In this document: piece by piece, positions 1 to 64,000 of the stretch
Layout of the letters: each line of letters starts with the position of its first letter
How positions within the stretch are numbered: position 1 is the first letter of the stretch
From: Bacteroidia bacterium
GTDB lineage: Bacteria > Bacteroidota > Bacteroidia > UKL13-3
Direction: 5' to 3'
Length of the DNA stretch: 64,000 nt
Assembly (NCBI GenBank): GCA_025454875.1
Contig: JALONP010000006.1
Location: 1-64,000, forward strand
Made by a program: the position numbers and the translations under genes
The notes under the pieces: model-generated
What the model was told of the DNA's origin: nothing
Databases searched by the model: none
What the model saw: the letters and a program-made list of their open reading frames with translations, nothing else

Positions 1-155
1 CCGGCAAAAGATCTAGCACTTTGCTTCGATCAAGCAACTATAGCCCGCTTTTGTTCTCTCAGGACCCGTGTGTGGGTACAAACAAAACAAGCCATGAAAT
101 TGCTATTAAGAATTAGGATAAACTTTATAGATTCGCACTCTTAAAACATTCATAC
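1..155. other. Leading intergenic stretch, possible tail of an upstream gene
   Basis: Plus-strand frame 1 is open from base 1 to a TAA at 142-144, so this could be the last 47 codons of a gene that begins before the window, but the translation resembles nothing I recognise. A weak -7-like box TAGATTCG lies at 128-135, about 20 bases before the paaN start. Nothing else is visible. Confidence 0.3.
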
Positions 156-1808
156 ATGAGTTTATTTAGCAAGTACGAAACACTAATACATGAGGCCATG
201 AAGGCCACTGCAGTTCGCAATTATTATACGCCATACCCAGAAATTCCTAAATTTTATGCCGAAGATGGTGATGCAAAAGCGAAGGCATACATAAGCACTG
301 TAATGAATAACAACTTTGCGGAGTTGAAACAAGAGGCGCATGATGGATGGATTGGAGAAGAAATTTCGCCCTATTTGCAATTAGGGATTGGTGTTAAATA
401 CCCAAACAGTAGTGCGGATCATTATGTTGCAATGGCAGAAAAAGCACAACTGCAATGGAGTAAAGTTTCGATAGAAGACAGAGCCGGGTTATTGGTTGAG
501 GTGTTAGAGCGATTGAAAACCCGTTTTTTCGATATTGCTTATGCAACGATGCATACAACTGGGCAATCATTTATGATGTCGTTTCAAGCATCGGGTCCGC
601 ATAGCAATGATAGGGCTTTAGAGGCTGTGATAGAGGGATACAAACAACTTACAAGCATGCCTGCCCAAGCTACTTGGACCAAACCAATGGGTAAATTTGA
701 CTTGGTTGTAAATAAAAACTGGAGGGCAATACCTAAAGGAGTGGGATTGGTTATTGGTTGCAGTACGTTCCCTATATGGAATACTGTACCTGCTTTGTTT
801 GCAAATTTAATTACTGGTAATGCAAGTATTGTAAAACCCCACCCTAAAGCCGTGTTGCCAATTGCGATAGTGGTAGGTGAAATTCAAAAACTACTTAGTG
901 AAAATGGGTTAGATTCAAATACGGTACAACTTGCCGTAGATACTTTAGATAAGCCAATAACTAAAAAATTGGCGGAACATCCAAGTGTGAAACTTGTAGA
1001 TTATACAGGTGGAAGCGTATTTGGGGAATACATTGAAGGGTTGCAACACAAAACGGTGTTTACAGAAAAGGCGGGTGTGAATTCGATTATATTGGATTCA
1101 GCTAGGCAGTTAGCTCCTGTGATGCAAAATATTGCGTTTTCGGCTTCGCTTTACTCAGGACAAATGTGCACCGCACCTCAGAATATTTTTATACCTGAAG
1201 GTGGGGTAAAAACAGATGATGGGTTAGTGAGTTATGATGACGCTGTGAAGTTGCTATGTGACTCGATACAAGGATTGGTAACAAACCCAAAAGCTGGTGC
1301 GCCAACTTTAGGAGCTATTCAATCAGATGCCACCTACAAGCGTTTACAGGATGCTTCTGGACTAGGCGGAAGAGTATTGCTGGCTTCGATGCCTATTAAA
1401 AATGAGGAGTTTGCAGATGCAAGAGTTGCAAGTCCTGCGGTTATTGAGCTAACACGTGAGCAACAAAATGTATTTAACCACGAATGTTTTGGTCCGATTG
1501 TATTTGTGGTAAAAACAAAATCGACAGATGACTCAATAGCACTTGCCAAAAACTTAGCAAAAACAAAAGGCGCAATTACTTGTGGTGCTTATACTACTGA
1601 CAATGCAATACAAAGCACAATTGAAACAGAGATGAATAGCGTGTTTACACCTGTTTCATTTAACTTTACTGGTGCTGCATTTATCAACTCACATGCAGCA
1701 TTTAGCGATATGCATGTTACAGGAGGGAATCCTGCTGGAAATGGTAGTTTAACCTCGGCAGAATTTATTGTCAAGCGATTTGTGTGGGTGGGCAATAGGT
1801 TTATGTAG
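156..1808 (+). CDS. paaN: PaaN-type aldehyde dehydrogenase
   Basis: This 550-residue protein belongs to the aldehyde dehydrogenase superfamily and most resembles PaaN, which acts in phenylacetate catabolism on an aldehyde formed by ring opening. The catalytic glutamate is in FTEKAGVNS (about residue 303) and the catalytic cysteine in SGQMCTAPQ (about residue 338). The glycine-rich cofactor region follows PKGVGLVIGCSTFPIW. There is no C-terminal MaoC hydratase domain such as PaaZ carries, and the length suits the stand-alone PaaN family. No other paa gene is in the window, so the pathway role is inferred. A weak TAGATTCG box lies just upstream, and a bidirectional terminator follows. Confidence 0.82.
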   Translation: MSLFSKYETLIHEAMKATAVRNYYTPYPEIPKFYAEDGDAKAKAYISTVMNNNFAELKQEAHDGWIGEEISPYLQLGIGVKYPNSSADHYVAMAEKAQLQWSKVSIEDRAGLLVEVLERLKTRFFDIAYATMHTTGQSFMMSFQASGPHSNDRALEAVIEGYKQLTSMPAQATWTKPMGKFDLVVNKNWRAIPKGVGLVIGCSTFPIWNTVPALFANLITGNASIVKPHPKAVLPIAIVVGEIQKLLSENGLDSNTVQLAVDTLDKPITKKLAEHPSVKLVDYTGGSVFGEYIEGLQHKTVFTEKAGVNSIILDSARQLAPVMQNIAFSASLYSGQMCTAPQNIFIPEGGVKTDDGLVSYDDAVKLLCDSIQGLVTNPKAGAPTLGAIQSDATYKRLQDASGLGGRVLLASMPIKNEEFADARVASPAVIELTREQQNVFNHECFGPIVFVVKTKSTDDSIALAKNLAKTKGAITCGAYTTDNAIQSTIETEMNSVFTPVSFNFTGAAFINSHAAFSDMHVTGGNPAGNGSLTSAEFIVKRFVWVGNRFM

Positions 1809-1811
1809 GAA

Positions 1812-1876
1812 GTGGGAACTACGAATTGGGGATTGGGGATTGCGAATTACGCTGTGGGAATTGGGGATTGAGAATT
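1812..1876. repeat. Degenerate GGGATT/GAATT intergenic repeat
   Basis: The gap after paaN holds several near-copies of the words GAATTGGGGATT and GGGATTGCGAATTACG. Related words occur at 24821-24834 and, inside a coding start, at 25607-25630. It looks like a low-complexity dispersed intergenic repeat and not a gene. Confidence 0.55.
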
Positions 1877-1912
1877 TTTAATTTTAATTACTCCATTTAA
1901 GAAATAATTTGA

Positions 1913-1949
1913 AAAAGACTTTCTACTTAGGCAGAAGGTCTTTTTTTTT
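1913..1949. terminator. Bidirectional rho-independent terminator
   Basis: AAAAGACTTTCT pairs with AGAAGGTCTTTT (one G-U pair) and is followed on the plus strand by a run of Ts. The minus strand also ends in TCTTTTTC. It lies between the convergent paaN and HMG-CoA lyase genes and can serve both. Confidence 0.8.
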
Positions 1950-1957
1950 GACAAGTT

Positions 1958-2812
1958 TTACATCCCGAAAACATCTACTGCAGCTCCCATTGATTGGGAG
2001 AACTCAACTTTATTTAAGCCAAGGTTTATTCCTTTTTCTTCAAAAAAACCAATCACATTTTCGGTTGGCATGTTGCCGGTGAGTTCGTCAGCAGCCATTG
2101 GGCAGCCACCAAAACCTTTGATAGCACCATCATATCGTTTGCAACCACTTGCGTATGCAGCTTCCATTTTCTCCTTCCATGTATCGGGTGTGGTATGTAA
2201 ATGTGCCCCAAACTGTATTGTAGGAAACTGGGGAATAAGACCTGAAAACAGGTAGGAGATTGTTTGAGGATTGGCAATACCTATTGTATCTGAAAGTGAA
2301 ATAATTTTGATGCCTATAGCGTTCATTTCAGCTACCCATTTTTCAGCAATTTCTGTATTCCATGCATCACCATAAGGATTGCCAAAGCCCATTGAAATAT
2401 AAACAACCAACTCCTTGTTGCTTTTTAAGCATAACGCTTGCATTTGTTTAACCATATCAAATGACTGGGCAATGGTAGCATTGGTATTGCGTAATTGAAA
2501 CGTTTCGGAAATGGAAAAAGGAAAACCTAGGTATTGAATTGCTTCATGTTGAACGGCTTGCTCAGCACCTCTCATATTGGCAACAATGGCCAATAACTTA
2601 CTTTTTGTAGTTGATAATTCTAAGTTAGCTAGAACCTCTCTGGTATCTACTAATTGCGGAATTGCTTTGGGTGAAACAAAACTGCCAAAATCAATTGTAT
2701 GAAATCCAACTTTTAATAATTGATTAATGTATTTAATCTTCTTGTCAGTAGGAATAAAATCGTGCAACCCTTGCATTGCATCTCGGGGGCATTCGACTAA
2801 TTGGATGCTCAT
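1958..2812 (-). CDS. Hydroxymethylglutaryl-CoA lyase
   Basis: The 284-residue protein is a TIM-barrel enzyme of the HMGL family, expected to cleave HMG-CoA to acetyl-CoA and acetoacetate in leucine catabolism. The N-terminal metal/substrate motif reads VECPRDAMQG, a variant of the usual EVGPRDGLQ. The HxH metal pair is in AHLHTT, and the lyase signature with its catalytic cysteine is GFGGCPMA. The final loop TGNMPTENV matches the GNVATED-type motif. Length is slightly short for the family but all landmarks are present. It is monocistronic and convergent with paaN. A different HMGL-family aldolase is possible, but the GGCP signature favours the lyase. Confidence 0.85.
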   Translation of the reverse strand: MSIQLVECPRDAMQGLHDFIPTDKKIKYINQLLKVGFHTIDFGSFVSPKAIPQLVDTREVLANLELSTTKSKLLAIVANMRGAEQAVQHEAIQYLGFPFSISETFQLRNTNATIAQSFDMVKQMQALCLKSNKELVVYISMGFGNPYGDAWNTEIAEKWVAEMNAIGIKIISLSDTIGIANPQTISYLFSGLIPQFPTIQFGAHLHTTPDTWKEKMEAAYASGCKRYDGAIKGFGGCPMAADELTGNMPTENVIGFFEEKGINLGLNKVEFSQSMGAAVDVFGM

Positions 2813-2864
2813 TTTCTTGAATAATTATTGATGCTAAGTGAAGCAAAGTTAGGTATTAATTGTT

Positions 2865-2872
2865 TACCTTTG
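2865..2872 (+). promoter_or_regulatory. Bacteroidota -7 box TACCTTTG for the DUF349 operon
   Basis: TACCTTTG matches TAnnTTTG exactly and lies 23 bases before the ATG at 2896. The longer ORF starting at TTG 2860 would begin upstream of this box, so the ATG is the better start. No clear -33 box is seen. Confidence 0.5.
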
Positions 2873-2895
2873 ACTCCCTTGATTTAAAACATATC

Positions 2896-4830
2896 ATGAA
2901 CGAACTAACGAATTCTATGCCACTCAACGAAGCTGAGAACAGCGATGAGTTGAAACCTTTGGTAACTGCAACAGTTGACCACACTATTGAATCGTCAATG
3001 AACACATCTGTAGTTACAGACGACCATACTGAAACAATTGAGTTAACCGAGGAAGAATCAGAAATTGCTGCATTAAGCGATGATGAACTTCCGAATTATG
3101 CGCAATTTAACAAGCAGCAACTTGTTGAAGCGGCAGTTGAAGCAGTGCATTCAAAGGATTTGATGGACGCTACACGAATTTTAAAAGCAATTAAACCTGT
3201 ATTAGACCAGTTGCTTCAAGAAGAATACAATACTGCACTGCAGAGCTTTATTGAAGAAGGGGGCATCAAAGAGGATTTCGAATTTAATGCAAATGATGGT
3301 TTAAGAGACCAATTCAACAATGCTTCAAAAGAACTGAAAAATAAGAAAACTGAAGAGAAACAAAGGCAAGAAGCAGAGAAACAAGCAAACCTGAAACAGA
3401 AAGAAATCATTCTAGAAAAAATTAAACAGCTTACTGAAGGAGAAGAAACCAAGGATAGTTTAGCTACGTTAAAAGGATTACAGGCTGAATGGAAACAAAT
3501 TCGCAATATTCCAAAAGAACATATTGAACAATTATGGGAGTCGTATCATTTATACATCCATAAGTTTTACGATAATCTTTCGATGTTTCATGAGTTGAAA
3601 GATTTAGACCGTAGAAAAAATTTAGATCAAAAGATTGAACTCACGAAGAAGGTATCTGAACTTGCGCTTGAGCCAAGCACGAAGAAGGTGATTATCTTAA
3701 TTAAGAAATACCAAGAAGAGTGGAAAAATATTGGGCCTGTTCCTAAAGAATCGAATGATGATATTTGGAACAGGTTCAAATTGGAATGCGATCGGATATA
3801 CGAAATGATTAAGGCCGTGATGGCCGAAAACGAACGGAAAAGGGAAGAGAATTTAACTGCTAAAAAGGCATTGCTTGCTAAAGCCCTTGAGCTATCGAAC
3901 TTACAAACCACTCGAATCAAAGATTGGCTCGAGGCTACCCAGAATGCAAATCAGCTAATGGACCAATGGAAACAAATTGGAATGGTACCACTAAAGCACA
4001 AAGAGAGTATTTGGGAAGAATTCAGAAGTGCACGCAACCGTTTTTATAACAATAAAAATGATTTCTTCAAGAAGCTTCATGCTGAGCGCAACCACAATCT
4101 TAAAGTAAAAACAGAGTTGTGTGAGAAAGCTGAGCAAATTGCTGCTCAACCCTTGGATTGGAACAAACAAACTGACGAGCTAAAAAAGATGCAGGATGCT
4201 TGGAAACAAATTGGACCGGTACACGAGAAAGTATCAGATGCCATTTGGAAAAGGTTTAGAACTGCCTGCGATTCGTTTTTTGAGAAAAAAGCACAACATT
4301 TTTCAAGTCAAGTCGAAGAACAAAAGCAAAATCTTGAGGTTAAAAACCGATTACTCACTGAGCTAGAAGCCTTGATGAATCGTGAAGATGGAGCGAATAT
4401 TATTCAAGACTTAAAATTATTGCAAGAGCAATGGAATAAGGCAGGATTTGTTCCTTTGAATGCTAAAGAAGCTGTTAACAAGAAATACAGTGAGTTAACC
4501 GATAAGGTGTTTAATAAATTTAAACAAGCACACTCGGCTATGAGGGACATAAAAGACCGAGCTCATTTTGAAGCCATTCTTCAGTCGCCTAACGGAGACC
4601 AACGGATTAAACGTGAAGAAAAATTCTTGCTAGAAAAGATTAGAGGTTTAAAAGGAGATATTGATACATGGGATAATAACTTGGGTTTTTTCGCTAAAAG
4701 CAAAGGAGAGAATCCTATGACAGCGCAAATAAAGGATAAGATTGAGGTGGCGCAAAAGCAAATCAAGCAACTTGAAGATAAATTAAAGTTGATTAAAAAT
4801 ATTGTTAAAGAATCGCAAGCCAAGGCTTAG
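2896..4830 (+). CDS. DUF349 repeat protein
   Basis: With the ATG start this is a 644-residue, highly charged, helical protein. An acidic N-terminal section of about 90 residues is followed by lysine/glutamate-rich coiled coil and five DUF349 repeats, each marked by a W-x-x-I-G-x-V/I-P core (LQAEWKQIRNIP, YQEEWKNIGPVP, MDQWKQIGMVP, MQDAWKQIGPV, LQEQWNKAGFVP). There is no signal peptide, so it is cytoplasmic. The family is widespread in Bacteroidota without an established role. I moved the start from TTG 2860 to ATG 2896 because a promoter box lies between them. The stop overlaps the next gene's GTG (TAGTG), implying translational coupling. Confidence 0.85.
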   Translation: MNELTNSMPLNEAENSDELKPLVTATVDHTIESSMNTSVVTDDHTETIELTEEESEIAALSDDELPNYAQFNKQQLVEAAVEAVHSKDLMDATRILKAIKPVLDQLLQEEYNTALQSFIEEGGIKEDFEFNANDGLRDQFNNASKELKNKKTEEKQRQEAEKQANLKQKEIILEKIKQLTEGEETKDSLATLKGLQAEWKQIRNIPKEHIEQLWESYHLYIHKFYDNLSMFHELKDLDRRKNLDQKIELTKKVSELALEPSTKKVIILIKKYQEEWKNIGPVPKESNDDIWNRFKLECDRIYEMIKAVMAENERKREENLTAKKALLAKALELSNLQTTRIKDWLEATQNANQLMDQWKQIGMVPLKHKESIWEEFRSARNRFYNNKNDFFKKLHAERNHNLKVKTELCEKAEQIAAQPLDWNKQTDELKKMQDAWKQIGPVHEKVSDAIWKRFRTACDSFFEKKAQHFSSQVEEQKQNLEVKNRLLTELEALMNREDGANIIQDLKLLQEQWNKAGFVPLNAKEAVNKKYSELTDKVFNKFKQAHSAMRDIKDRAHFEAILQSPNGDQRIKREEKFLLEKIRGLKGDIDTWDNNLGFFAKSKGENPMTAQIKDKIEVAQKQIKQLEDKLKLIKNIVKESQAKA

Positions 4831-5618
4831 TGCTCCACGCTCTTACTTCTTTCATTAAGCATTATGTGAGTGCAACCTTCATTGATGTGTTGCACTCACC
4901 TTTTGTATTTCAATTGTATAATGATTGTATTGCTCGGAAGACGTATCCAACAGAACTTAAACCAATAGATATACTTTGGAATCGGGTTTCACGAAGCAAT
5001 GAAATTATTGAACAGGTTGATTTTGGGGCAAATGGGCATTTACACACAAGTCGAAAAAATAAGGCTTCATACTATGCGCGCAAGCATGCTAAATCGAAGC
5101 GGATTGCTTATATACTGCACCGCTTGGTAAAGTATAATCAATATCAATACTGCATTGAACTCGGAACATCATTAGGTTATTCAACTTTACATATTGCGAG
5201 CGCATTACCTAAGCAATCTTTATTTACAACAATTGAAGGAGCTCCGGCAATTGCGCAACTTGCTAAACAACATCTTACTTTGTTGCAACTTAATCAAAAG
5301 GCACAGGTAATAACCGGTAAGTTTGATGAAATGTTACCCTCTGTTTTAGAAATGTATCCTCAGGTTGATTTTGCCTTTATTGATGGAAACCATACCTACG
5401 AAGCAACACTTAGGCATTTCAATACATTGTTGCCCAAAAAACACAATAACAGTGTATTTGTGTTTGATGATATCTATTGGAGCGATGGAATGACAAGAGC
5501 TTGGAACGAAATCAAAAAGCATCCTGAGGTTAAAGTTACTGTAGATTTGTTCTTTATTGGTTTGGTCTTTTTTAGAAAAGAACAACGCAAACAAGACTTT
5601 TCATTGCGGATTTGGTAA
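4830..5618 (+). CDS. Class I SAM-dependent methyltransferase
   Basis: This 262-residue protein has an O-methyltransferase-like Rossmann fold. Motif I is IELGTSLGYSTLHIA, followed by the acidic strand LFTTIEG and the FAFIDGNHTYEATL segment that usually carries metal-binding aspartate in the catechol methyltransferase group. The N-terminal SPFVFQLYNDCI segment is typical of a Bacteroidota subfamily of unknown substrate. The start is GTG, overlapping the TAG of the DUF349 gene by one base, so the two are probably coupled. It converges on the MazG-like gene with only four bases between the stops. Confidence 0.8.
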   Translation: MLHALTSFIKHYVSATFIDVLHSPFVFQLYNDCIARKTYPTELKPIDILWNRVSRSNEIIEQVDFGANGHLHTSRKNKASYYARKHAKSKRIAYILHRLVKYNQYQYCIELGTSLGYSTLHIASALPKQSLFTTIEGAPAIAQLAKQHLTLLQLNQKAQVITGKFDEMLPSVLEMYPQVDFAFIDGNHTYEATLRHFNTLLPKKHNNSVFVFDDIYWSDGMTRAWNEIKKHPEVKVTVDLFFIGLVFFRKEQRKQDFSLRIW

Positions 5619-5622
5619 TTTT

Positions 5623-5955
5623 TTATTTTAGTTTAGGGTTTTCCTTATGCCGATTGGCATCTCTAATTGTTTTCTTTTCAAAATTCTTAGCCAAGGCCTC
5701 TGTTAAATCAATGCCCGTTTGGTTTGCTAAACAAATAAGCACGAAAAGAACATCAGCCAACTCATCAGCTAAATTCGAATTTTGATCACTTTTTTTAAAA
5801 GATTGTTCACCATATTGGCGTGCCATGATGCGAGCCACCTCACCAACTTCTTCCATTAGAATGGCTGTATTTGTTAACTCATTAAAATAACGCACCCCAA
5901 TTGTTTGAATCCATTGGTCAACTTCTGTCTGCGCTTGCTTAAGTGTAATGTCCAT
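5623..5955 (-). CDS. MazG-like nucleotide pyrophosphohydrolase
   Basis: A 110-residue all-alpha NTP pyrophosphohydrolase. The metal-binding pairs are EEVGEVAR and DELADVLF (the ExxE and ExxD signatures), separated by the expected helical hairpin. Such enzymes hydrolyse nucleoside triphosphates to monophosphate and pyrophosphate, often as house-cleaning. I start it at the internal ATG giving MDITLKQAQ, because the 19 extra residues of the longer ORF are not family-like. The C-terminus is basic (DANRHKENPKLK). Confidence 0.82.
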   Translation of the reverse strand: MDITLKQAQTEVDQWIQTIGVRYFNELTNTAILMEEVGEVARIMARQYGEQSFKKSDQNSNLADELADVLFVLICLANQTGIDLTEALAKNFEKKTIRDANRHKENPKLK

Positions 5956-6264
5956 TGTGTATGTAAAATAACATGCAAGTGTATGGATTAATAGGCAACC
6001 CAAATTCTGCAATGGGACAGTTAATTTTTAAAACAATAAAAATCAACGATTTATAAATTAAAGAGTAGCAATATTCATGTTTGGCACTATTCTTATAATG
6101 TAAAGTGTGTTATACTTTTTTCATTGGATAAAATTCAAAAGGCCGAGGATCATTTGATTCTCGGCCTTTCTTTTTAGATTTTATAAAACGATTAAAAGTA
6201 TTTTAAAGCGGCTATGGTCCAATATTGACAAAGCTATCTTGCACCAACACTTGCTTACAATTAA
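5956..6264. other. 309-bp gap between mazG-like gene and rng
   Basis: No gene is recognisable. It holds a strong terminator hairpin at 6137-6175 and, on the plus strand, a TTGGCAC-N5-TTATA string near 6092 that only partly resembles a sigma-54 promoter. The rest is AT-rich. Confidence 0.6.
6137..6175. terminator. Terminator downstream of rng
   Basis: AAAGGCCGAG and CTCGGCCTTT form a perfect 10-bp stem with a 12-base loop. Plus-strand flanks are TTCAAAA and CTTTTTA, so it can end minus-strand transcripts from rng and also any plus-strand transcript entering from the gap. Confidence 0.85.
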
Positions 6265-7821
6265 TCATGTTTTGATTACTTCACCGTTTGCATTTAAGAA
6301 CCTGTATTCACCAAAATGCAGTGCATTTACTGTTTTAATCTTTACAAACTTTTTGTACTTCAACAACCATTTGATTCGGGTTGAGTTTAAAAATCCTTGT
6401 TTAAGGTAAGCTGCAATATACGGATGTACTTCTAGTGTGATACCCGACATATTGAGATTTTGGATAAAATACCTTAGGTTGTTTTCGATCTCTTCTGTAA
6501 TTACAATGCTTGAAGTAATTTCTCCGGTTCCTTTGCATGTAGGACACTTTTCGGTTGTAACCACCGCCATTTCTGGTCTAACGCGCTGACGGGTGATTTG
6601 AACTAAGCCGAACGGGCTCATCGGCAAAATTTTGTGTCGAGCGCGGTCACCTTTCATTTCTTGTTTAAGTCGCTCATACACCAACTTGCGGTTTCCTGCA
6701 TTTTTTTGGTCAATGAAGTCGACTACAATAATTCCACCCATATCGCGCAAACGAAGTTGGCGTGCGATTTCAGTTGCAGCCTCTAGGTTTACTTTTAGGG
6801 CATTTTCTTCTTGGTTAATCTCTTTGCCAGCAATGCTTCCGCTGTTCACATCAATAACGTGCAATGCCTCGGTATGTTCAATAATGAGGTAACTGCCACC
6901 CATAAAATTAACTTCTTTACCAAAGGCGGCTTTTAGTTGCTTATCGATGCCAAAGTGTTCAAAAATTGGAAGTTTGCCATTGTACAACTTCACAATTTTT
7001 TCGAGTTGAGGCGACTTGGCTTTGATATAATCTTTTACTTGGGTAAATAAGAAGCCATCATTAACATAAATATGGCTAAAGTCGTCATTTACAAGGTCGC
7101 GTATAAGTGTTAATGTACGATCGCTTTCGCCTAGTATTTTTTGAGGAGGGACAGCTGAACGCAGTTGGTCGCACATGGTCTCCCACTTCGCTATTAAATC
7201 CTTTAAGTCTTTTTCGAGGTCTTCAACCGGTTGATTTTCTGCAACAGTGCGTACAATCACACCAAAATTTTTTGGCTTGATACTGTACACCAATTTTTTG
7301 AGCCTGTTACGCTCTTCCATTTTCACAATCTTTTTGCTAATGGAAACAGAGTCGTTAAAAGGCATTAGAACAACGAACCGTCCTGCCAAAGAAAGTTCGG
7401 AAGTAAGGCGTGGTCCTTTGTTGGATATAGGCTCTTTACTTACTTGAACAACTACTTGTTGTAGTCTATTCAGTACTTGGCCTATTTTCCCCGTTTTTTC
7501 AATATCAGCTTCATTCTCGGATTGTTTAGGCCAGGGTTCCATTTTGGCGTTGCCACGCATGTTGCGTACAAACTTGAGTAAACTCTTAACCTGAGGACCT
7601 AAATCAAGGTAATGTAGAAAGGCGTCTTTTTCATGCCCTACATCAATAAACGCTGCATTGAGTCCGGGCATTAATTTGTTGACACTGCCCAGATAAATAT
7701 CACCTACCGCAAAGTTGTTTTCGGCATGCTCGTGGTGGAGCTCTATGATTTTTTTATCGTGCAGCAGTACAATTTCAACACCACCATTCGGGTGGCTATT
7801 GATAACTAATTCACTACTCAC
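6265..7821 (-). CDS. rng: Ribonuclease G/E family endoribonuclease
   Basis: A 518-residue RNase G-like enzyme for single-stranded, AU-rich RNA in rRNA maturation and mRNA decay. An S1-like domain lies near residues 36-125 (DIYLGSVNKLMPGLNAAFIDVG). The DNase I-like catalytic part has the two metal aspartates in HVIDVNSGS (about 322) and VVDFIDQKN (about 366). The zinc-link CPTCKG is near 424. It lacks the long RNase E tail. The start is GTG, giving MSSELVINSH; the upstream hairpin at 7845-7875 separates it from the HU/TPR/29-aa genes, so it may have its own promoter or be attenuated. Confidence 0.92.
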   Translation of the reverse strand: MSSELVINSHPNGGVEIVLLHDKKIIELHHEHAENNFAVGDIYLGSVNKLMPGLNAAFIDVGHEKDAFLHYLDLGPQVKSLLKFVRNMRGNAKMEPWPKQSENEADIEKTGKIGQVLNRLQQVVVQVSKEPISNKGPRLTSELSLAGRFVVLMPFNDSVSISKKIVKMEERNRLKKLVYSIKPKNFGVIVRTVAENQPVEDLEKDLKDLIAKWETMCDQLRSAVPPQKILGESDRTLTLIRDLVNDDFSHIYVNDGFLFTQVKDYIKAKSPQLEKIVKLYNGKLPIFEHFGIDKQLKAAFGKEVNFMGGSYLIIEHTEALHVIDVNSGSIAGKEINQEENALKVNLEAATEIARQLRLRDMGGIIVVDFIDQKNAGNRKLVYERLKQEMKGDRARHKILPMSPFGLVQITRQRVRPEMAVVTTEKCPTCKGTGEITSSIVITEEIENNLRYFIQNLNMSGITLEVHPYIAAYLKQGFLNSTRIKWLLKYKKFVKIKTVNALHFGEYRFLNANGEVIKT

Positions 7822-7844
7822 AATTCAGTACAATTAGATACAGC

Positions 7845-7875
7845 AATACCGCAATGTAAAATACAATGCGGTATT
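7845..7875. terminator. Hairpin between the 29-aa gene and rng
   Basis: AATACCGCA and TGCGGTATT form a perfect 9-bp stem, extended inward by TGT/ACA after one mismatch. There is no good T-run on the minus strand, so it could be a weak terminator, an RNA-processing site, or a stabilising 3' end for the upstream transcript. Confidence 0.55.
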
Positions 7876-7909
7876 ACTCTTTGTTGGATACTAAACTTAC
7901 GGATAACCG

Positions 7910-7999
7910 TTATTTTTTCTTATGACGGTTTTTACGCAAACGCTTTTTACGTTTATGAGTAGCTATCTTGTGTCTTTTTCTTTTTTTTCCGCTTGGCAT
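7910..7999 (-). CDS. 29-aa basic protein, COX24/bS22-like (AURKAIP1 family)
   Basis: This ORF is too short for the ORF track. It reads from ATG at 7999 to TAA at 7910 and gives a 29-residue peptide that is almost all K, R and H, beginning MPSGKKRKRHK and ending RKNRHKKK. I recognise it as the short Bacteroidota protein annotated with the AURKAIP1/COX24 C-terminal domain, related to mitochondrial mS38 and actinobacterial bS22, both small-subunit ribosomal proteins. A ribosomal role here is inferred from that relationship. It starts 3 bases after the TPR gene's stop, so the two are co-transcribed with HU. Confidence 0.82.
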   Translation of the reverse strand: MPSGKKRKRHKIATHKRKKRLRKNRHKKK

Positions 8000-8002
8000 A
8001 AT

Positions 8003-8809
8003 TTAAATATTTTTAAGTTTATTAATTAAAGATTGAATTTCTTTCTGTGCTTGTTCGTCTTTAAGCAATGTTTTACACGTTTCGTATGTCTTCACTGCGT
8101 CTTTGGTATTTCCCATTTTGGCTTGTACCTCACCAAGGTAAAAGTAATATTCTGCGTTAAAGGGCTGCAATTGAACCAATTTTTCAAACCTTGACAACGC
8201 TTTATCATACTGATTTGATTGAATGGAGAGCATGCCTAACGTAAATATCGCCTGCACATGGTTCGAATCCTTCGCCACTACATCCTTTAGCAAACCTACA
8301 CCTTTCATTACATCTTCATCTAACTGAATTACGATGGCTGCAAGGGCGGTTTGTGCATCGAGGTTCTCCGAATTAAGCTTGATTACTTTTTCAAAAGCAT
8401 GCTTCGCTTTTAAACCAGCATAGCTTATCATCAAACTATCGTTGCTTAACCCTGCAAACGTGTAATATTTTGAACCCACAGTCATCCAGCTCTTCTCTGA
8501 ATCATCTATTCGCGCATAGATTTCCATGTAGTGAGCCGCAATGAGTTGGTTGTTTAGCGAATCCCAAAGAACGATTTTTTGCTGAAGTTGGTTTAGGTCT
8601 GTTGTATCTGAACCTATTGCCTTTAACTTCGTTTGTTGCTCGGGCAACAATTTGGCAAGCTCTTCATTTAGGTACTCATTAAAATCAAAACCTAAACTTG
8701 ATGCTGAACCCGTTTGCACATTGCCTTTAGCGGACTTGTAACCTTTGAAAAACAAAGAACCAATTAAGAGTCCAACCAGTACAATTGCAATGAGTTGCTT
8801 GCTATTCAT
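8003..8809 (-). CDS. Membrane-anchored TPR protein
   Basis: A 268-residue protein with an N-terminal hydrophobic anchor (LIAIVLVGLLIGSLFF) and several tetratricopeptide repeats in the C-terminal half, such as FTLGMLSIQSNQYDKALSRFEKLVQLQPFNAEYYFYLGEVQAKMG. It probably sits at the inner membrane with the repeats in the periplasm, as a scaffold. The specific partner is unknown. It lies 13 bases downstream of the HU gene on the same strand, an arrangement I associate with Bacteroidota genomes. Confidence 0.75.
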   Translation of the reverse strand: MNSKQLIAIVLVGLLIGSLFFKGYKSAKGNVQTGSASSLGFDFNEYLNEELAKLLPEQQTKLKAIGSDTTDLNQLQQKIVLWDSLNNQLIAAHYMEIYARIDDSEKSWMTVGSKYYTFAGLSNDSLMISYAGLKAKHAFEKVIKLNSENLDAQTALAAIVIQLDEDVMKGVGLLKDVVAKDSNHVQAIFTLGMLSIQSNQYDKALSRFEKLVQLQPFNAEYYFYLGEVQAKMGNTKDAVKTYETCKTLLKDEQAQKEIQSLINKLKNI

Positions 8810-8822
8810 ATGCTACTTTGAA

Positions 8823-9137
8823 TTAAGCTGTTTGTTTAGCAGCTTTTTTCTTCACAGCTTCACTTTTCTTTACTTTGTCTACAAACGTTTTAGCAGGTTT
8901 AAAGCTAGGAATATAGTGCTCATCAATAACCATTGCTGTGTTTTTAGAAATATTGCGGGCAATCTTCTTTGCTCTCTTTTTAATAACGAAACTACCGAAT
9001 CCACGGAAGTACACATTTTTACCATCTACCATCGCGTTTCTTACCACTTTGAAGAAAGACTCAACTGACTCTTGTACGTGTGCTTTTTCTACTCCTGTTT
9101 TTGCTGAGATTTCTGCAATAATTTCTGCTTTTGTCAT
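8823..9137 (-). CDS. HU/IHF-family DNA-binding protein
   Basis: A 104-residue HU-like protein. The N-terminal helices (MTKAEIIAEISAKTGVEKAHVQESVESFF) and the dimer core GKNVYFRGFGSFVIKKRAKK are clear, followed by the DNA-gripping arm region with ARNISKNT and the PSFKPAKTFVDKVK end. A short lysine/alanine-rich tail extends past the usual 90 residues. It is a nucleoid protein that bends DNA. It is the first gene of a minus-strand block HU-TPR-29aa-(rng), about 80 bases downstream of a -7 box. Confidence 0.93.
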   Translation of the reverse strand: MTKAEIIAEISAKTGVEKAHVQESVESFFKVVRNAMVDGKNVYFRGFGSFVIKKRAKKIARNISKNTAMVIDEHYIPSFKPAKTFVDKVKKSEAVKKKAAKQTA

Positions 9138-9217
9138 TTTAGTCGAATATTAAATTGTTATAAGTTTATTAATGTCAATAAATTATTAATCGATTGAACC
9201 TTTTTTAATTGGGGTGG

Positions 9218-9225
9218 CAAATGTA
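9218..9225 (-). promoter_or_regulatory. -7 box TACATTTG for the HU operon
   Basis: Minus-strand TACATTTG is an exact TAnnTTTG match. A TTG lies 22 bases further upstream, slightly longer than the usual 19-20 spacing. It would give an 80-base leader before the HU ATG. Confidence 0.45.
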
Positions 9226-9291
9226 TGGATTTCAAAACAAAATACACCAACCTGCTGTAAATTTTTCTTTTAGCCTTAATTTGGTAGCCGA

Positions 9292-10335
9292 ATGAAGCCA
9301 TTTTTAAAGTTGATTCCGTGGTACCAAGCGTACAAGCGAGACTTGCCTTGGAGGCAAACCAATGACCCCTATTTGATATGGCTTTCAGAGGTCATTTTAC
9401 AACAAACCAGGGTAGAACAGGGATTGCCATATTATTTGAAATTTTCCAACCGCTACCCTACTGTTAAACAGCTTGCTAAAGCGAATGACGATGAGGTGAT
9501 GAAGTTATGGCAAGGATTGGGATATTATAACCGAGCCAAAAATATGCTTGGAACAGCCAGGGCAGTTGTTGCATTGCACAAAGGGATTTTCCCGAATACT
9601 TACGAACAATTGCTGACATTAAAGGGCATTGGCCCATATACAGCCGCTGCTATTGCCTCTTTCGCTTTTAATGAAGCGCAAGCGGTTGTGGATGGCAATG
9701 TTAACAGAGTGCTCGCACGGTATTTCGGAATTGAAGAGCCCATTAACAGCCATGCTGGCAAAACCCTATTTGCGCAATTGGCCAATGACGTACTGAACAA
9801 AAAAGACCCTGCCTCACACAACCAAGCGATGATGGAACTTGGCGCTATGGTGTGCAAACCCACAAATCCTATTTGCCATGATTGCGTACTCCAACAAACA
9901 TGTGTTGCTTTTACAAGTGGAACAGTGAATCAATATCCTGTTAAACTGAAAAAGCAACCTCCTAAAGTAAGGCATTTGCATTATTTGGTCGTAAATCATG
10001 CAAGGCACACTTATGTTAAACAACGCAAAAACGAGCGCATATGGCATAATCTATATGAGCCTCCTTGCATCGAAACAAGCGCTGAAGCGGATGTTTGGTC
10101 AGACCCAAATGCAAAACAAATTGCAACAAACCACAGCCAAGTTACTGCTGCATTTTCATGCAAACATCAATTGACACACCAAACTATTTATGCTACATTT
10201 TGGGTAATTAAAGTCAAACGCGGCTACGAGTTTCCTTTAGCAGGTTACGAAAAAATTGCGATAACGGAGTTACACACATTGGCTGTGCACCGTTTATTTG
10301 ATAAGTTTTTGCAAATGTATACCTTGCATTGGTAA
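9292..10335 (+). CDS. mutY: A/G-specific adenine glycosylase
   Basis: A 347-residue base-excision repair enzyme that removes adenine opposite 8-oxoguanine. The catalytic glutamate is in EVILQQTRVEQG (about residue 34), the helix-hairpin-helix is LKGIGPYTAAAIASFAF, and the catalytic aspartate follows in VVDGNVNRV (about 133). The four [4Fe-4S] cysteines are in CKPTNPICHDCVLQQTC with the C-x6-C-x2-C-x5-C spacing. The C-terminal NUDIX-like domain that recognises 8-oxoG is present. It is divergent from HU and heads mutY-ssb-gldE-gldD. Confidence 0.95.
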   Translation: MKPFLKLIPWYQAYKRDLPWRQTNDPYLIWLSEVILQQTRVEQGLPYYLKFSNRYPTVKQLAKANDDEVMKLWQGLGYYNRAKNMLGTARAVVALHKGIFPNTYEQLLTLKGIGPYTAAAIASFAFNEAQAVVDGNVNRVLARYFGIEEPINSHAGKTLFAQLANDVLNKKDPASHNQAMMELGAMVCKPTNPICHDCVLQQTCVAFTSGTVNQYPVKLKKQPPKVRHLHYLVVNHARHTYVKQRKNERIWHNLYEPPCIETSAEADVWSDPNAKQIATNHSQVTAAFSCKHQLTHQTIYATFWVIKVKRGYEFPLAGYEKIAITELHTLAVHRLFDKFLQMYTLHW

Positions 10336-10350
10336 CCAAAAAATAAACCC

Positions 10351-10767
10351 ATGTCGGTTAATAAGGTAATTTTATTGGGCCATTTAGGTAAAGATCCGTT
10401 GGTAAGGTATATTGATGCTGACCGAGTAGTGGCAACGGTAACCCTCGCCACAAACGAGACATTTACAGGCAAAAATGGAGAGCGAATTGTGGAAACTGAG
10501 TGGCACAATTTAGAAATGTGGGATAGTCTTGCTAAAATTGCAGAGAAGTATTTGAAAAAAGGCATGCAGTTGTATGTTGAAGGAAAAATAAAATCAGAGG
10601 CTTGGAGGGATAAAAATGGAACAGAGCATCAAGGTAAAAAAATACGTGTGACGAGTTTGACCATGTTAGGTTCTAAATCTCCATCTGACCAACCAGCAGA
10701 AACTCATTCTCCACTGCCACCTTTATCAAATAATTCATCAGAAGTTGAAGATGACCTTCCCTTTTGA
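10351..10767 (+). CDS. ssb: Single-stranded DNA-binding protein
   Basis: A 138-residue SSB with an N-terminal OB fold (VNKVILLGHLGKDPLVRY, VETEWHNLEMW, LYVEGKIKSEAW) and a short disordered linker ending in the acidic tip EDDLPF, which recruits repair and replication partners. It lies 15 bases after mutY, and its stop overlaps the gldE start, so mutY-ssb-gldE-gldD is one transcription unit. Confidence 0.95.
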   Translation: MSVNKVILLGHLGKDPLVRYIDADRVVATVTLATNETFTGKNGERIVETEWHNLEMWDSLAKIAEKYLKKGMQLYVEGKIKSEAWRDKNGTEHQGKKIRVTSLTMLGSKSPSDQPAETHSPLPPLSNNSSEVEDDLPF

Positions 10768-12137
10768 TTATTGTTGAACCTAATTCAATTATTTTGGAAA
10801 GTTATACGGAACCTCCGTCAGTTGTTTTTACCCAGTTATTGAGCATTACCCATGCGCTAACCCCACCAGATGCTTTGCTTGCTGCAGCTTGCGGCATCGT
10901 GGTACTCACCCTTATTTTGTGTTCTGCAATTATATCTAGTTCCGAAAACGCTTTTTTTTCACTTTCCAAACAACAAGCAGAATGGTTGAGTGAAGAAAAC
11001 TCAAGAGCGAGCAGCTATATTGCCTATTTGGTGCAGCATCCAAAAAAGCTATTGGCAACCATTTTGATTACAAACACCTTTGTAAATATTGCCATTGTAA
11101 TGGTCTCGTCATTGCTTATTGGTTTGGTGTTTGACTTTGGAACCAACGCAGTTTTGAGCTTTTTAATTGAAGTTATCCTAGTAACTTTTATGATTGTATT
11201 GTTTGGGGAAGTTATCCCTAAAATTTACGCTTCACAAAACAATGAAAAACTGGTTAGGTTACTTGCAATACCGATGTATATTTTAAGTAAGGTATTTGCG
11301 CCCTTTGTATACATTTTAGAGAAATCGACATCGATTATTGACAAGCGGGTAACTAAAAAAGGGCATGTACTTTCAGTTGACGAACTTACGCATGCCATCG
11401 ATATTACCGCTGAAAAAGATACCCCGAAACAAGAAAAAACGATTCTAAAATCGATTGTGAATTTTGGCAATATTCATGTAAAACAAATTATGCGTTTACG
11501 CCCCGACATTAGCGCTTTGGACATCGGCATGAACTCAACCGAAGTGATTGATAAAATTAATGATTGGGGTTATTCGCGAGTACCAGTATACCAAAACAAC
11601 CTCGATCAGATTACAGGCATTTTATACATTAAAGATTTGCTTCCATACCTGTACAATACGGAACCGTTTGAGTGGCAACAGTTGGTGCGTAAACCTTATT
11701 TTGTTCCAGAGAGTAAAAAAATTGACGACTTGCTGAAAGATTTTCAAAGCAAACGAGTTCACCTTGCCATTGTGGTAGATGAATTTGGTGGAACATCGGG
11801 AATTGTAACGATGGAAGATATTTTGGAAGAGATTTTTGGTGAGATACATGATGAGTTTGATGAGGATGAATTGTTTTACACACGTATTGACGATAAGACG
11901 TACGTTTTTGAAGCTAAAATGCTGATTAATGATATGTGTAAATTAATGGAGGTAAATACAGAAGTGTTTGATGAAGTGCGTAACGAGGCGGATACTATTG
12001 GTGGAATGTTGCTTGAGGTATCTGGAGATTTACCCGACAAAGGGGAACAAATAACCATTGGCGAATTTAGATTTACAATCGAATCAGTAGATCAACGAAA
12101 AATAAAACGGGTTAAGGTCGAGATTATCCAAGCATGA
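10764..12137 (+). CDS. gldE: Gliding motility-associated CNNM/CorC-like protein GldE
   Basis: A 457-residue membrane protein with an N-terminal DUF21/CNNM transmembrane domain (helices near residues 40-60, 95-120 and 125-155), a CBS pair (IMRLRPDISAL...; DFQSKRVHLAIVVDEFGGTSGIVTMEDILEEIFG) and a C-terminal CorC/HlyC domain. This architecture and its place next to gldD identify GldE, a partner of GldD in gliding and type IX secretion. The start is TTG, overlapping the ssb TGA; no ATG is available near the N-terminus. The end overlaps gldD by ATGA. Confidence 0.9.
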   Translation: MIIVEPNSIILESYTEPPSVVFTQLLSITHALTPPDALLAAACGIVVLTLILCSAIISSSENAFFSLSKQQAEWLSEENSRASSYIAYLVQHPKKLLATILITNTFVNIAIVMVSSLLIGLVFDFGTNAVLSFLIEVILVTFMIVLFGEVIPKIYASQNNEKLVRLLAIPMYILSKVFAPFVYILEKSTSIIDKRVTKKGHVLSVDELTHAIDITAEKDTPKQEKTILKSIVNFGNIHVKQIMRLRPDISALDIGMNSTEVIDKINDWGYSRVPVYQNNLDQITGILYIKDLLPYLYNTEPFEWQQLVRKPYFVPESKKIDDLLKDFQSKRVHLAIVVDEFGGTSGIVTMEDILEEIFGEIHDEFDEDELFYTRIDDKTYVFEAKMLINDMCKLMEVNTEVFDEVRNEADTIGGMLLEVSGDLPDKGEQITIGEFRFTIESVDQRKIKRVKVEIIQA

Positions 12138-12709
12138 AAAACAATACCTTCATTGTATATTTACTAGTGATGCTTGGCATGATGGGTGCTTGTAAACCTG
12201 ATTATGTGCCTAAGCCAAGAGGGTTTCAGCGAATTGAGTTACCTACTCACAACTACCAACCGTTTAACTCAGCATGTGGATTTGAATGCGAGATTCCTAC
12301 CTATGCTAATGCCATTGCTGACAACCATCCAACAGCAGAAAAATGTTGGTTTAACATTCAATTTACCGACTTAAATGCCACACTCCATTTAAGTTATAAA
12401 CCTTTTAAAACACCAGTTGAACTTGTTGACTTAACTGAAGACGCAAGGACCTTGGTGTACAAACACACAATTAAAGCAGACGAGATTTACGAAACACAAA
12501 TTAGCAATGCACATTTGACGGGCATGTTATACGAGTTAAGCGGAAATACAGCAACCAACTTTCAGTTTTATGTAACAGATAATAAAAAGCATTATATCCG
12601 GGGTTCGCTGTATTTTAATGCCAAAACAAACTTAGATTCTATTGCACCTGTTTTGGCTTTTTTAAAAACTGATATCATACACAGTATTGAAACCATCAGG
12701 TGGCGGTAA
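12134..12709 (+). CDS. gldD: Gliding motility lipoprotein GldD
   Basis: A 191-residue lipoprotein with signal peptide and lipobox LGMMGAC, cysteine near residue 20, followed by KPDYVPKPRGFQRIELP, a GldD hallmark. A Cys-x3-Cys pair (ACGFEC) follows in the mature part. GldD is required for gliding in flavobacteria and is linked to type IX secretion; organisms that keep the genes may use them only for secretion. ATGA overlap with gldE shows coupling. Confidence 0.92.
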   Translation: MKNNTFIVYLLVMLGMMGACKPDYVPKPRGFQRIELPTHNYQPFNSACGFECEIPTYANAIADNHPTAEKCWFNIQFTDLNATLHLSYKPFKTPVELVDLTEDARTLVYKHTIKADEIYETQISNAHLTGMLYELSGNTATNFQFYVTDNKKHYIRGSLYFNAKTNLDSIAPVLAFLKTDIIHSIETIRWR

Positions 12710-12770
12710 AAAAAATCCAACTGGCCGAATTCCTAAACTATTTCGCCAATTGAATCGTTACTTTTAATGC

Positions 12771-15155
12771 ATGTTTACCAACATCCGAATCTCACTTAGC
12801 TTTGTACCTATTTTACTTTGTATTGCAGTTAGCAATGCGCAACAAACTCGGTTACTTAAAGGTGATGTTAGAGACAAACAAACCAAAGAACCTCTAGCCG
12901 GTGCCACCGTTGCATTGGTTGGCAAAAGCGTGGGCACAGCAACGTTAGCTGATGGATCATTTACCCTTCAAGTACCAACAGGTAAAGTGGTACTTTTTGC
13001 AAGCTATTTAGGCTACCAAACAGACACCTTGATCATTGATGCCAACACCAACGCACCCATTCAATTTAGATTAAAACCCCAAGTTGTAGAAACTCAAACT
13101 GTGGTGATTACAGGAAAACTAAGTGATCAAAATGTAAACAGTACCGAAATGAGCAAGGTGGAGCTGAGTGGCGAAAGTGTTAAGAATTTACCCGTCATTT
13201 TTGGCGAACCAGATGTACTCAAAGCAATTACGTTACTACCTGGCATTAAAAGTGGTGGTGAAGGTGGAACGGGTTTTTATGTTCGAGGTGGAGGACCCGA
13301 TCAAAATTTGGTATTAATGGATGATGCCGTTATTTACAACCCATCTCACCTACTTGGATTTTTGTCGGTATTTAATACCGATGCAGTTCGCAATGTTGAA
13401 ATGATTAAAGGAGGGATGCCTGCAAATTATGGAGGCAGGCTTTCATCGGTGTTAAACGTAAATTTAAGAGAAGGTGATGACAAACGGTACACGGCATCTG
13501 GAGGAGTGGGTTTAATTGCATCGCGGCTCACCCTAGAAGGGCCCATTAAACGGGAGCAGAGCGGGTTTATGCTTTCGGCTAGAAGAACTTATATTGATGC
13601 GCTCGTGAGGCCATTTTTACCGACAGAACAACGATCGAATGGGTATTATTTTTACGACTTTAACGCGAAAGCACATTGGTATCTTAACCAACGAAACAAA
13701 CTTTACCTTTCTGCTTACCATGGTCGTGATGTATTTAATTTTAGAAGTCCAGTGAACAGTCTTGTGCGCTTTGAAACCAATTGGGGAAACAGTGCAGTAA
13801 CGTTAAGGTGGTATCATGGTTTTGGTAAAAAGTTATACGTAAATACCGCACTCATTTACAACCGTTACGATTTGGGTAATCGGTTTGAATTTGGAGAAAA
13901 TGGATTTAACCTTACCTCTGGGCTACAAGATTGGACACTGAAACAAGATTATAACTGGTTGCCGCATGCTAAACACAAGGTAAAGTTTGGATGGCAGTAC
14001 ATTTACCATAGGTTTACTCCAGGCATTGCAACAGGACAAGTTGGTACGATAACGGTTAATGAAAAACTCAATAACCAATTTGCGCACGAAGGTGCAGTCT
14101 ATATTTTAGATGAGTGGAGAATTGGAAGCAGGTGGATTGTAAATGGAGGATTGCGCGGAGTGTTTTTTACCCAGGTGGGACCATATACGTTTAGGCAATT
14201 TGACGACCAACAGCTTGAAATAGGTACTGGAAAAACATACCAAAAAGGAGAACCTATTGTAACATATCCGGGATTGGAACCTCGATTTGCCGCTACGTAT
14301 TTGCTGAATGCAAGTACTTCGATTAAAACATCTTTTACCCGTACATACCAATTTTTGCATTTGGCAACCACTAGTGGAGCGCAATTTCCTGCAGATTTAT
14401 GGGTGCCTAGTTCGCAGCGTGTAAAACCACAACTTGCTTATCAGTATGTGCTGGGATTATATAAAAACTTTAACGACAATGCATACGAGACTTCGGTAGA
14501 AGCGTATTACAAAACCATGCTGAATCAAATTGAATTTAGGCCGGGAGCACAACTGTTTTTTAACCAAAATTTAGAGAACGAAATGATTTTCGGAAACGGT
14601 CTATCATACGGAATTGAGTGGTTTGCTAAAAAGAAAGTTGGCAAATTAACTGGATGGGTTGGGTATACATGGAGTAGAACAACAAGGCAATTTGATGAAC
14701 TCAATCAAGGCAAGCCCTTTTTTTTCAGATATGACAGAACGCATGATATCAGCATTGTGGCAACCTATCAACTGAGTAAAAAATGGAGTAGCACTGTTGT
14801 TTTTGTTTATGGAACTGGAAATGCAGCTACACTACCAACAGCTCGGTATACATATGAGCCTGGCTTCTCACCTCGTTCAAATCAACCTAGTTTGACTTTC
14901 ATAGACGTGTACGACCAAATCAATGCCTATCGATTACCAGCTTACCACAGGCTCGACATATCTGCTACGTGGTTGCGAAAACAAACCAAACGTTATGAAT
15001 CGTCTTGGAATTTCTCCATTTACAATGTATACAATCGTGCCAACCCTTACTTTATTTATTTTGTCCCAAACCTAGAACAGCAGCGTGTGCAAGCGTTTAT
15101 GGTGTACTTATTTCCTATTTTGCCATCAGTGGCATGGAACTTTAAATTTTATTGA
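12771..15155 (+). CDS. TonB-dependent outer membrane receptor
   Basis: A 794-residue outer membrane transporter. A signal peptide (to about residue 23, ending SNAQ) precedes a carboxypeptidase-like regulatory domain (LLKGDVRDKQTKEPLAGATV, residues about 28-110), the plug (PDVLKAITLLPGIKSG... GFYVRGGGPDQNLVLMDDAVIYNP), and a beta-barrel rich in aromatic strands that ends ...VAWNFKFY. It pairs with the DUF4249 lipoprotein three bases downstream, a recurrent Bacteroidota pairing resembling SusC/SusD in outline. The substrate cannot be told from sequence. A near-consensus -7 box (TACTTTTA) lies just before the ATG. Confidence 0.9.
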   Translation: MFTNIRISLSFVPILLCIAVSNAQQTRLLKGDVRDKQTKEPLAGATVALVGKSVGTATLADGSFTLQVPTGKVVLFASYLGYQTDTLIIDANTNAPIQFRLKPQVVETQTVVITGKLSDQNVNSTEMSKVELSGESVKNLPVIFGEPDVLKAITLLPGIKSGGEGGTGFYVRGGGPDQNLVLMDDAVIYNPSHLLGFLSVFNTDAVRNVEMIKGGMPANYGGRLSSVLNVNLREGDDKRYTASGGVGLIASRLTLEGPIKREQSGFMLSARRTYIDALVRPFLPTEQRSNGYYFYDFNAKAHWYLNQRNKLYLSAYHGRDVFNFRSPVNSLVRFETNWGNSAVTLRWYHGFGKKLYVNTALIYNRYDLGNRFEFGENGFNLTSGLQDWTLKQDYNWLPHAKHKVKFGWQYIYHRFTPGIATGQVGTITVNEKLNNQFAHEGAVYILDEWRIGSRWIVNGGLRGVFFTQVGPYTFRQFDDQQLEIGTGKTYQKGEPIVTYPGLEPRFAATYLLNASTSIKTSFTRTYQFLHLATTSGAQFPADLWVPSSQRVKPQLAYQYVLGLYKNFNDNAYETSVEAYYKTMLNQIEFRPGAQLFFNQNLENEMIFGNGLSYGIEWFAKKKVGKLTGWVGYTWSRTTRQFDELNQGKPFFFRYDRTHDISIVATYQLSKKWSSTVVFVYGTGNAATLPTARYTYEPGFSPRSNQPSLTFIDVYDQINAYRLPAYHRLDISATWLRKQTKRYESSWNFSIYNVYNRANPYFIYFVPNLEQQRVQAFMVYLFPILPSVAWNFKFY

Positions 15156-15158
15156 TTA

Positions 15159-16031
15159 ATGAGATCTTTTTATTTGATATTGCTTATTGTTTCCATCTTC
15201 GTAACTCAAGGTTGCGAGAAGGAGATCACTGTTGACTTACCTCCGGGGCGTAAATCGTTGGTGGTTGAAGCAAGTATCAATCCGTTATTTACCAACTTAA
15301 ACTATGTTTACATTACCCGCACACTCGATTATTTTAATCCTGATTTGAGTTCAAATGGTGTGAAAGATGCATTGGTTTACATTACACCGGGTACCATCGT
15401 TGGATTCGATACCTTATATGACCAAGCTAACCGTATTCAACTGTTCGATATTCAAACAATACCGGGGGTTGATTCGCTGTTAGGGGGCTTAAGCGGCATT
15501 TACTTTAATCCCGCACTACAGCCTGAAGTTGGAGTGCCTTACTTACTCGAAATTACTGCAGAAGGACAGGAGATAACTGGCACAACATTTATACCCAAAC
15601 CCGTTGCGTTTGACACTCTTTATTACCGAGTAGAATTTGACGAAGCAGATAAAGACACAGATGTATTTGTAACATTTGAATTTACAGATCCACCAGAACA
15701 AAACAATTACCGATTGCTTGGTTATGTTGGACAAGATGCATTGATTTTAGGTTGGGGGGCTGCAAATTTTTCACGTGAGTTTGATGACCAATTGATTGGA
15801 AACGGACGCAGACCTTACTCTTTTTTCAGTCCGTTTGATTACGGAGATACCTTGCATTTGTTCTTAAACAATATTGGGCGAAAAGAATATTTATTTTGGG
15901 AATCGTATGATGAAGCTGCGGGTAACGGAGGCCCATTTGCCACACCCATTGAAGTACGTTCGAATATTACAGGAGCTATAGGCTCATTTACCGGATATGG
16001 AACAAGCTACTTTAGTATAATACTAAGGTGA
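15159..16031 (+). CDS. DUF4249 lipoprotein, partner of the TonB receptor
   Basis: A 290-residue predicted surface lipoprotein with lipobox VTQGC (cysteine at residue 19) and the typical start CEKEITVDLPPGRKSLVVEASINP of DUF4249 proteins. Family members sit next to TonB-dependent receptors as here, probably as a substrate-binding lid or accessory subunit. The stop abuts the stop of the opposite-strand helicase with no base between. Confidence 0.85.
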   Translation: MRSFYLILLIVSIFVTQGCEKEITVDLPPGRKSLVVEASINPLFTNLNYVYITRTLDYFNPDLSSNGVKDALVYITPGTIVGFDTLYDQANRIQLFDIQTIPGVDSLLGGLSGIYFNPALQPEVGVPYLLEITAEGQEITGTTFIPKPVAFDTLYYRVEFDEADKDTDVFVTFEFTDPPEQNNYRLLGYVGQDALILGWGAANFSREFDDQLIGNGRRPYSFFSPFDYGDTLHLFLNNIGRKEYLFWESYDEAAGNGGPFATPIEVRSNITGAIGSFTGYGTSYFSIILR

Positions 16032-17369
16032 TTAACGTTTTTTGGAACGGTTGCGCAATACATTTCGATTTACTGAACGCTTTTTGCCTCCCGTTTTTTT
16101 ATACGATCCACCAAGGTTCACCTTTTTATTCTTATCCTTTTTTTCGTGGAATGAAGCACCTCGCTCAATCCTTTTTACACCTTTTAAATAATTTTTCCCT
16201 TTGGAAACAGGCTTTTCATCCTCACTCATTTCAGAAGAGTATTCAACTTCATCAGGCCAAGGAAGCAATGCAATTTCCTTTTTCATTACTGCCTCAACAG
16301 CGGTGATGTATTCTTCTTCTTGTTCGTTAATAAACGTAATTGCTGTTCCATCTTTACCTACCCTTCCTGTTCGTCCAATACGGTGTAAATAATCATTTGG
16401 TGATTGCGGTGTATCAAAGTTTACCACATGGGTAATATCGGTAATATCTAGTCCCCGAGCCGCCACATCAGTCGCAATCAGTACTTTTGTTTTATTGTTT
16501 TCAAACTGCCGCAATGCTTCGATACGCATGTTCTGAGATTTACGTGAATGCAATACTCCAAACATCTTCGGAAACTGCTCGTTCATGCGTTCATACAATT
16601 TATCTGCAATTTTAATTTTAGAAACAAATACCAACACTTTAAGCATGCTCTCATCCGACTTTAATAAATGCTGGAGCATGTTTACCTTGGTACCAAAATT
16701 GGGAAGTTGGTAGCCCAATTGAATGATTTTTTCTAGTGGTGTTCCGTGAGCAGCTACTTCTATGCGAACTGGATTGTTAAAAAACGATTGGATAAGTTTG
16801 TTTACTTCTTCTGTTAAAGTAGCTGAAAAGAGGATGTTCTGGCGCTTAGCTGGTAAATATTCCAGAATGGTTGTGAGTTGCTTGCGAAACTCTTGTTCGA
16901 GCATTTCATCTACCTCATCAATCACAAGCCTTTGCACGCTTTTTAATTTAACAGCACCATTTACTGCCAAATCAACTAGGCGACCAGGAGTAGCCACCAG
17001 CAAGTCTACACCATTAAAAACTGCTTGTTTTTGGGTGTTGATGTTGGCGCCACCATATATTCCAGTTACACGAACAGATTGGTAAGTAATGAGTTTTTGA
17101 ACTTCGTCTACCACTTGCAAAACCAACTCACGAGTTGGCACTAGGATAATTACCCTTGGATGTTTTTGATCGGTGTACGTAAGCTGACGAAGTATGGGAA
17201 GTAAATACGCAAATGTTTTCCCAGTTCCTGTTTGCGCAATACCAACAACATCTCGACCAGACATGATAGCAGGCAAAGCTTGAACCTGAACCGGAGTAGG
17301 TTGGATATACTCTAAGTCGGCTAACGCTTTGAGAAGTGGATTGCTTAAATTGAGCTGATCGAAAGTCAT
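16032..17369 (-). CDS. DEAD-box-family RNA helicase with DEVD motif II
   Basis: A 445-residue two-domain SF2 helicase. Visible motifs are Q (PTPVQVQALPAI), I (AQTGTGKT), Ia (VPTREL), Ib (TPGR), II (DEVD), III (SAT), V (ATDVAARGLD) and VI (HRIGRTGR). Motif II reads DEVD in place of DEAD, a conservative change at the third position that should keep activity. The tail is strongly basic (KKTGGKKRSVNRNVLRNRSKKR), suited to binding structured RNA. It follows the epimerase gene by six bases, so they are probably co-transcribed although functionally unrelated. Confidence 0.9.
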   Translation of the reverse strand: MTFDQLNLSNPLLKALADLEYIQPTPVQVQALPAIMSGRDVVGIAQTGTGKTFAYLLPILRQLTYTDQKHPRVIILVPTRELVLQVVDEVQKLITYQSVRVTGIYGGANINTQKQAVFNGVDLLVATPGRLVDLAVNGAVKLKSVQRLVIDEVDEMLEQEFRKQLTTILEYLPAKRQNILFSATLTEEVNKLIQSFFNNPVRIEVAAHGTPLEKIIQLGYQLPNFGTKVNMLQHLLKSDESMLKVLVFVSKIKIADKLYERMNEQFPKMFGVLHSRKSQNMRIEALRQFENNKTKVLIATDVAARGLDITDITHVVNFDTPQSPNDYLHRIGRTGRVGKDGTAITFINEQEEEYITAVEAVMKKEIALLPWPDEVEYSSEMSEDEKPVSKGKNYLKGVKRIERGASFHEKKDKNKKVNLGGSYKKTGGKKRSVNRNVLRNRSKKR

Positions 17370-17375
17370 TTATAA

Positions 17376-17777
17376 TTATTTAATCTCTTGGCAAAGTTCA
17401 ATTAAAACACCATTGCTTGCTTTTGGGTGAACAAAACAAATGAGTTTGTTATCAGCACCTTTTTTGGGAGCATCATTCAATAAGGTAAAACCTTCTCCTT
17501 TTAAGCGCTCCATTTCAGCCACAATATCTTCAACATCAAAAGCAATGTGGTGAATGCCTTCTCCCTTCTTCTCAATGAATTTGGCGATTGCGCTTGATTC
17601 ACTTGTTGCTTCAAGCAATTCAATTTTGTTCGGACCTATTTGGTAAAAAATGGTATTGACATACTCTGACTCAACAGCCTCTGTTTTGTAAGGGGTTGTG
17701 TTAAAAAGTTTATTAAACACCGTTACGGATGCCTCTGCATTTTTAACAGCAATACCAATATGTTCTATTTTGTTCAT
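17376..17777 (-). CDS. mce: Methylmalonyl-CoA epimerase
   Basis: A 133-residue vicinal oxygen chelate protein that interconverts (R)- and (S)-methylmalonyl-CoA in propionyl-CoA metabolism. Metal ligands are seen in KIEHIGIAV (His5), in GEGIHHIAFDV and in GVLIELCQ (Glu). Length is normal for the family. It precedes the helicase closely on the minus strand. The mutase itself is not in the window. Confidence 0.9.
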   Translation of the reverse strand: MNKIEHIGIAVKNAEASVTVFNKLFNTTPYKTEAVESEYVNTIFYQIGPNKIELLEATSESSAIAKFIEKKGEGIHHIAFDVEDIVAEMERLKGEGFTLLNDAPKKGADNKLICFVHPKASNGVLIELCQEIK

Positions 17778-17874
17778 TGCTTTGTATGTTATGTAGTTTT
17801 GTGGTACTGCGGCTATGTAGCATCTTGATTAAGTCTTTTTTACTCAAAACCATAACTACCTTAAACCACAACCC

Positions 17875-19548
17875 CTAACTAATATTCTTAAACCTCACCC
17901 TTTTGGGGCCCGAATCACCTAATCGAGCCTTCTTATTTTCTTCGTAGGCATCGTAATCACCTTCGAAGAAATATACTTGTGAATCACCTTCAAATGCTAA
18001 AATATGTGTTGCAACGCGATTGATGAACCACCTATCATGGGAAATCACAACCACACATCCTGCAAAATTATCAATTGCCTCTTCGAGTGCTCTTAACGTA
18101 TTTACGTCAATATCGTTGGTAGGCTCATCGAGTAATAACAAGTTGCCTCCCTCTTTTAAGGTCATTGCCAAATGCACACGGTTTCTTTCACCACCAGATA
18201 AAACACCAACCTTTTTGCTTTGGTCGTTTCCACTAAAGTTAAACTTTGAAATGTATGCACGTGCATTCACTTGCTTATCACCTACCACCATTGTTTCGGT
18301 ACCACCACTAATTACTTCAAATACACTCTTCTCGGGTAATAAATCTTTGTGGCTTTGATCTACGTAGGCGGTTTTTACGGTTTCACCTACGGTAAATGTG
18401 CCGCTATCCGGTTGTTCCAAACCCATCATCATTCTGAATAAGGTTGTTTTACCAGCACCATTTGGTCCAATGATTCCTACAACTCCATTTTTAGGTAATT
18501 TGAAACTAAGGTTTTCATACAACAATTTGTTGCCATAACCCTTGCTCACATTTTCAGCTTCAATCACAATGTCTCCCAAACGGGGTCCAGGTGGAATATA
18601 TAATTCAATTTGTTGCTCCTTCTCTTTTACGTCTTCACTCAACATGCGGTCGTATGCATTCAAACGTGCTTTCCCTTTTGCTTGACGGCCTTTAGCTCCT
18701 TGACGCACCCAATCCAATTCGCGTTTTAAGGCTTTGGCACGTTTGCTTTCTTGTTTTTCTTCTTGCTCAAGTCGTGCTGATTTTTGCTCCAACCAACTGC
18801 TGTAATTTCCTTTAAACGGAATGCCTTCACCCCTATCCAATTCCAATATCCAACCTGCAACATTATCCAAAAAATAACGATCGTGCGTTACGGCAATTAC
18901 TGTTCCTGGGAAGTTTTTCAAAAACTGCTCAAGCCAATCAACACTCTCTGCATCCAAGTGATTGGTAGGCTCATCAAGCAGTAAAATATCGGGATTGCTT
19001 AACAACAAACGGCATAATGCCACGCGCCTACGTTCGCCTCCAGATAAAACACTCACTGGTTGGTCAGGCTCAGGGCAGCGCAATGCATCCATTGCTTTCT
19101 CCAGTTTAGTATCCAACTCCCAAGCATCGTTTTGCTCCAAAAGCTCCATCACCACAGCCTGACGATCCAATACCTTCATCATTTCATCAGCATCTAAATT
19201 CGGATCTGCTAACTTGTTATTAATATCTTCAAATTCAGCCAATAAATCAACTATTGGTTGTACACCTTCTTTCACACATTCAATTACTGTTTTGCTTTCA
19301 TCGAGCTGAGGTTCTTGTTCCAAGAAACCAATTTTGTAATCTTTATCAAATACAACCTCACCTTGAAAATTTTTATCAACCCCGGCAATAATGCGTAACA
19401 AACTCGATTTACCCGAACCGTTTAAACCAAGCACGCCAATTTTAGCACCGTAAAAAAAAGACAAGTAAATATTTTTGAGAACTTGTTTTTGTGGCGGATG
19501 AATTTTGCTCACGCCAGCCATCGAGAATATAATTTTGTTATCGCTCAT
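17875..19548 (-). CDS. ettA: ABC-F protein, energy-dependent translational throttle EttA
   Basis: A 557-residue soluble twin-ATPase of the ABC-F family. The first domain has GLNGSGKSSLLR and LSGGERRRVALC, the second GPNGAGKTTLFR and LSGGERNRVHLAM, with LLLDEPTNHLD and LLLDEPTNDID Walker B/H segments. The inter-domain linker (ARLEQEEKQESKRAKALKRELDWVRQGAKGRQAKG) carries the EttA-type arm and basic linker. It binds the ribosomal E site and gates translation according to energy state. Length matches E. coli EttA closely. A box TATCTTCG lies 16 bases before the ATG. Confidence 0.93.
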   Translation of the reverse strand: MSDNKIIFSMAGVSKIHPPQKQVLKNIYLSFFYGAKIGVLGLNGSGKSSLLRIIAGVDKNFQGEVVFDKDYKIGFLEQEPQLDESKTVIECVKEGVQPIVDLLAEFEDINNKLADPNLDADEMMKVLDRQAVVMELLEQNDAWELDTKLEKAMDALRCPEPDQPVSVLSGGERRRVALCRLLLSNPDILLLDEPTNHLDAESVDWLEQFLKNFPGTVIAVTHDRYFLDNVAGWILELDRGEGIPFKGNYSSWLEQKSARLEQEEKQESKRAKALKRELDWVRQGAKGRQAKGKARLNAYDRMLSEDVKEKEQQIELYIPPGPRLGDIVIEAENVSKGYGNKLLYENLSFKLPKNGVVGIIGPNGAGKTTLFRMMMGLEQPDSGTFTVGETVKTAYVDQSHKDLLPEKSVFEVISGGTETMVVGDKQVNARAYISKFNFSGNDQSKKVGVLSGGERNRVHLAMTLKEGGNLLLLDEPTNDIDVNTLRALEEAIDNFAGCVVVISHDRWFINRVATHILAFEGDSQVYFFEGDYDAYEENKKARLGDSGPKRVRFKNIS

Positions 19549-19727
19549 AATTTTTAAAGAGGTGCGAAGATAAGGGAAACAGTAATTGATTGATACAACT
19601 ATTGGTTAATGGCAGATAAGCCAGCAGAAATGAAGCCGCGGGCGTTAAGCAATGCGCAGTTGTAGTTACTCAAAACAGTATATTCAGAACTGGCTTCCCA
19701 ATTAACTAATCTACCGATTAACAAAAT
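19549..19727. other. Gap between ettA and the universal stress gene
   Basis: The stretch carries the ettA promoter-like box CGAAGATA (minus TATCTTCG, 19565-19572) and a small GC-richer patch around 19636. An 18-codon plus-strand ORF from 19610 has no support. Nothing else is recognisable. Confidence 0.4.
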
Positions 19728-20615
19728 CTAACCAGCATAGTCGGTACTAAATCCCATTGGTGATGGGTTAATGCACATCACCGGAACTTTTTGCGACTTG
19801 TTAACGATTTGCTGGGCATAGGTTCCAATTAGGTATTCGCTAAAATCCTTATCCTCACTTTGGGTCATAATCATTAACAAATCAGCATCTGATTGTTCAG
19901 CAAACTTGAGGGTTTCTTCGGCAAAACTACCACTCATTTCTTCCAATATGTTCACCTTGTAAGAAACATTGTTCTCATCGAGCAAACGCTCAACCTGACG
20001 TAAACCTAAGTCCATTTTTTGATCTAAAAACTCGTCTCCGATTTTATAGGTTAAAATATGAATCGTTGATTGGTAAGCTTTCCCAATGTGAATAGCCCAT
20101 TTAACTTTTTGGCGAGATTCCATTGTAAGATCAAGTGGAAACACAATGTTTTTATACGCCCTAAACGGCTCTGATTGAGATTTAACAACCACAACAGGCA
20201 CATTGGCATGGCTAATGGTTCTAGATGCATTGCTTCCAATTACCTGCTCAAAACCCGCAGCTCCATTTGATCCCATAATTATACTGTCACAGCCCAACTC
20301 TGTTGCTGTTTCGGCAATGGTTTTATAAATACGTCCTGACTTGGTAACAACAGTTGATTGCACACCATACTTAGTGGTAATTTCATGAGCAAGGTTTTGC
20401 ATAGCAGCTTGAATTGCTGCTGTCGTTCCTTGTGCGGCAGCATTGTCTTTGCCAAATGATAAGAAACTAGGCAATAATGACTCTTCTACCACATGCAACA
20501 AGGCTAAATTATTATTAAAATGTTTGGCTACTTGTGCTGCGTGATGCAACGCATGGTTGGCAATATCTGAAAAGTCGACAGGAACAAGGATGGTGTTTTT
20601 CTTTGAAGTTTCCAT
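19728..20615 (-). CDS. Tandem universal stress protein (UspA family)
   Basis: A 295-residue protein made of two UspA domains. The first begins ILVPVDFSDIANHALHHA and ends with the ATP-binding pattern MGSNGAAGFEQVIGSNASR (G-x2-G-x9-G-S/N). The second starts at KNIVFPLDLTMESRQKVKWA and has a degenerate end (IGTYAQQIVNKSQKVPVMCI), so probably only the first binds ATP. Role in stress survival is inferred from the family. It is monocistronic and divergent from the nucleoside phosphorylase. Confidence 0.88.
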   Translation of the reverse strand: METSKKNTILVPVDFSDIANHALHHAAQVAKHFNNNLALLHVVEESLLPSFLSFGKDNAAAQGTTAAIQAAMQNLAHEITTKYGVQSTVVTKSGRIYKTIAETATELGCDSIIMGSNGAAGFEQVIGSNASRTISHANVPVVVVKSQSEPFRAYKNIVFPLDLTMESRQKVKWAIHIGKAYQSTIHILTYKIGDEFLDQKMDLGLRQVERLLDENNVSYKVNILEEMSGSFAEETLKFAEQSDADLLMIMTQSEDKDFSEYLIGTYAQQIVNKSQKVPVMCINPSPMGFSTDYAG

Positions 20616-20638
20616 AATTGGTTTTGTAAATTGCTGCG

Positions 20639-20646
20639 CAAAGATA
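20639..20646 (-). promoter_or_regulatory. -7 box TATCTTTG for the universal stress gene
   Basis: Minus-strand TATCTTTG is an exact TAnnTTTG match, 23 bases before the ATG at 20615. No clear -33 TTG is seen at the usual spacing. Confidence 0.5.
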
Positions 20647-20702
20647 CATTGCTCTTCTGTTTTTGAAGAAGTGATTTCGCCATACTTTAGCTAATTTTAA
20701 TC

Positions 20703-21566
20703 ATGCAACCAATACCTGAATCTGAATTGATTTTAAACACAGATGGCTCTGTTTACCACTTAAACTTATTGCCCGAAGATATAGCCGATACAATAATTTT
20801 TGTTGGCGACCAAGACCGTGTGCCTGAGGTTTCGAAACATTTCGACACCATTGAATTGCGCAAAGGGAAACGGGAGTTTATTACCCATACTGGGCGGATT
20901 GGCACAAAAAGACTGAGTGTTATTTCTACTGGTATCGGTACCGATAATATTGATATTGTATGGAATGAATTAAACCAGCTTGCCAATATCAACTTATCAA
21001 CACGAACACCTCACTTAAAACAAAGAAAATTAAAAGCTATTCGAATTGGCACTTCGGGCAGCTTGCAACCCGATATTGAGGTGAACACGATTGTGGCTAG
21101 CAGCTATGGATTAGGGCTAGACGTATTGCTGCATTATTACCAATTGAATCAAGATACTGCAACCACCGAATTATTAAACAGCATACAACAACAAATCGAA
21201 ATTCCATTTTTAAAACCTTATCTAGTAAAAGCACCTGGCAACTTACTGCAACTGTTTAACGAGTGCACATATGGCATTACCGCGACTTGTGCCGGATTTT
21301 ATGCTCCACAAGGACGTGTGGTAAGCACTGCTCCAACCATTGATTCACTCATTGAACGTTTATCAAAAGTAACTGCTGCAGGTAATAGAATCACCAATTT
21401 TGAAATGGAAACTGCAGGTATTTACGGATTAGCGAATGTTTTTGGGCATGAAGCGGTTTCGATTAATGCAATAATGGCAAACAGAATCACACATACATTT
21501 ACCCGTGATGCAAAAAAATTGATGGACCAAACCATTGCTTACGTATTGGGTAAACTTACCGAATAA
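20703..21566 (+). CDS. Nucleoside phosphorylase (uridine phosphorylase-like)
   Basis: A 287-residue PNP/UDP family 1 enzyme that splits nucleosides with phosphate in salvage. Seen are the N-terminal strand DTIIFVGDQDRV, a phosphate-binding stretch IRIGTSGSLQPDI, and the substrate-site motif NFEMETAGIYGLA, whose MET/E residues contact the ribose. Length and motif order resemble the Bacteroidota uridine phosphorylase-like group, but the base specificity is uncertain. A weak TAATTTTA box is close to the start. Confidence 0.85.
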   Translation: MQPIPESELILNTDGSVYHLNLLPEDIADTIIFVGDQDRVPEVSKHFDTIELRKGKREFITHTGRIGTKRLSVISTGIGTDNIDIVWNELNQLANINLSTRTPHLKQRKLKAIRIGTSGSLQPDIEVNTIVASSYGLGLDVLLHYYQLNQDTATTELLNSIQQQIEIPFLKPYLVKAPGNLLQLFNECTYGITATCAGFYAPQGRVVSTAPTIDSLIERLSKVTAAGNRITNFEMETAGIYGLANVFGHEAVSINAIMANRITHTFTRDAKKLMDQTIAYVLGKLTE

Positions 21567-21624
21567 TAAATAACCTTAACCGATTAACTGATGTTTATCC
21601 ATATCTGCATTGGTTGTTGATGAC

Positions 21625-21632
21625 TACCTTTG
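21625..21632 (+). promoter_or_regulatory. -7 box TACCTTTG abutting the adaptor start
   Basis: The exact TAnnTTTG box ends only four bases before the ATG at 21637, which implies a leaderless or nearly leaderless mRNA. It also rules against the longer ORF starting at TTG 21610. Confidence 0.5.
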
Positions 21633-21636
21633 GTTT

Positions 21637-22716
21637 ATGATTAAATCCACATTCATTTACGCCATACTCATTTTTTTAGTTGCCAGTTGTGGTTCAAAAC
21701 AACAACCCATTACACCCACAGTTGAGCCCATTGTAGAGGCAGTATACGCATCAGGAATTGTTAAAAGCAACAACCAATACCAAGTGTATGCAACCGTTAA
21801 TGGAATTATTGATCAATGGTATGTTCAAGAAGGTGATTCTGTTTCGATTGGCACACCATTGGTGCGTTTGTCGAATGATGCATCTAAACTGAATGTAGAA
21901 AATGCACAATTGGCAGCCTCTTATAACGACTTTAAAGCCAATGAAAGCAAATTACGCGAATTAAAGTTAGCTGCAGATTTTGCAAAGCAAAAATACCTAA
22001 ATGATTCGTTGCTTTATATTAGGCAAGAGAGTTTATGGAAGCAACAAGTGGGATCACAAGTAGATTATGAACAACGTTTGTTGGCTTTTCAAAATGCAAA
22101 AACAGCTTATGAAAGTGCTGTGCTTAAATATGCTGATTTGAAAAAACAACTTGCATTTGTTTCGCAACAATCAAAAACAAACTTGCAATTAAGTCAAAAA
22201 CAAGCTGGAGATTTTACCATTAAAAGTGAGGTAAATGGCAGAATATATACACGCCTTCGTGAAAGAGGAGAATTGGCAAGCCCTCAAACACCATTGGCAA
22301 TAGTTGGGGATGCAAAACTTTTTGTTCTCGAACTTCAGGTGGATGAATATGATATTGTTCGAATTCAAAAAGGACAACAAGTATGGGTTACACTTGATAG
22401 TTATAAAGGCAAAACGTTTGAAGCACGCATTGCGCAAATTCATCCATTTATGAACGAACGAACAAAATCATTTAAAGTTGAAGCACTTTTTATAAACCAA
22501 CCACCAGTATTGTATCCTAATTTAACCGTAGAAGCAAATATTGTGATTGAGTCGAAAGCAAAAGCTTTAACAATACCCCGTAACTACATTACAGAAACAG
22601 GCTATGTATTAACAGCCAAAGGCGATAGTGTGCTTGTTAGCACAGGACTTAAAGATTATCAAAAAATTGAAATCTTATCGGGTATTACGGCAGATACTGA
22701 ACTTTTAAAACCCTAA
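21637..22716 (+). CDS. Periplasmic adaptor (HlyD/MacA-like) lipoprotein
   Basis: A 359-residue membrane-fusion protein. The start MIKSTFIYAILIFLVASCGSKQQ has a lipobox, so it is lipid-anchored. A biotinyl/lipoyl-like hairpin (GIIDQWYVQEGDSVSIGTPLVRL) precedes a long coiled coil (residues about 85-185), then the second half of the lipoyl domain (DFTIKSEVNGRIYTRLRERGELASPQTPLAIVG) and a beta-barrel domain. It heads a three-gene exporter operon with an FtsX-type permease and an ATPase, two bases apart. The substrate is unknown; a MacAB-like or lipoprotein-export role is possible. Confidence 0.83.
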   Translation: MIKSTFIYAILIFLVASCGSKQQPITPTVEPIVEAVYASGIVKSNNQYQVYATVNGIIDQWYVQEGDSVSIGTPLVRLSNDASKLNVENAQLAASYNDFKANESKLRELKLAADFAKQKYLNDSLLYIRQESLWKQQVGSQVDYEQRLLAFQNAKTAYESAVLKYADLKKQLAFVSQQSKTNLQLSQKQAGDFTIKSEVNGRIYTRLRERGELASPQTPLAIVGDAKLFVLELQVDEYDIVRIQKGQQVWVTLDSYKGKTFEARIAQIHPFMNERTKSFKVEALFINQPPVLYPNLTVEANIVIESKAKALTIPRNYITETGYVLTAKGDSVLVSTGLKDYQKIEILSGITADTELLKP

Positions 22717-22718
22717 CG

Positions 22719-23978
22719 ATGAAAGTAAAACTGATTATTGAAATCGCAAGATCGCTTTTGCTTGCCAGGTGGAAACAAACATTGGTTGCAGCAGTAGGGG
22801 TTACGTTTGGTATTACCATGTTTATAACCTTGCTTAGTTTTATGACGGGCTTAAACGAAATGTTAGATGGACTTGTGCTCAACAGAACGCCTCATATTAA
22901 GCTGTACAATGAAATTAAACCAAGTGCACAACAACCGCTTGATTTAACAGAACAATTCAAATCTGCCTATACCATTATCGAATCGGTAAAACCAGGTGGA
23001 AGCAGGGTAGAATTGTATAATAGCAATGCCATTTTACAAGCACTCAAAAAAGACAAACGCGTATTGGGTGTGGCGCCTAAAATTACAGCTCAAGTATTTT
23101 ACAATATTGGCTCCATTGATATAACTGGTGTGATTAATGGGGTGGATGTAGATGCGGAAACCAAATTATTTTTCTTTAAAGATTATGTAACGTCTGGTCA
23201 ATATTTTGACTTAAAGAACGTACCTAACAGCATCATTCTTGGCAAAGGAGCAGCCGATAAAATGCTGGCTAAAATTGGGGATGTGGTTCAAGTTACGACT
23301 GCACAAGGCAATAGAGTACCCTTGAAAGTTGTTGGTTATTTCCAATCAGGATTGGCTGATTTAGACAAGGTACAGAGTTATTGCTCCATTGCAACAACAC
23401 AAAAGTTATTAGGCAAACCCAATAGTTATATAACCGATTTACAAGTTAAACTACACGATATGACTTTGGCCCCAACAATGTCAATTGAGTATGCAAAACT
23501 ATTTAATGTAGACACAGAAGATATCCAAACAGCCAATGCGCAATTTGAAACCGGAACCAAGGTACGAACACTCATATCATATGCTGTTGGTATCACTTTG
23601 TTAATTGTTGCAGGATTTGGGATTTACAACATTCTCAATATGATGATCTATGAAAAAATGGATACAATTGCCATTTTAAAGGCGACAGGATTTTCGGGTA
23701 ATGATGTAAAAGGAGTATTTATCTCCATTGCATTGAGCATTGGAATTGCAGGAGGTTTAGCTGGCTTGTTTTTTGGGCTTGGGTTGTCGGCAACCATCGA
23801 TCAAATACCTTTTAATACGGCAGCATTGCCAACCATTAAAACCTATCCAGTGAGTTACAATCCAAAATTCTACGTAATCGCTTCTGTTTTCTCAGTAGTT
23901 ACAACCTACTTGGCAGGCTACTTTCCTGCACGTAAGGCAAGTAAAATTGACCCCGTTATTATTATCAGAGGAAAATAA
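22719..23978 (+). CDS. ABC transporter permease (FtsX/MacB-like)
   Basis: A 419-residue permease with one N-terminal transmembrane helix (LVAAVGVTFGITMFITLL), a large periplasmic MacB_PCD domain (about residues 45-280) and three C-terminal helices with the FtsX core (TLISYAVGITLLIVAGFGIYNILNMMIYEKMDTIAILKATG). The order 1+3 helices matches mechanotransmission-type exporters such as MacB and LolC/E. The conserved coupling segment MDTIAILKATGFSGNDV should contact the ATPase encoded next. Confidence 0.87.
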   Translation: MKVKLIIEIARSLLLARWKQTLVAAVGVTFGITMFITLLSFMTGLNEMLDGLVLNRTPHIKLYNEIKPSAQQPLDLTEQFKSAYTIIESVKPGGSRVELYNSNAILQALKKDKRVLGVAPKITAQVFYNIGSIDITGVINGVDVDAETKLFFFKDYVTSGQYFDLKNVPNSIILGKGAADKMLAKIGDVVQVTTAQGNRVPLKVVGYFQSGLADLDKVQSYCSIATTQKLLGKPNSYITDLQVKLHDMTLAPTMSIEYAKLFNVDTEDIQTANAQFETGTKVRTLISYAVGITLLIVAGFGIYNILNMMIYEKMDTIAILKATGFSGNDVKGVFISIALSIGIAGGLAGLFFGLGLSATIDQIPFNTAALPTIKTYPVSYNPKFYVIASVFSVVTTYLAGYFPARKASKIDPVIIIRGK

Positions 23979-23980
23979 TC

Positions 23981-24658
23981 ATGGCACAAACTGCACTTGA
24001 GTGTATCAATATTCAAAAGTACTTCCATGATCCAGTTACCATGCAAGTTCTTAAAAATGTTTCGTTCAGTATCAACCGAGGCGATTTTGTTTCAGTAATT
24101 GGTAAATCAGGCTGTGGTAAATCTACTTTACTGTATATTTTATCTACGATGGACACCGATTATGAGGGTGATTTATTAATAGATGGTATTAGCATGAAAC
24201 AAAAGCGAGAGCATGAATTGGCTAGTGTTCGCAATCAAAAAATCGGCTTTGTTTTTCAGTTCCATTATTTGTTAAATGAATTTACCGTGTTACGTAATGT
24301 GATGCTGCCTGGTTTAAAATTGGGAAAATTATCTGCTGAAGAAGTAGAACACAAAGCCATGGAAAAACTTCGCATTTTGGGCATTGAAAATGAAGCACAC
24401 AAAAAAGCAAATCAACTTTCAGGTGGGCAAAAACAACGAGTGGCAATTGCTCGTGCATTAATCAACGACCCATTAATTATTATGGGTGATGAGCCAACCG
24501 GAAACTTGGACAAAAAAAACAGTCAGGTTGTGTTTGATATTTTTAAAGAATTAGCCGAAGTGTATAAACAAACCTTGCTCATCGTGACACATGATAATGA
24601 ATTTGCGCAGAGCACACACCGCATTATCGAAATGGAGGACGGGAGTATTATCCGTTAA
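23981..24658 (+). CDS. ABC transporter ATP-binding protein (LolD/MacB-like)
   Basis: A 225-residue nucleotide-binding subunit. Walker A is [11 protein letters not shown], the Q-loop lies in [12 protein letters not shown], the signature is [15 protein letters not shown], Walker B is [12 protein letters not shown] and the switch histidine is in IVTHD. The overall pattern matches the LolD/MacB/FtsE cluster. It completes the adaptor-permease-ATPase operon two bases after the permease. Confidence 0.92.
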
Positions 24659-24693
24659 GTAATGAGTTTTAGCGTTACATCCGTAAAAAGGTT

Positions 24694-24761
24694 CGACTCC
24701 TACGGAGTCGATTCTCACTCGTTGTATATTGTTGCAAAGGTTTGAGTCCGCTGGAGTCAAA
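24694..24761. repeat. Two tandem ACTCC/GGAGT palindromic repeats
   Basis: The first copy is the perfect hairpin CGACTCC-tac-GGAGTCG (24694-24710). The second, TTTGAGTCC-gct-GGAGTCAAA (24741-24761), is the same design with one mismatch. Both are preceded by AAAGGTT. They lie just past the ABC operon on the plus strand and could act as a REP-like element or a 3'-end stabiliser. Confidence 0.7.
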
Positions 24762-24820
24762 TAAACTAGGTAATTTCTCAGAATCAGATGAACATTTACA
24801 AAAATGAATTAATCATTAGC

Positions 24821-24834
24821 AATTCGTAATCCCA
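24821..24834. repeat. Short copy of the GAATT/GGGATT repeat
   Basis: AATTCGTAATCCCA matches the reverse complement of words in the 1812-1876 repeat. It lies 18 bases past the TPM gene's stop. Confidence 0.35.
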
Positions 24835-24852
24835 AGTAAGAAACTCCTCTTA

Positions 24853-25644
24853 CTACCAACTTCCACCGCTGCCGCCACCTCCAAATCCGCCACCTCCAAA
24901 ACCACCAAATCCACCGCTGCTGCCCCCAAAACCTCCTCCACCACCACTAAAGCCTCCGCTACCAAAAGTACCCCAAAAAATCGGACCACCCCAACCACTT
25001 GACCTGCGACCACCGCGTCCGCCTCTACCTCCCCTGCTGAACAAAAAGATGATAACAACAATAATGATGAGAATGGTTGTCCATGAAAATGATTTTCCCT
25101 TTTTACTTCTAGGCTTATCATTAACATACTCGCCAGATGCCAATTGCATGATAACTGTTGAAGCTTCATCTAAACCCGTATAAAAATCGCCTGCTTTAAA
25201 ATTGGGATTCATGCGTTCCTCACGGATGCGTTTCGACATAGCATCTGTAATGGTAGCTTCCATACCATAACCTGTGTGAATACGGGCTTTTCGATCCGCA
25301 ACAGCTACATAAATAAGCACACCATTATTTTTACCTTTTTCGCCTATGCCCCAAGCTGTGGCTAAACGTTGGCAGTAATCAAATAAATCATCTCCATCAA
25401 GACTGTTTTCAATAACAATGGCAATCTGTGTAGAAGTAGAATCGTAATAAGCTACCAACTTTTGCTCTAAAGAGGCTTTTTGTTCTGCGCTTAAAACACC
25501 AACATAATCATTTACCAAAGTGGTTGATTTTGGTGGAACTTCTTTTGCAAAAAGTACTGTAGGCAAAAACAAAAGAACATAACAAGCTAAATTAAGAATG
25601 CTCTTAGTTCCCAATCCGTAATCCCCGATACCTAATTTACTCAT
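24853..25644 (-). CDS. TPM-domain membrane protein with Gly-rich tail (YgcG-like)
   Basis: A 263-residue protein with an N-terminal hydrophobic segment (LACYVLLFLPTVLFA), a TPM domain (TLVNDYVGVLSAEQKASLEQKLVAYY to about residue 155), a transmembrane helix (TTILIIIVVIIFLFS) and a tail made almost only of G, S and F. TPM domains occur beside LemA in many bacteria; their role is unclear, though one family was tied to photosystem repair. I start at ATG 25644, not 25671, because GGAGGAGGT lies six bases upstream and the overlap with the previous gene falls to eight bases. Residues 2-12 are encoded by a dispersed intergenic repeat. Confidence 0.85.
   Translation of the reverse strand: MSKLGIGDYGLGTKSILNLACYVLLFLPTVLFAKEVPPKSTTLVNDYVGVLSAEQKASLEQKLVAYYDSTSTQIAIVIENSLDGDDLFDYCQRLATAWGIGEKGKNNGVLIYVAVADRKARIHTGYGMEATITDAMSKRIREERMNPNFKAGDFYTGLDEASTVIMQLASGEYVNDKPRSKKGKSFSWTTILIIIVVIIFLFSRGGRGGRGGRRSSGWGGPIFWGTFGSGGFSGGGGGFGGSSGGFGGFGGGGFGGGGSGGSW
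25607..25630. repeat. GGGGATTACGGATTGGGAA repeat copy inside a coding start
   Basis: On the minus strand this segment reads GGGGATTACGGATTGGGAA, the same words as the intergenic repeat at 1812-1876. It encodes the GIGDYGLGT part of the TPM protein's N-terminus. Confidence 0.5.
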
Positions 25645-26083
25645 TTGTACCTCCTCCGTATGAAATCTCATTACTCAATTCGTTGGTATCGTTCTGTAGA
25701 TAAGGGAAAAATTTCTTCAATTTTTCGCCCGCGTCTGTAATTGCTTTCACCAGTCCTTCTGCATACTTTCCTTCTTTAAAATGCGCTACCAATAGTTCCT
25801 TTTCTTGGTCCCAAAAATGTTGCGTAACTTTTTCATGAATCCCTTTATCTCCAACAATCGCAAGCTTATGTGAATCATATGCAACGTAAAACAGCACACC
25901 ATTATGCAATTCGGTGGCATGCATACCTAATGTGCCAAACACTTCTAAGGCGCGTTCATAGGCATCTCCTGAACATTCAGGTTCAACATGCAATCGTATT
26001 TCACCAGAGGTATTTAACTCCGCAGCTTTTATGGCTTCAATGAGTTGTTGCTGTTCGTTTTCGGTAAAAAATGTTTTTGGCAT
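25637..26083 (-). CDS. TPM-domain protein, soluble
   Basis: A 148-residue protein consisting of a single TPM domain (FTENEQQQLIEAIKAAELNTSGEIRLHVEPECSG... HNGVLFYVAYDSHKLAIVGDKGIHEKV). It lacks a signal peptide and membrane helix, unlike its downstream neighbour, with which it overlaps. The pair follows lemA on the same strand, a common grouping. Function is not established. Confidence 0.83.
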   Translation of the reverse strand: MPKTFFTENEQQQLIEAIKAAELNTSGEIRLHVEPECSGDAYERALEVFGTLGMHATELHNGVLFYVAYDSHKLAIVGDKGIHEKVTQHFWDQEKELLVAHFKEGKYAEGLVKAITDAGEKLKKFFPYLQNDTNELSNEISYGGGTNE

Positions 26084-26101
26084 TAATTGTTTGTGTTAAA
26101 A

Positions 26102-26187
26102 AGCCGCAGATTAGCACAGATGTTTTAAGGAGATAGCCGCTAATTACCCAGAGTTATTAATTATTTTAATTAGCGTAATCTGCGGCT
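26102..26187. repeat. Nested palindrome, CGCAGATT repeat family
   Basis: AGCCGCAGATTA (26102-26113) is a perfect inverted match of TAATCTGCGGCT (26176-26187), and inside it CGCTAATTA (26138-26146) matches TAATTAGCG (26167-26175). Further partial words (AATCTGTGTAGATCAGCGGC) follow to 26241. It sits between lemA and the TPM genes and belongs to the same family as 28123-28181. Confidence 0.8.
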
Positions 26188-26245
26188 ATCATTACTCAGT
26201 GAATTCGTTATTCTAATATAATCTGTGTAGATCAGCGGCAGCTGC

Positions 26246-26854
26246 TTACTCCGCTTTTATATCTTCAAAGTTTACCTCAGGAGCTTTTTCTGCACCAGCA
26301 GTAGCTTCAAAGTATCCTTTTTTGTCGAAACCAAAAATACCTGCATACAATACTTGTGGAAACTTACGGATATAGGTGTTGTAGTCTTTAACCACCTCAT
26401 TAAACTTTTGACGTTCAACAGTGATACGGTTTTCAGTTCCTTCTAATTGTGACTGTAAATCTCTGAAATTTTCAGTAGCTTTTAATTGAGGATATTGTTC
26501 AGCAACCACCATTAAACGTCCCAAAGCTTGCGATAACTCACCTTGCGAAGATTGGAATTTTTGAATTTGCTCTGGAGACAATTTACTCGCATCAACTTTT
26601 ACTTGGGTAGCACTGGCTCTGGCTGCGATAACACTTTCGAGTGTTTTTTGCTCAAAATTGGCTACTCCTTTTACAGTGCTTACTAAATTAGGAATCAAAT
26701 CTGAGCGTCTTTGGTAAACGTTTTCCACCTGGCTCCAAGCTGATGATGTTGCCTCTTGCTTGCTTACCATATTGTTGTAACTGCCACAGCCGTTAAACAC
26801 CAACAATAACAAAACGCCTAAAACGGCTAATAAAATAATGGTTCCTCTTTTCAT
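26246..26854 (-). CDS. LemA family protein
   Basis: A 202-residue LemA protein with an N-terminal signal-anchor or lipoprotein segment (IILLAVLGVLLLLVFNGC) and the family core SAWSQVENVYQRRSDLIPNLVSTVKG, ENFRDLQSQLEGTENRITVERQKFNEVVKDYN. It is predicted helical and exposed outside the inner membrane. Function is unknown, but it clusters with TPM genes as here. The 162-base gap to the TPM gene is filled by a palindromic repeat that could modulate downstream expression. Confidence 0.92.
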   Translation of the reverse strand: MKRGTIILLAVLGVLLLLVFNGCGSYNNMVSKQEATSSAWSQVENVYQRRSDLIPNLVSTVKGVANFEQKTLESVIAARASATQVKVDASKLSPEQIQKFQSSQGELSQALGRLMVVAEQYPQLKATENFRDLQSQLEGTENRITVERQKFNEVVKDYNTYIRKFPQVLYAGIFGFDKKGYFEATAGAEKAPEVNFEDIKAE

Positions 26855-26985
26855 GTGTTAAATTGTTTTAAATTGAGTTAAAGCAAGGTACAAACTTTTA
26901 TCCAAAATTGTTGTCAGTGACAAAATGCCTTATTGATTCTCTGGTGAATTTGTGAGTTACACCTACTCCTTGTATTATTGCGTTT

Positions 26986-28056
26986 ATGATTTACAAAGCC
27001 GATTGTCGACATTTTAAGGGGCATATACCCTGCAAACCTCATAAACAAAATGGGTATCATTGTGATGATTGTTCGGCCTATGAGCAAATATCGAAACGTA
27101 TTCTCATTATCAAACTCGGTGCAATTGGTGATGTAATTCGCACAACACCTCTGGTAGTTAAGTTTCGCGAAGAATTCCCAGGTTGTAAAATTACTTGGCT
27201 TACTTGGACTCCCGATATTTTACCTTCATCTCAAATTGATGAAATTTTAAAATGGGACCACAACAGTATTTTGTATGCCCAACACAGCGCTTGGGATATT
27301 GCAATTAACCTGGATAAAGAAAAGGAAGCGGGAGCATTGCTCAAAACGATTGATGCCAAAGAGAAGTTCGGCTTTGTATTAAAGGATAATGAAATTCAAC
27401 CTATCAATGAATTGGCTGTTCATAAATTTATGACCGGCATGTTTGATGACGTGAGCCAAGCCAACACCAAAAGTTATTTACAAGAAATTTTTGAAATATG
27501 TGGCCATACACATCAAGGTGAACCATACTTAATGGATACACATGATGAAAAGGGCTACACATGGAATTTGCCCAAAGGCAAAAAAATTATTGGGATGAAT
27601 ACGGGATGTGGAGGGCGTTGGACCACCCGCTTGTGGAGCATAGACAAATGGGTGGAGTTGGTAGCATTGGTGAAACAACAACATCCGGATGCCGAAGTAT
27701 TGTTATTGGGTGGTGAAGCAGAAGATGTGCGCAACAAAGAAATCCAACAGCGCAGTGGCGCAACCTACTTGGGTTATTTTAGTTTGTACGAATTTATCAA
27801 TTTGGTAAATCAGTGTGAGTTGGTGATTACACAGGTTACAATGGGTATGCATATTACCTTGGCTTTGGGTAAAAAAATTGTGTTGATGAACAATATTTTT
27901 AACAAACATGAATTTGATTTATTTGGCAAAGGAGAAATTGTGGCTCCCAATAAAGCGTGTAAATGTTTTTACCGCGGCAGTTGTGTAGATGGTGTGAGTT
28001 GCATGGAAGAATTACCTGCAGCTAAAATTGCTGAGGCTGTGGGAAGGTGGATGTAG
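26986..28056 (+). CDS. Glycosyltransferase family 9 (heptosyltransferase-like) with N-terminal Cys cluster
   Basis: A 356-residue GT9-type enzyme of the GT-B fold, probably acting in LPS or surface glycan assembly. Seen are the N-domain start ILIIKLGAIGDVIRTTPLV and the C-domain nucleotide-sugar region KKIIGMNTGCGGRWTTRLWSIDKWVELV and QVTMGMHITLALGKKIVLMN. Before the fold is a 30-residue Cys/His cluster (DCRHFKGHIPC, HCDDC) and near the end a second (CKCFYRGSC, SCMEEL), suggesting a bound metal. The acceptor is unknown. Confidence 0.85.
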   Translation: MIYKADCRHFKGHIPCKPHKQNGYHCDDCSAYEQISKRILIIKLGAIGDVIRTTPLVVKFREEFPGCKITWLTWTPDILPSSQIDEILKWDHNSILYAQHSAWDIAINLDKEKEAGALLKTIDAKEKFGFVLKDNEIQPINELAVHKFMTGMFDDVSQANTKSYLQEIFEICGHTHQGEPYLMDTHDEKGYTWNLPKGKKIIGMNTGCGGRWTTRLWSIDKWVELVALVKQQHPDAEVLLLGGEAEDVRNKEIQQRSGATYLGYFSLYEFINLVNQCELVITQVTMGMHITLALGKKIVLMNNIFNKHEFDLFGKGEIVAPNKACKCFYRGSCVDGVSCMEELPAAKIAEAVGRWM

Positions 28057-28114
28057 TGATTGGTTGATTGAGTGATTGGGTAATCAAGTAATTCGCTGAT
28101 TATGGTTGATGATT
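28057..28114. repeat. TGATTG low-complexity repeat
   Basis: Directly after the glycosyltransferase stop come near-tandem words TGATTGG, TGATTGA, TGATTGGG and degenerate copies. It is non-coding and adjoins the CGCAGATT palindrome. Confidence 0.5.
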
Positions 28115-28122
28115 CTTTTTTA

Positions 28123-28181
28123 TCCCGCTGATAGCGCAGATTTACGCAAATCATCCGCGGTAATCAGCGAAATCTGCGGGA
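28123..28181. repeat. CGCAGATT-family palindromic repeat, second copy
   Basis: TCCCGC (28123-28128) matches GCGGGA (28176-28181), with CGCTGAT/ATCAGCG and CGCAGATTT/AAATCTGCG words between. It shares the word CGCAGATT with the palindrome at 26102-26187. It lies between the convergent glycosyltransferase and Ycf48-like genes, where it could also end transcription. Confidence 0.7.
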
Positions 28182-28185
28182 ACAT

Positions 28186-29283
28186 TTAATAGACAAGCTT
28201 GCCGATTTTACCTTTTGGACCCGCTAAAAATACGGATTTACCTTTTTTGGCCTTGCGAACTACGTGGAAGGGTTCGGAGGAAATTTTTGCATTAACCCAA
28301 AAATACCAATCCCGATTACATTTCGTTTTATTCATGTAAACACCTTGGGTTCCAACTGCTACATATTGTGTTTTAGATATCAACTCAATAGAGGATTTAT
28401 AATCTTGGTTCCCATATTGAGTTCTAACAATAATGCTGTCTTTATATAAGTCTCCGTATCCTTTGATAGTAACGCATGACGTGGGATTACTTGCACATGT
28501 ATCACATTTGTAATCTCCACCAACAATGAAGTAATTGTCTTTATTCAATTTAACAAATGAAAAGGCCCCCTGTCCATTATCGCCCTGTGGAAGTGGCAAG
28601 TTGAGAGATTCCCATTTTACTAAATGTCGAATAAATCTGGCTTTTGTCCCTCCTGTAACAATGCCATATTCATTTTTGCCCCAACACCTCAAACTTGTTC
28701 CACTTGCAGCAAAAACGGCTTCACCTTCCATGGCAATTGGTGTTTGCGAAGTATCTAATTCTTGCCACGTTTCGCCACCATCAGTGGTTTGCAGCAATAC
28801 AAAATGATTGTGAATAGGGTCTCCTACTAGCATACCACGTTTCTCATCCCAAAAATCCATGGCATCTAAAAAATAGGCCGAATCATTTTTGCGAAACACT
28901 TCTTTCCATGTTTCACCACCATCACTTGTTTTTAATATAAGTGCTGGAGTGCCGCTGCTCATTACAATAGCTCGTTTGGAATCAAATGCTTCAATATCCC
29001 TGAAATCACTTTTTTCGTACCCTTTGAGTTGTTTATACACAAATGTTTGGCCTCCATCAACGCTTCTCGCTATGGTTCCACGGCTACCACTTACCCAAAT
29101 GGTTTGATCATTTACAACACTCAATCCTCTAAAACTTGTTTTGTGCAAAACCACACCTTCACCTAATTGAAACGCGTTGCTATCAAGCACTTCAATTTTG
29201 TATTGTGCCCTAATTGTGAATGTAAAAGCAAAAACGAATAAGGTAAAAAAGCAGATTTGTTGCCAAAAATTATCTTTGCCCAT
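28186..29283 (-). CDS. Secreted Ycf48-like beta-propeller protein
   Basis: A 365-residue exported protein: a signal peptide (ICFFTLFVFAFTFTIRAQ) followed by repeated Asp-box/BNR-type blades (SVDGGQTF, TSDGGETW, TTDGGETW). It resembles photosystem-assembly factor Ycf48-like and sortilin-type propellers found widely as Bacteroidota secreted proteins of unknown role. A Cys pair lies in CDTCASNPTSC. No T9SS tail is seen. Its ATG abuts the start codon of the divergent lipoprotein gene. Confidence 0.78.
   Translation of the reverse strand: MGKDNFWQQICFFTLFVFAFTFTIRAQYKIEVLDSNAFQLGEGVVLHKTSFRGLSVVNDQTIWVSGSRGTIARSVDGGQTFVYKQLKGYEKSDFRDIEAFDSKRAIVMSSGTPALILKTSDGGETWKEVFRKNDSAYFLDAMDFWDEKRGMLVGDPIHNHFVLLQTTDGGETWQELDTSQTPIAMEGEAVFAASGTSLRCWGKNEYGIVTGGTKARFIRHLVKWESLNLPLPQGDNGQGAFSFVKLNKDNYFIVGGDYKCDTCASNPTSCVTIKGYGDLYKDSIIVRTQYGNQDYKSSIELISKTQYVAVGTQGVYMNKTKCNRDWYFWVNAKISSEPFHVVRKAKKGKSVFLAGPKGKIGKLVY
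29271..29278 (+). promoter_or_regulatory. -7 box TATCTTTG for the lipoprotein gene, inside the opposite gene
   Basis: Exact TAnnTTTG match five bases before the ATG at 29284, lying within codons 2-5 of the divergent gene. It is one arm of the palindrome centred on CATATG. No good -33 box. Confidence 0.55.
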
Positions 29284-29838
29284 ATGTTCAAATATATTGC
29301 TTTTGCCATTATCCTTTTAACATCTTGCACTGTTAACCAACAGCTAGGATACTTTGAAATGAAACCGTTTGTGCCCGTTGGGGTTAATAGGGTGAACCAG
29401 CCTTTGTATGTTCAATTCAGCGAGCGGGTAAGCGACCAATTTAATTGGAAACAAAGTGGTTTTACTTTTAATGTAACGCAGTTGCACAAAAGTTATTTGT
29501 ATGGAACAAGAATGGTATATGGTGATGTTTTTAGTGAAGTGCGTTTGTATCAACCAAATGATTATGGATTTATTTTATCTTACCAATTGCTAGAGCCTAA
29601 ATGGACATTTGAAGAATCCCTTTATACCGATAGTATCTCCATCTTAGAACCTGTATGCACAATTGCTTACAGCAGCAGTTTGTATCGCAACGAGTTGTTG
29701 ATGAACCAAACAAATGGTAGTGTGAGCGTTACCCAAAGCAGCCTTGGATCTTTTGCCAAACCTGATACCATCTTTAAGGAGGCCACCAAACAATGCTTGT
29801 CTAAAATAGCTGAATCGCACCTAAACCGTTTAAGGTGA
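29284..29838 (+). CDS. Hypothetical lipoprotein
   Basis: A 184-residue predicted lipoprotein (MFKYIAFAIILLTSC, cysteine at 15). The rest is unrecognised; it looks like a mixed beta protein with no motif I can name. I start at ATG 29284, not 29257, because the latter is a TTG in front of the -7 box. It may be functionally linked to the divergent Ycf48-like protein through the shared control region. Its stop touches that of the methyltransferase on the other strand. Confidence 0.65.
   Translation: MFKYIAFAIILLTSCTVNQQLGYFEMKPFVPVGVNRVNQPLYVQFSERVSDQFNWKQSGFTFNVTQLHKSYLYGTRMVYGDVFSEVRLYQPNDYGFILSYQLLEPKWTFEESLYTDSISILEPVCTIAYSSSLYRNELLMNQTNGSVSVTQSSLGSFAKPDTIFKEATKQCLSKIAESHLNRLR
29289..29296 (-). 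promoter_or_regulatory. -7 box TATATTTG for the Ycf48-like gene, inside the opposite gene
   Basis: Minus-strand TATATTTG is an exact TAnnTTTG match, five bases before the minus ATG at 29283 and within the first codons of the plus gene. It is the second arm of the CATATG-centred palindrome. Confidence 0.55.
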
Positions 29839-30561
29839 TTATTGAATAATAATGGCTGTTTGGTAATAGTTATTTACCCCACCCAATACTTCGTACTTGA
29901 TATAATACGATTTGACAAATACATCAAAAGCAAAAAACTCATGGTTTGGCACATTAAATTCATCAAACATAATGATGTCACCTGGTTTTAAGTATGGAGC
30001 TAAACTGGTTAAAACAAACAATGTAGAAGAGAATAAATCGGCATCCATATGCACCACCATTCGTTTAGAGTGGTCAAAACTCTTTAAAAATCCAGGCAAT
30101 GTTTGCTGAAACAATCCTTTGATAAATGTGCAACGTGAATCATCGGTTTTAGGAATACCACTTTCCATGTCACCCGCCTTAAACGCACCCCAATTTTCGG
30201 GTAACCCCTCAAAGGTGTCAAAACCATAAAACCTGGCGTTGGGGTTGGTTACTTTTTGTGCCCACCATAAAAATGAACCACCATTAAATACGCCAAACTC
30301 CAAGTAATTTACATCTGCTATTTTCTGTGAATCGATAATGTATTGATGCAATTGCTCCCGATCATTGTACTTAAAAGCATAAGTATAAAACGTAGAAAAA
30401 CCTTTGTGTTTATTCGTTGCAATCCATTTTGAAAGCTTGGCAATATTGGAAACAAACAAAAACAGATTGGCTAGTGGTAAAAACAAACGGTGCAATTGGA
30501 GCACAAAAAACAATCCTTTTATCTTTGCCGGAATCTTACTGTAACGTGGAATCAATAACAT
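29839..30561 (-). CDS. TylF/MycF-like methyltransferase
   Basis: A 240-residue class I methyltransferase. Motif I is NYLEFGVFNGGSFLWWA, followed by FYGFDTFEGLPENWG, typical of the TylF/MycF macrocin O-methyltransferase-like group, and metal-binding acidic residues in VVHMDADLFSSTL and IIMFDEFN. The hydrophobic N-terminus (FVLQLHRLFLPLANLFLFV) could associate with membrane. Family members often modify sugars or glycans; here the substrate is unknown. Confidence 0.78.
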   Translation of the reverse strand: MLLIPRYSKIPAKIKGLFFVLQLHRLFLPLANLFLFVSNIAKLSKWIATNKHKGFSTFYTYAFKYNDREQLHQYIIDSQKIADVNYLEFGVFNGGSFLWWAQKVTNPNARFYGFDTFEGLPENWGAFKAGDMESGIPKTDDSRCTFIKGLFQQTLPGFLKSFDHSKRMVVHMDADLFSSTLFVLTSLAPYLKPGDIIMFDEFNVPNHEFFAFDVFVKSYYIKYEVLGGVNNYYQTAIIIQ

Positions 30562-30640
30562 AATGCTTTAAGTAAACAGGCAATTATAACCAATAATCTT
30601 TACTTTGTGTTGTTGTTCCGCAAATTGAATCCTCTTAATT

Positions 30641-31198
30641 ATGTCAACTATCACCTTACATAACAAATCATTTGTACCCTATATCAAAGAAGAAACCATT
30701 TTAAAACGGGTTAAAGAACTTGCTAAACAGATTGAGAGCGATTACAAACAAGAGTCTCCGATATGTTTGGGTGTGCTTACTGGTGGTTATGTTTTTATAG
30801 CTGATTTAACGCGCAAAATCAATACGCCTGTCCAAGTAGTATTTGTTAAGATGAGCAGTTATAGCGGCACTCAAAGTGTAGGAAGCATTGATTGGCAATT
30901 GTCGGTTCCTGATTTGGTAACTAACAAGCATGTGCTTGTTATTGAAGATATTATTGATACTGGACTTAGCATGCAGCATTTGCTTTTGGCACTTGAAGTA
31001 AAAAAACCAAAGTCGGTGAAAATAGCCACCTTGTTATATAAACCAGATGCACTCCAATATCCGATTAAACCAGACTATGTAGGGTTTTCGATTCCAAAAG
31101 CCTTTGTGGTAGGTTATGGCTTGGATTATGATGGATTGGGACGCCACCTTCCTGAACTTTACGTTTTGCAAAAAGAAGTTGAAGCTGGCAAAGCATGA
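30641..31198 (+). CDS. hpt: Hypoxanthine phosphoribosyltransferase
   Basis: A 185-residue type I phosphoribosyltransferase for purine salvage. The PRPP-binding loop is VLVIEDIIDTGLSM, preceded by the flexible-loop region KMSSYSGTQSVG and followed by IATLLYKPDALQYPIKPDYVGFSIPKAFVVGYGLDYD, which forms the purine site. It is followed by adk and obgE, an order recurrent in Bacteroidota. Confidence 0.9.
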   Translation: MSTITLHNKSFVPYIKEETILKRVKELAKQIESDYKQESPICLGVLTGGYVFIADLTRKINTPVQVVFVKMSSYSGTQSVGSIDWQLSVPDLVTNKHVLVIEDIIDTGLSMQHLLLALEVKKPKSVKIATLLYKPDALQYPIKPDYVGFSIPKAFVVGYGLDYDGLGRHLPELYVLQKEVEAGKA

Positions 31199-31262
31199 TA
31201 ACTCTCTCCTATTTTGCTTGCTTTTTTTGCTTTACTTCGCAATCCGTAAATTCAACATTACC

Positions 31263-31847
31263 ATGTTAAACATTGTACTCTTCGGACCTCCAGGGGCAGG
31301 CAAAGGCACCCAATCAGCAAAGCTTATTGAGCAATACGGTTTGATCCATTTATCAACCGGAGACATTTTTAGAGCGAATATTAAAGGTGGAACAGAACTT
31401 GGCACCTTGGCAAAACAATATATTGATAACGGACAATTGGTGCCAGACGAAGTAACGATTGGCATGTTATCGAACGAGGTAAAAAAGAATGTTGATGCCA
31501 AAGGATTCATTTTTGATGGTTTCCCGAGAACACAAGCTCAGGCAAAAGCACTTGACAATTTATTAGAATCAATGCAAACTGAGATAACTTTAATGCTTGC
31601 ATTAGAGGTAGCGGAAGATGAATTGCGCAAAAGACTCTTATTGCGCGGAAAAGATAGCGGGCGAGCGGATGACCAAGACCCTGCGGTGATTCAAAAACGC
31701 ATTGATGTATATAATGCCGAAACTATGCCTGTTAAAGATTATTATACAACACAAAGGAAGTATAGAGGTATTGATGGGATTGGAGAAATCGAAACCATAT
31801 TTAAAGCACTTTGCGAAGCAATAGATGGAAGCGGAATAGGCAATTAG
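31263..31847 (+). CDS. adk: Adenylate kinase
   Basis: A 194-residue adenylate kinase that equilibrates ATP, AMP and ADP. The P-loop is FGPPGAGKGTQSAKL, the AMP site has LIHLSTGDIFRANI and GFPRTQAQA, and a short LID (RGKDSGRADDQD) shows it is the non-zinc short form. The long ORF from 31116 overlaps hpt in another frame; the ATG at 31263 begins exactly at the family N-terminus MLNIVLFGPPG. Confidence 0.94.
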   Translation: MLNIVLFGPPGAGKGTQSAKLIEQYGLIHLSTGDIFRANIKGGTELGTLAKQYIDNGQLVPDEVTIGMLSNEVKKNVDAKGFIFDGFPRTQAQAKALDNLLESMQTEITLMLALEVAEDELRKRLLLRGKDSGRADDQDPAVIQKRIDVYNAETMPVKDYYTTQRKYRGIDGIGEIETIFKALCEAIDGSGIGN

Positions 31848-31850
31848 GAA

Positions 31851-31930
31851 ATGAGATTATTTGATGATTAAAGTACCATCAAAAATCAAGTTTTAAAACA
31901 TTAACGCATCATCAAATTATCAACTCATCA
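31851..31930. repeat. TTTGATGAT inverted repeat
   Basis: TTATTTGATGAT (31857-31868) pairs with ATCATCAAATTA (31908-31919), 11 of 12 bases, with further A/T words outside. It fills the adk-obgE gap and looks like another dispersed intergenic palindrome. Confidence 0.55.
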
Positions 31931-31939
31931 CATTAAAAG

Positions 31940-32941
31940 ATGGCCGAATCAAACTTTGTAGACTACGTAAAAATTTGCTGCCGCTCTGGTAAAGGAGGCA
32001 AAGGGGCAATGCATTTTTTGCGTGATAAGCGCACGGCTATGGGTGGTCCAGATGGTGGGGATGGAGGCCGAGGTGGAAATATTATTGTAAGAGGCAGCAC
32101 CCAACAATGGACGTTATTGCACCTAAAATACCGCAAGCACATAATTGCCGAAGCTGGCGAAAATGGCCGTGGTGCAAACCAACACGGAGCAGATGGGAAA
32201 GACGAATATTTAGAAGTGCCGCTAGGAACCGTGGCAAAAGATGCAGAAACAGGAGCAGTTTTATTTGAAATTACGGAAGATGGGCAAGAAGAAGTATTGC
32301 TTTATGGAGGAAGAGGAGGTTTGGGAAATGCCAATTTTAAATCAGCAACCAACCAATCGCCAAGGCACTCGCAACCCGGTGAACCCGGAAAAGAAGAATG
32401 GAAAATTCTGGAACTGAAAGTACTTGCAGATGTAGGATTGGTAGGATTTCCAAATGCTGGCAAATCGACCTTGCTCAGTGTAATGAGTGCTGCCAAACCC
32501 GAAATTGCTGATTATCCATTTACCACACTTGTTCCTAATTTGGGCATTGTAGCTTACCGCGATTACAAAAGTTTTGTGATGGCTGATATTCCGGGAATTA
32601 TTGAAGGAGCGCATGAGGGAAAAGGTTTAGGAACACGCTTTTTGCGGCATATTGAACGCAATGCCACACTTTTGTTCTTAATTCCGGCTGATAGCAATGA
32701 TATTAAAGCAGACTACAATGTATTGTTAAAAGAACTCAAGCTCTACAACAAAGAGCTTTTAGACAAAAAAAGGCTATTGGTGATTAGCAAGAGTGATTTA
32801 CTCGATGATGAATTGATGCGTGAAATGAAAAAAGAATTGCCCCGAGTTCCACATTTGTTTATTAGCTCAGCAACTGGATTCAATATCCAAAAATTAAAAG
32901 ACAAGCTTTGGGAATTGGTGAACCAAGCTGCGGATGAATAA
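31940..32941 (+). CDS. obgE: GTPase Obg/CgtA
   Basis: A 333-residue ribosome-associated GTPase. The N-terminal Obg fold is glycine-rich ([24 protein letters not shown]), and the G domain carries G1 [10 protein letters not shown]3 DIPGI and G4 SKSD, with G5 in SSATG. It acts in 50S maturation and stringent response. It lacks the long C-terminal OCT domain of some Firmicutes forms. Confidence 0.95.
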
Positions 32942-32977
32942 GGTAAACCGCGGGTAACCAATAGATAAAATTGGTAG

Positions 32978-33007
32978 TTGTTAAAGTGTTTCAAACATGT
33001 ATTTTTG
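32978..33007 (+). promoter_or_regulatory. Promoter for the E2 gene: TTG-N19-TATTTTTG
   Basis: TTG at 32978-32980 and TATTTTTG at 33000-33007 are spaced by exactly 19 bases, a full match to the Bacteroidota -33/-7 layout. The ATG is about 54 bases downstream. Confidence 0.65.
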
Positions 33008-33060
33008 CCCATACCTATCAATGCATTGAGTATGCATTTGATTAATGAAAAAACTGAACT

Positions 33061-34407
33061 ATGGCTGATTTTGAATTAGTAATGCCCAAAATGGGTGAAA
33101 GTATTGCCGAGGCTACCATTATTCGCTGGACCAAAAACGAAGGAGATGCGATTGCTGCCGATGAAACAGTACTTGAAATAGCAACTGACAAAGTTGATTC
33201 CGAAGTGCCTTCTCCAAAAGCAGGTATTTTAAAGAAGATATTGTTTAAAGAAGGCGATGTTGTAGCCGTAGGTTCAGCAATAGCCATTATTGCCATGGAA
33301 GGTAGCGCAGCAGCGCCTAGTGCTCCTGCACCTAAAACGGAGCCAACTCCTGAAGTAAAAGCTGCAGTTGTAGAAGTTGAAAAAACCATAGCAGTTGCTA
33401 CGACAACGGCTAGCAATTCTAACAATAGCGGAGGGCGGTTTTATTCTCCATTGGTGCTCAATATTGCCAAGGAAGAAAAAATTGGGATGGCTGAACTTGA
33501 AAGCATTGTTGGTACGGGCAATGAAGGCCGGGTTACCAAAAAGGATATTTTAGCCTACGTTCAAAACAGAGGAACTGCACCTGTGGTTACACCACAACCA
33601 GTAGCTGCTGCACCAATTGTAACAATAGCACCAGAAAGTAAACCAACTCCGGCTGCGCCAGCAACTATACATCAGGCTCCAAAGGTTACCCTAATGCCGG
33701 GTGACGAATTGATAGAAATGGATCGCATGCGCAAACTAATTGCCGATCACATGGTAATGAGCAAGCATGTATCGCCACATGTTACTTCATTTGTAGAGGC
33801 TGATGTAACCAATATGGTTTTGTGGCGCGATAAAGCAAAAAAGATTTACGAAAAAAGAGAAGGTGAAAAAATTACGTTCACGCCTATGTTTGTTGAGTGT
33901 GTTGTAAAAGCCATCAAAGATTACCCGATGATTAATGTTTCGGTAGATGGACAACAGATTGTGAAACGTAAAAACATCAATATCGGAATGGCGGCAGCGT
34001 TACCTAGTGGAAACTTAATTGTGCCCGTTATTAAAAGTGCCGATAACATGAATTTGATTGGCTTAACTAAAAATGTAAATGACCTAGCCAATCGTGCGCG
34101 AGCGAACAAACTTGCTCCTGATGAAATACAAGGTGGAACATTCACCTTAACTAATGTAGGTGGCTTCGGTAACGTGATGGGTACACCAATCATCAATCAA
34201 CCGCAAGTAGCCATTATGGCTACTGGCACTATTAAGAAAAAACCAGCAGTGCTCGAAACTGAACATGGCGATGTAATAGCCATAAGGCATATTATGTTTT
34301 TATCATTGAGTTATGATCACCGTGTGGTAGACGGATCATTGGGCGGTTCATTCTTACGTAGGGTTGCGGATTACATGGAACAATGGGATTTGAATAGGGA
34401 AATTTAA
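33061..34407 (+). CDS. 2-oxo acid dehydrogenase E2 (dihydrolipoamide acyltransferase)
   Basis: A 448-residue E2 subunit. One lipoyl domain with the modified lysine in EIATDKVDSEVPSP is followed by an Ala/Pro linker, a peripheral subunit-binding domain (YSPLVLNIAKEEKIGMAELESIVGTGNEGRVTKKDIL) and the catalytic domain ending with SYDHRVVDGSLGG. The MGESIAEATI start and single lipoyl domain resemble the branched-chain 2-oxoacid group more than pyruvate E2. No E1 or E3 gene is adjacent. Confidence 0.88.
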   Translation: MADFELVMPKMGESIAEATIIRWTKNEGDAIAADETVLEIATDKVDSEVPSPKAGILKKILFKEGDVVAVGSAIAIIAMEGSAAAPSAPAPKTEPTPEVKAAVVEVEKTIAVATTTASNSNNSGGRFYSPLVLNIAKEEKIGMAELESIVGTGNEGRVTKKDILAYVQNRGTAPVVTPQPVAAAPIVTIAPESKPTPAAPATIHQAPKVTLMPGDELIEMDRMRKLIADHMVMSKHVSPHVTSFVEADVTNMVLWRDKAKKIYEKREGEKITFTPMFVECVVKAIKDYPMINVSVDGQQIVKRKNINIGMAAALPSGNLIVPVIKSADNMNLIGLTKNVNDLANRARANKLAPDEIQGGTFTLTNVGGFGNVMGTPIINQPQVAIMATGTIKKKPAVLETEHGDVIAIRHIMFLSLSYDHRVVDGSLGGSFLRRVADYMEQWDLNREI

Positions 34408-34504
34408 TCACCTGCTTTCTTCCTTTGAATTATTTTTATTAGCTGCATCATAACTGCTAAAAGATAGCGCTTATCGTTTCTTAACCTGTTACGCGAGTTT
34501 TTTG

Positions 34505-34512
34505 TACATTTG
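34505..34512 (+). promoter_or_regulatory. -7 box TACATTTG for the serine hydrolase gene
   Basis: Exact TAnnTTTG match 33 bases before ATG 34546. The longer ORF starting at TTG 34510 would begin inside this box, so it is rejected. Confidence 0.5.
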
Positions 34513-34545
34513 GATAAGCAAACTCATTTAACCAATCCACTTCGT

Positions 34546-35856
34546 ATGAAAATCCGACTGCTCCTTCTTGTATTTTGGTTGTTTCAATTTCCCGTATTTG
34601 CCCAACAAGATTATTTTCCACCAATAACTGGGGGTGATTGGCAAACCATTTCACCCGACTCGTTAGGTTGGTGCAGCGACCGCATTGACTCATTGTACAC
34701 CTTTTTAGAAACATCCAATACAAAAGGATTCATTGTATTAAAAGATGGAAAAATTGTGCTTGAAAAATACTTCGGTACATTTACCAAAGACAGTACGTGG
34801 TATTGGGCGTCTTCGTCAAAGGCATTAACAGCCTTGTTGGTTGGCATTGCGCAGGAAGAAGGTTTTTTAAAAGTATCAGACTCAACTTCGAAGTATTTAG
34901 GTACAGGCTGGACAAGTTGCACACCTGAACAAGAGGGAAAAATCACGATTTGGAACCAACTTACCATGACCAATGGGTTGGATGATGTAGCACCTGAAGA
35001 TAATCACTGCACAATCGACACTTGTTTGCTTTACAAAGCACCGGCTGGAACACGTTGGGCTTATCACAATGCGCCATATACCCTTTTAGAAAATGTTGTA
35101 AGCGAAGCAACAGGGAGAAGCTATAATGCCTTTACACGATCTAGAGTTGGCTCAAAAATAGGATTGAATGGCATTTGGTATCCTTCTGGATTTAACAACA
35201 TCTTTGTAAGCAATGTAAGAGAATATGCTCGATTCGGATTATTAGCGGCCAATAATTTCATTTGGCAAACAGATACTATTTTAAAAGATTCTGCTTATAA
35301 AAAACAAATGGTATCCACTTCGCAAGAATTAAATAAGTCGTACGGTTATTTGTGGTGGCTTAATGGTAAATCTTCTTACATGATACCTGGCGGATCACAG
35401 TTTGTAATTCCTGGAATGCTCGCACCCGATGCCCCAGCAGATATGTTTGCTGGTATTGGTAAAAACGGCCAAATAGTAAGCATATCAAAATCAGAAGGAA
35501 TTGTATTGGTAAGGATGGGTAACACACCAGGAACCACTGTTGATGTGCCTACACAATACACCAACGATTTATGGCGCGAATTTCAAAAAGTGAATTGTGC
35601 TACTGGGTTAAAGGAAGTTGGAATGGCGACTTTAAATGCAAGTGTGTATCCTAATCCGGCTTCAACCAAAGCAATTATTACACTCCAATCTGGTAAAATA
35701 CCCGAATCAATTGATGTATACGATACTTATGGGCGCTTGTTATTACATGAAACAAATACGAACCAAGTGCATATTCATGAACTTGAAAATGGCCTATACA
35801 CAGTTGTAATTACCCACCAACGCGCTACACAATCACTTAAATTAGTAAAGCAATAA
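34546..35856 (+). CDS. Beta-lactamase-family serine hydrolase with T9SS sorting domain
   Basis: A 436-residue exported enzyme. After a signal peptide ending PVFAQ comes a class C beta-lactamase/DD-peptidase-like fold: the nucleophile lies in WASSSKAL (SxxK) and the second motif is YHN. The C-terminal 75 residues (ASVYPNPASTKAIITLQ ... YTVVITHQRATQSLKLVKQ) are a type A T9SS sorting domain, so the protein is delivered to the cell surface or secreted. Actual substrate is unknown; esterase or peptidase activity is equally possible. DUF4403 follows with no gap. Confidence 0.85.
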   Translation: MKIRLLLLVFWLFQFPVFAQQDYFPPITGGDWQTISPDSLGWCSDRIDSLYTFLETSNTKGFIVLKDGKIVLEKYFGTFTKDSTWYWASSSKALTALLVGIAQEEGFLKVSDSTSKYLGTGWTSCTPEQEGKITIWNQLTMTNGLDDVAPEDNHCTIDTCLLYKAPAGTRWAYHNAPYTLLENVVSEATGRSYNAFTRSRVGSKIGLNGIWYPSGFNNIFVSNVREYARFGLLAANNFIWQTDTILKDSAYKKQMVSTSQELNKSYGYLWWLNGKSSYMIPGGSQFVIPGMLAPDAPADMFAGIGKNGQIVSISKSEGIVLVRMGNTPGTTVDVPTQYTNDLWREFQKVNCATGLKEVGMATLNASVYPNPASTKAIITLQSGKIPESIDVYDTYGRLLLHETNTNQVHIHELENGLYTVVITHQRATQSLKLVKQ

Positions 35857-37302
35857 ATGAAAAAGCTAACCTCTACCCTTTTCTTAGCTACCCTGGTTTT
35901 ATTGGTAACCCACTGTAATACAACAGAGCTAAAACCTTCACGGTCAAGAGAACTTAATTATGTAGAACCTGAAAAGCCCCTAAGCACAATTGCCATTCCG
36001 ATTACCGTAAATGCGGCAGATTTAAATACTGCTTTAAACCAACAATTGGGTGTTGAGTTATACAACGATGTTTCTTTCGAGGACAACAATATGGATAATT
36101 TAAAAGCGCGAGTTACTCGAAGAGGGAATTTGCAAGTATCGGTTGTTGGAGAAGCCATTCAAATAATTGCGCCACTCAAATTGGATGCTACCTACAAAGT
36201 GCAACGAACTGTATTGGGCAAAACAATTCAAAAAGAACAACCCATAAGCTTAAACATAACCGCCACTATTCAGTCTATTCCAACTGTTGGAACCGATTGG
36301 CGCTTTACCACCAAAAGCACTGCGCGCATAGTTTGGGATGATTTGCCTGTGATACAAGTGGCTGGTTTTAAACTTGATTTACCACAAATATTCGCTTCAG
36401 CCATTCAAAACCAAACAAACCAATTAGCTGCCATGGCAGATGCAGAAATACCCAAAAATGTGCAACTGCGTGAACAAATTCTCAAACTGTATCCACAACT
36501 AACGACACCCATTTTAATTGATGCTACAACCAACAGTTGGTTTATAACAAGGCCTAAGGCATTTTATGTTACCCCCTTTAAGCAAACTGCTAACACCATC
36601 AGTTTTACAGTAGGTATTGGCGCCATCATGGAAATTGCCTTTGGGTTTAAACCCGAAGCCGAGAAGACACCTGTATTTTTTTTACCCCCGATGCGTCAGG
36701 TTTCAACATTAACGCCTAAACTGGAACTCATGCTAAACCCTGAAGTTCCATTTTCATTTATAGAGCAACAATTTCAAGAACTGCGCAAGGATCCTAAATT
36801 TTCTAGGTTTGCTTCTGATGATTACCAATTCGACATCTTGGATGCAATTATTTTCCCTGTTGAAAATGGCATATCCATTGGTGTTAAAATTGACGGATGG
36901 GCTAAGTATGGCAAAAAAGTGAAAAAGATTAAAGGGCTTGTGTATGTTGAAGGCAGACCTAACTACAATGAGGAAACTCAGAAATTAACCATTACCAATA
37001 TTGATTACAGTGTTAAAACAAAAGATGTTTTGGTTAAGTCGGCTAGTTGGTTGCTCAAAGTAACAGCACTTAGAAGTAGAATGGAAGAAGCACTTCAATT
37101 TTCGATTGCCAAAGAATTAGCGGTAGCTCAAAAAGAAGCTAACAAAGCCATTAACCGAAAACTCGGAAACAATATTACGCTAATGGGATCTGTAACACGC
37201 ATAGTACCTCAACCTGCAGTTACCACCCTTTCAAGTTTGCGGATGCCGGTTTATGTAGAAGGCAGCATTTCTGTGGCAGTCAATCCGCTTGCTAAACCTT
37301 AG
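35857..37302 (+). CDS. DUF4403 lipoprotein
   Basis: A 481-residue lipoprotein (LVLLVTHC lipobox, cysteine about residue 20) matching DUF4403. It begins with STIAIPITVNAADLNTALNQQLG, typical of the family, and is probably a beta-rich lipid- or membrane-binding fold of the tubular SMP/LEA-like type, which is inference. It starts directly after the stop of the serine hydrolase, so the two are co-expressed. Confidence 0.82.
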   Translation: MKKLTSTLFLATLVLLVTHCNTTELKPSRSRELNYVEPEKPLSTIAIPITVNAADLNTALNQQLGVELYNDVSFEDNNMDNLKARVTRRGNLQVSVVGEAIQIIAPLKLDATYKVQRTVLGKTIQKEQPISLNITATIQSIPTVGTDWRFTTKSTARIVWDDLPVIQVAGFKLDLPQIFASAIQNQTNQLAAMADAEIPKNVQLREQILKLYPQLTTPILIDATTNSWFITRPKAFYVTPFKQTANTISFTVGIGAIMEIAFGFKPEAEKTPVFFLPPMRQVSTLTPKLELMLNPEVPFSFIEQQFQELRKDPKFSRFASDDYQFDILDAIIFPVENGISIGVKIDGWAKYGKKVKKIKGLVYVEGRPNYNEETQKLTITNIDYSVKTKDVLVKSASWLLKVTALRSRMEEALQFSIAKELAVAQKEANKAINRKLGNNITLMGSVTRIVPQPAVTTLSSLRMPVYVEGSISVAVNPLAKP

Positions 37303-37319
37303 GAAAAATACTTTCGAGT

Positions 37320-37529
37320 TTACTTGCGAATCCACTCACGTACACTGCCAAAATGATCAGGGGCGTTGCTGTTCGTATCAAATGTGCGTGTTCCATCCAT
37401 ACACCATACACCTTTACGCAAGGATGGGTTTATTTGGTAATCGGAGTTGTGTTTACTACAACTTTTTATAAAAACAATATGAATATCTGCAATTATACCA
37501 GCAACAATCAAATTATAGCAAGTAAGCAT
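37320..37529 (-). pseudogene. Possible remnant or small gene of unknown identity
   Basis: A 69-codon ORF whose C-terminal half (RKGVWCMDGTRTFDTNSNAP, GSVREWIRK) has protein-like composition with paired cysteines, while the N-terminus is hydrophobic but not a good signal peptide. I cannot name a family. It could be the end of a decayed gene or chance. Confidence 0.2.
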
Positions 37530-37553
37530 TAAGTTACTTAACTTTTCTTTTTG

Positions 37554-37923
37554 TTACCTTTTGGTTCTGCAAAAGGTAATGCCAAAAGCAGACCACCAAT
37601 TCCAAATCAACCCTCATTTTATGCTATTCCCAACGCCACTCAGGCCAATTCGGATTGATTTCGCTCAATTGGTGGACCCCAACCGCACTTTGTCTGTCGA
37701 AAAACATAATCCGAACCACAGCCATTGCCTTAGATGGTTTTGTGTAACAAACAAAGCGTTTATTTTAGCTGTTGCCTGTGGTAAGCAACCCACTAACGCA
37801 GTGGCTTGGGTTGCGGGGAAAATAAATGATGTAGTTTGTAACAAAAGCATCTGTAGCTTGAAGGTTGCGCTTACTTTTTCTTTCACAGAGAAAAAGTAAG
37901 GCGGGTTTGGGGCGGCCAGCCCC
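37554..37923. repeat. Hairpin-bounded intergenic module
   Basis: The left end is the perfect palindrome TTACCTTTTG-gttctg-CAAAAGGTAA (37554-37579). The right end is the perfect palindrome CTTACTTTTTCT-loop-AGAAAAAGTAAG (37870-37900) followed by GGGGC-ggcca-GCCCC (37909-37923). The 290 bases between have no gene. The layout suggests a non-autonomous repeat or a structured RNA. Confidence 0.55.
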
Positions 37924-38099
37924 AAGAATAGATGAGGTAAGGTAAGAATCCCTTTTACTGTTAAGTTAACGGATATACATAAAAAACAACGAACAGTATC
38001 AAACAGCTACATGAAATATTCTTTTCATCTGTTAGGTACATTTTAGCCAATAAATTTGGTATTGTTGTATCCAATTATTCAATTTGGAGTTGTATCACA

Positions 38100-38834
38100 A
38101 TGAAAAATATTATAGGCATTATACCCGCCCGTTATGGGTCCACCCGCTTTCCGGGTAAACCTTTAATTGATATTGGTGGAAAAACAATGATACAGCGTGT
38201 ATATGAACAGTGTTGTGCGTCTCAATCGCTAAAAACGGTTATTGTTGCTACCGATGACGAGCGTATTGCCGCACATGTACGCAGTTTTAGCGGTAACGTT
38301 GTGCTAACGGCATCGCACCATCAAAGTGGAACTGATCGTTGTGCTGAGGTTGCAAAAGCATATACTGGGGCTTGTGATGCAGTAATCAATATTCAGGGAG
38401 ATGAACCGTTTATTGAACCAAAACAAATTGACGCATTGTGTGCAGCCTTTTCAATTCCAGATACCAAATTGGTGACCATGAAAAAAAAGTTGGCAACCGA
38501 AAATGAGATTCAGAATCCCAATACCGTTAAAGTGGTAAGTGATACCAAGGGAAATGCATTGTATTTTTCACGATCGGCAATTCCATACCGCAGAAACCAG
38601 GAAACGCAGATTGTATATTTTAAACATATCGGCATTTATGGTTATACCAAAGAGGCACTGCTTGCCATTACGCAACTTCCGGTTAGCCCACTTGAAGCTA
38701 CAGAGAACCTAGAACAATTGAGGTGGTTGGAAAACGGTTACCGAATTGCTTTGGTTGAAACCGATATTGAAAATATAGCCATTGATACCCCTGATGATTT
38801 GGCGCGTGTTGAAAAGTATTTGAAAACTGCCTGA
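38100..38834 (+). CDS. kdsB: CMP-KDO synthetase (3-deoxy-manno-octulosonate cytidylyltransferase)
   Basis: A 244-residue enzyme that activates KDO with CTP for lipid A-core synthesis. The nucleotide-binding start is IIPARYGSTRFPGKPL, and further signatures are VIVATDDERI, NIQGDEPFI and IGIYGYTKEALL. It is followed by pyrG, which makes the CTP it uses, so the two genes form a sensible unit. Confidence 0.94.
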   Translation: MKNIIGIIPARYGSTRFPGKPLIDIGGKTMIQRVYEQCCASQSLKTVIVATDDERIAAHVRSFSGNVVLTASHHQSGTDRCAEVAKAYTGACDAVINIQGDEPFIEPKQIDALCAAFSIPDTKLVTMKKKLATENEIQNPNTVKVVSDTKGNALYFSRSAIPYRRNQETQIVYFKHIGIYGYTKEALLAITQLPVSPLEATENLEQLRWLENGYRIALVETDIENIAIDTPDDLARVEKYLKTA

Positions 38835-38864
38835 AACTGTTGCGGTAAGTACGCTGCAATTGAT

Positions 38865-38872
38865 TACTTTTG
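38865..38872 (+). promoter_or_regulatory. -7 box TACTTTTG for pyrG
   Basis: Exact TAnnTTTG match, with a TTG 22 bases upstream. A transcript from here would carry a leader of roughly 85 bases before the pyrG ATG. Confidence 0.5.
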
Positions 38873-38875
38873 TAT

Positions 38876-38958
38876 CCCATATAGTAAGCAACTATATTGG
38901 GCCAACGAGTTTTGTTTTTCAGCTCTAAAACCCTTCTACAACAGCTAATAAACTCGTT
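38876..38958 (+). promoter_or_regulatory. Structured pyrG leader with two hairpins
   Basis: The first hairpin pairs CCC-ATATAGT (38876-38885) with ACTATAT-T-GGG (38891-38901), one base bulged. The second pairs AACGAGTTT (38904-38912) with AAACTCGTT (38950-38958), nine perfect pairs ending five bases before the ATG at 38964. It could gate initiation of CTP synthase. Confidence 0.5.
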
Positions 38959-38963
38959 TTCGC

Positions 38964-40577
38964 ATGAATAATTGTAAGTATATTTTCGTAACAGGTGGCG
39001 TAACATCGTCATTAGGTAAAGGTATTATCTCAGCTTCATTAGCTAAATTATTGCAAGCTAGAGGCTACTCCGTTACCATTCAAAAGTTTGACCCCTATAT
39101 CAATATTGATCCAGGCACACTTAATCCTTATGAACATGGTGAATGTTATGTAACTGAGGATGGCGCGGAAACAGATCTGGACCTTGGCCATTACGAACGC
39201 TTTTTAAATGTACCTACTTCGCAAGCCAATAATGTAACCACCGGACGTATTTACCAATATGTAATGGATAAAGAACGCGAAGGAGCGTTTTTAGGAAAAA
39301 CCGTACAAGTTATTCCGCATATTACTGATGAAATTAAACGCAGGATCAAGTTGCTTGGCGAAACGGGTAAATATGAAATTGTGATTACCGAACTTGGCGG
39401 AACAGTAGGTGATATTGAAGCGCTTCCTTATATTGAAGCTGTTCGTCAGTTAAAATGGGAGCTCAAACCAGAAGACTTAATGGTTGTACACTTAACATTG
39501 TTGCCTTATTTAAGCACCTCACAAGAACTCAAAACCAAACCTACCCAACACTCGGTTAAAATGTTGCTTGAAAGTGGTGTACAACCCGATGTATTGGTTT
39601 GCCGTGCCGAACACCCAATTAGCAAAGAAGCAAAACGTAAAATAGCCTTGTTTTGCAACGTTACTCAAAATGCAGTAATTGAAGCATTAGACATGCCAAC
39701 AATTTATGACGTTCCAATGGCCATGTTGAAGGAGAAATTGGATAAAACCGTTTTAAGCAGGCTAAAGTTATCGGCTAAAAACGATCCAGATATGGAAAGT
39801 TGGCTTGGTTTTTTAACCCGTCATAAAAACCCCAAACATGAGGTTAAAATTGGGTTAGTTGGTAAATATGTTGAGCTACCTGATGCTTACAAATCGATTG
39901 CTGAAGCATTTGTGCATGCAGGAGCTAAAAACGAATGCAAAGTAAAACTTGAGTACATTCATTCCGAACTAATAACGGATGAAAATGCAAAATACAAACT
40001 CGGGCATTTAGATGGAATTTTAGTTGCGCCAGGATTTGGCGACCGTGGCATTGAAGGAAAAATTTCGGCAATTAAATACGCTCGTGAAGAACGTATCCCA
40101 TTTTTTGGTATTTGCTTGGGTATGCAGGTAGCAGTAATTGAATATGGACGAAATGTGTTGGGCTTTAAAGATGCGCATTCTACTGAGATGAATCCTAAGA
40201 CCAAACATCCGGTGATTGATATGATGCCAGAACAGAAGAAGATTACCGCCAAAGGAGGAACCATGCGGCTTGGAGCGTACGCATGTGAGTTGGTAAAAGA
40301 AAGTAAAGCTTACAAAGCTTACGAAAAATCGAAGATAAGCGAACGTCACCGCCACCGTTTCGAGTTTAATGGTAAATACCAAAAAGACTACGAATCAAAA
40401 GGGATGCAAATAACTGGAATAAACCCAGATACCAAATTAGCTGAGATTGTAGAAATTAAAGACCATCCGTTTTTTGTTGGGGTTCAATTTCATCCAGAGT
40501 ATAAAAGCACAGTGTTAAATCCACATCCTTTGTTTGTGCGATTTATTAAAGAGGCTATTGCATACAGCAACTCATAG
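38964..40577 (+). CDS. pyrG: CTP synthase
   Basis: A 537-residue enzyme that aminates UTP to CTP. The synthetase domain starts KYIFVTGGVTSSLGKGI and carries the P-loop-like ATP site; the glutaminase domain has the class I triad nucleophile in FFGICLGMQ and the His/Glu pair in GVQFHPEYKS. Length is standard. It lies between kdsB and yidC on the plus strand. Confidence 0.97.
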   Translation: MNNCKYIFVTGGVTSSLGKGIISASLAKLLQARGYSVTIQKFDPYINIDPGTLNPYEHGECYVTEDGAETDLDLGHYERFLNVPTSQANNVTTGRIYQYVMDKEREGAFLGKTVQVIPHITDEIKRRIKLLGETGKYEIVITELGGTVGDIEALPYIEAVRQLKWELKPEDLMVVHLTLLPYLSTSQELKTKPTQHSVKMLLESGVQPDVLVCRAEHPISKEAKRKIALFCNVTQNAVIEALDMPTIYDVPMAMLKEKLDKTVLSRLKLSAKNDPDMESWLGFLTRHKNPKHEVKIGLVGKYVELPDAYKSIAEAFVHAGAKNECKVKLEYIHSELITDENAKYKLGHLDGILVAPGFGDRGIEGKISAIKYAREERIPFFGICLGMQVAVIEYGRNVLGFKDAHSTEMNPKTKHPVIDMMPEQKKITAKGGTMRLGAYACELVKESKAYKAYEKSKISERHRHRFEFNGKYQKDYESKGMQITGINPDTKLAEIVEIKDHPFFVGVQFHPEYKSTVLNPHPLFVRFIKEAIAYSNS

Positions 40578-40703
40578 AAGCGCGCTCATCATTAGCTTAT
40601 CGTATATAGGTTTTCGATACCGAAAAATCGGTTATCCTATTTGCTTCCTATTTGATTAACCTTACCTTCGCACCGCATTTTATCAGCATACTGAACAATG
40701 GAA

Positions 40704-42515
40704 ATGGACAAAAACTCAATAATAGGACTGGTTCTGATTTTTTTAATCTTAATCGGGTTTGCCTGGTACAACCAGCCAAGCGAAGCCGAAATACAAGCAA
40801 TGAAACAAAGGCAAGATTCAATTGCTTTGGTTCAAAAAACCGCTGATAGTTTGTATTTGGTACAACATCAAGCCGATAGCATTAAAGCCACCACCTACGA
40901 CTCGGCTACAGCTAAAACACAGTTTGGCAGTTTTGCCTCATTTACGAATGGTACCGAGCAGTTTACCAGCATCGAAAACAGTGAACTGAAACTTGTTTTA
41001 ACTAACAAAGGCGGGCGTTTGTACAGCATCGAACTCAAAAACCAAAAAAGGTACGACCAAAGTGCATTGGTTTTGTTCACTGGAGATCAAAACAGGTTTA
41101 ACTATTCTTTTCAAACGGTTGATGGCAAAACCATTGAAACCGAACAATTGTACTTTACACCCATTGTAGCTGCAGATGGCCAAAGTGTAGCCATGCAAGT
41201 AAAACTTTCAGAGTCGCAATGGATTGAACAACGTTTTGCTTTAAACCCAAGCAATGCACAACTTATCGATTATAAATTGAGCTTAAACGGAATGCAGCAA
41301 CAAATTGCTCCTACCAATACCCAATTGGTGTTGAATTGGAAGCAACATATCCTGCACCAAGAAAAGAACTTTGACAACGAGTATCGAACCAGTACCGCAT
41401 ACTATAAATACACAGATGAAGAGCCCGATTACTTAGCAGAAACCAAAGATGAGTCGGCTGATTTTACGAAACCCGTTAAATGGATTTCATTTAAACAACA
41501 ATACTTTAACGTATCACTTGTGGCTGCCAACCCATTTACTACGGGCAAGGTGAGCACCCTAAGTGACGAAACCAAACAAACCGTAAAGCAGTTAACCGCA
41601 CAAGTAAGTTTACCATACACTCATTCACCATTGGCTCAGTACGATTTTCAGTTTTATGTTGGTCCAAACCACTATAAATCATTGGCAAAATTAGATGTGG
41701 AATTGGAACGAATTATTCCGATGGGTTGGGGTATTTTTAGGTGGGTAAATAAATATTTTGTAATCAATGTTTTTTACTTCTTGAGTCAATACATCAGCAA
41801 TTTTGGTATCATTATTTTATTGCTGACACTCATTATTAAAACGTTGGTGTTGCCAATGGTATACAAGTCGTATTTATCGGCAGCAAAAATGCGGGTACTT
41901 AAACCTGAGCTTGACGAAATCAAAGAAAAGTTTGGTGACGATATGACCAAAATGCAACAAGAAAACATGAAACTGTACCAAAAAGTTGGTGTAAATCCGC
42001 TAGGGGGTTGTGTTCCAATGTTGTTGCAGCTTCCTATTTTATTTGCCATGTTCCAGTTTTTCCCATCGGCATTTGAGTTAAGGCAACAACCGTTTTTGTG
42101 GGCCGATGATTTATCAACCTATGACAGCATTTACAACTTGCCATTTTCGTTACCCGGATATGGAAGCCATATCAGTTTGTTCACCATTTTAATGACCATT
42201 TCATCCCTTGCATACACACACTACAACAACCAGCTTACTGCGGCTACAGGGCAAATGAAATGGTTGAGTTATTTAATGCCAGTGATTTTTATGTTTGTAT
42301 TAAACAGTTTCCCGGCAGGATTAAACTATTACTATTTTGTTTCCAATATCATTACCATTTCGCAACAGCTCATCATTAGGCGTTTTGTTGATGACAATGC
42401 TATCCATGCACAACTACAGGAGAACAAGAAAAAGCCAGTTAAAAAATCGAAGTTCCAAGAAAAGCTTGAAGAACTAGCGAAAGCACGCGAGCAACAAACC
42501 GGGAAAAAGAAGTAA
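40704..42515 (+). CDS. yidC: Membrane protein insertase YidC
   Basis: A 603-residue insertase of the Bacteroidota form: an N-terminal helix (SIIGLVLIFLILIGFAW), a large periplasmic domain to about residue 340, and the conserved five-helix core (NFGIIILLLTLIIKTLVLPMVYKSYLSAAKM; GGCVPMLLQLPILFAMFQFFPSAFELRQQPFLWADDLS). The lysine-rich tail contacts the ribosome. Two start codons are possible, 40698 and 40704; MDKNSIIG matches relatives better. The box TACCTTCG at 40673-40680 may be its promoter. Confidence 0.95.
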   Translation: MDKNSIIGLVLIFLILIGFAWYNQPSEAEIQAMKQRQDSIALVQKTADSLYLVQHQADSIKATTYDSATAKTQFGSFASFTNGTEQFTSIENSELKLVLTNKGGRLYSIELKNQKRYDQSALVLFTGDQNRFNYSFQTVDGKTIETEQLYFTPIVAADGQSVAMQVKLSESQWIEQRFALNPSNAQLIDYKLSLNGMQQQIAPTNTQLVLNWKQHILHQEKNFDNEYRTSTAYYKYTDEEPDYLAETKDESADFTKPVKWISFKQQYFNVSLVAANPFTTGKVSTLSDETKQTVKQLTAQVSLPYTHSPLAQYDFQFYVGPNHYKSLAKLDVELERIIPMGWGIFRWVNKYFVINVFYFLSQYISNFGIIILLLTLIIKTLVLPMVYKSYLSAAKMRVLKPELDEIKEKFGDDMTKMQQENMKLYQKVGVNPLGGCVPMLLQLPILFAMFQFFPSAFELRQQPFLWADDLSTYDSIYNLPFSLPGYGSHISLFTILMTISSLAYTHYNNQLTAATGQMKWLSYLMPVIFMFVLNSFPAGLNYYYFVSNIITISQQLIIRRFVDDNAIHAQLQENKKKPVKKSKFQEKLEELAKAREQQTGKKK

Positions 42516-42532
42516 GAAACCAAAATTTAAAT

Positions 42533-42563
42533 AAATGCCTCGAAGTGATTCGGGGCATTTTTT
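42533..42563 (+). terminator. Rho-independent terminator after yidC
   Basis: AAATGCCTCGAA pairs with TTCGGGGCATTT (one G-U pair) and is followed by TTTATTG. It ends the yidC transcript; its last bases overlap the opposite gene's stop codon. Confidence 0.8.
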
Positions 42564-43143
42564 ATTGCGGCTTCTCCTCCCACCACTTCTCATCAAATGT
42601 GGGATTTGTATTAAGCAATATTTGCAACAATGGTTCAATTTGATGGTGTGAAACTAATTGTTGTGCATGTTGTTGTGGTAAAAAACCATTGGTTACCATG
42701 TGCTGAATACTTGCAAGTAACGGATTGTAATAACCATTGGTGTTTAATAGACCACAAGGCTTATGGTGTAGCCCTAATTGGCTCCAAGTAAATGCTTCAA
42801 ATAACTCTTCAAACGTACCAATACCACCGGGGAGTGCAATACACGCATGGCTAAGTTCGAACATAAGTGCCTTGCGCTGGTGCATGTTTTGTACAATCTC
42901 CAACTTTGTTAGGTGTTGATGTGCCACTTCCTTTTTATAAAGCGACTCTGGGATAACCCCAATTACTTCACCCCCCAACTGCAATACCTAATTCGCTAGT
43001 ACGCCCATTAGACCAACCTTACCTCCTCCATACACAAGTCCAAGGTTGTTTGCCACAAGTGCCTGTGCTGTTTGTTTGGCAGCTTGCGCAAAATCTGGAT
43101 GATTGCCTAAAGACGAACCACAATAAACCACTACATTTTTCAT
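42562..43143 (-). pseudogene. LOG-family protein gene interrupted by an amber codon
   Basis: Read from ATG 43143, this is a normal 193-codon LOG-family gene (TIGR00730 type, cytokinin-activating nucleoside phosphate lyase-like) except for one in-frame TAG at 42988-42990 (codon 52). The part before it has YCGSSLG and GGGKVGLMG; the part after resumes in the same frame with VLQLGGEVIGVIP, then QRKALM and PGGIGTFEELFE. The ORF track shows only the 140-codon second part from a TTG. A point nonsense mutation or sequencing error explains it; TAG is an ordinary stop elsewhere in the window. Confidence 0.85.
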
Positions 43144-43169
43144 TTGCAAAACTTTAGCAAAATAAAAAA

Positions 43170-44426
43170 CTATTTACGTTTAAAACCTGTAGACTTGGGC
43201 CGTTTGGATTGATTTTGACGATTGTCTTCACCTCGTTTATGCCTTTGTCCTTGAGCATTTTGTTTAGGTTTAGGAGCTGGATTAAAATCGACCAATGGAA
43301 ACGGATGGTTTGAAACAACAGGGATTTTAATACCAATTGTTTTTTCAATGTCTTTTAAGTAAGGTTTCTCTTCAGCATCGCAAAACGAATAGGCGATGCC
43401 CGAGGCGCCTGCTCTACCAGTACGACCAATACGGTGTACGTAGGTTTCGGGAACATTGGGTAACTCGTAATTGATTACATGCGATAAGTCGTCAATATCA
43501 ATACCACGGGCTGCAATATCGGTTGCAATCAATGTGCGCAATTTGCCCGCTTTAAAATCTGCCAATGCATGTTGCCTTGCATTTTGTGATTTATCGCCAT
43601 GAATGGCTGCGGCTTTAAACCCTTGTTTGTTCAAATCTCTTGCAACTCGGTCAGCCCCATGTTTTGTGCGAGCAAATACCAATACCCGCTGCATTTGGTT
43701 GCTTTTGAGTAAATGCGTGAGCAGGTTTTTCTTGTTTGGTTTATCTACAAAATAAATTGCTTGTTGAATTGTTTCGGCAGTAGATGAAACTGGGGTTACC
43801 TCAACACGCACAGGATTGGTTAAAATACTATTTGCCAATTGTGTGATGGCAGGTGGCATGGTGGCTGAGAAAAACAAAGTTTGGCGTTGCCTTGGCAATT
43901 TTGCAATCACCTTTTTTACATCATGCACAAATCCCATATCCAACATTCTATCTGCTTCATCTAAAACAAATACTTTGATAGTTGATAAATCAACAAAACC
44001 TTGTTGCATTAAATCGAGTAGACGGCCGGGAGTGGCAACCAAAATATCGATGCCATATTTTAGAGCGTTTGTTTGTGCATGTTGCGAAACACCTCCAAAA
44101 ATTACGGTATGCTTTAATCCAGTATGGCGGCCATAAGCAGCAAAACTTTCGCCAATTTGAATGGCCAACTCGCGGGTTGGGGTTAAGATCAGGGTGCTAA
44201 TTAATTTGCGTTTGCGATCTGTTTCGCGTGCCAAGTATAATCGTTGGATAATGGGAATGGCAAAAGCAGCTGTTTTACCTGTTCCTGTTTGGGCGCAGCC
44301 CAATAAATCATTGCCTTGTATTACGGGAGGAATTGCTTGCTGTTGGATTGGGGTTGGCGTTGTGTAGCCTTCTTCGTCCAATGCTTTCAGAATTGGATCG
44401 ATGAGTTGTAAATCAGTAAAATTCAT
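43170..44426 (-). CDS. DEAD-box RNA helicase (RhlE-like)
   Basis: A 418-residue SF2 helicase with Q motif [12 protein letters not shown], motif [10 protein letters not shown], Ia [29 protein letters not shown] and [12 protein letters not shown]. The basic Asn/Gln/Lys tail ends GFKRK. The overall pattern resembles RhlE. It likely unwinds structured RNA in ribosome assembly or decay. It is a canonical DEAD, unlike the DEVD enzyme at 16032. Confidence 0.92.
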
Positions 44427-44442
44427 TTATTATTATAAGCAT

Positions 44443-44450
44443 CAAAGGTA
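44443..44450 (-). promoter_or_regulatory. -7 box TACCTTTG for the rhlE-like gene
   Basis: Minus-strand TACCTTTG is an exact match, 16 bases before the ATG at 44426. No -33 TTG at 19-20 bases. Confidence 0.5.
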
Positions 44451-44504
44451 GTTGAATATATGGTAATTGGTGCTATAACCCTAAAGTGAGTTGCACATTG
44501 CCAA

Positions 44505-45404
44505 CTACTGCCTTATCTTTTCGTATTTGCTAGCGTTCACCACATTCATCTCACTTAAGATGCTAATGACTTTTGGTTTTTCTGTTGCGGGAGCATTTTT
44601 GTAAATGCTAATGAGTTCATCACTCTTCGCTTCAAAAAACACAATTAATATCACAGTATTTGGAGCAATTTTAAACAGCTTTTGCATCAACTCTAAGCTG
44701 GCATAAATTTGTTTACGGGCCGCTTCAGGTTCCTTATACATTAAGTCGAGGCCTTGGCGGTGGTATTTGTAGTAAGCATCTCTAAAGGGCTTAAAGCGAT
44801 CATTCAAAACATTATCAACCAAATTAAAACGCGAACGCAAATTTCGCTCAAAAGGTTGCCAGCCGGCTATGCCTGTAGGTTGGGCATTGTTTGCTACCTG
44901 CAATGCCTTGTTGTAATAGGGAGTGCCACCCAGTGAACCAAACGTATCAAAATCGAGCCCAATTACATAGTATGCATAAAACGCTAATAAAGACGTAAGG
45001 TTATTGGTAAATGAGTTTTCATTAAAGTTCATTGGTTGAAACTCTTGAAAGTTGAACTCAATGTTTTCATCCAGGAAATTAAAAACGGGCGTATTGTAAC
45101 CAGAACCGTACACTGGCCTGCGACTTACAATTTGCATTGTGCCCTTGAAGAAATTGGTAGAAACATCGTATTGGCTCAATACGATTTGAATATTCATATC
45201 GATTCGTTCGTTGGGCTGAACTTTTTCATTGGTCCATTTTGCATTGGTCACAAACTCGGCAATAACTTGCTCGAGCGTTCTGAAAATGCGCTTGTCGGTT
45301 AATTGAATTTGGTTATCGAGGATTTGTGCTGTGCACAAAATCTCTTGCGCATTTACACTGAATGCAAACCCAAAAGAGGCTAAACATAAAAACCATTTAC
45401 CCAT
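44505..45404 (-). CDS. DUF4835 exported protein
   Basis: A 299-residue protein with a signal peptide (FLCLASFGFAFSVNAQ) matching DUF4835, a Bacteroidota-specific family that I have seen annotated as the type IX secretion protein PorD; I treat that link as probable. Features include FKGTMQIVSRRPVYG and AYYVIGLDFDTFG. It is the last gene of bamD-rpoZ-coaBC-DUF4835, overlapping coaBC by eight bases. An envelope role fits the presence of BamD. Confidence 0.83.
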   Translation of the reverse strand: MGKWFLCLASFGFAFSVNAQEILCTAQILDNQIQLTDKRIFRTLEQVIAEFVTNAKWTNEKVQPNERIDMNIQIVLSQYDVSTNFFKGTMQIVSRRPVYGSGYNTPVFNFLDENIEFNFQEFQPMNFNENSFTNNLTSLLAFYAYYVIGLDFDTFGSLGGTPYYNKALQVANNAQPTGIAGWQPFERNLRSRFNLVDNVLNDRFKPFRDAYYKYHRQGLDLMYKEPEAARKQIYASLELMQKLFKIAPNTVILIVFFEAKSDELISIYKNAPATEKPKVISILSEMNVVNASKYEKIRQ

Positions 45405-46599
45405 TCATTAAAGAAGTTAGTTGGTTAACGATATCGGCTGCTACTTCGTATTTTGATTTGAGAGGATAAGCCGTTTTTTGTCCGTTGCGGTGTAAAATGG
45501 TTATTTGGTTAGTTGGGTGCTTAAAGCCTGCACCCTTTGTTTTTAATGAATTAAGCACAATAAAATCAAGGTTCTTGGCATGCAACTTTTTCATTGCGTT
45601 TTCTTCTTCATGATCTGTTTCGAGAGCAAACCCTACCAATAATTGTTTTGCTTTTTTGCGGCTGCCCAAGTATGATAGAATATCTTTTGTTTTTTTGAGT
45701 TTTAGAACCAGTTCATCACCACTTTTTTTGATTTTGCTTACAGCAACCTTCTCAGGAGTATAATCGGCAACGGCAGCGCTCATTACAGCAATATGGCATT
45801 TTTCGAATACCTGTACCGTTTTATCGAACATTTCTTGTGCGGAGGTTACATCAATGCGCTTAATACCCTCATGTTCTGTTTGAAGTTCGGTTGGCCCTGT
45901 TACCAACGTTACTTGTGCACCCATGCGCGCAAACGTTTCAGCAATAGCAAATCCCATTTTACCACTTGAGTGGTTGCCAATAAAACGAACAGGATCGATG
46001 TTTTCATAAGTTGGACCTGCTGTTACCAGTACTTTTTTCCCTTTAAGGGTAGATTGGCTAAGTGTATGTTGGCTCAACCTTTCTACTATTTCTTCTGGTT
46101 CAATCATGCGGCCTTTCCCGGTTAGGCCACTTGCAAGCTCACCCTCTGCTACCGGCAATAAAATAACACCGTGTTCTTTAAGCTGGGTGAGGTTGTGTTG
46201 GGTAGCTGGGTGTGCGTACATATCTAAATCCATTGCTGGAGCAACAAATACTTCGCAGCGTGCCGAAAGGTAAGTAGCAAGAAGCAAGTTATCGCATAAG
46301 CCATTGGCCATTTTAGCAATGGTATTGGCTGTGGCAGGAGCCATGAGCATATAATCAGCCCATAATGCGAGTTCTACATGGTTGTTCCACTCGCCTGACT
46401 CACTTGATTTGAACTGTGTAAGAACAGGATTTTTACTTAAGGTGGCCAAGGTTAAAGGCGTTACAAATTCATGCGCATCGTGGGTCATGAGCACCTTTAC
46501 AGAAGCCCCTGATTTAACCAACAACCTAACCAAGGCTGCTGATTTGTAAGCGGCAATGCTGCCGCTTACACCAAGCAGAATTTTTTTGCCTTTAAGCAT
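45397..46599 (-). CDS. coaBC: Bifunctional phosphopantothenoylcysteine decarboxylase/synthetase
   Basis: A 400-residue coenzyme A biosynthesis enzyme. The N-terminal CoaC flavoprotein part has GVSGSIAAYKSAALVR, the active-site region APAMDLDMYAHPA, and the substrate clamp LLATYLSA. The C-terminal CoaB ligase has LVTAGPTYENIDPVRFIGNHSSGKMGFAIA. Both activities should be present. It lies three bases from rpoZ. Confidence 0.96.
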   Translation of the reverse strand: MLKGKKILLGVSGSIAAYKSAALVRLLVKSGASVKVLMTHDAHEFVTPLTLATLSKNPVLTQFKSSESGEWNNHVELALWADYMLMAPATANTIAKMANGLCDNLLLATYLSARCEVFVAPAMDLDMYAHPATQHNLTQLKEHGVILLPVAEGELASGLTGKGRMIEPEEIVERLSQHTLSQSTLKGKKVLVTAGPTYENIDPVRFIGNHSSGKMGFAIAETFARMGAQVTLVTGPTELQTEHEGIKRIDVTSAQEMFDKTVQVFEKCHIAVMSAAVADYTPEKVAVSKIKKSGDELVLKLKKTKDILSYLGSRKKAKQLLVGFALETDHEEENAMKKLHAKNLDFIVLNSLKTKGAGFKHPTNQITILHRNGQKTAYPLKSKYEVAADIVNQLTSLMNG

Positions 46600-46602
46600 G
46601 AA

Positions 46603-46941
46603 CTACAATTTACCGCGGTTTTCTTTTTCAGGATTGCGGTGGTATACTTTACCGTTCAAAAACTCCTCTGTAGCAATTAAAGTTGACTTTGGTAAACGCT
46701 CATAAAAAGTTGAAATCTCAATTTGTTCGCGGTTCTCAAATACCTCTTCGAGCGTATCACTATCGTTGTTAAACTCTTGCAATTTGCTGTGCAATTCTTC
46801 CTTCATTTGAGCTGAAATTTGGTTTGCACGTTTGCTGATAATAGCAATGGCTTCGTACACATTGCTTGTTGCTGTTTCTACTTTGCGCATATCGCGCACC
46901 ACAGTAGTTGCAGGTACATTTTGAAAATTGATGGTTGCCAT
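46603..46941 (-). CDS. rpoZ: RNA polymerase omega subunit (RpoZ/Rpb6-like)
   Basis: A 112-residue protein matching the Bacteroidota omega family: VVRDMRKVETATSNVYEAIAIISKRANQIS is the core that clamps the beta' C-terminus. The start MATINFQNVP at 46941 is chosen because the 18 extra codons of the longer ORF overlap bamD and are not family-like. Its place between bamD and coaBC is typical of the phylum. Confidence 0.85.
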   Translation of the reverse strand: MATINFQNVPATTVVRDMRKVETATSNVYEAIAIISKRANQISAQMKEELHSKLQEFNNDSDTLEEVFENREQIEISTFYERLPKSTLIATEEFLNGKVYHRNPEKENRGKL

Positions 46942-46960
46942 ATTGGTATATATTGATTGA

Positions 46961-47809
46961 TTAAAATTCTTCGCGTTGTTTGTAAAATGTTTCACGTTCC
47001 TTCTGCTTTTCGATTTTCTGCAAAGCTGTATTGGTTTTTGCTACAATGTTCCGCAATTCGTTTAGGTATTTGCTTTCTGGATATTCGGCTGTAAAATCGG
47101 CATATGCAGTTAAGGTATTTTGGTAACGTTCTACTTTTTTGGTTTCGATGCTACCCTCAGCAAGGTAAAAATGAGATTTAACTGTGAGGTAATCGAGCTC
47201 TTCTTTTTGGGCTATTTCCGGAAACTCGCGCACCACATTTGGCATGGCAACAATGGCACTTTTGTACTCTCTGATATCATAGTATAATTTTGCACTTTTG
47301 TAGGCTTTAAAAGCCAACTTTGCACGCAATTTATCAAGCAAAACATTACACTCTGCCACATACTTGCTATCGGGGTAAACGCTCACAAACAATTTAACTG
47401 CCTCAATGCCTTTGCGCGTATCGGTGGGGTCTAAAAAATAATCTTGCGACTCGAGGTAAGCACAATAAGCTGTCATGTAAAGTGATTCTTCGGCAAACTC
47501 ACCCGAAGGAAAATTTTCAAAATAACTTTTAAACTGAAATCCAGCTAAGAGGTAATTGCGCAAACCATAATTGCAGTAAGCGCTGTAGTAAATAACTTTT
47601 TCAGCCATTGCTGTTCCGTTAAAATTATCTTGCAACTGTTCAAATAACGTAGATGCTCGGTAGTAATCCTTCTTATTGTAATAAGCCATAGCCATTTCGA
47701 GCTTTTTATTTACATCAGGATTTTTAAGCGTTTTTTGGTATTTGGAACAGCCTGTGAACAGGAGCGCAATACTTAAAAGGAATAAACAAAAGAGGCGGTT
47801 AATGAACAT
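46961..47809 (-). CDS. bamD: Outer membrane assembly lipoprotein BamD
   Basis: A 282-residue lipoprotein (LLFTGC lipobox) made of TPR-like helices, including MAMAYYNKKDYYRASTLFEQLQDNF and FAEESLYMTAYCAYLESQDYFLDPT. BamD is an essential part of the BAM complex that folds outer membrane beta-barrels. First gene of the bamD-rpoZ-coaBC-DUF4835 operon. Confidence 0.93.
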   Translation of the reverse strand: MFINRLFCLFLLSIALLFTGCSKYQKTLKNPDVNKKLEMAMAYYNKKDYYRASTLFEQLQDNFNGTAMAEKVIYYSAYCNYGLRNYLLAGFQFKSYFENFPSGEFAEESLYMTAYCAYLESQDYFLDPTDTRKGIEAVKLFVSVYPDSKYVAECNVLLDKLRAKLAFKAYKSAKLYYDIREYKSAIVAMPNVVREFPEIAQKEELDYLTVKSHFYLAEGSIETKKVERYQNTLTAYADFTAEYPESKYLNELRNIVAKTNTALQKIEKQKERETFYKQREEF

Positions 47810-47817
47810 ATGAAGGA

Positions 47818-47847
47818 CAAAATTAGGCCATTATTCAGGGTTGTCAA
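47818..47847 (-). promoter_or_regulatory. Promoter of the bamD operon: TTG-N19-TAATTTTG
   Basis: On the minus strand TTG (47847-47845, in the word TTGACA) is followed after 19 bases by TAATTTTG (47825-47818), a full Bacteroidota -33/-7 match. The ATG is eight bases past the box, so the leader is only a few bases. Confidence 0.7.
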
Positions 47848-47959
47848 GAGGCAAAACGCCCAAAAATGAAATTTTAGTTTCAGACTATCAATAGTTTAAG
47901 TCTGTTTTTGGCTCCTTTATTTTCTTTTTTTTGTGGGTGCGGTTACCTTGTACCGAACG

Positions 47960-48514
47960 ATGGTATTGACTTGGATCCGTATATTGATTGTTATTGCATT
48001 TGCAGCTTGTATACACACAGCTGTAGCCCAACAAGTTGACACCTTGGAAAATGATACAGGCGCCATTCCTAAAGATACGCTTGTTAGCCAAAAGGTGGTA
48101 CCACAAAAAGCACTTACCAGAGCTGATAGCTTGGTGAATTATGCGTATACATTTATGGGTGATCGGTACCGAAGAGGCGGTACGGGAGCTAAAGGATTTG
48201 ATTGTTCAGGATATACGTTAACTGTGTACAAGGCATTTGGCATTAGCTTGCCACATACATCAGCTGGACAAGGACTGGTAGGTATTAGTGTACCAAAGTC
48301 ACAAATAAGCAAAGGCGACTTGATATTGTTTAAAGGACGCAGCCGCAAAAGCAGTCGCATTGGCCATGTTGGTATTGTTGTATCTGAAAAAGGAGAGCCT
48401 GTTCGGTTTATCCATTCGAGCACAAGTGAAGGTGTAAGAATAGACCGACTTGATTTTGTATACTATAAAAAACGTTACGTGAAAACCGTAAGAATACCTC
48501 AACTGCATTCGTAA
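47960..48514 (+). CDS. NlpC/P60 (C40) cell-wall peptidase
   Basis: A 184-residue exported peptidase with a signal peptide (IRILIVIAFAACIHTAVAQ). The catalytic cysteine is in GFDCSGYT, the histidine in RIGHVGIVV and the third polar residue in IHSST. It likely hydrolyses peptide bonds in peptidoglycan stems. I start at ATG 47960 where the signal peptide begins; the 47933 start adds nine residues without support. Confidence 0.9.
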   Translation: MVLTWIRILIVIAFAACIHTAVAQQVDTLENDTGAIPKDTLVSQKVVPQKALTRADSLVNYAYTFMGDRYRRGGTGAKGFDCSGYTLTVYKAFGISLPHTSAGQGLVGISVPKSQISKGDLILFKGRSRKSSRIGHVGIVVSEKGEPVRFIHSSTSEGVRIDRLDFVYYKKRYVKTVRIPQLHS

Positions 48515-48587
48515 TTAATGGTCATTTTATATATTGCCATCTCAAATCAACAACACCCGCATTACTTAGCCTAAACATATATACAAC

Positions 48588-49568
48588 ATGAAACACGTTA
48601 TGAAACCAATGTTGCTTGCTTGCAGCATTGCATTGTGCCACACCACTACTGTGTTAGCACAAACAGAACCTACACCACCACCTGCACCAACTCCTGCCGA
48701 AAATGTAGTACCACCCAAACCATGGAATACTGAATTGCAAACCGGTATTAACTTAAACCAAGCATCGTATAGTGATAACTGGAAAGCAGGGGGTGTAAAC
48801 TCGGTTGCGGTAAGTGTATTTTTAAACGGGAAAGCCAACCGCAAATGGAAAAAAAGTGAGTGGACCAACGACTTGCAACTGTTGTATGGTAATATTCGGA
48901 ATGAAGGACAAGACATGCGTAAAAACGCTGACCGTATCTTTTTTGAATCGAAATTTGCCTACCGCATTGCCAACCATTGGAATGCATTTGCTTCGGTAAA
49001 TTTTATGAGCCAGTTTGATGCCGGTTTCGAATACTTTTTCAACAAGGACTCAGCAGGTAACAATGTTGGCTTGGAACAATCGAGGCGGATTTCTGGTTTT
49101 TTATCACCGGGTTATTTAACAGAAGCATTTGGGGTTGAGTACAAACCGGTAAGTTATTTTTCGGCACAATTTGGTTTGGGTGCTTTGCGCCAAACATTTG
49201 TAACCGACCAAACTTTGTACGATAAATATGCGCCAACGGATGCTAAATACAGCGAATTGTATGGGGTAAAACGAGGAGAAAACATGCGTAACCAAGTAGT
49301 GTTCCAGTTTGTGGCCAACTTTGATAAAGAAATTATGAAAAATATTTTCTTGAAAGCGCGTTACATGGCGGTGGCTGATTATGCAAAACTGAATGGACAA
49401 GGAATTGTGCATCGTTTGGATGCAAACTTAACAGCCAAGGTAAACAAGTATATTAACGTGAACCTTGCGGGAGTAGTTTTGTATGATTACGACCAAGATA
49501 AAGATGTGCAGTTTTCGCAGGTATTATCGTTAGGCATATTGTACAGCTTGAGCAATCAGGGTAAATAA
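48588..49568 (+). CDS. DUF3078 outer membrane protein
   Basis: A 326-residue protein with a signal peptide ending VLAQ, a proline-rich linker and a predicted beta-barrel matching DUF3078 (TGINLNQASYSDNWKAGGVNSVAVSVFLNG). Alternating aromatic strands continue to the C-terminus (VLSLGILYSLSNQGK). The family is restricted largely to Bacteroidota and its function is unknown. Confidence 0.82.
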   Translation: MKHVMKPMLLACSIALCHTTTVLAQTEPTPPPAPTPAENVVPPKPWNTELQTGINLNQASYSDNWKAGGVNSVAVSVFLNGKANRKWKKSEWTNDLQLLYGNIRNEGQDMRKNADRIFFESKFAYRIANHWNAFASVNFMSQFDAGFEYFFNKDSAGNNVGLEQSRRISGFLSPGYLTEAFGVEYKPVSYFSAQFGLGALRQTFVTDQTLYDKYAPTDAKYSELYGVKRGENMRNQVVFQFVANFDKEIMKNIFLKARYMAVADYAKLNGQGIVHRLDANLTAKVNKYINVNLAGVVLYDYDQDKDVQFSQVLSLGILYSLSNQGK

Positions 49569-49588
49569 TATTGAGTAACAAATGAGTG

Positions 49589-49617
49589 AAGGCCGACCGG
49601 GAGGTTGGCCTTTTTTT
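49589..49617 (+). terminator. Terminator after DUF3078
   Basis: AAGGCCGACC pairs with GGTTGGCCTT (one G-U) around a 4-base loop, followed by TTTTT. A textbook rho-independent terminator. Confidence 0.85.
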
Positions 49618-49626
49618 GTGTGTTGG

Positions 49627-49732
49627 GATTCCGCGGCACGCTGCGCGTGCCGCGGAATCGGCTTAGCGGGCGAAGCGGCATCCTGTTGCGAAGCAACAGA
49701 TACAGCAAAGCACGCGACCTTGCGCAGCAAGG
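49627..49732. repeat. GC-rich array of three hairpins
   Basis: GATTCCGCGGCACG/CGTGCCGCGGAATC is a perfect 14-bp stem (49627-49659). It is followed by CTGTTGC-gaa-GCAACAG (49683-49699) and CCTTGC-gca-GCAAGG (49718-49732). The segment is far richer in G+C than its surroundings. ORFs 49605-49787 (+) and 49530-49741 (-) are products of this repeat and not genes. Confidence 0.8.
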
Positions 49733-49806
49733 GAAGCCCAAAAAAGCTAAGCTGATGTTGATATTTTATACAAGTGCTGCACGCTGAATTATTGTACTTT
49801 TACCGC

Positions 49807-52107
49807 GTGGATTATCTAAGTGTATTAAACGAAAGTCAACGCGAGGCAGTGTTGCAAACAGAAGGTGCGGTGATGATTGTGGCGGGTGCCGGATCGGGAA
49901 AAACAAGAGTACTTACATACAGGATTGCGCACCTATTGCAAAAGGGTGTAGATCCATTTAATATTTTGTCGTTAACCTTTACCAACAAAGCGGCTCGCGA
50001 AATGCGTGAGCGGATACATGCTGTTGCGGGTAGCGAAGCTAAAAATATTTGGATGGGTACGTTTCACTCCATTTTTGCCAAGATACTGCGTATTGAAAGT
50101 GATAAACTCGGGTACCCTCGAAACTTTACCATATATGATACAGACGATGCCAAAAGCTTATTAAAAAGCATTGTAAATGAACTAAAGTTAGACGACAAAG
50201 TATACAAACCCGGCATCTTGTACAACCGCATTTCGGCCGCAAAAAATGCATTGATTAAAGCTGCTGCGTACAATGCGGATAGCGAAAATACTCTGTATGA
50301 CGAGGCTTCGGGACGACCTAAATTTGGCGTAATCTACAGCATGTATGAGGCACGTTGTTTTAGAGCAGGTGCGATGGACTTTGATGATTTACTTGTGAAA
50401 ATGTTTGACTTGCTCAACAACTACAATGATGTATTAAACAAGTACCAACGAATGTTTCAATACATTATGGTTGATGAGTTTCAGGATACCAACCATGCAC
50501 AGTATGCCATTATTAGGAAGCTTGCCAATATGCATCAGAATATTGCAGTAGTTGGTGATGACGCCCAAAGTATTTACGCATTTAGAGGAGCAACCATCCA
50601 AAACATTTTAAACTTTAACCGCGATTTTCCAGATGTAAAGGTGGTGAGGTTGGAACAAAACTACCGCAGTACTAAAACGATTGTAAACGCGGCCAATTCC
50701 ATCATTAAACAAAATAAAGACCAAATAGAAAAAAAGGTGTGGACCGAAAACCACCTTGGAGATAAAATTCGTGTGTTTAGGGCACTCACCGATAATGAAG
50801 AAGGAAAAATGGTGGCTTCGTCAGTGTTTCAAGAAAAGATGAACGCCCATTTGGCCAATAAAGATTTTGCCATTTTGTACCGCACCAATGCACAAAGCAG
50901 GGCAATGGAAGAGGCGCTTCGCAAACTCAATATTCCTTACCGAATTTATGGTGGACAATCTTTTTACCAACGCAAAGAAATTAAAGATTTACTCGCCTAC
51001 TTTAGGGTGGTGATTAACCCAAATGATGAAGAAGCTTTAAAACGCATTATTAACTATCCAACTCGGGGCATAGGAAAAACAACACTTGATCATCTGATTG
51101 TGCTTGCCGAAACACATCAAACAAGCTGGTGGTCGATAATGGAACAAGCTCACCAATATGGCTTAAAAGCAGCAGGCTTGCTGCAAGACTTTGTGATGAT
51201 GGTAAAAAGCTTTCAAGTGTTATTGCCTAAAAATGCATATGATGTGGCCATGCACATTGCCAAACAAAGTGGCCTTTTAAAAAACCTATACGAAGACAAA
51301 ACAGTAGAAGGTATTGCACGTTACGAAAACATTGAAGAATTGCTGAATGGTATTAAAGAGTTTAGTGTAGAAGAAACTGCGGATGACGATGGAGTATTGC
51401 GCCCAAATACCTTAGCCGGATTTTTAGAAAACGTAGCCCTCTTAACTGATGCCGATAAGGAAACAGATGACGACAATGACAAGGTGAGTTTAATGACCAT
51501 CCATGCAAGCAAAGGACTTGAGTTTAAACAAGTATATGTTGTAGGATTGGAGGAAAACTTGTTTCCATCGCAACTCTCCTTAAACAGCCGGTCGGAATTG
51601 GAAGAAGAGCGCAGGTTGTTTTATGTAGCGCTTACCCGAGCCATGCAAAAACTGACCTTATCATTCGCTACTTCGCGGTTTAAGTTTGGCACGATGATTA
51701 ACAGTGAACCAAGTCGGTTTTTGCAAGAACTAGACCCACAGTATTTGCAAATAGAAGGTATGGTAAATAGGCAACCTGCACCTCAACAAAATAGTTACGG
51801 CAAACCATATGGAAGTTATGGTAAACGGCCTGCCGAAAGTGCGCCTGCCTCACCATCGGTTCCAAAAAACTTTAAGCCTATTCAAAAAGCAACACCAGCA
51901 CCTTCTGCCATAGATCCTAATTTTATTGGTGATGATACAAGCAACTTGGTTGCGGGGCAGCAAGTAGAACATGCGCGGTTTGGCAAAGGACAAGTGCTTG
52001 GCATAGAGGGTGCAGGTGAAAGTAAAAAGGCACATATAGAATTTACCAATGGCCATGGAAAAAAAACCATCGTGCTCAAATTTGCCAAATTGAAAATACT
52101 ATCTTAG
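49807..52107 (+). CDS. UvrD/PcrA-type DNA helicase
   Basis: A 766-residue SF1A helicase. Motif I is VAGAGSGKTRVL, followed by LTFTNKAAREMRERI (Ia), VDEFQDTN (II), VVGDDAQSIYAFRGA (III), LEQNYRS (IV), LMTIHASKGLEF (V) and VALTRAMQKL (VI). The C-terminal KOW/Tudor-like end (GQQVEHARFGKGQVLGIEG) matches PcrA/UvrD. I prefer GTG 49807, giving VDYLSVLNESQREAV, which aligns with relatives; a TACTTTTA box lies four bases before it. The longer track ORF starts in a repeat region. Confidence 0.92.
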   Translation: MDYLSVLNESQREAVLQTEGAVMIVAGAGSGKTRVLTYRIAHLLQKGVDPFNILSLTFTNKAAREMRERIHAVAGSEAKNIWMGTFHSIFAKILRIESDKLGYPRNFTIYDTDDAKSLLKSIVNELKLDDKVYKPGILYNRISAAKNALIKAAAYNADSENTLYDEASGRPKFGVIYSMYEARCFRAGAMDFDDLLVKMFDLLNNYNDVLNKYQRMFQYIMVDEFQDTNHAQYAIIRKLANMHQNIAVVGDDAQSIYAFRGATIQNILNFNRDFPDVKVVRLEQNYRSTKTIVNAANSIIKQNKDQIEKKVWTENHLGDKIRVFRALTDNEEGKMVASSVFQEKMNAHLANKDFAILYRTNAQSRAMEEALRKLNIPYRIYGGQSFYQRKEIKDLLAYFRVVINPNDEEALKRIINYPTRGIGKTTLDHLIVLAETHQTSWWSIMEQAHQYGLKAAGLLQDFVMMVKSFQVLLPKNAYDVAMHIAKQSGLLKNLYEDKTVEGIARYENIEELLNGIKEFSVEETADDDGVLRPNTLAGFLENVALLTDADKETDDDNDKVSLMTIHASKGLEFKQVYVVGLEENLFPSQLSLNSRSELEEERRLFYVALTRAMQKLTLSFATSRFKFGTMINSEPSRFLQELDPQYLQIEGMVNRQPAPQQNSYGKPYGSYGKRPAESAPASPSVPKNFKPIQKATPAPSAIDPNFIGDDTSNLVAGQQVEHARFGKGQVLGIEGAGESKKAHIEFTNGHGKKTIVLKFAKLKILS

Positions 52108-52183
52108 TTGTGAACTAAAAACTGCTTCGGATAGGTCTAATTGGTGTTGAAAATTTCCTTACCTAAATTGACTACAGGAGCCC

Positions 52184-52191
52184 TACTTTTG
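52184..52191 (+). promoter_or_regulatory. -7 box TACTTTTG for recN
   Basis: Exact TAnnTTTG match seven bases before ATG 52199, implying a very short leader. No -33 at 19-20 bases. Confidence 0.5.
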
Positions 52192-52198
52192 AACCATT

Positions 52199-53851
52199 AT
52201 GTTGCAATCATTACAGATTCGAAACTATGCGATTATTGAGTCAGTAGATATTCAATTTGACTCAAAATTGAATATTATCACTGGCGAAACAGGTGCGGGT
52301 AAATCAATCGTAATGGGTGCACTGGGATTGATTCTAGGAGAGCGTGCCGATACCAAAATTTTGTACACGCCAGAAGATAAATGTGTGGTAGAAGGTGTTT
52401 TTGATATTGGAGCTTACAAACTGAATGCTTTTTTTGAAGCAAATGAGTTGGATTATGACCATTCATGCATTGTACGGAGGGAAATTGCACCCAATGGCAA
52501 ATCGAGGGCATTTGTAAACGATACGCCTGTAACCGTTTCGTTGTTAAAAGAATTGGGAAGCCAACTGATTGATATTGTATCGCAACACCAAACATTGGAA
52601 TTAAATGACGAAGGGTTTCAGTTAAACTTAATTGATGCCATTGCTGAAAATGGTGAGGCATTGCAAGCGTATGAAGTGCAATACAAACGTTTTAAACAAC
52701 TCGAAAAAGAGCTAAAGAACTTGCAAGAACGCGAAACAAAAGCACGTGCTGACGAAGATTATATTCGCTACCAACTTACTGAACTGACTGAAGCCAATGT
52801 GCAAGCAGACGAACAGTTACGACTAGAACAGCAACTTGATGTATTGAGCAATGCTGAAAAGATACAGCAAGCTGCTTCTTCGGCAGCGCATGCATTAAAC
52901 GAAAGTGAGCAAAGCATTGCAGATGGCTTGCAACAAATAAAAGCTACGCTATTGCCCTCGGCTAAACACCACCAAGGCATTGCTTCGTTACTCACTCGTT
53001 TTGAATCGGCTGTTATCGAACTAACGGATATTGCTGCTGAACTTGAAACCATAGCTGAAAACACACATGCCGATCCTGCTATGTTATTGCAAACTGAAGA
53101 TCGGTTGCAAGTGTTGGTTGCTTTGCAAAAAAAACACAGGGTGCTTAACAATGCAGAATTGCTTGAAGTGCAAGCGCAGTTGGAGCAACAACTCGCTGGT
53201 TTAGGCAGTTTGCAAACAGCCATTCTCGAATTGGAACAGCAACTCAAAACAAATGAACAGGATTTGGTGAAACGTGCACAAGCACTTTCCAATAAACGGA
53301 AACAAACCATTCCGTATATTGAAAAGGAAATCCACCAATTGTTTGAGCAAGTAGAAATGCCAGACGCCCGTATTCAAATTGTACACGAGCAATTAACAGC
53401 ACTTGGCAGTAGCGGTACCGACTCTATTCAACTTCTATTTGCTGCAAACAAAGGCCAATCATTTCAACCCATTCGCAAAGTAGCATCAGGTGGAGAGTTA
53501 AGCAGATTGATGCTTTGCATCAAATCACTGATTGCAAACAAAGTGGCATTGCCTAGCATTGTGTTTGATGAAATCGACACTGGAATTTCGGGTGAGGCCG
53601 CCATTAAAGTTTCGAAGGTAATGAAATCCCATGCTGCACATCACCAGGTAATTGCCATCACCCATTTACCTCAAATTGCAGGGAAAGCTGATGCTCATTT
53701 TTTTGTTTCGAAAACAAGTGAAGCTGACAAAACCACTACCCAAATAAGGCGTTTAAACCAACAAGAGCGCTTATCAGAAATTGCCCGAATGTTACATGGC
53801 GCTAACCCTTCACCAAAGGTATTGGCTGCAGCTAAGGAACTGATTGCCTAA
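52199..53851 (+). CDS. recN: DNA repair protein RecN
   Basis: A 550-residue SMC-like ATPase for double-strand break repair. The N-terminal head has ITGETGAGKSIVMGALGLILGERAD, two antiparallel coiled-coil arms occupy about residues 160-370, and the C-terminal head has VASGGELSRLMLCIKSL (signature) and SIVFDEIDTGISGEAA (Walker B), with ITHLPQIAG as H-loop. Length is normal. Confidence 0.95.
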   Translation: MLQSLQIRNYAIIESVDIQFDSKLNIITGETGAGKSIVMGALGLILGERADTKILYTPEDKCVVEGVFDIGAYKLNAFFEANELDYDHSCIVRREIAPNGKSRAFVNDTPVTVSLLKELGSQLIDIVSQHQTLELNDEGFQLNLIDAIAENGEALQAYEVQYKRFKQLEKELKNLQERETKARADEDYIRYQLTELTEANVQADEQLRLEQQLDVLSNAEKIQQAASSAAHALNESEQSIADGLQQIKATLLPSAKHHQGIASLLTRFESAVIELTDIAAELETIAENTHADPAMLLQTEDRLQVLVALQKKHRVLNNAELLEVQAQLEQQLAGLGSLQTAILELEQQLKTNEQDLVKRAQALSNKRKQTIPYIEKEIHQLFEQVEMPDARIQIVHEQLTALGSSGTDSIQLLFAANKGQSFQPIRKVASGGELSRLMLCIKSLIANKVALPSIVFDEIDTGISGEAAIKVSKVMKSHAAHHQVIAITHLPQIAGKADAHFFVSKTSEADKTTTQIRRLNQQERLSEIARMLHGANPSPKVLAAAKELIA

Positions 53852-53933
53852 TCAGAATGTTTCCACAAATGGTTCACATTGAATTGAACCCTCACTTTTT
53901 TTGTTACTTTCACCTCATAATGCATTGATTGTT

Positions 53934-54677
53934 ATGAAAAACCTTTTTTTTACATTTTTGCTTTGCGCAGCAATTGGCCCTTTTGCCATTGCCCAAAATA
54001 AAACCCAACCCGCACCCAAACCAGCACCAAAGGGACCACCACCGTATGTACTCAAAAAAGATTTTGAACCAATTGTAGCTGACTTGCAATCAAAAATTGC
54101 GGCTGCGCAACAAACAGCAGCTTCAGTAAGACGCAGTGTAGACGGGAGGTTTGACCAACTAACTCAGATTGACAGTCAACTTACTGCAATACAAGAAGTA
54201 TTAAACTCGGCTAGTTTTCAAATTGCCATGAATGCGGATTCGTTGAAGGAGACACGCTACTCTGTAGAATCGCTCGATAGAAAACTAACAGAACAACTGG
54301 CAACCATTATTGACCAACAACAAAAAGACCGCAGCCAATCACTGTTGTTCTTAATCATTGCATTAGGCGCAAGTGTGGTGCTGTTTGGAATTGTATTGTG
54401 GTTATTGTTTAACAAACTGAGTGTGTTGGCAAAACAATTGCACCAAAACGAACAAGTGCTTAAATCAAACCTTGCAAGCACAACAGAGCGTTTGCAAAAA
54501 GAACTTAAAGCAGAATTGCAAGGAACAGAGTCACGGATGCTACAAGATATCAGCATGGTTAAAAGAGAGTTAAGTGCTCCCCTACCTGCCTTGCAGCAAC
54601 AACTTCAAACGATAGAGTCGCGGTTAATTGCAATTGAAGAAGCAAAGACCGACTCCAATTCGGATACCATTATTTAA
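53934..54677 (+). CDS. Exported membrane protein with coiled coils, unknown function
   Basis: A 247-residue protein with a signal peptide (FFTFLLCAAIGPFAIAQ), a proline-rich segment (APKPAPKGPPP), a coiled coil, a single transmembrane helix (LLFLIIALGASVVLFGIVLWLLF, about residues 137-160) and a second coiled coil to the end. I start at ATG 53934, where the signal peptide begins, not at TTG 53901. I cannot name a family. It may bridge periplasm and cytoplasm. Its end overlaps the cupin gene on the other strand by four bases. Confidence 0.65.
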   Translation: MKNLFFTFLLCAAIGPFAIAQNKTQPAPKPAPKGPPPYVLKKDFEPIVADLQSKIAAAQQTAASVRRSVDGRFDQLTQIDSQLTAIQEVLNSASFQIAMNADSLKETRYSVESLDRKLTEQLATIIDQQQKDRSQSLLFLIIALGASVVLFGIVLWLLFNKLSVLAKQLHQNEQVLKSNLASTTERLQKELKAELQGTESRMLQDISMVKRELSAPLPALQQQLQTIESRLIAIEEAKTDSNSDTII

Positions 54678-55036
54678 GCTTGCTCTCGGTTTACGGTTTC
54701 AATAGAAAAAGCCGGAACGCAGCAACTCCAATATTCGCAGGGTTCTGCAAAAGGGTTGGAATACCTCACACGGGTACCTTTTCGAATTAGGATGCTTTGT
54801 CCCGCTTGCACAACGATGGTTTCGCCATCAACCTCAAATTGTTTTTTACCTGTAACCACCATGGTTACTTCATCAAATGCTGGCGTTTGAAATGGTTCAC
54901 TCCAACCTGGCGGGGCAATCATTTTTGCAATTGAAAAGTTGGCATCGCCTGTGCTTGCCAACCCATAATGTTCGGCAATTGATTTGCCATCTGTAGTAGG
55001 TACAATAAACGGGTTTTGTTGCTGTATATATGCCAT
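54674..55036 (-). CDS. Small cupin-domain protein
   Basis: A 120-residue single-domain cupin. The middle has FDEVTMVVTGKKQFEVDGETIVVQAGQSILIRKGTRVRYSNP, where the conserved first-motif histidines are replaced (F-D-E-V-T) and a likely metal site is thus reduced. The final motif is also degenerate. Function cannot be called; it may bind a small ligand or be a non-metal cupin. Confidence 0.75.
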   Translation of the reverse strand: MAYIQQQNPFIVPTTDGKSIAEHYGLASTGDANFSIAKMIAPPGWSEPFQTPAFDEVTMVVTGKKQFEVDGETIVVQAGQSILIRKGTRVRYSNPFAEPCEYWSCCVPAFSIETVNREQA

Positions 55037-55138
55037 TCTTGCTTTTGTTAATTCAAAGAAGATTAATAAAAGAATAGAGAATATCGTGTTACTAGTAAAA
55101 TTATTTACATTCTTAATATAGAGTTAACTTGACTTAAT

Positions 55139-58100
55139 TTATCTGTAAGTTGAAGCTCTTTGCTCAAAGTATATTTTGTTAACTCCTGTACCATTATTAT
55201 CTATCCAGTCCAGAAACTCTTGGTTACTATTTAAATCTTCAATGTATTTTTTCTCATGTTCAGTTTCATCACAGAGTCTCCAAACAAATGAAGAATAACG
55301 AAATAAATTTAACAACTTGTCAAATCGATTTTGCTTTGACCAATATCGCCAAGCTAGATTATGGCACTTCGTAAGTAACGATGATAATCTTTGGTAAAAA
55401 GAATAGCTATATGAAATATCTAGGCCTAACAAATCTTCTTCGCCAATTTTATCAATATCTTTAGTTTCAAATATGATTCTTGCTTTTGCTACAAAAGCCC
55501 TAACTTTAGTATATGGGTTATTCTTTGACTCTTGTATTATCTTATCCAGTTGTTTTAATTGATTCTCATTAACTTGATTCCTACATATATCTAGCACCAT
55601 ATTCGCTTTAAGAGTTTTATATCCAAATTTCTCTGCTTTATTCTTAATGAAATTTAATTTCTTGTTTTTCTCTTCCACATCCTCGATAAATTGAGCTATC
55701 ACTGATTCTGCTGAGAGATATACACAACTGTCTTTATCCTTTTCTTCTTTCTTTATTTGATTAGCGTATCTTAGTGCTTCCTCTTTATTCTCCTTACTCT
55801 CATAGGCGTATGCGATAGAAAGTCTCACCTCATTTTTAGTTTTTTTGCTTAAAGCAATACTTTCATCATCACAAATTGATTTAAGTATTGGAATAGCTTT
55901 ACTGTGAATTGATGTCATACGTAAACTTTCCCCTAATTCTCTTAGCAATTGCGCTTGAATGGACTCAATATCAGTAAATGAAACATCTTTTATGAGCAAT
56001 AAGATTTCTTCCGTTAAGGAAATTGCGTCCTTATAAGCACCTCTCTCAGAAAAATAGTCAATTAGTGACAATGCGATTCTGCACATCCTAACTGTTTCAA
56101 TTTCATTTTGATTATTAATACTGTACGACAAAATAAATCTAAGTGCAATTTGTAAATTTTGGTGTATGATGAGGTCTAATTCCGCTTCTTTAGAATGAGG
56201 GTATTTAATTTGGTTTCGCCAATTATTACCAAGATATAAGCTACATGAATTTTTATATACGTCCGCCTTTTCAGTCTCAGAAAACAAAGAAATAACATGA
56301 TCGCGAATTATTCGTGGTACCTTTATGATTTTTACTATTTCACTGTCTGGACTAGCCTCGCCTAGAATTGAGTTAACTTGAACTGTTTCTACGAGTTGAT
56401 TGTTTAACAAAAAAGCAACATCGCTGGGGTGAAAAGGACTATTCGTATCAAAACGTCTAATTCTTTCAAAGGTTTCTCCATTGTGCAGTAATGATAGAAT
56501 TGATAGCAGCTTGAATCTCCTAACACTAATTTTACTGTCGTCATTACTAAGATTTTTTATTTCATTCACAATAGTCTTAGATAAGGTATTAGAAACATTT
56601 TCGTGAGTTAGATTTTCGAAATCCATTTCTCCAAGATCTGATAACGGTCTAAATTTTAGCTGCTCTATAACTTTATCAATGATTAAAGGAATGCCGCTTG
56701 ATATTCGATGAATTTTTTCATAATCATGTATAGTGAATGAACTTTGCAATTCCTGAGAGTCTTCAATGTAGTATTTTATATCGGTTGTATCTAAAGGTGT
56801 TAGCTTGATATAGTTTAGATAATCATCAATTGGGCTGGTCTCCGATACTAAAATAATTTTCAAGTTAGGACTGAAATCGAAAATTGTTTCTGTAAATTTC
56901 CGTAAATCATGGCTCTTATTGATTAGTATTTCTTGTATGTTTTTAAAAACTAAAAGCGGTCTATCTAACGAATTTATTATATCAAAGAATTGTGTTATGC
57001 TTTGGGAAAATGTTGCTTTAAATGTTTCAATAAGCTGATCTATATCTGAAACACCATCGCAATTTAAAGAAAAACAGTTTTCTGGGTTTATATTAGCTTC
57101 ACTCAGTATTGATGATATAAACTCATGCTCCTCCAACCCATAAGATGTTACAAGCCAACAGAAGTTGTTTTTTGTTAAATTGTTAATTGAGGACTTCCGA
57201 ACTTCATATCTAATCTTTTTATGTGAATTTAATTCCTTAAATGTAGTACGCACTAGCACCTTATCTGAAACCTTATCTCCATTAAATAAATTACCTGCCC
57301 TTAACCCGATACCTATTTCTTGGCTTTGATTATTGAGTGTGTTGTTTGATAATATTTCTGTTAAAGATGACGTCCCTTTTTCTAGATTAAACTCTTCATT
57401 CTGAGTTATCTTGATTCCCGAGTTAGTTTGTAACGATATTCGCGGCCATATAGTTCGAGTAATTATATCATTATCCAATGCATAAACACCTGCTGTATAA
57501 CCATGGATTCTTTCAGTTTTCGCTTGCTCTTCGAAATATTGAAGACCAAACAATGAAGGTGAGATAAATTGTCTTTGAGGTGAGAAGCCATTCTGTGAAG
57601 AATTTATATAAGATGGAAGATGCATGTGTCCGCTTAAGTGATCAATAAAGGTCCCTCCACAATAAATCTCTTTATTATAATCATTTAATGATTTAGGTTC
57701 GAACCATTCTTTAGAATGATGAGTTAATAGTATTGAAATGTCTTGTTTAGCTAACCATTCGAAGTAATTTTCCTTGAATAGCTTCTGTATTTGGTTCCGA
57801 TATATTCCAAGCCTATTTTTAAAATCTCCGTTAATTAATTGTAAGAATGACGAATTCAAACCGACAACACCAAGTTTAAGACCATTTACTTCTATGCTAC
57901 AATAAAAGTCCCCGGGTAAAAAACCTGTGGTTATCTCTGGCTTTCTAAATTTCGTATCAATGTACCAACTTGAGTAGTTATTAAATCTCTTTCTTACAAA
58001 ATTTACATATTCATTGGGCTCAGTCCAGAAATAATCATTTCTAATATCTTCATTAATCCAATTAGTCAAAACTTTCTGCTCAGGGCTATTAACATTACCT

Positions 58101-58390
58101 TCTCTTTCTAAATCATGATTACCAGGAACACAAAGTAAATATGGATTATAGTTAAAACTGTTGAACAATTCCCATAATTCTGATAAGAACTCCTCTACTT
58201 GAGCATACTCTTCAGAGATTCCAGTTTGAACCAAATCTCCAGTAAAAAAAATTACATCCAAGCCTTCTACTCTGGATAAGATGAACTTTATATCTTCAAA
58301 AAGCACTTTCTTAGTTTGCGATAACAAGCCGGTTTGCAACTTATCTCCAATGTGTAAATCCGAAATATGTAAGTATCTTATTTTCTTCAT
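55139..58390 (-). CDS. Metallophosphoesterase / STAND-like / TPR fusion protein
   Basis: This 1083-residue protein has three parts. Residues 1 to about 320 are a calcineurin-like phosphoesterase with every metal ligand visible: SDLHIG (D11, H13), TGDLV (D52), GNHD (90-93), LLTHH (H224) and GHMH (254-257). Residues about 400-680 look like a STAND-type NTPase: a hydrophobic strand then VTSYGLEEHEF where a P-loop would be, LLVFKN where Walker B would be, a sensor-like ILVSE, a GIPL motif and a winged-helix-like segment. No GKT/S and no Walker B aspartate are present, so ATP use is doubtful. The rest is TPR-like. The gene is AT-rich, stands alone and has no consensus -7 box, which suggests acquisition. 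Confidence 0.75.
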   Translation of the reverse strand: MKKIRYLHISDLHIGDKLQTGLLSQTKKVLFEDIKFILSRVEGLDVIFFTGDLVQTGISEEYAQVEEFLSELWELFNSFNYNPYLLCVPGNHDLEREGNVNSPEQKVLTNWINEDIRNDYFWTEPNEYVNFVRKRFNNYSSWYIDTKFRKPEITTGFLPGDFYCSIEVNGLKLGVVGLNSSFLQLINGDFKNRLGIYRNQIQKLFKENYFEWLAKQDISILLTHHSKEWFEPKSLNDYNKEIYCGGTFIDHLSGHMHLPSYINSSQNGFSPQRQFISPSLFGLQYFEEQAKTERIHGYTAGVYALDNDIITRTIWPRISLQTNSGIKITQNEEFNLEKGTSSLTEILSNNTLNNQSQEIGIGLRAGNLFNGDKVSDKVLVRTTFKELNSHKKIRYEVRKSSINNLTKNNFCWLVTSYGLEEHEFISSILSEANINPENCFSLNCDGVSDIDQLIETFKATFSQSITQFFDIINSLDRPLLVFKNIQEILINKSHDLRKFTETIFDFSPNLKIILVSETSPIDDYLNYIKLTPLDTTDIKYYIEDSQELQSSFTIHDYEKIHRISSGIPLIIDKVIEQLKFRPLSDLGEMDFENLTHENVSNTLSKTIVNEIKNLSNDDSKISVRRFKLLSILSLLHNGETFERIRRFDTNSPFHPSDVAFLLNNQLVETVQVNSILGEASPDSEIVKIIKVPRIIRDHVISLFSETEKADVYKNSCSLYLGNNWRNQIKYPHSKEAELDLIIHQNLQIALRFILSYSINNQNEIETVRMCRIALSLIDYFSERGAYKDAISLTEEILLLIKDVSFTDIESIQAQLLRELGESLRMTSIHSKAIPILKSICDDESIALSKKTKNEVRLSIAYAYESKENKEEALRYANQIKKEEKDKDSCVYLSAESVIAQFIEDVEEKNKKLNFIKNKAEKFGYKTLKANMVLDICRNQVNENQLKQLDKIIQESKNNPYTKVRAFVAKARIIFETKDIDKIGEEDLLGLDISYSYSFYQRLSSLLTKCHNLAWRYWSKQNRFDKLLNLFRYSSFVWRLCDETEHEKKYIEDLNSNQEFLDWIDNNGTGVNKIYFEQRASTYR

Positions 58391-58500
58391 TGTACAATTG
58401 CTTTATTATCTTTTATAATTTGATTTTAAATATTTTGTCTAATCAATCTGCAACTTGAATTGATTTCGTTCAATATATTGAATTCCAAAATGTTTACTAA

Positions 58501-59598
58501 CTACTTTACATTCTTTCTTCTATTCTTTTCATAATCTTCAAACACAAAATGTCCTAACCCTTTGAGCGAACTATAAAATGCTCGTCCATTGTTTACTTTG
58601 GTAAAATCGCGCACAAACTGTTGGAGGTATGGATCGCTTGCAATCATAAACGTGGTGATATTAATGCCAAGTCTGCGGCATTGTGCTGCTTGGTTTAGTG
58701 TTTTGTTAATGATTTTGCGGTCGAGCCCGAAACTGTTCTGGTAATATCCATTTCCCTCTTTCAAACAGGTTGGTTTACCATCAGTAATCATCAAAATTTG
58801 TTTGTTGGGATTTTTTCTTCGCCTTAATAGATCCATAGCCAACTCAAGACCAGCGTAGGTATTGGTATGATATGGTCCAACTTGAAGATAAGGTAAATCT
58901 TTCACTTGAATTGGCCATGCATCGTTGCCAAACACCAAAATATCCAAGGTATCTTTGGGGTAACGCGTTTGGATTAACTCGGCTAAGGCCATGGCAACCT
59001 TCTTTGCAGGGGTAATGCGGTCTTCACCATATAAAATCATTGAATGCGAAATATCAATCATGAGTGCCGTAGCCATTTGTGATTTGTGTTCGCGTTCATT
59101 TACTTGCAAATCGCTTTCACTTAATTCGAACTGTTCAATACCATGGTTGATTTGTGCATTTTGAATACTTTGCGTAAGGTCTAATTGATCAAATCCATCC
59201 CCAAATTCGAAAGGCCGCGAACCACTCCCCAATTCATCACCGATACCAATACGAGGTGTTTGGTGATTGCCTTTAGGTGTTTTTTTTATCTTACCAAATA
59301 TCTCCTCGAGCGCATTTTTACGGATGGTTTGGTTGGTTTTACTTGTTGGTGTAAAATCATCTGGGGTATTACCTTTTTGAATGTATCCTTTTTGTTCAAG
59401 GTCATTGATAAAATCACCCATTCCGTAATCCTTTGAGGTAATGTGGTGCTGTTGGTCAATCTGGTTCATCCAAGACAATGCCTCAGCCACATCGCCATTA
59501 GTGTATTGCATAAGTTGCAAAAAAAGCTGAAGCAGTTGCTCAAACGGGCTTCCAGAAGCTGGTTGTGGTTTGTAAGCAGAAAAAGCGTATCCAATCAT
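58501..59598 (-). CDS. VWA-domain protein (CoxE/BatA-like)
   Basis: A 365-residue soluble protein whose C-terminal half is a von Willebrand factor A domain with MIDAS residues in MIDISHSM (DxSxS) and MITDGKPT (second aspartate). The N-terminal half is helical with a low-complexity linker. It is related to CoxE/VWA proteins that work with a MoxR-type AAA ATPase as a metal-insertion or assembly chaperone, but no such ATPase is adjacent. A TATATTCG box lies ten bases upstream of the ATG. Confidence 0.82.
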   Translation of the reverse strand: MIGYAFSAYKPQPASGSPFEQLLQLFLQLMQYTNGDVAEALSWMNQIDQQHHITSKDYGMGDFINDLEQKGYIQKGNTPDDFTPTSKTNQTIRKNALEEIFGKIKKTPKGNHQTPRIGIGDELGSGSRPFEFGDGFDQLDLTQSIQNAQINHGIEQFELSESDLQVNEREHKSQMATALMIDISHSMILYGEDRITPAKKVAMALAELIQTRYPKDTLDILVFGNDAWPIQVKDLPYLQVGPYHTNTYAGLELAMDLLRRRKNPNKQILMITDGKPTCLKEGNGYYQNSFGLDRKIINKTLNQAAQCRRLGINITTFMIASDPYLQQFVRDFTKVNNGRAFYSSLKGLGHFVFEDYEKNRRKNVK

Positions 59599-59668
59599 AA
59601 AAGTTTAACGAATATACCATACAAATTGTTGAGAAGGCAGGAAGTTTTTCATGTATTTTCGCCACCGT

Positions 59669-60694
59669 ATGAAAAAACACTTTTGCTTAGCTGCACTTTC
59701 CCTATTTGTATGCACTGTATCTTTTGCTCAAAAACAATGGATGGTAGCCTTTTACAACCAAGAAAACTTGTTTGACACCATTGACGATCCGGAACGGAAT
59801 GACAATGAGTTTTTACCAAAAGCTAAAAACGAATGGAATACCGAAAAATACCAGAACAAACTTTCGAATATGGCCAAAGTAATTGCCAGCATGAACCAAG
59901 GAAAAGGGCCAGATATACTAGGCTTGTGCGAGGTTGAAAACAAAACGGTATTGCAAGATTTGGTAAAACAGCCTGCGGTGGCCAAAGCAAAATATGCCTT
60001 TGTTCATTTTGAATCGCCTGATGAACGCAGCATTGATAACGCCTTATTGTACCAACCTAAAAAATTTGATTTGGATACTGCCTATCCAATTGCAATTACA
60101 TTTCCTGAAAATCCACGCTCTAAAACACGTGATATTTTGTTGGTAAAATTAACAGAGCGTAAATCAAAGCAGCATTTAATTGTGTTGGTCAATCATTTTC
60201 CATCGAGGCTTGGAGGACAGAACGAAAGTGAACCTAAGCGGATTAGGGCAGCTGCTATTTTACGCCAAGTGTATGATAGCATTAGCAGAGTTGATGCAAA
60301 TGCAGGGATTGTGTTAATGGGCGACTTTAATGACGAACCTACCAATACGAGCATGGCCAACACCTTGCAAGGAAGACCTACTGAAGAAAATACCATAGGA
60401 ACAGATTTGTTTAATGCAATGTTCAAATTAAAAAGCCAAGGCATCGGCTCTCATTACTACAAAGGTGAATGGAGTGCATTGGACCAAATATTGATAAGCA
60501 ATAACTTATTGCATTGCCGTTTACGTGTTTGCTACAAAGAATCTTCTGCGAGTGTTTACAAACAAGATTGGATGTTGGAAACAAATGAAAAATTTAAAGG
60601 CGCTCCGTTACGCACCTTTGCTGGGAAAAAATACCTGAATGGTTTTAGTGATCATTTACCTGTATACATTATGCTTACACCTGCCAGAAAATAA
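59669..60694 (+). CDS. Secreted endonuclease/exonuclease/phosphatase family protein
   Basis: A 341-residue exported EEP-fold enzyme with a signal peptide ending VSFAQ. Active-site motifs are YNQENLFD, LGLCEVEN, LVNHFPSR, LMGDFNDEP, ALDQILIS and SDHLPVYI, all in the right order. It may act on nucleic acid, phosphate esters or phosphoinositides. I start at ATG 59669 where the signal peptide begins; the track start at 59651 lies upstream of the -7-like box TATTTTCG (59654-59661). Confidence 0.87.
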   Translation: MKKHFCLAALSLFVCTVSFAQKQWMVAFYNQENLFDTIDDPERNDNEFLPKAKNEWNTEKYQNKLSNMAKVIASMNQGKGPDILGLCEVENKTVLQDLVKQPAVAKAKYAFVHFESPDERSIDNALLYQPKKFDLDTAYPIAITFPENPRSKTRDILLVKLTERKSKQHLIVLVNHFPSRLGGQNESEPKRIRAAAILRQVYDSISRVDANAGIVLMGDFNDEPTNTSMANTLQGRPTEENTIGTDLFNAMFKLKSQGIGSHYYKGEWSALDQILISNNLLHCRLRVCYKESSASVYKQDWMLETNEKFKGAPLRTFAGKKYLNGFSDHLPVYIMLTPARK

Positions 60695-60717
60695 TTTAAC
60701 GCCTTAATTGTACAACA

Positions 60718-61407
60718 ATGCAACACAATGAACAACACTTTTCGGGGTCGCAAACGGTACGTGATATGGTTATTGGTTTAAGCGATGGCTTAACGGTTCC
60801 ATTTGCGTTGGCCGCAGGATTAACCGGAGCCATCCAACAAAACGATTTGATTGTAACGGCTGGTATGGCCGAAATTGTTGCTGGTTCAATTGCGATGGGA
60901 TTGGGAGGTTATTTAGCTGGTAAAACGGAGATTGAACATTATGATGCAGAGTTAAAAAGAGAGTATGCGGAAGTTGAACAGTTTCCAGAAAAGGAAAAAC
61001 AAGAGGTGACCGAAGTGCTGGAATCATTTGGCTTATCAGAAACAGATGCTCAAACGGTTGTAAACTCGCTTTCTAAAGACAAACATAAATGGGTGCAGTT
61101 TATGATGCGTTTTGAACTCGGATTGGAAAAGCCCGATTTAAACCGTGCACGAACCAGCGCCCTCACTATTGGGTTATCGTATATTGCTGGAGGCATTGTT
61201 CCATTAAGTGCTTACTTTTTTACCCCAACAGCAAACCAAGGTCTGATTTATTCTTGTGTAATTACAGGCATTGCGCTTTTTGGTTTTGGTTATTTAAAAA
61301 GTGCCATTATCGGGCAATCGCCTATTTGGGGAGCACTTCGTATCACAGGAATTGGGGCATTGGCTGCGGCATCTGCGTATGCGATTGCGCATCTTTTCCA
61401 ATCATAA
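60718..61407 (+). CDS. VIT1/CCC1-family metal transporter
   Basis: A 229-residue membrane protein of the vacuolar iron transporter family. The signature is VRDMVIGLSDGLTVPFALAAGLTGA; an acidic segment (YDAELKREYAEVEQFPEKEK) between helices 2 and 3 matches the cytoplasmic metal-binding domain; three more helices follow. It likely moves Fe2+ or Mn2+ out of the cytoplasm. It starts 23 bases after the EEP gene. Confidence 0.9.
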   Translation: MQHNEQHFSGSQTVRDMVIGLSDGLTVPFALAAGLTGAIQQNDLIVTAGMAEIVAGSIAMGLGGYLAGKTEIEHYDAELKREYAEVEQFPEKEKQEVTEVLESFGLSETDAQTVVNSLSKDKHKWVQFMMRFELGLEKPDLNRARTSALTIGLSYIAGGIVPLSAYFFTPTANQGLIYSCVITGIALFGFGYLKSAIIGQSPIWGALRITGIGALAAASAYAIAHLFQS

Positions 61408-61510
61408 TCAGTTGTTTTGGGAGGTAATTGGCAATCCAATTTGAGCACAAGGCAAATTAATTGTATGTTGCACTCATCTATTTATTTACCGATTAAATTA
61501 ATAAACCTGC

Positions 61511-62026
61511 TTGAAACGATTATTGTATCTTAATGCCCGTACAATCCGATTGGTAGTTGTTGCCGCGTTCATATGTTCTTGTTCAAATAGCTTTGCTCAA
61601 CAAAAAGTTGAAATTGGAAAAGCTGTTAACAACCAATACGAGATTACTGCTGATACAACAGCATTGCGTAAAGCGCTTCAACAAACCTTGAGAGATGGGA
61701 CACAAATAGACACCATGTATATTGAATCGGTTCAACAATGGCATTATTTAATTGGGAAAGGCAAGCTTAAAGATTACCGGAAATTAATTGCTGTTCAATT
61801 GACTTATGATATCAATACTAGAACGTATTACGCTGTGGATGGAATGAGCCATAAAACCTGTGCATCGGCTGGTTGCAAGAATTGTGTTCCGTTCAAAGAA
61901 AACGGAAACATTATTGGTTGCAATTGCAAAGACCAATCATCCGTAAGCAATCAGTGTACATTTAAAACAGAACCAAATAGCCTTTTCTACAAACAATTGG
62001 TTCATTATTTAAAGATCAAAACTTAA
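61511..62026 (+). CDS. Secreted Cys-rich protein of unknown function
   Basis: A 171-residue protein beginning with TTG. The N-terminus (TIRLVVVAAFICSCSNSFAQ) is a signal peptide, with a possible lipobox, and the C-terminal third holds seven cysteines in a tight cluster (CASAGCKNCVPF, GCNCKD, QC), which may bind metal or form disulfides. A polar, beta-like domain precedes it. I do not recognise the family. No ATG is available near the start; TTG at 61523 is an alternative. Confidence 0.55.
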   Translation: MKRLLYLNARTIRLVVVAAFICSCSNSFAQQKVEIGKAVNNQYEITADTTALRKALQQTLRDGTQIDTMYIESVQQWHYLIGKGKLKDYRKLIAVQLTYDINTRTYYAVDGMSHKTCASAGCKNCVPFKENGNIIGCNCKDQSSVSNQCTFKTEPNSLFYKQLVHYLKIKT

Positions 62027-62044
62027 TACTGTAATTTGCCGAGT

Positions 62045-64000
62045 ATGCAATTTGTGTATCCATGGTTCTTAACTGCCCTTGCGAGTATTGCCATACCGAT
62101 TGTGATTCATTTGTTTCACTTTAGGAGGTATAAGCAGTTGGTTTTCCCAGATATTCGGTTTTTAAAACAAGTACAAGAACAAACACAACGCAACCATAAA
62201 CTTAAAGATTTACTGGTGCTCTTGTCCCGTATATTACTAATTACCTCTTTGGTGTTTGCATTCGCACAACCTTATTTACCAGCAACACAGGGTATGGTAA
62301 CTGGAGCCAAAGCCGTTTTCATATTTGTGGACAATACCTACTCTATGGAACAACAAGGAGATGAAGGTCCGTTGTTGGAGCAAGCCAAAAACAAGGCACG
62401 CGCAATTGTTCAATCATATGAACCCAGTGCTGTTTTCCAAATTGCGACCCATTTAAGTGATGGTAGATACCAACGCTTTGTGAATGCAACGGAAGCCATT
62501 CAATTAATTGATGAAGTAACTGCCAGTACAGGAAGCATTAAGCTCGAATGGGAAATAGAGCGCATGCAACAGCAATTAAAACAAAGTGGCAAACCCACCC
62601 GAATTGGTTATTTTATTTCCGATTTTCAGCAACAAATGGGTAAGCCAAACCCTGCTAGTATCGACTCAGCAGTGTGGATGAATTGGGTTCCAATTACAAC
62701 CAATGAACTGAACAATTTATACCTTGATTCGGCTTGGTGCAATACACCCCTTATTCAACCCAATAAGCCCATTACTTTAAACTGTTTGTTGCGCAATTCA
62801 GGTGATACCAAAGTGGACGAATTGCCTGTTTCGTTATTTGTTAATGGCATCCAAAAGGGCTTGCAAAACACCTCCATAGATGCTAAAGGGGCAAGCAGGC
62901 TTACGTTCACCATTAATGCCAATGAAACGGAAACTATGCTCATTGAGTTTCGGATTCAAGATGCTGTTATTCCATTCGACAACCATTTGTACGGAGTATT
63001 AACACCTGTAACCACAATTGATGTTTTGGCTATTTACAACAACAAGCCAAACCCTTACATTCAAGCGGTACTTGAACTAGACCCAGTATACAAATTGCAG
63101 CAAATGCCTGCTGCACAAATTGATTATGCAAATTGGGCTTCGAAACAATGTATCTTTTTATTGGAACCAACACAAATTACAAGTGGTCAACTTGAGGAGT
63201 TGCAAAAATATGTGAACCAAGGAGGGCAATTGGTTATTGTGCCTCCAGCAAACGTTGACATGAATATGGGATTAAATTCCTTGTTGATGTCGTTACAAAT
63301 GCCCGTTTTTGAAAGGTGGCAAACAAGCGCTATGCAAGTGCAAACATTTAACTTAAAAGATGTATTGTTTAGGGAAGTGTTTTTAAGGCTGCCACAGCAA
63401 CTTGATTTACCCAAGATAACTGGTTGGTATGATTTGGCAAGCACTGCCAATACTAGGGGTAACGCGCTTATCACTATGGCCAACGAAAAACCATTAGCCT
63501 GGAAAGGCAGCTATGGCAAAGGAACGGTTATTGTTTTTGCAACACCATTTACAACAGCAACAACCAACTTGGTCAAACACGCTTTGTTTGTGCCTTTGGT
63601 ACTTAAAATGGGAATGGGCAAACAAACACCGCGGGCCATGTATTACAAACTTGGAGCTGGCGGCATGCTTACGCTACCCAATAATGCCCCTAAAGGATTG
63701 TATGCTATTCGAAATCAAAAGCAAACGTGGGTAGACGATGCCATTAACCAAGATGGCCGTTTGGTATTATCATTGCAACAACCCTTTAACCAAGCAGGAT
63801 GGTACCAGGTTACACCAAACAATTCTGAAAAAGTATTGCTATCAATGGCATTAAATGATGACCGCAAAGAATCGGAACTTGCTGTGTGGAGTACCGCTGA
63901 TATTGAAGCCATGCTTGGAGCCTGGCCTAAGCACCAGTTATATAAAGGAGGCGATGTGGTTTTAAAACAAGCCATAGCCGACCAGCTAAAGGGAGTACCA
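62045..64000 (+). CDS. BatA-like VWA membrane protein, truncated by window end
   Basis: This ORF is missing from the track because it has no stop before the window ends; 652 codons are open. It starts MQFVYPWFLTALASIAIPIVIHLFHFRRY, the N-terminal membrane segment typical of BatA-domain proteins, with a second helix (LVLLSRILLITSLVFAFAQP). A VWA-like core follows, with DNTYSM where the MIDAS DxSxS usually stands, and a long periplasmic beta-rich part. Bat proteins are linked to oxygen tolerance and envelope stress in Bacteroidota. Confidence 0.82.
   Translation, partial: MQFVYPWFLTALASIAIPIVIHLFHFRRYKQLVFPDIRFLKQVQEQTQRNHKLKDLLVLLSRILLITSLVFAFAQPYLPATQGMVTGAKAVFIFVDNTYSMEQQGDEGPLLEQAKNKARAIVQSYEPSAVFQIATHLSDGRYQRFVNATEAIQLIDEVTASTGSIKLEWEIERMQQQLKQSGKPTRIGYFISDFQQQMGKPNPASIDSAVWMNWVPITTNELNNLYLDSAWCNTPLIQPNKPITLNCLLRNSGDTKVDELPVSLFVNGIQKGLQNTSIDAKGASRLTFTINANETETMLIEFRIQDAVIPFDNHLYGVLTPVTTIDVLAIYNNKPNPYIQAVLELDPVYKLQQMPAAQIDYANWASKQCIFLLEPTQITSGQLEELQKYVNQGGQLVIVPPANVDMNMGLNSLLMSLQMPVFERWQTSAMQVQTFNLKDVLFREVFLRLPQQLDLPKITGWYDLASTANTRGNALITMANEKPLAWKGSYGKGTVIVFATPFTTATTNLVKHALFVPLVLKMGMGKQTPRAMYYKLGAGGMLTLPNNAPKGLYAIRNQKQTWVDDAINQDGRLVLSLQQPFNQAGWYQVTPNNSEKVLLSMALNDDRKESELAVWSTADIEAMLGAWPKHQLYKGGDVVLKQAIADQLKGVP

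Follow-up and report, generated by a model that had tools for sequence, protein, structure and literature searches.

Within the window, the whole 64,000-nucleotide stretch of Bacteroidia DNA that we analysed, ordinary sigma-A(Bfr) -7 elements most probably start RNA polymerase on, or up to about 4 bases before, the start codons of six genes, giving mRNAs that are leaderless or nearly so. The evidence consists of boxes at non-random distances from start codons with a sharp edge at four bases, the specificity of the motif, partial conservation of the spacing (recN and the gene at 29284) and differences between lineages; from these we infer the activity of the boxes, the position of +1 and ribosome initiation on leaderless mRNA. 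RNA polymerase bound at the -7 box would begin the transcript at the start codon or up to about 4 bases upstream of it, and the ribosome would have to initiate at the 5'-terminal AUG or GUG of a leaderless or near-leaderless mRNA.

The distance d was counted as the number of bases from the last G of the TAnnTTTG box to the start codon. When the sequence was re-read, all six box sites were found exactly where the sequence-only reading had placed them. Five are exact matches to the sigma-A(Bfr) -7 element TAnnTTTG and one has a single mismatch; the boxes are very likely -7 elements of this type, and presumably active. The boxes and their genes are as follows.

21625..21632, forward strand: putative -7 box TACCTTTG for the ATG at 21637 (d=4)
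21637..22716, forward strand: HlyD-type adaptor with a lipoprotein N-terminus (PF16576/PF13437), predicted to be leaderless
29271..29278, forward strand: putative -7 box TATCTTTG for the ATG at 29284 (d=5), within the first codons of the divergent gene
29284..29838, forward strand: small predicted lipoprotein of no Pfam family, its start abutting the divergent start (CATATG)
29289..29296, reverse strand: putative -7 box TATATTTG for the ATG at 29283 (d=5), within codons 2-5 of the forward-strand gene
28186..29283, reverse strand: YCF48/BNR-repeat protein with a signal peptide (PF14870), with orthologues in family f1
47818..47825, reverse strand: putative -7 box TAATTTTG for the ATG at 47809 (d=8)
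46961..47809, reverse strand: bamD (YfiO), lipoprotein (PF13525)
49795..49802, forward strand: near-box TACTTTTA with one mismatch, d=4 to the GTG at 49807
49807..52107, forward strand: UvrD/PcrA helicase with a GTG start (PF00580/PF13361)
52184..52191, forward strand: putative -7 box TACTTTTG for the ATG at 52199 (d=7)
52199..53851, forward strand: recN, whose N-terminus aligns from residue 1 in relatives

The starts taken for these genes appear plausible, because the HlyD-type protein, BamD and both divergent proteins have lipoprotein or signal-peptide N-termini, and RecN and UvrD align with their orthologues from residue 1. The adaptor start at 21637 was also picked independently by coding score. 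Elsewhere in the window, the TTG start mechanically listed for the ORF 34510-35856 is doubtful because it is located inside a TAnnTTTG box (34505-34512); coding score points to a start near 34579.

In F. johnsoniae, 4 or 5 nt lie between the -7 element and the mapped TSS, and the -33 TTTG element of sigma-A(Bfr) promoters is weak or absent (PMC6847099). Given this published spacing, a box at d=4 would make the start codon's first base +1, and for the d=4 genes the TSS deduced from the box would lie at about the start codon. The sequence-only reading had held that these mRNAs have almost no 5' leader if transcription starts a few bases past the box. The published spacing predicts leaders of 0-4 nt, which bears this out, but only the genes at 21637 and at GTG 49807 would be strictly leaderless. 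The predicted leader would be about 1 nt for 29284 and 29283, about 3 for recN and about 4 for bamD, and for these four genes 'very short leader' is safer wording than leaderless. Read-through from upstream genes could additionally supply the adaptor and recN with leadered mRNA isoforms.

Boxes adjacent to start codons are far more frequent than chance predicts. Among the 54 genes of the window, five exact boxes were found at d=4-8 against 0.31 expected from the upstream background rate of the genome (Poisson P ~2e-5). The genome of the window, G000, was sampled over 826 kb (28% of the genome; the window plus L021-L040 and L047-L066), with genes called by coding score, blind to upstream motifs. 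The sample contained 14 boxes at d=4-8 against 2.25 expected (P ~1e-7). A histogram of TAnnTTTG-to-start distances, which had been proposed as a check, was drawn over the 392 genes of the sample that are preceded by a gap of 30 bp or more, and it has its spike where leaderless genes should fall. Seven genes have a box at exactly d=4, against a background of 0.45 per position, another seven at d=5-8 together, and only one at d=0-3; this near-empty interval is the pattern expected from a physical limit. Further upstream, a wide hump covers d of roughly 10-28, and overall the boxes are strongly enriched upstream of starts. On the reverse strand, boxes show neither spike nor hump in the same 392 genes.

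Controls of the motif were consistent with this. With the motif letters permuted, 1.8 genes on average, and never more than 6, had a match at d=4-8, compared with 14 for TAnnTTTG. In the window as a whole TAnnTTTG is rarer than chance (65 occurrences vs 93 expected, many of them inside genes), so general abundance does not explain the boxes next to starts. An in-frame-stop artefact, arising from TAA or TAG in a box at d=4, was considered and ruled out, since the spike persists in G000 (d=4 count still 6) with boxes beginning TAC or TAT (TAY), which are unable to give an in-frame stop. The whole-genome d=4 count of G000, taken alone, is only 1.7 sigma above background.

Start-abutting promoters form a minority class in G000, real yet mostly ordinary in kind. 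Distances of d=4-8 account for 14 of the 81 boxes at 0-40 (about 17%) in the sample and for 9 of the 43 boxed divergent first genes (21%) in G000, where the leaderless class would stand alongside promoters whose leaders measure some 10-30 nt. At d=4-8 the start codons are 22 ATG, 3 GTG and no TTG in G000, and 70 ATG, 16 GTG and no TTG in G098, a member of another family described below. The absence of TTG fits a start codon whose purine doubles as +1; since the start caller penalises TTG, it counts as supporting evidence. No excess of Shine-Dalgarno sequences was found in either genome.

Base composition downstream of the box is less simple. The leadered promoters of G000 have an A peak 7-9 nt past the box (A 0.61 at +8), with C and G depleted from +7 onward, and the published spacing of 4-5 nt alone does not explain this peak. 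No purine peak at +5 was seen after the box in leadered promoters of G000 or G098. An A peak at 7-9 nt and none at +5 suggest that the TSS may float across several bases, so that sequence alone does not pin down its exact position.

Relatives retain the short spacing at some of these genes, and at others it has drifted. Upstream of recN, a box at d=7-10 is found in 5 of 13 relatives of the same family, against about 0.1 expected from the background rate, and others have near-boxes; in families other than that of the window the recN box is gone. In G002 the orthologue of the 29284 gene also has d=5, though its box is altered to TAAATTTG (L159:2532-2539). For uvrD, G001 has TATTTTTA at d=4 ahead of the same GTG; the DNA of the two is very similar, and it was in this one close relative that the site was seen to be kept, the comparison covering upstream DNA of some of the uvrD orthologues. 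Upstream of bamD, G001 has the same box but at d=15, and G002 and G010 (L159 and L164) keep the box of the 29283 gene 25-26 nt from the start of its orthologue, which lies about 20 nt further on. In the relatives compared, the short spacing is partly kept at recN (5 of 13) and kept at 29284 (G002), whereas at bamD and 29283 it is not.

The divergent pair 29283/29284 has zero intergenic bases, its starts being fused as CATATG, and each box lies in codons 2-5 of the opposite gene. It is the sole pair with a gap of 0 among 86 divergent pairs in the sampled part of G000. In three more divergent pairs of G000 the called starts overlap or lie at most 10 bp apart, which may reflect errors in start calling. 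At 29283/29284 the two promoters are probably mutually exclusive, because two polymerases would need the same DNA. The pair is retained in G002 and G010, and in G002 the forward-strand gene again has its d=5 box.

The arrangement is not confined to the genome of the window. TAnnTTTG-N4-ATG was counted in 119 whole Bacteroidia genomes, with spacings 81-101 as background, and occurred 11,869 times against 6,961 expected, a 1.7-fold excess; the N1 spacing gave 5,989. The N4 count exceeded background by more than 3 sigma in 77 of the 119 genomes, and the excess was uneven. A box at a TSS-compatible distance, seen as a spike at d=4, is common to G000, G098 and the class survey.

The family f43 (12 genomes in 2 genera, 1.4-2.3 Mb) was the extreme case. 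The N4 excess is 138-200 sites per genome of 2.1-2.3 Mb, and no excess at all was found in the leadered spacing range 15-35. All 12 genomes are alike, with 133-223 N4 sites, while a reversed-pattern control gave 2-23. The only other family of the same order that was examined, represented by one genome that is 77% complete, lacks the pattern (50 vs 39). G098, the f43 member that we examined over 420 kb (L127 and L138-L157; GC 0.55), has 71 boxes at 0-40, of which 54 lie at d=4-8 and 30 at exactly d=4. Of its 76 divergent first genes, 46 are boxed, and 43 of these (57% of the 76) have the box at d=4-8; there are hardly any leadered promoters. The d=4 genes of G098 include alaS, ileS and pckA, whose N-termini align with the family models. 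It is quite probable that f43 has shifted almost all of its sigma-A promoters onto start codons, leaderless mRNA being the default for first genes including alaS, ileS and pckA, unlike in the other family of its order, for which the comparison is with one incomplete genome. The divergent gaps of G098 are often short, with a median of 58.5 bp vs 130 in G000.

We weighed three other explanations for the boxes of the window. If the boxes were chance matches, the true promoters would lie further upstream and the mRNAs would have ordinary leaders. Single sites in AT-rich DNA can indeed be accidental, and many of the 65 TAnnTTTG of the window are within genes; but the excess over expectation (5 vs 0.3 in the window, 14 vs 2.25 in the sample), a spike sharp to one base, the letter-permutation control and the conservation of the recN box make this explanation improbable. 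It is similarly hard to credit that the promoters are real but the start codons wrong, so that translation begins further downstream on leadered mRNAs. Start prediction without SD signals is uncertain, and in the orthologues of the 29283 gene the distance between this box and the start is indeed about 20 nt greater. Against this, UvrD, RecN and the AlaS, IleS and PckA of G098 can be aligned to the N-termini of their families or orthologues, beginning at about residue 1-15, no downstream start would keep the signal peptides of 29283, 29284 and 47809 intact, and start errors would not accumulate at one exact distance.

A TTTG-rich element beside the start might also be a translation signal and not a promoter, since Bacteroidetes have AT-rich near-start signals in place of SD (PMC6847099, PMC9581028). 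However, every letter of the element, the TA dinucleotide included, agrees with the mapped -7 element, whereas it is A-rich and not T-rich translation signals that have been described for the group. Moreover, divergent first genes, which need a promoter of their own, are very often boxed at this distance (57% of the divergent first genes counted in G098). We regard this explanation as very improbable indeed. A promoter that starts transcription at or just before the start codon remains the reading that we prefer.

In Actinobacteria and Deinococcus-Thermus, leaderless mRNAs have a TANNNT box about 10-12 bp ahead of the start (PMC3160421). The genes described here resemble them in that the core promoter keeps a fixed spacing, compatible with the TSS, to an AUG or GUG start and there is no SD, but the element is the Bacteroidota -7 element TAnnTTTG and not their Pribnow box. 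A 2011 survey of leaderless genes, based on an E. coli-type -10 box, found such genes in 1 of 37 Bacteroidetes/Chlorobi genomes (2.4%) and deemed unrecognised high leaderless percentages unlikely (PMC3160421). Work based on GeneMarkS-2 classes the FCB group under AT-rich non-canonical signals (PMC9581028). Of the species whose 5' ends were mapped, F. johnsoniae has 13% of its leaders at 10 nt or less (PMC6847099), F. psychrophilum has 5.5% leaderless (PMC9723704) and B. thetaiotaomicron has 3.7% of its leaders under 10 nt (PMC7366714). G000 is like these three in having the same promoter element with the leaderless arrangement in a minority, a loose comparison of percentages because the methods differ. 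f43 is the reverse of the mapped Bacteroidetes, with nearly all recognised promoters at the leaderless distance. The leaderless minority in G000 is thus a known arrangement, whereas the pattern in f43 runs against what has been published on the group. A search of the open-access literature turned up no report of a Bacteroidia lineage dominated by leaderless genes; subscription papers lay outside this search, which leaves the absence of such a report unproven.

In Bacteroidia the ribosomes conceal their anti-SD, and initiation is thought to take place on leadered, A-rich mRNAs. If the reading of f43 is true, this family beside its non-leaderless relatives offers a natural comparison for ribosome start on a 5'-terminal AUG and for the evolution of the switch. 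Gene finders that assume AT-rich leader signals for the phylum could place starts by the d=4 box.

The sequence-only reading had also suggested that these promoters mislead ORF callers into longer starts that run through the box. This was not borne out. The start of the longest ORF passes through the box in 6 of 25 genes with d=4-8 in G000 and in 21 of 86 in G098, and an in-frame start at least 12 nt upstream is present in genes generally at 166 of 569 (G000) and 87 of 320 (G098). Because read-through of the box is no commoner than upstream in-frame starts in genes at large, no special explanation is needed, and the idea was rejected.

Two further families showed the d=4 class. f39 is intermediate: in G056 (L128-L137), 19 of 39 boxes are at d=4-8, a large d=4-5 class standing beside leadered promoters. 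The three f39 genomes G056, G095 and G128 have 164-246 excess d=4 sites each, and G095 has an odd deficit of leadered spacings (-181 +/- 65). In f9 (G026, G070 and G106), for which we have counts only, chance TAnnTTTG-ATG pairs are few and the excess at d=4 is clear, with 17-33 sites vs about 5-7.

Follow-up and report, generated by a model that had tools for sequence, protein, structure and literature searches.

Two divergent genes of a Bacteroidia bacterium (UKL13-3 lineage) start directly against each other, with their ATG codons adjoining in the hexamer CATATG at positions 29281–29286 of the window, i.e., the whole stretch of 64,000 nucleotides that has been analyzed (contig JALONP010000006.1). 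This arrangement is probably accounted for by overlapping, face-to-face, nearly leaderless housekeeping promoters of the Bacteroidota sigma-A type that serve two genes for exported proteins, without any dedicated switch or operator.

The Divergent Gene Pair

The sequence and its open reading frames (ORFs) have been re-read in the window. The minus-strand ORF (28186–29283) has its ATG at 29283–29281 and encodes an exported Ycf48-like/BNR beta-propeller protein of 365 aa with a probable signal peptide. The plus-strand ORF (29284–29838) opens with its ATG at 29284–29286 and encodes a putative lipoprotein of 184 aa (MFKYIAFAIILLTSC), for which no Pfam family and no NCBIfam match above the cut-off has been found. 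On the plus strand, TATCTTTG (29271–29278), the predicted −7 box of the plus gene, is separated from its ATG by five bases (29279–29283), and on the minus strand TATATTTG (29296–29289), the predicted −7 box of the minus gene, is likewise five bases (29288–29284) away from its own start. Each box lies within codons 2–5 of the opposite gene. The preliminary description of the locus had been right to the base about the touching start codons, and both the equal five-base distances and the position of each box inside the first codons of the other gene have been found again in the sequence. Two other start assignments have been rejected: TTG at 29257 for the plus gene, as the lipobox signal peptide begins at the ATG and the relatives start there, and a downstream start of the minus gene, as its codons through the end of the signal peptide contain no ATG, GTG, or TTG.

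Within the family, the minus gene is present in 54 of 62 genomes and the plus gene in 14 of 64; one other genome from the genus of the window (g1) has neither of them at the thresholds used. Our genome sample comprises the window and 60 further stretches (L001–L020 and L042–L081; 1.255 Mb), and the zero-gap layout occurs there in only one of 152 divergent pairs, as defined by mechanical ORF calls. A sample of 395 other Bacteroidota genomes has not yielded a single instance of the exact CATATG two-box pattern. As judged from these sequences, the touching form, with both transcripts predicted to be leaderless, is seen only in the species of the window.

Box Identity and Spacing in the Genome

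Both octamers match exactly the TAnnTTTG −7 box of Bacteroidota sigma-A (sigma-ABfr), and both fit the refined consensus TAHHTTTG of Bacteroidota sigma-A promoters (PMC6847099), so that they look like credible −7 elements. The distance to TANNTTTG has been scored for each of 958 ORFs that were called mechanically and begin with ATG. The box peaks 4–5 bases before the ATG, with 12 + 6 = 18 of the 958 genes compared to a background of ∼0.5–0.8 per position in reversed, complemented, and far-upstream controls; the five-base class (6 genes) includes both genes of the pair. Based on this peak, a leaderless spacing class exists in the genome, and each box taken alone is a credible promoter candidate that is unlikely to be a random match. 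A whole-genome count of any TANNTTTG-N5-ATG has given no excess over its reversed counterpart (59 vs. 69), since start codons are a minority among all ATGs; the enrichment emerges once the count is restricted to ORF starts. A second, broader excess of TANNTTTG has been observed ∼20–23 bases before ATG starts in the same sample, and the two peaks suggest two leader classes in this lineage, leaderless and short-leader.

The 150 bases that precede each start contain no other exact TAnnTTTG, and in the window neither promoter has a clear −33 TTTG/TTG element at standard spacing. The plus promoters of g2 relatives carry a TTTG at a distance of 18 bases before the box. Since promoters mapped in F. 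johnsoniae also show only a weak −33 element (PMC6847099), it is not regarded as required. Pairs of TANNTTTG boxes that face each other across 10 bases are scarcely more frequent than in the reversed-pattern control (126 vs. 113 sites, summed over 62 family genomes), and a facing-box architecture that recurs across the family has been rejected on these counts.

Conservation in Related Genomes

The divergent pair has been found in five g2 and two g10 genomes, with the junction TAAATTTG-ttgtt-ATGTT-CAAATATA in g2 and the junctions TACTTTTG-aagt-ATGAT-CAAATATA and TAATTTCG-gggc-GTGAT-CAAATATA in g10. The facing boxes have thus been kept 9–10 bases apart in three genera (gap of 10 in g2 and 9 in g10). 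In all seven aligned pairs the plus box stands 4–5 bases before the start amid diverging neighbouring bases, with one mismatch (TAATTTCG) in the g10 locus L027. The lipoprotein gene of this locus has a GTG four bases after TAATTTCG, a possible leaderless GTG start. The minus box TATATTTG is unchanged in every g2 and g10 pair, and TCAAATAT forms the longest invariant run in the aligned 120 bases.

The start of the minus gene behaves differently. In the paired relatives it is GTG (g2) or TTG (g10), 25–26 bases after its box, which predicts a leader of ∼20 bases; by this reckoning, the minus gene of these relatives is not leaderless, which counts against the explanation preferred here. An alignment with relatives, the check that had been proposed earlier, has therefore given a divided answer, in which the facing boxes persist but the minus start differs and lies 20–21 bases further from its box. 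In g2, 12 more bases separate the plus start from that part of the minus gene which is conserved, and on this comparison the touching ATGs are best read as a lineage-specific compaction, in which ∼12 bases fewer than in g2 bring the starts together. Minus-gene homologues at unrelated loci (L125/L037, L133, and L134; g3 and g6) have TAnnTTTG 4–5 bases before an ATG. A box at this distance seems to be a recurrent state for the Ycf48-like gene, and leaderless initiation would be recurrent with it.

The gene order indicates how the pair has arisen. The gene immediately before the plus gene is that of a glycosyltransferase-9 in g9 and in G015, one of the g2 genomes (L025, L028, and L029). In the window, where this gene occupies 26986–28056 on the plus strand, and in the other g2 genomes, the Ycf48-like gene lies between the glycosyltransferase-9 and lipoprotein genes in opposite orientation. 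Since the two outer genes are adjacent where the minus gene is missing, the divergent layout reflects that the minus gene has been either gained or lost here.

Proposed Promoter Mechanism

Transcription starts 4–5 bases after the box in F. johnsoniae (PMC6847099), and the box covers positions −12 to −5 in F. psychrophilum (PMC9723704). Transferring this Flavobacterium spacing to the window, both transcription start sites (TSSs) are predicted at 29283/29284, inside CATATG, with leaders of 0–1 base, which is consistent with the earlier claim that both transcripts are leaderless. The further claim that the promoters are not usable at the same time agrees with the geometry, which suggests that two polymerases could not occupy both at once. 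RNA polymerase bound to one promoter would cover the box of the other, and each elongating polymerase would cross the opposite promoter. Initiations would alternate and may interfere, possibly mildly, with no dedicated switch involved. The equal spacing of two consensus boxes and two ATGs yields the palindrome. We consider it unlikely that the overlapping leaderless promoters have been selected within each other's first codons as a regulator-free either/or element, allocating polymerase to one or the other exported protein by occlusion alone; if this were true, the M[FI]KY of the lipoprotein would be partly dictated by the promoter of its neighbour.

Alternative Explanations

The sterically overlapping boxes and the symmetry around CATATG are also what one may expect from a regulated either/or switch, operated by a dimeric regulator on a 26-base dyad operator or by promoter occlusion alone. 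Self-complementarity within this stretch extends to 20 of the 26 positions; the dyad reported earlier has thus been confirmed, but 'near-perfect' is generous at 10 of 13 pairs. Nine of the ten matching pairs are forced, six by the two TAnnTTTG boxes and three by ATG/ATG, and the dyad is therefore a consequence of the promoters and no independent evidence for an operator. Dyads of equal quality are common, as 357 of 1,254,700 26-mers in the genome sample reach at least 10 of 13 pairs (one per ∼3.5 kb), and among 26-mers centred on CATATG two of 307 reach this value. Between the boxes, the self-complementary positions decay from 6/10 here to 2/10, 2/9, and 0/9 in relatives, so that no operator core has been conserved, and a conserved dyad beyond the promoter boxes, which would mark a common operator, has not been found in them. 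Taking these counts into account, the operator dyad has been rejected together with the idea of a single operator for both genes, and the palindrome is, as far as sequence comparison can tell, a by-product of two boxes and two ATGs at equal spacing. A switch moreover needs feedback, and neither gene of the pair, a Ycf48-like propeller and a putative lipoprotein, encodes a recognisable regulator, for which reason simple overlapping promoters are favoured; a regulator could be encoded elsewhere in the genome. At the bidirectional promoters tested in E. coli, exclusion makes no difference as long as activity is basal, and repression arises only if one direction is strongly activated (PMC12825309). 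The mutually exclusive switch of the preliminary description is accordingly not upheld, and a regulated switch appears improbable.

The plus promoter alone might be real, with TATATTTG an accident of the M[FI]KY codons and the minus gene transcribed from elsewhere. The plus box is indeed kept at 4–5 bases amid diverging surroundings, M[FI]KY is a conserved protein sequence, and several minus-gene homologues elsewhere have no exact box. Against this stands the codon usage within the minus box, which spans plus codons 2–5 and is compatible with TTC or ATC, AAA, and TAT. TTC and ATC are the less common codons (0.25 and 0.18 at codons 2–7), yet they are kept in every pair. By our own arithmetic, the probability that three lineages all carry box-compatible codons is ∼0.001 if the lineages are independent (codon frequencies at codons 2–7) and ∼0.05 with shared ancestry (twofold codon identity of ∼0.6 between genera). 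Six plus homologues without an adjacent minus partner (L025, L028–L031, and L084) begin with different codons and have no box, and the minus strand offers no other exact box within 150 bases. These comparisons lend moderate support to the view that the minus box is constrained by more than its coding role, and a lone plus promoter is rather unlikely. Finally, two AT-rich box-like octamers might have met by chance and have no promoter function, given that TAHHTTTG occurs 913 times in ∼1.26 Mb and that gap-10 facing boxes are not enriched across the family. Two exact boxes at a spacing class that is enriched in the genome, kept in three genera, render this highly improbable.

Comparison With Known Systems

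Divergent genes with overlapping face-to-face promoters, at which polymerases exclude each other, are known from argE-argCBH and bioA-bioBFCD of E. coli. The locus described here resembles them in its divergent genes, in its facing and overlapping promoters, and in the mutual exclusion of polymerases that its geometry predicts; it differs in having zero intergenic space, promoters within each other's coding sequence, and no evident regulator or operator. In the symmetric −10 bidirectional promoters of Warman, Grainger, and colleagues, one shared −10 element lies between TSSs 7–25 bp apart (PMC12825309, PMC10268837). They likewise obtain divergent transcripts from one short stretch through symmetry, with polymerase exclusion, whereas the present boxes are two separate flanking elements (29271–29278 and 29289–29296) instead of a shared one, and the predicted TSSs are 0–1 bp apart.

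A box-to-TSS spacing of 4–5 bases has been documented in Bacteroidota, as have leaderless mRNAs, which make up a few per cent (PMC6847099, PMC9723704, PMC7366714); 5′ UTRs of less than 10 nt account for 3.7% in B. thetaiotaomicron (PMC7366714) and for 5.5% in F. psychrophilum (PMC9723704). The pair shares with them TAnnTTTG 4–5 bases from the ATG and a TSS that coincides with the start codon or adjoins it, and differs in that two genes stand head to head and in that the published TSSs have been mapped, whereas these are predicted. Divergent promoters that overlap face to face have been described before, and so have leaderless mRNAs in Bacteroidota; their combination with touching start codons is unusual, though seen at one locus. 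It offers a compact example from nature of two genes whose promoters, start codons, and coding sequences would fall within the same 26 bases, and it illustrates, for the judgement of findings made from sequence only, that a striking palindrome can stem from two consensus boxes and two ATGs. In a phylum whose mRNAs lack Shine-Dalgarno sequences, the locus would allow a clean test of leaderless translation and promoter interference.
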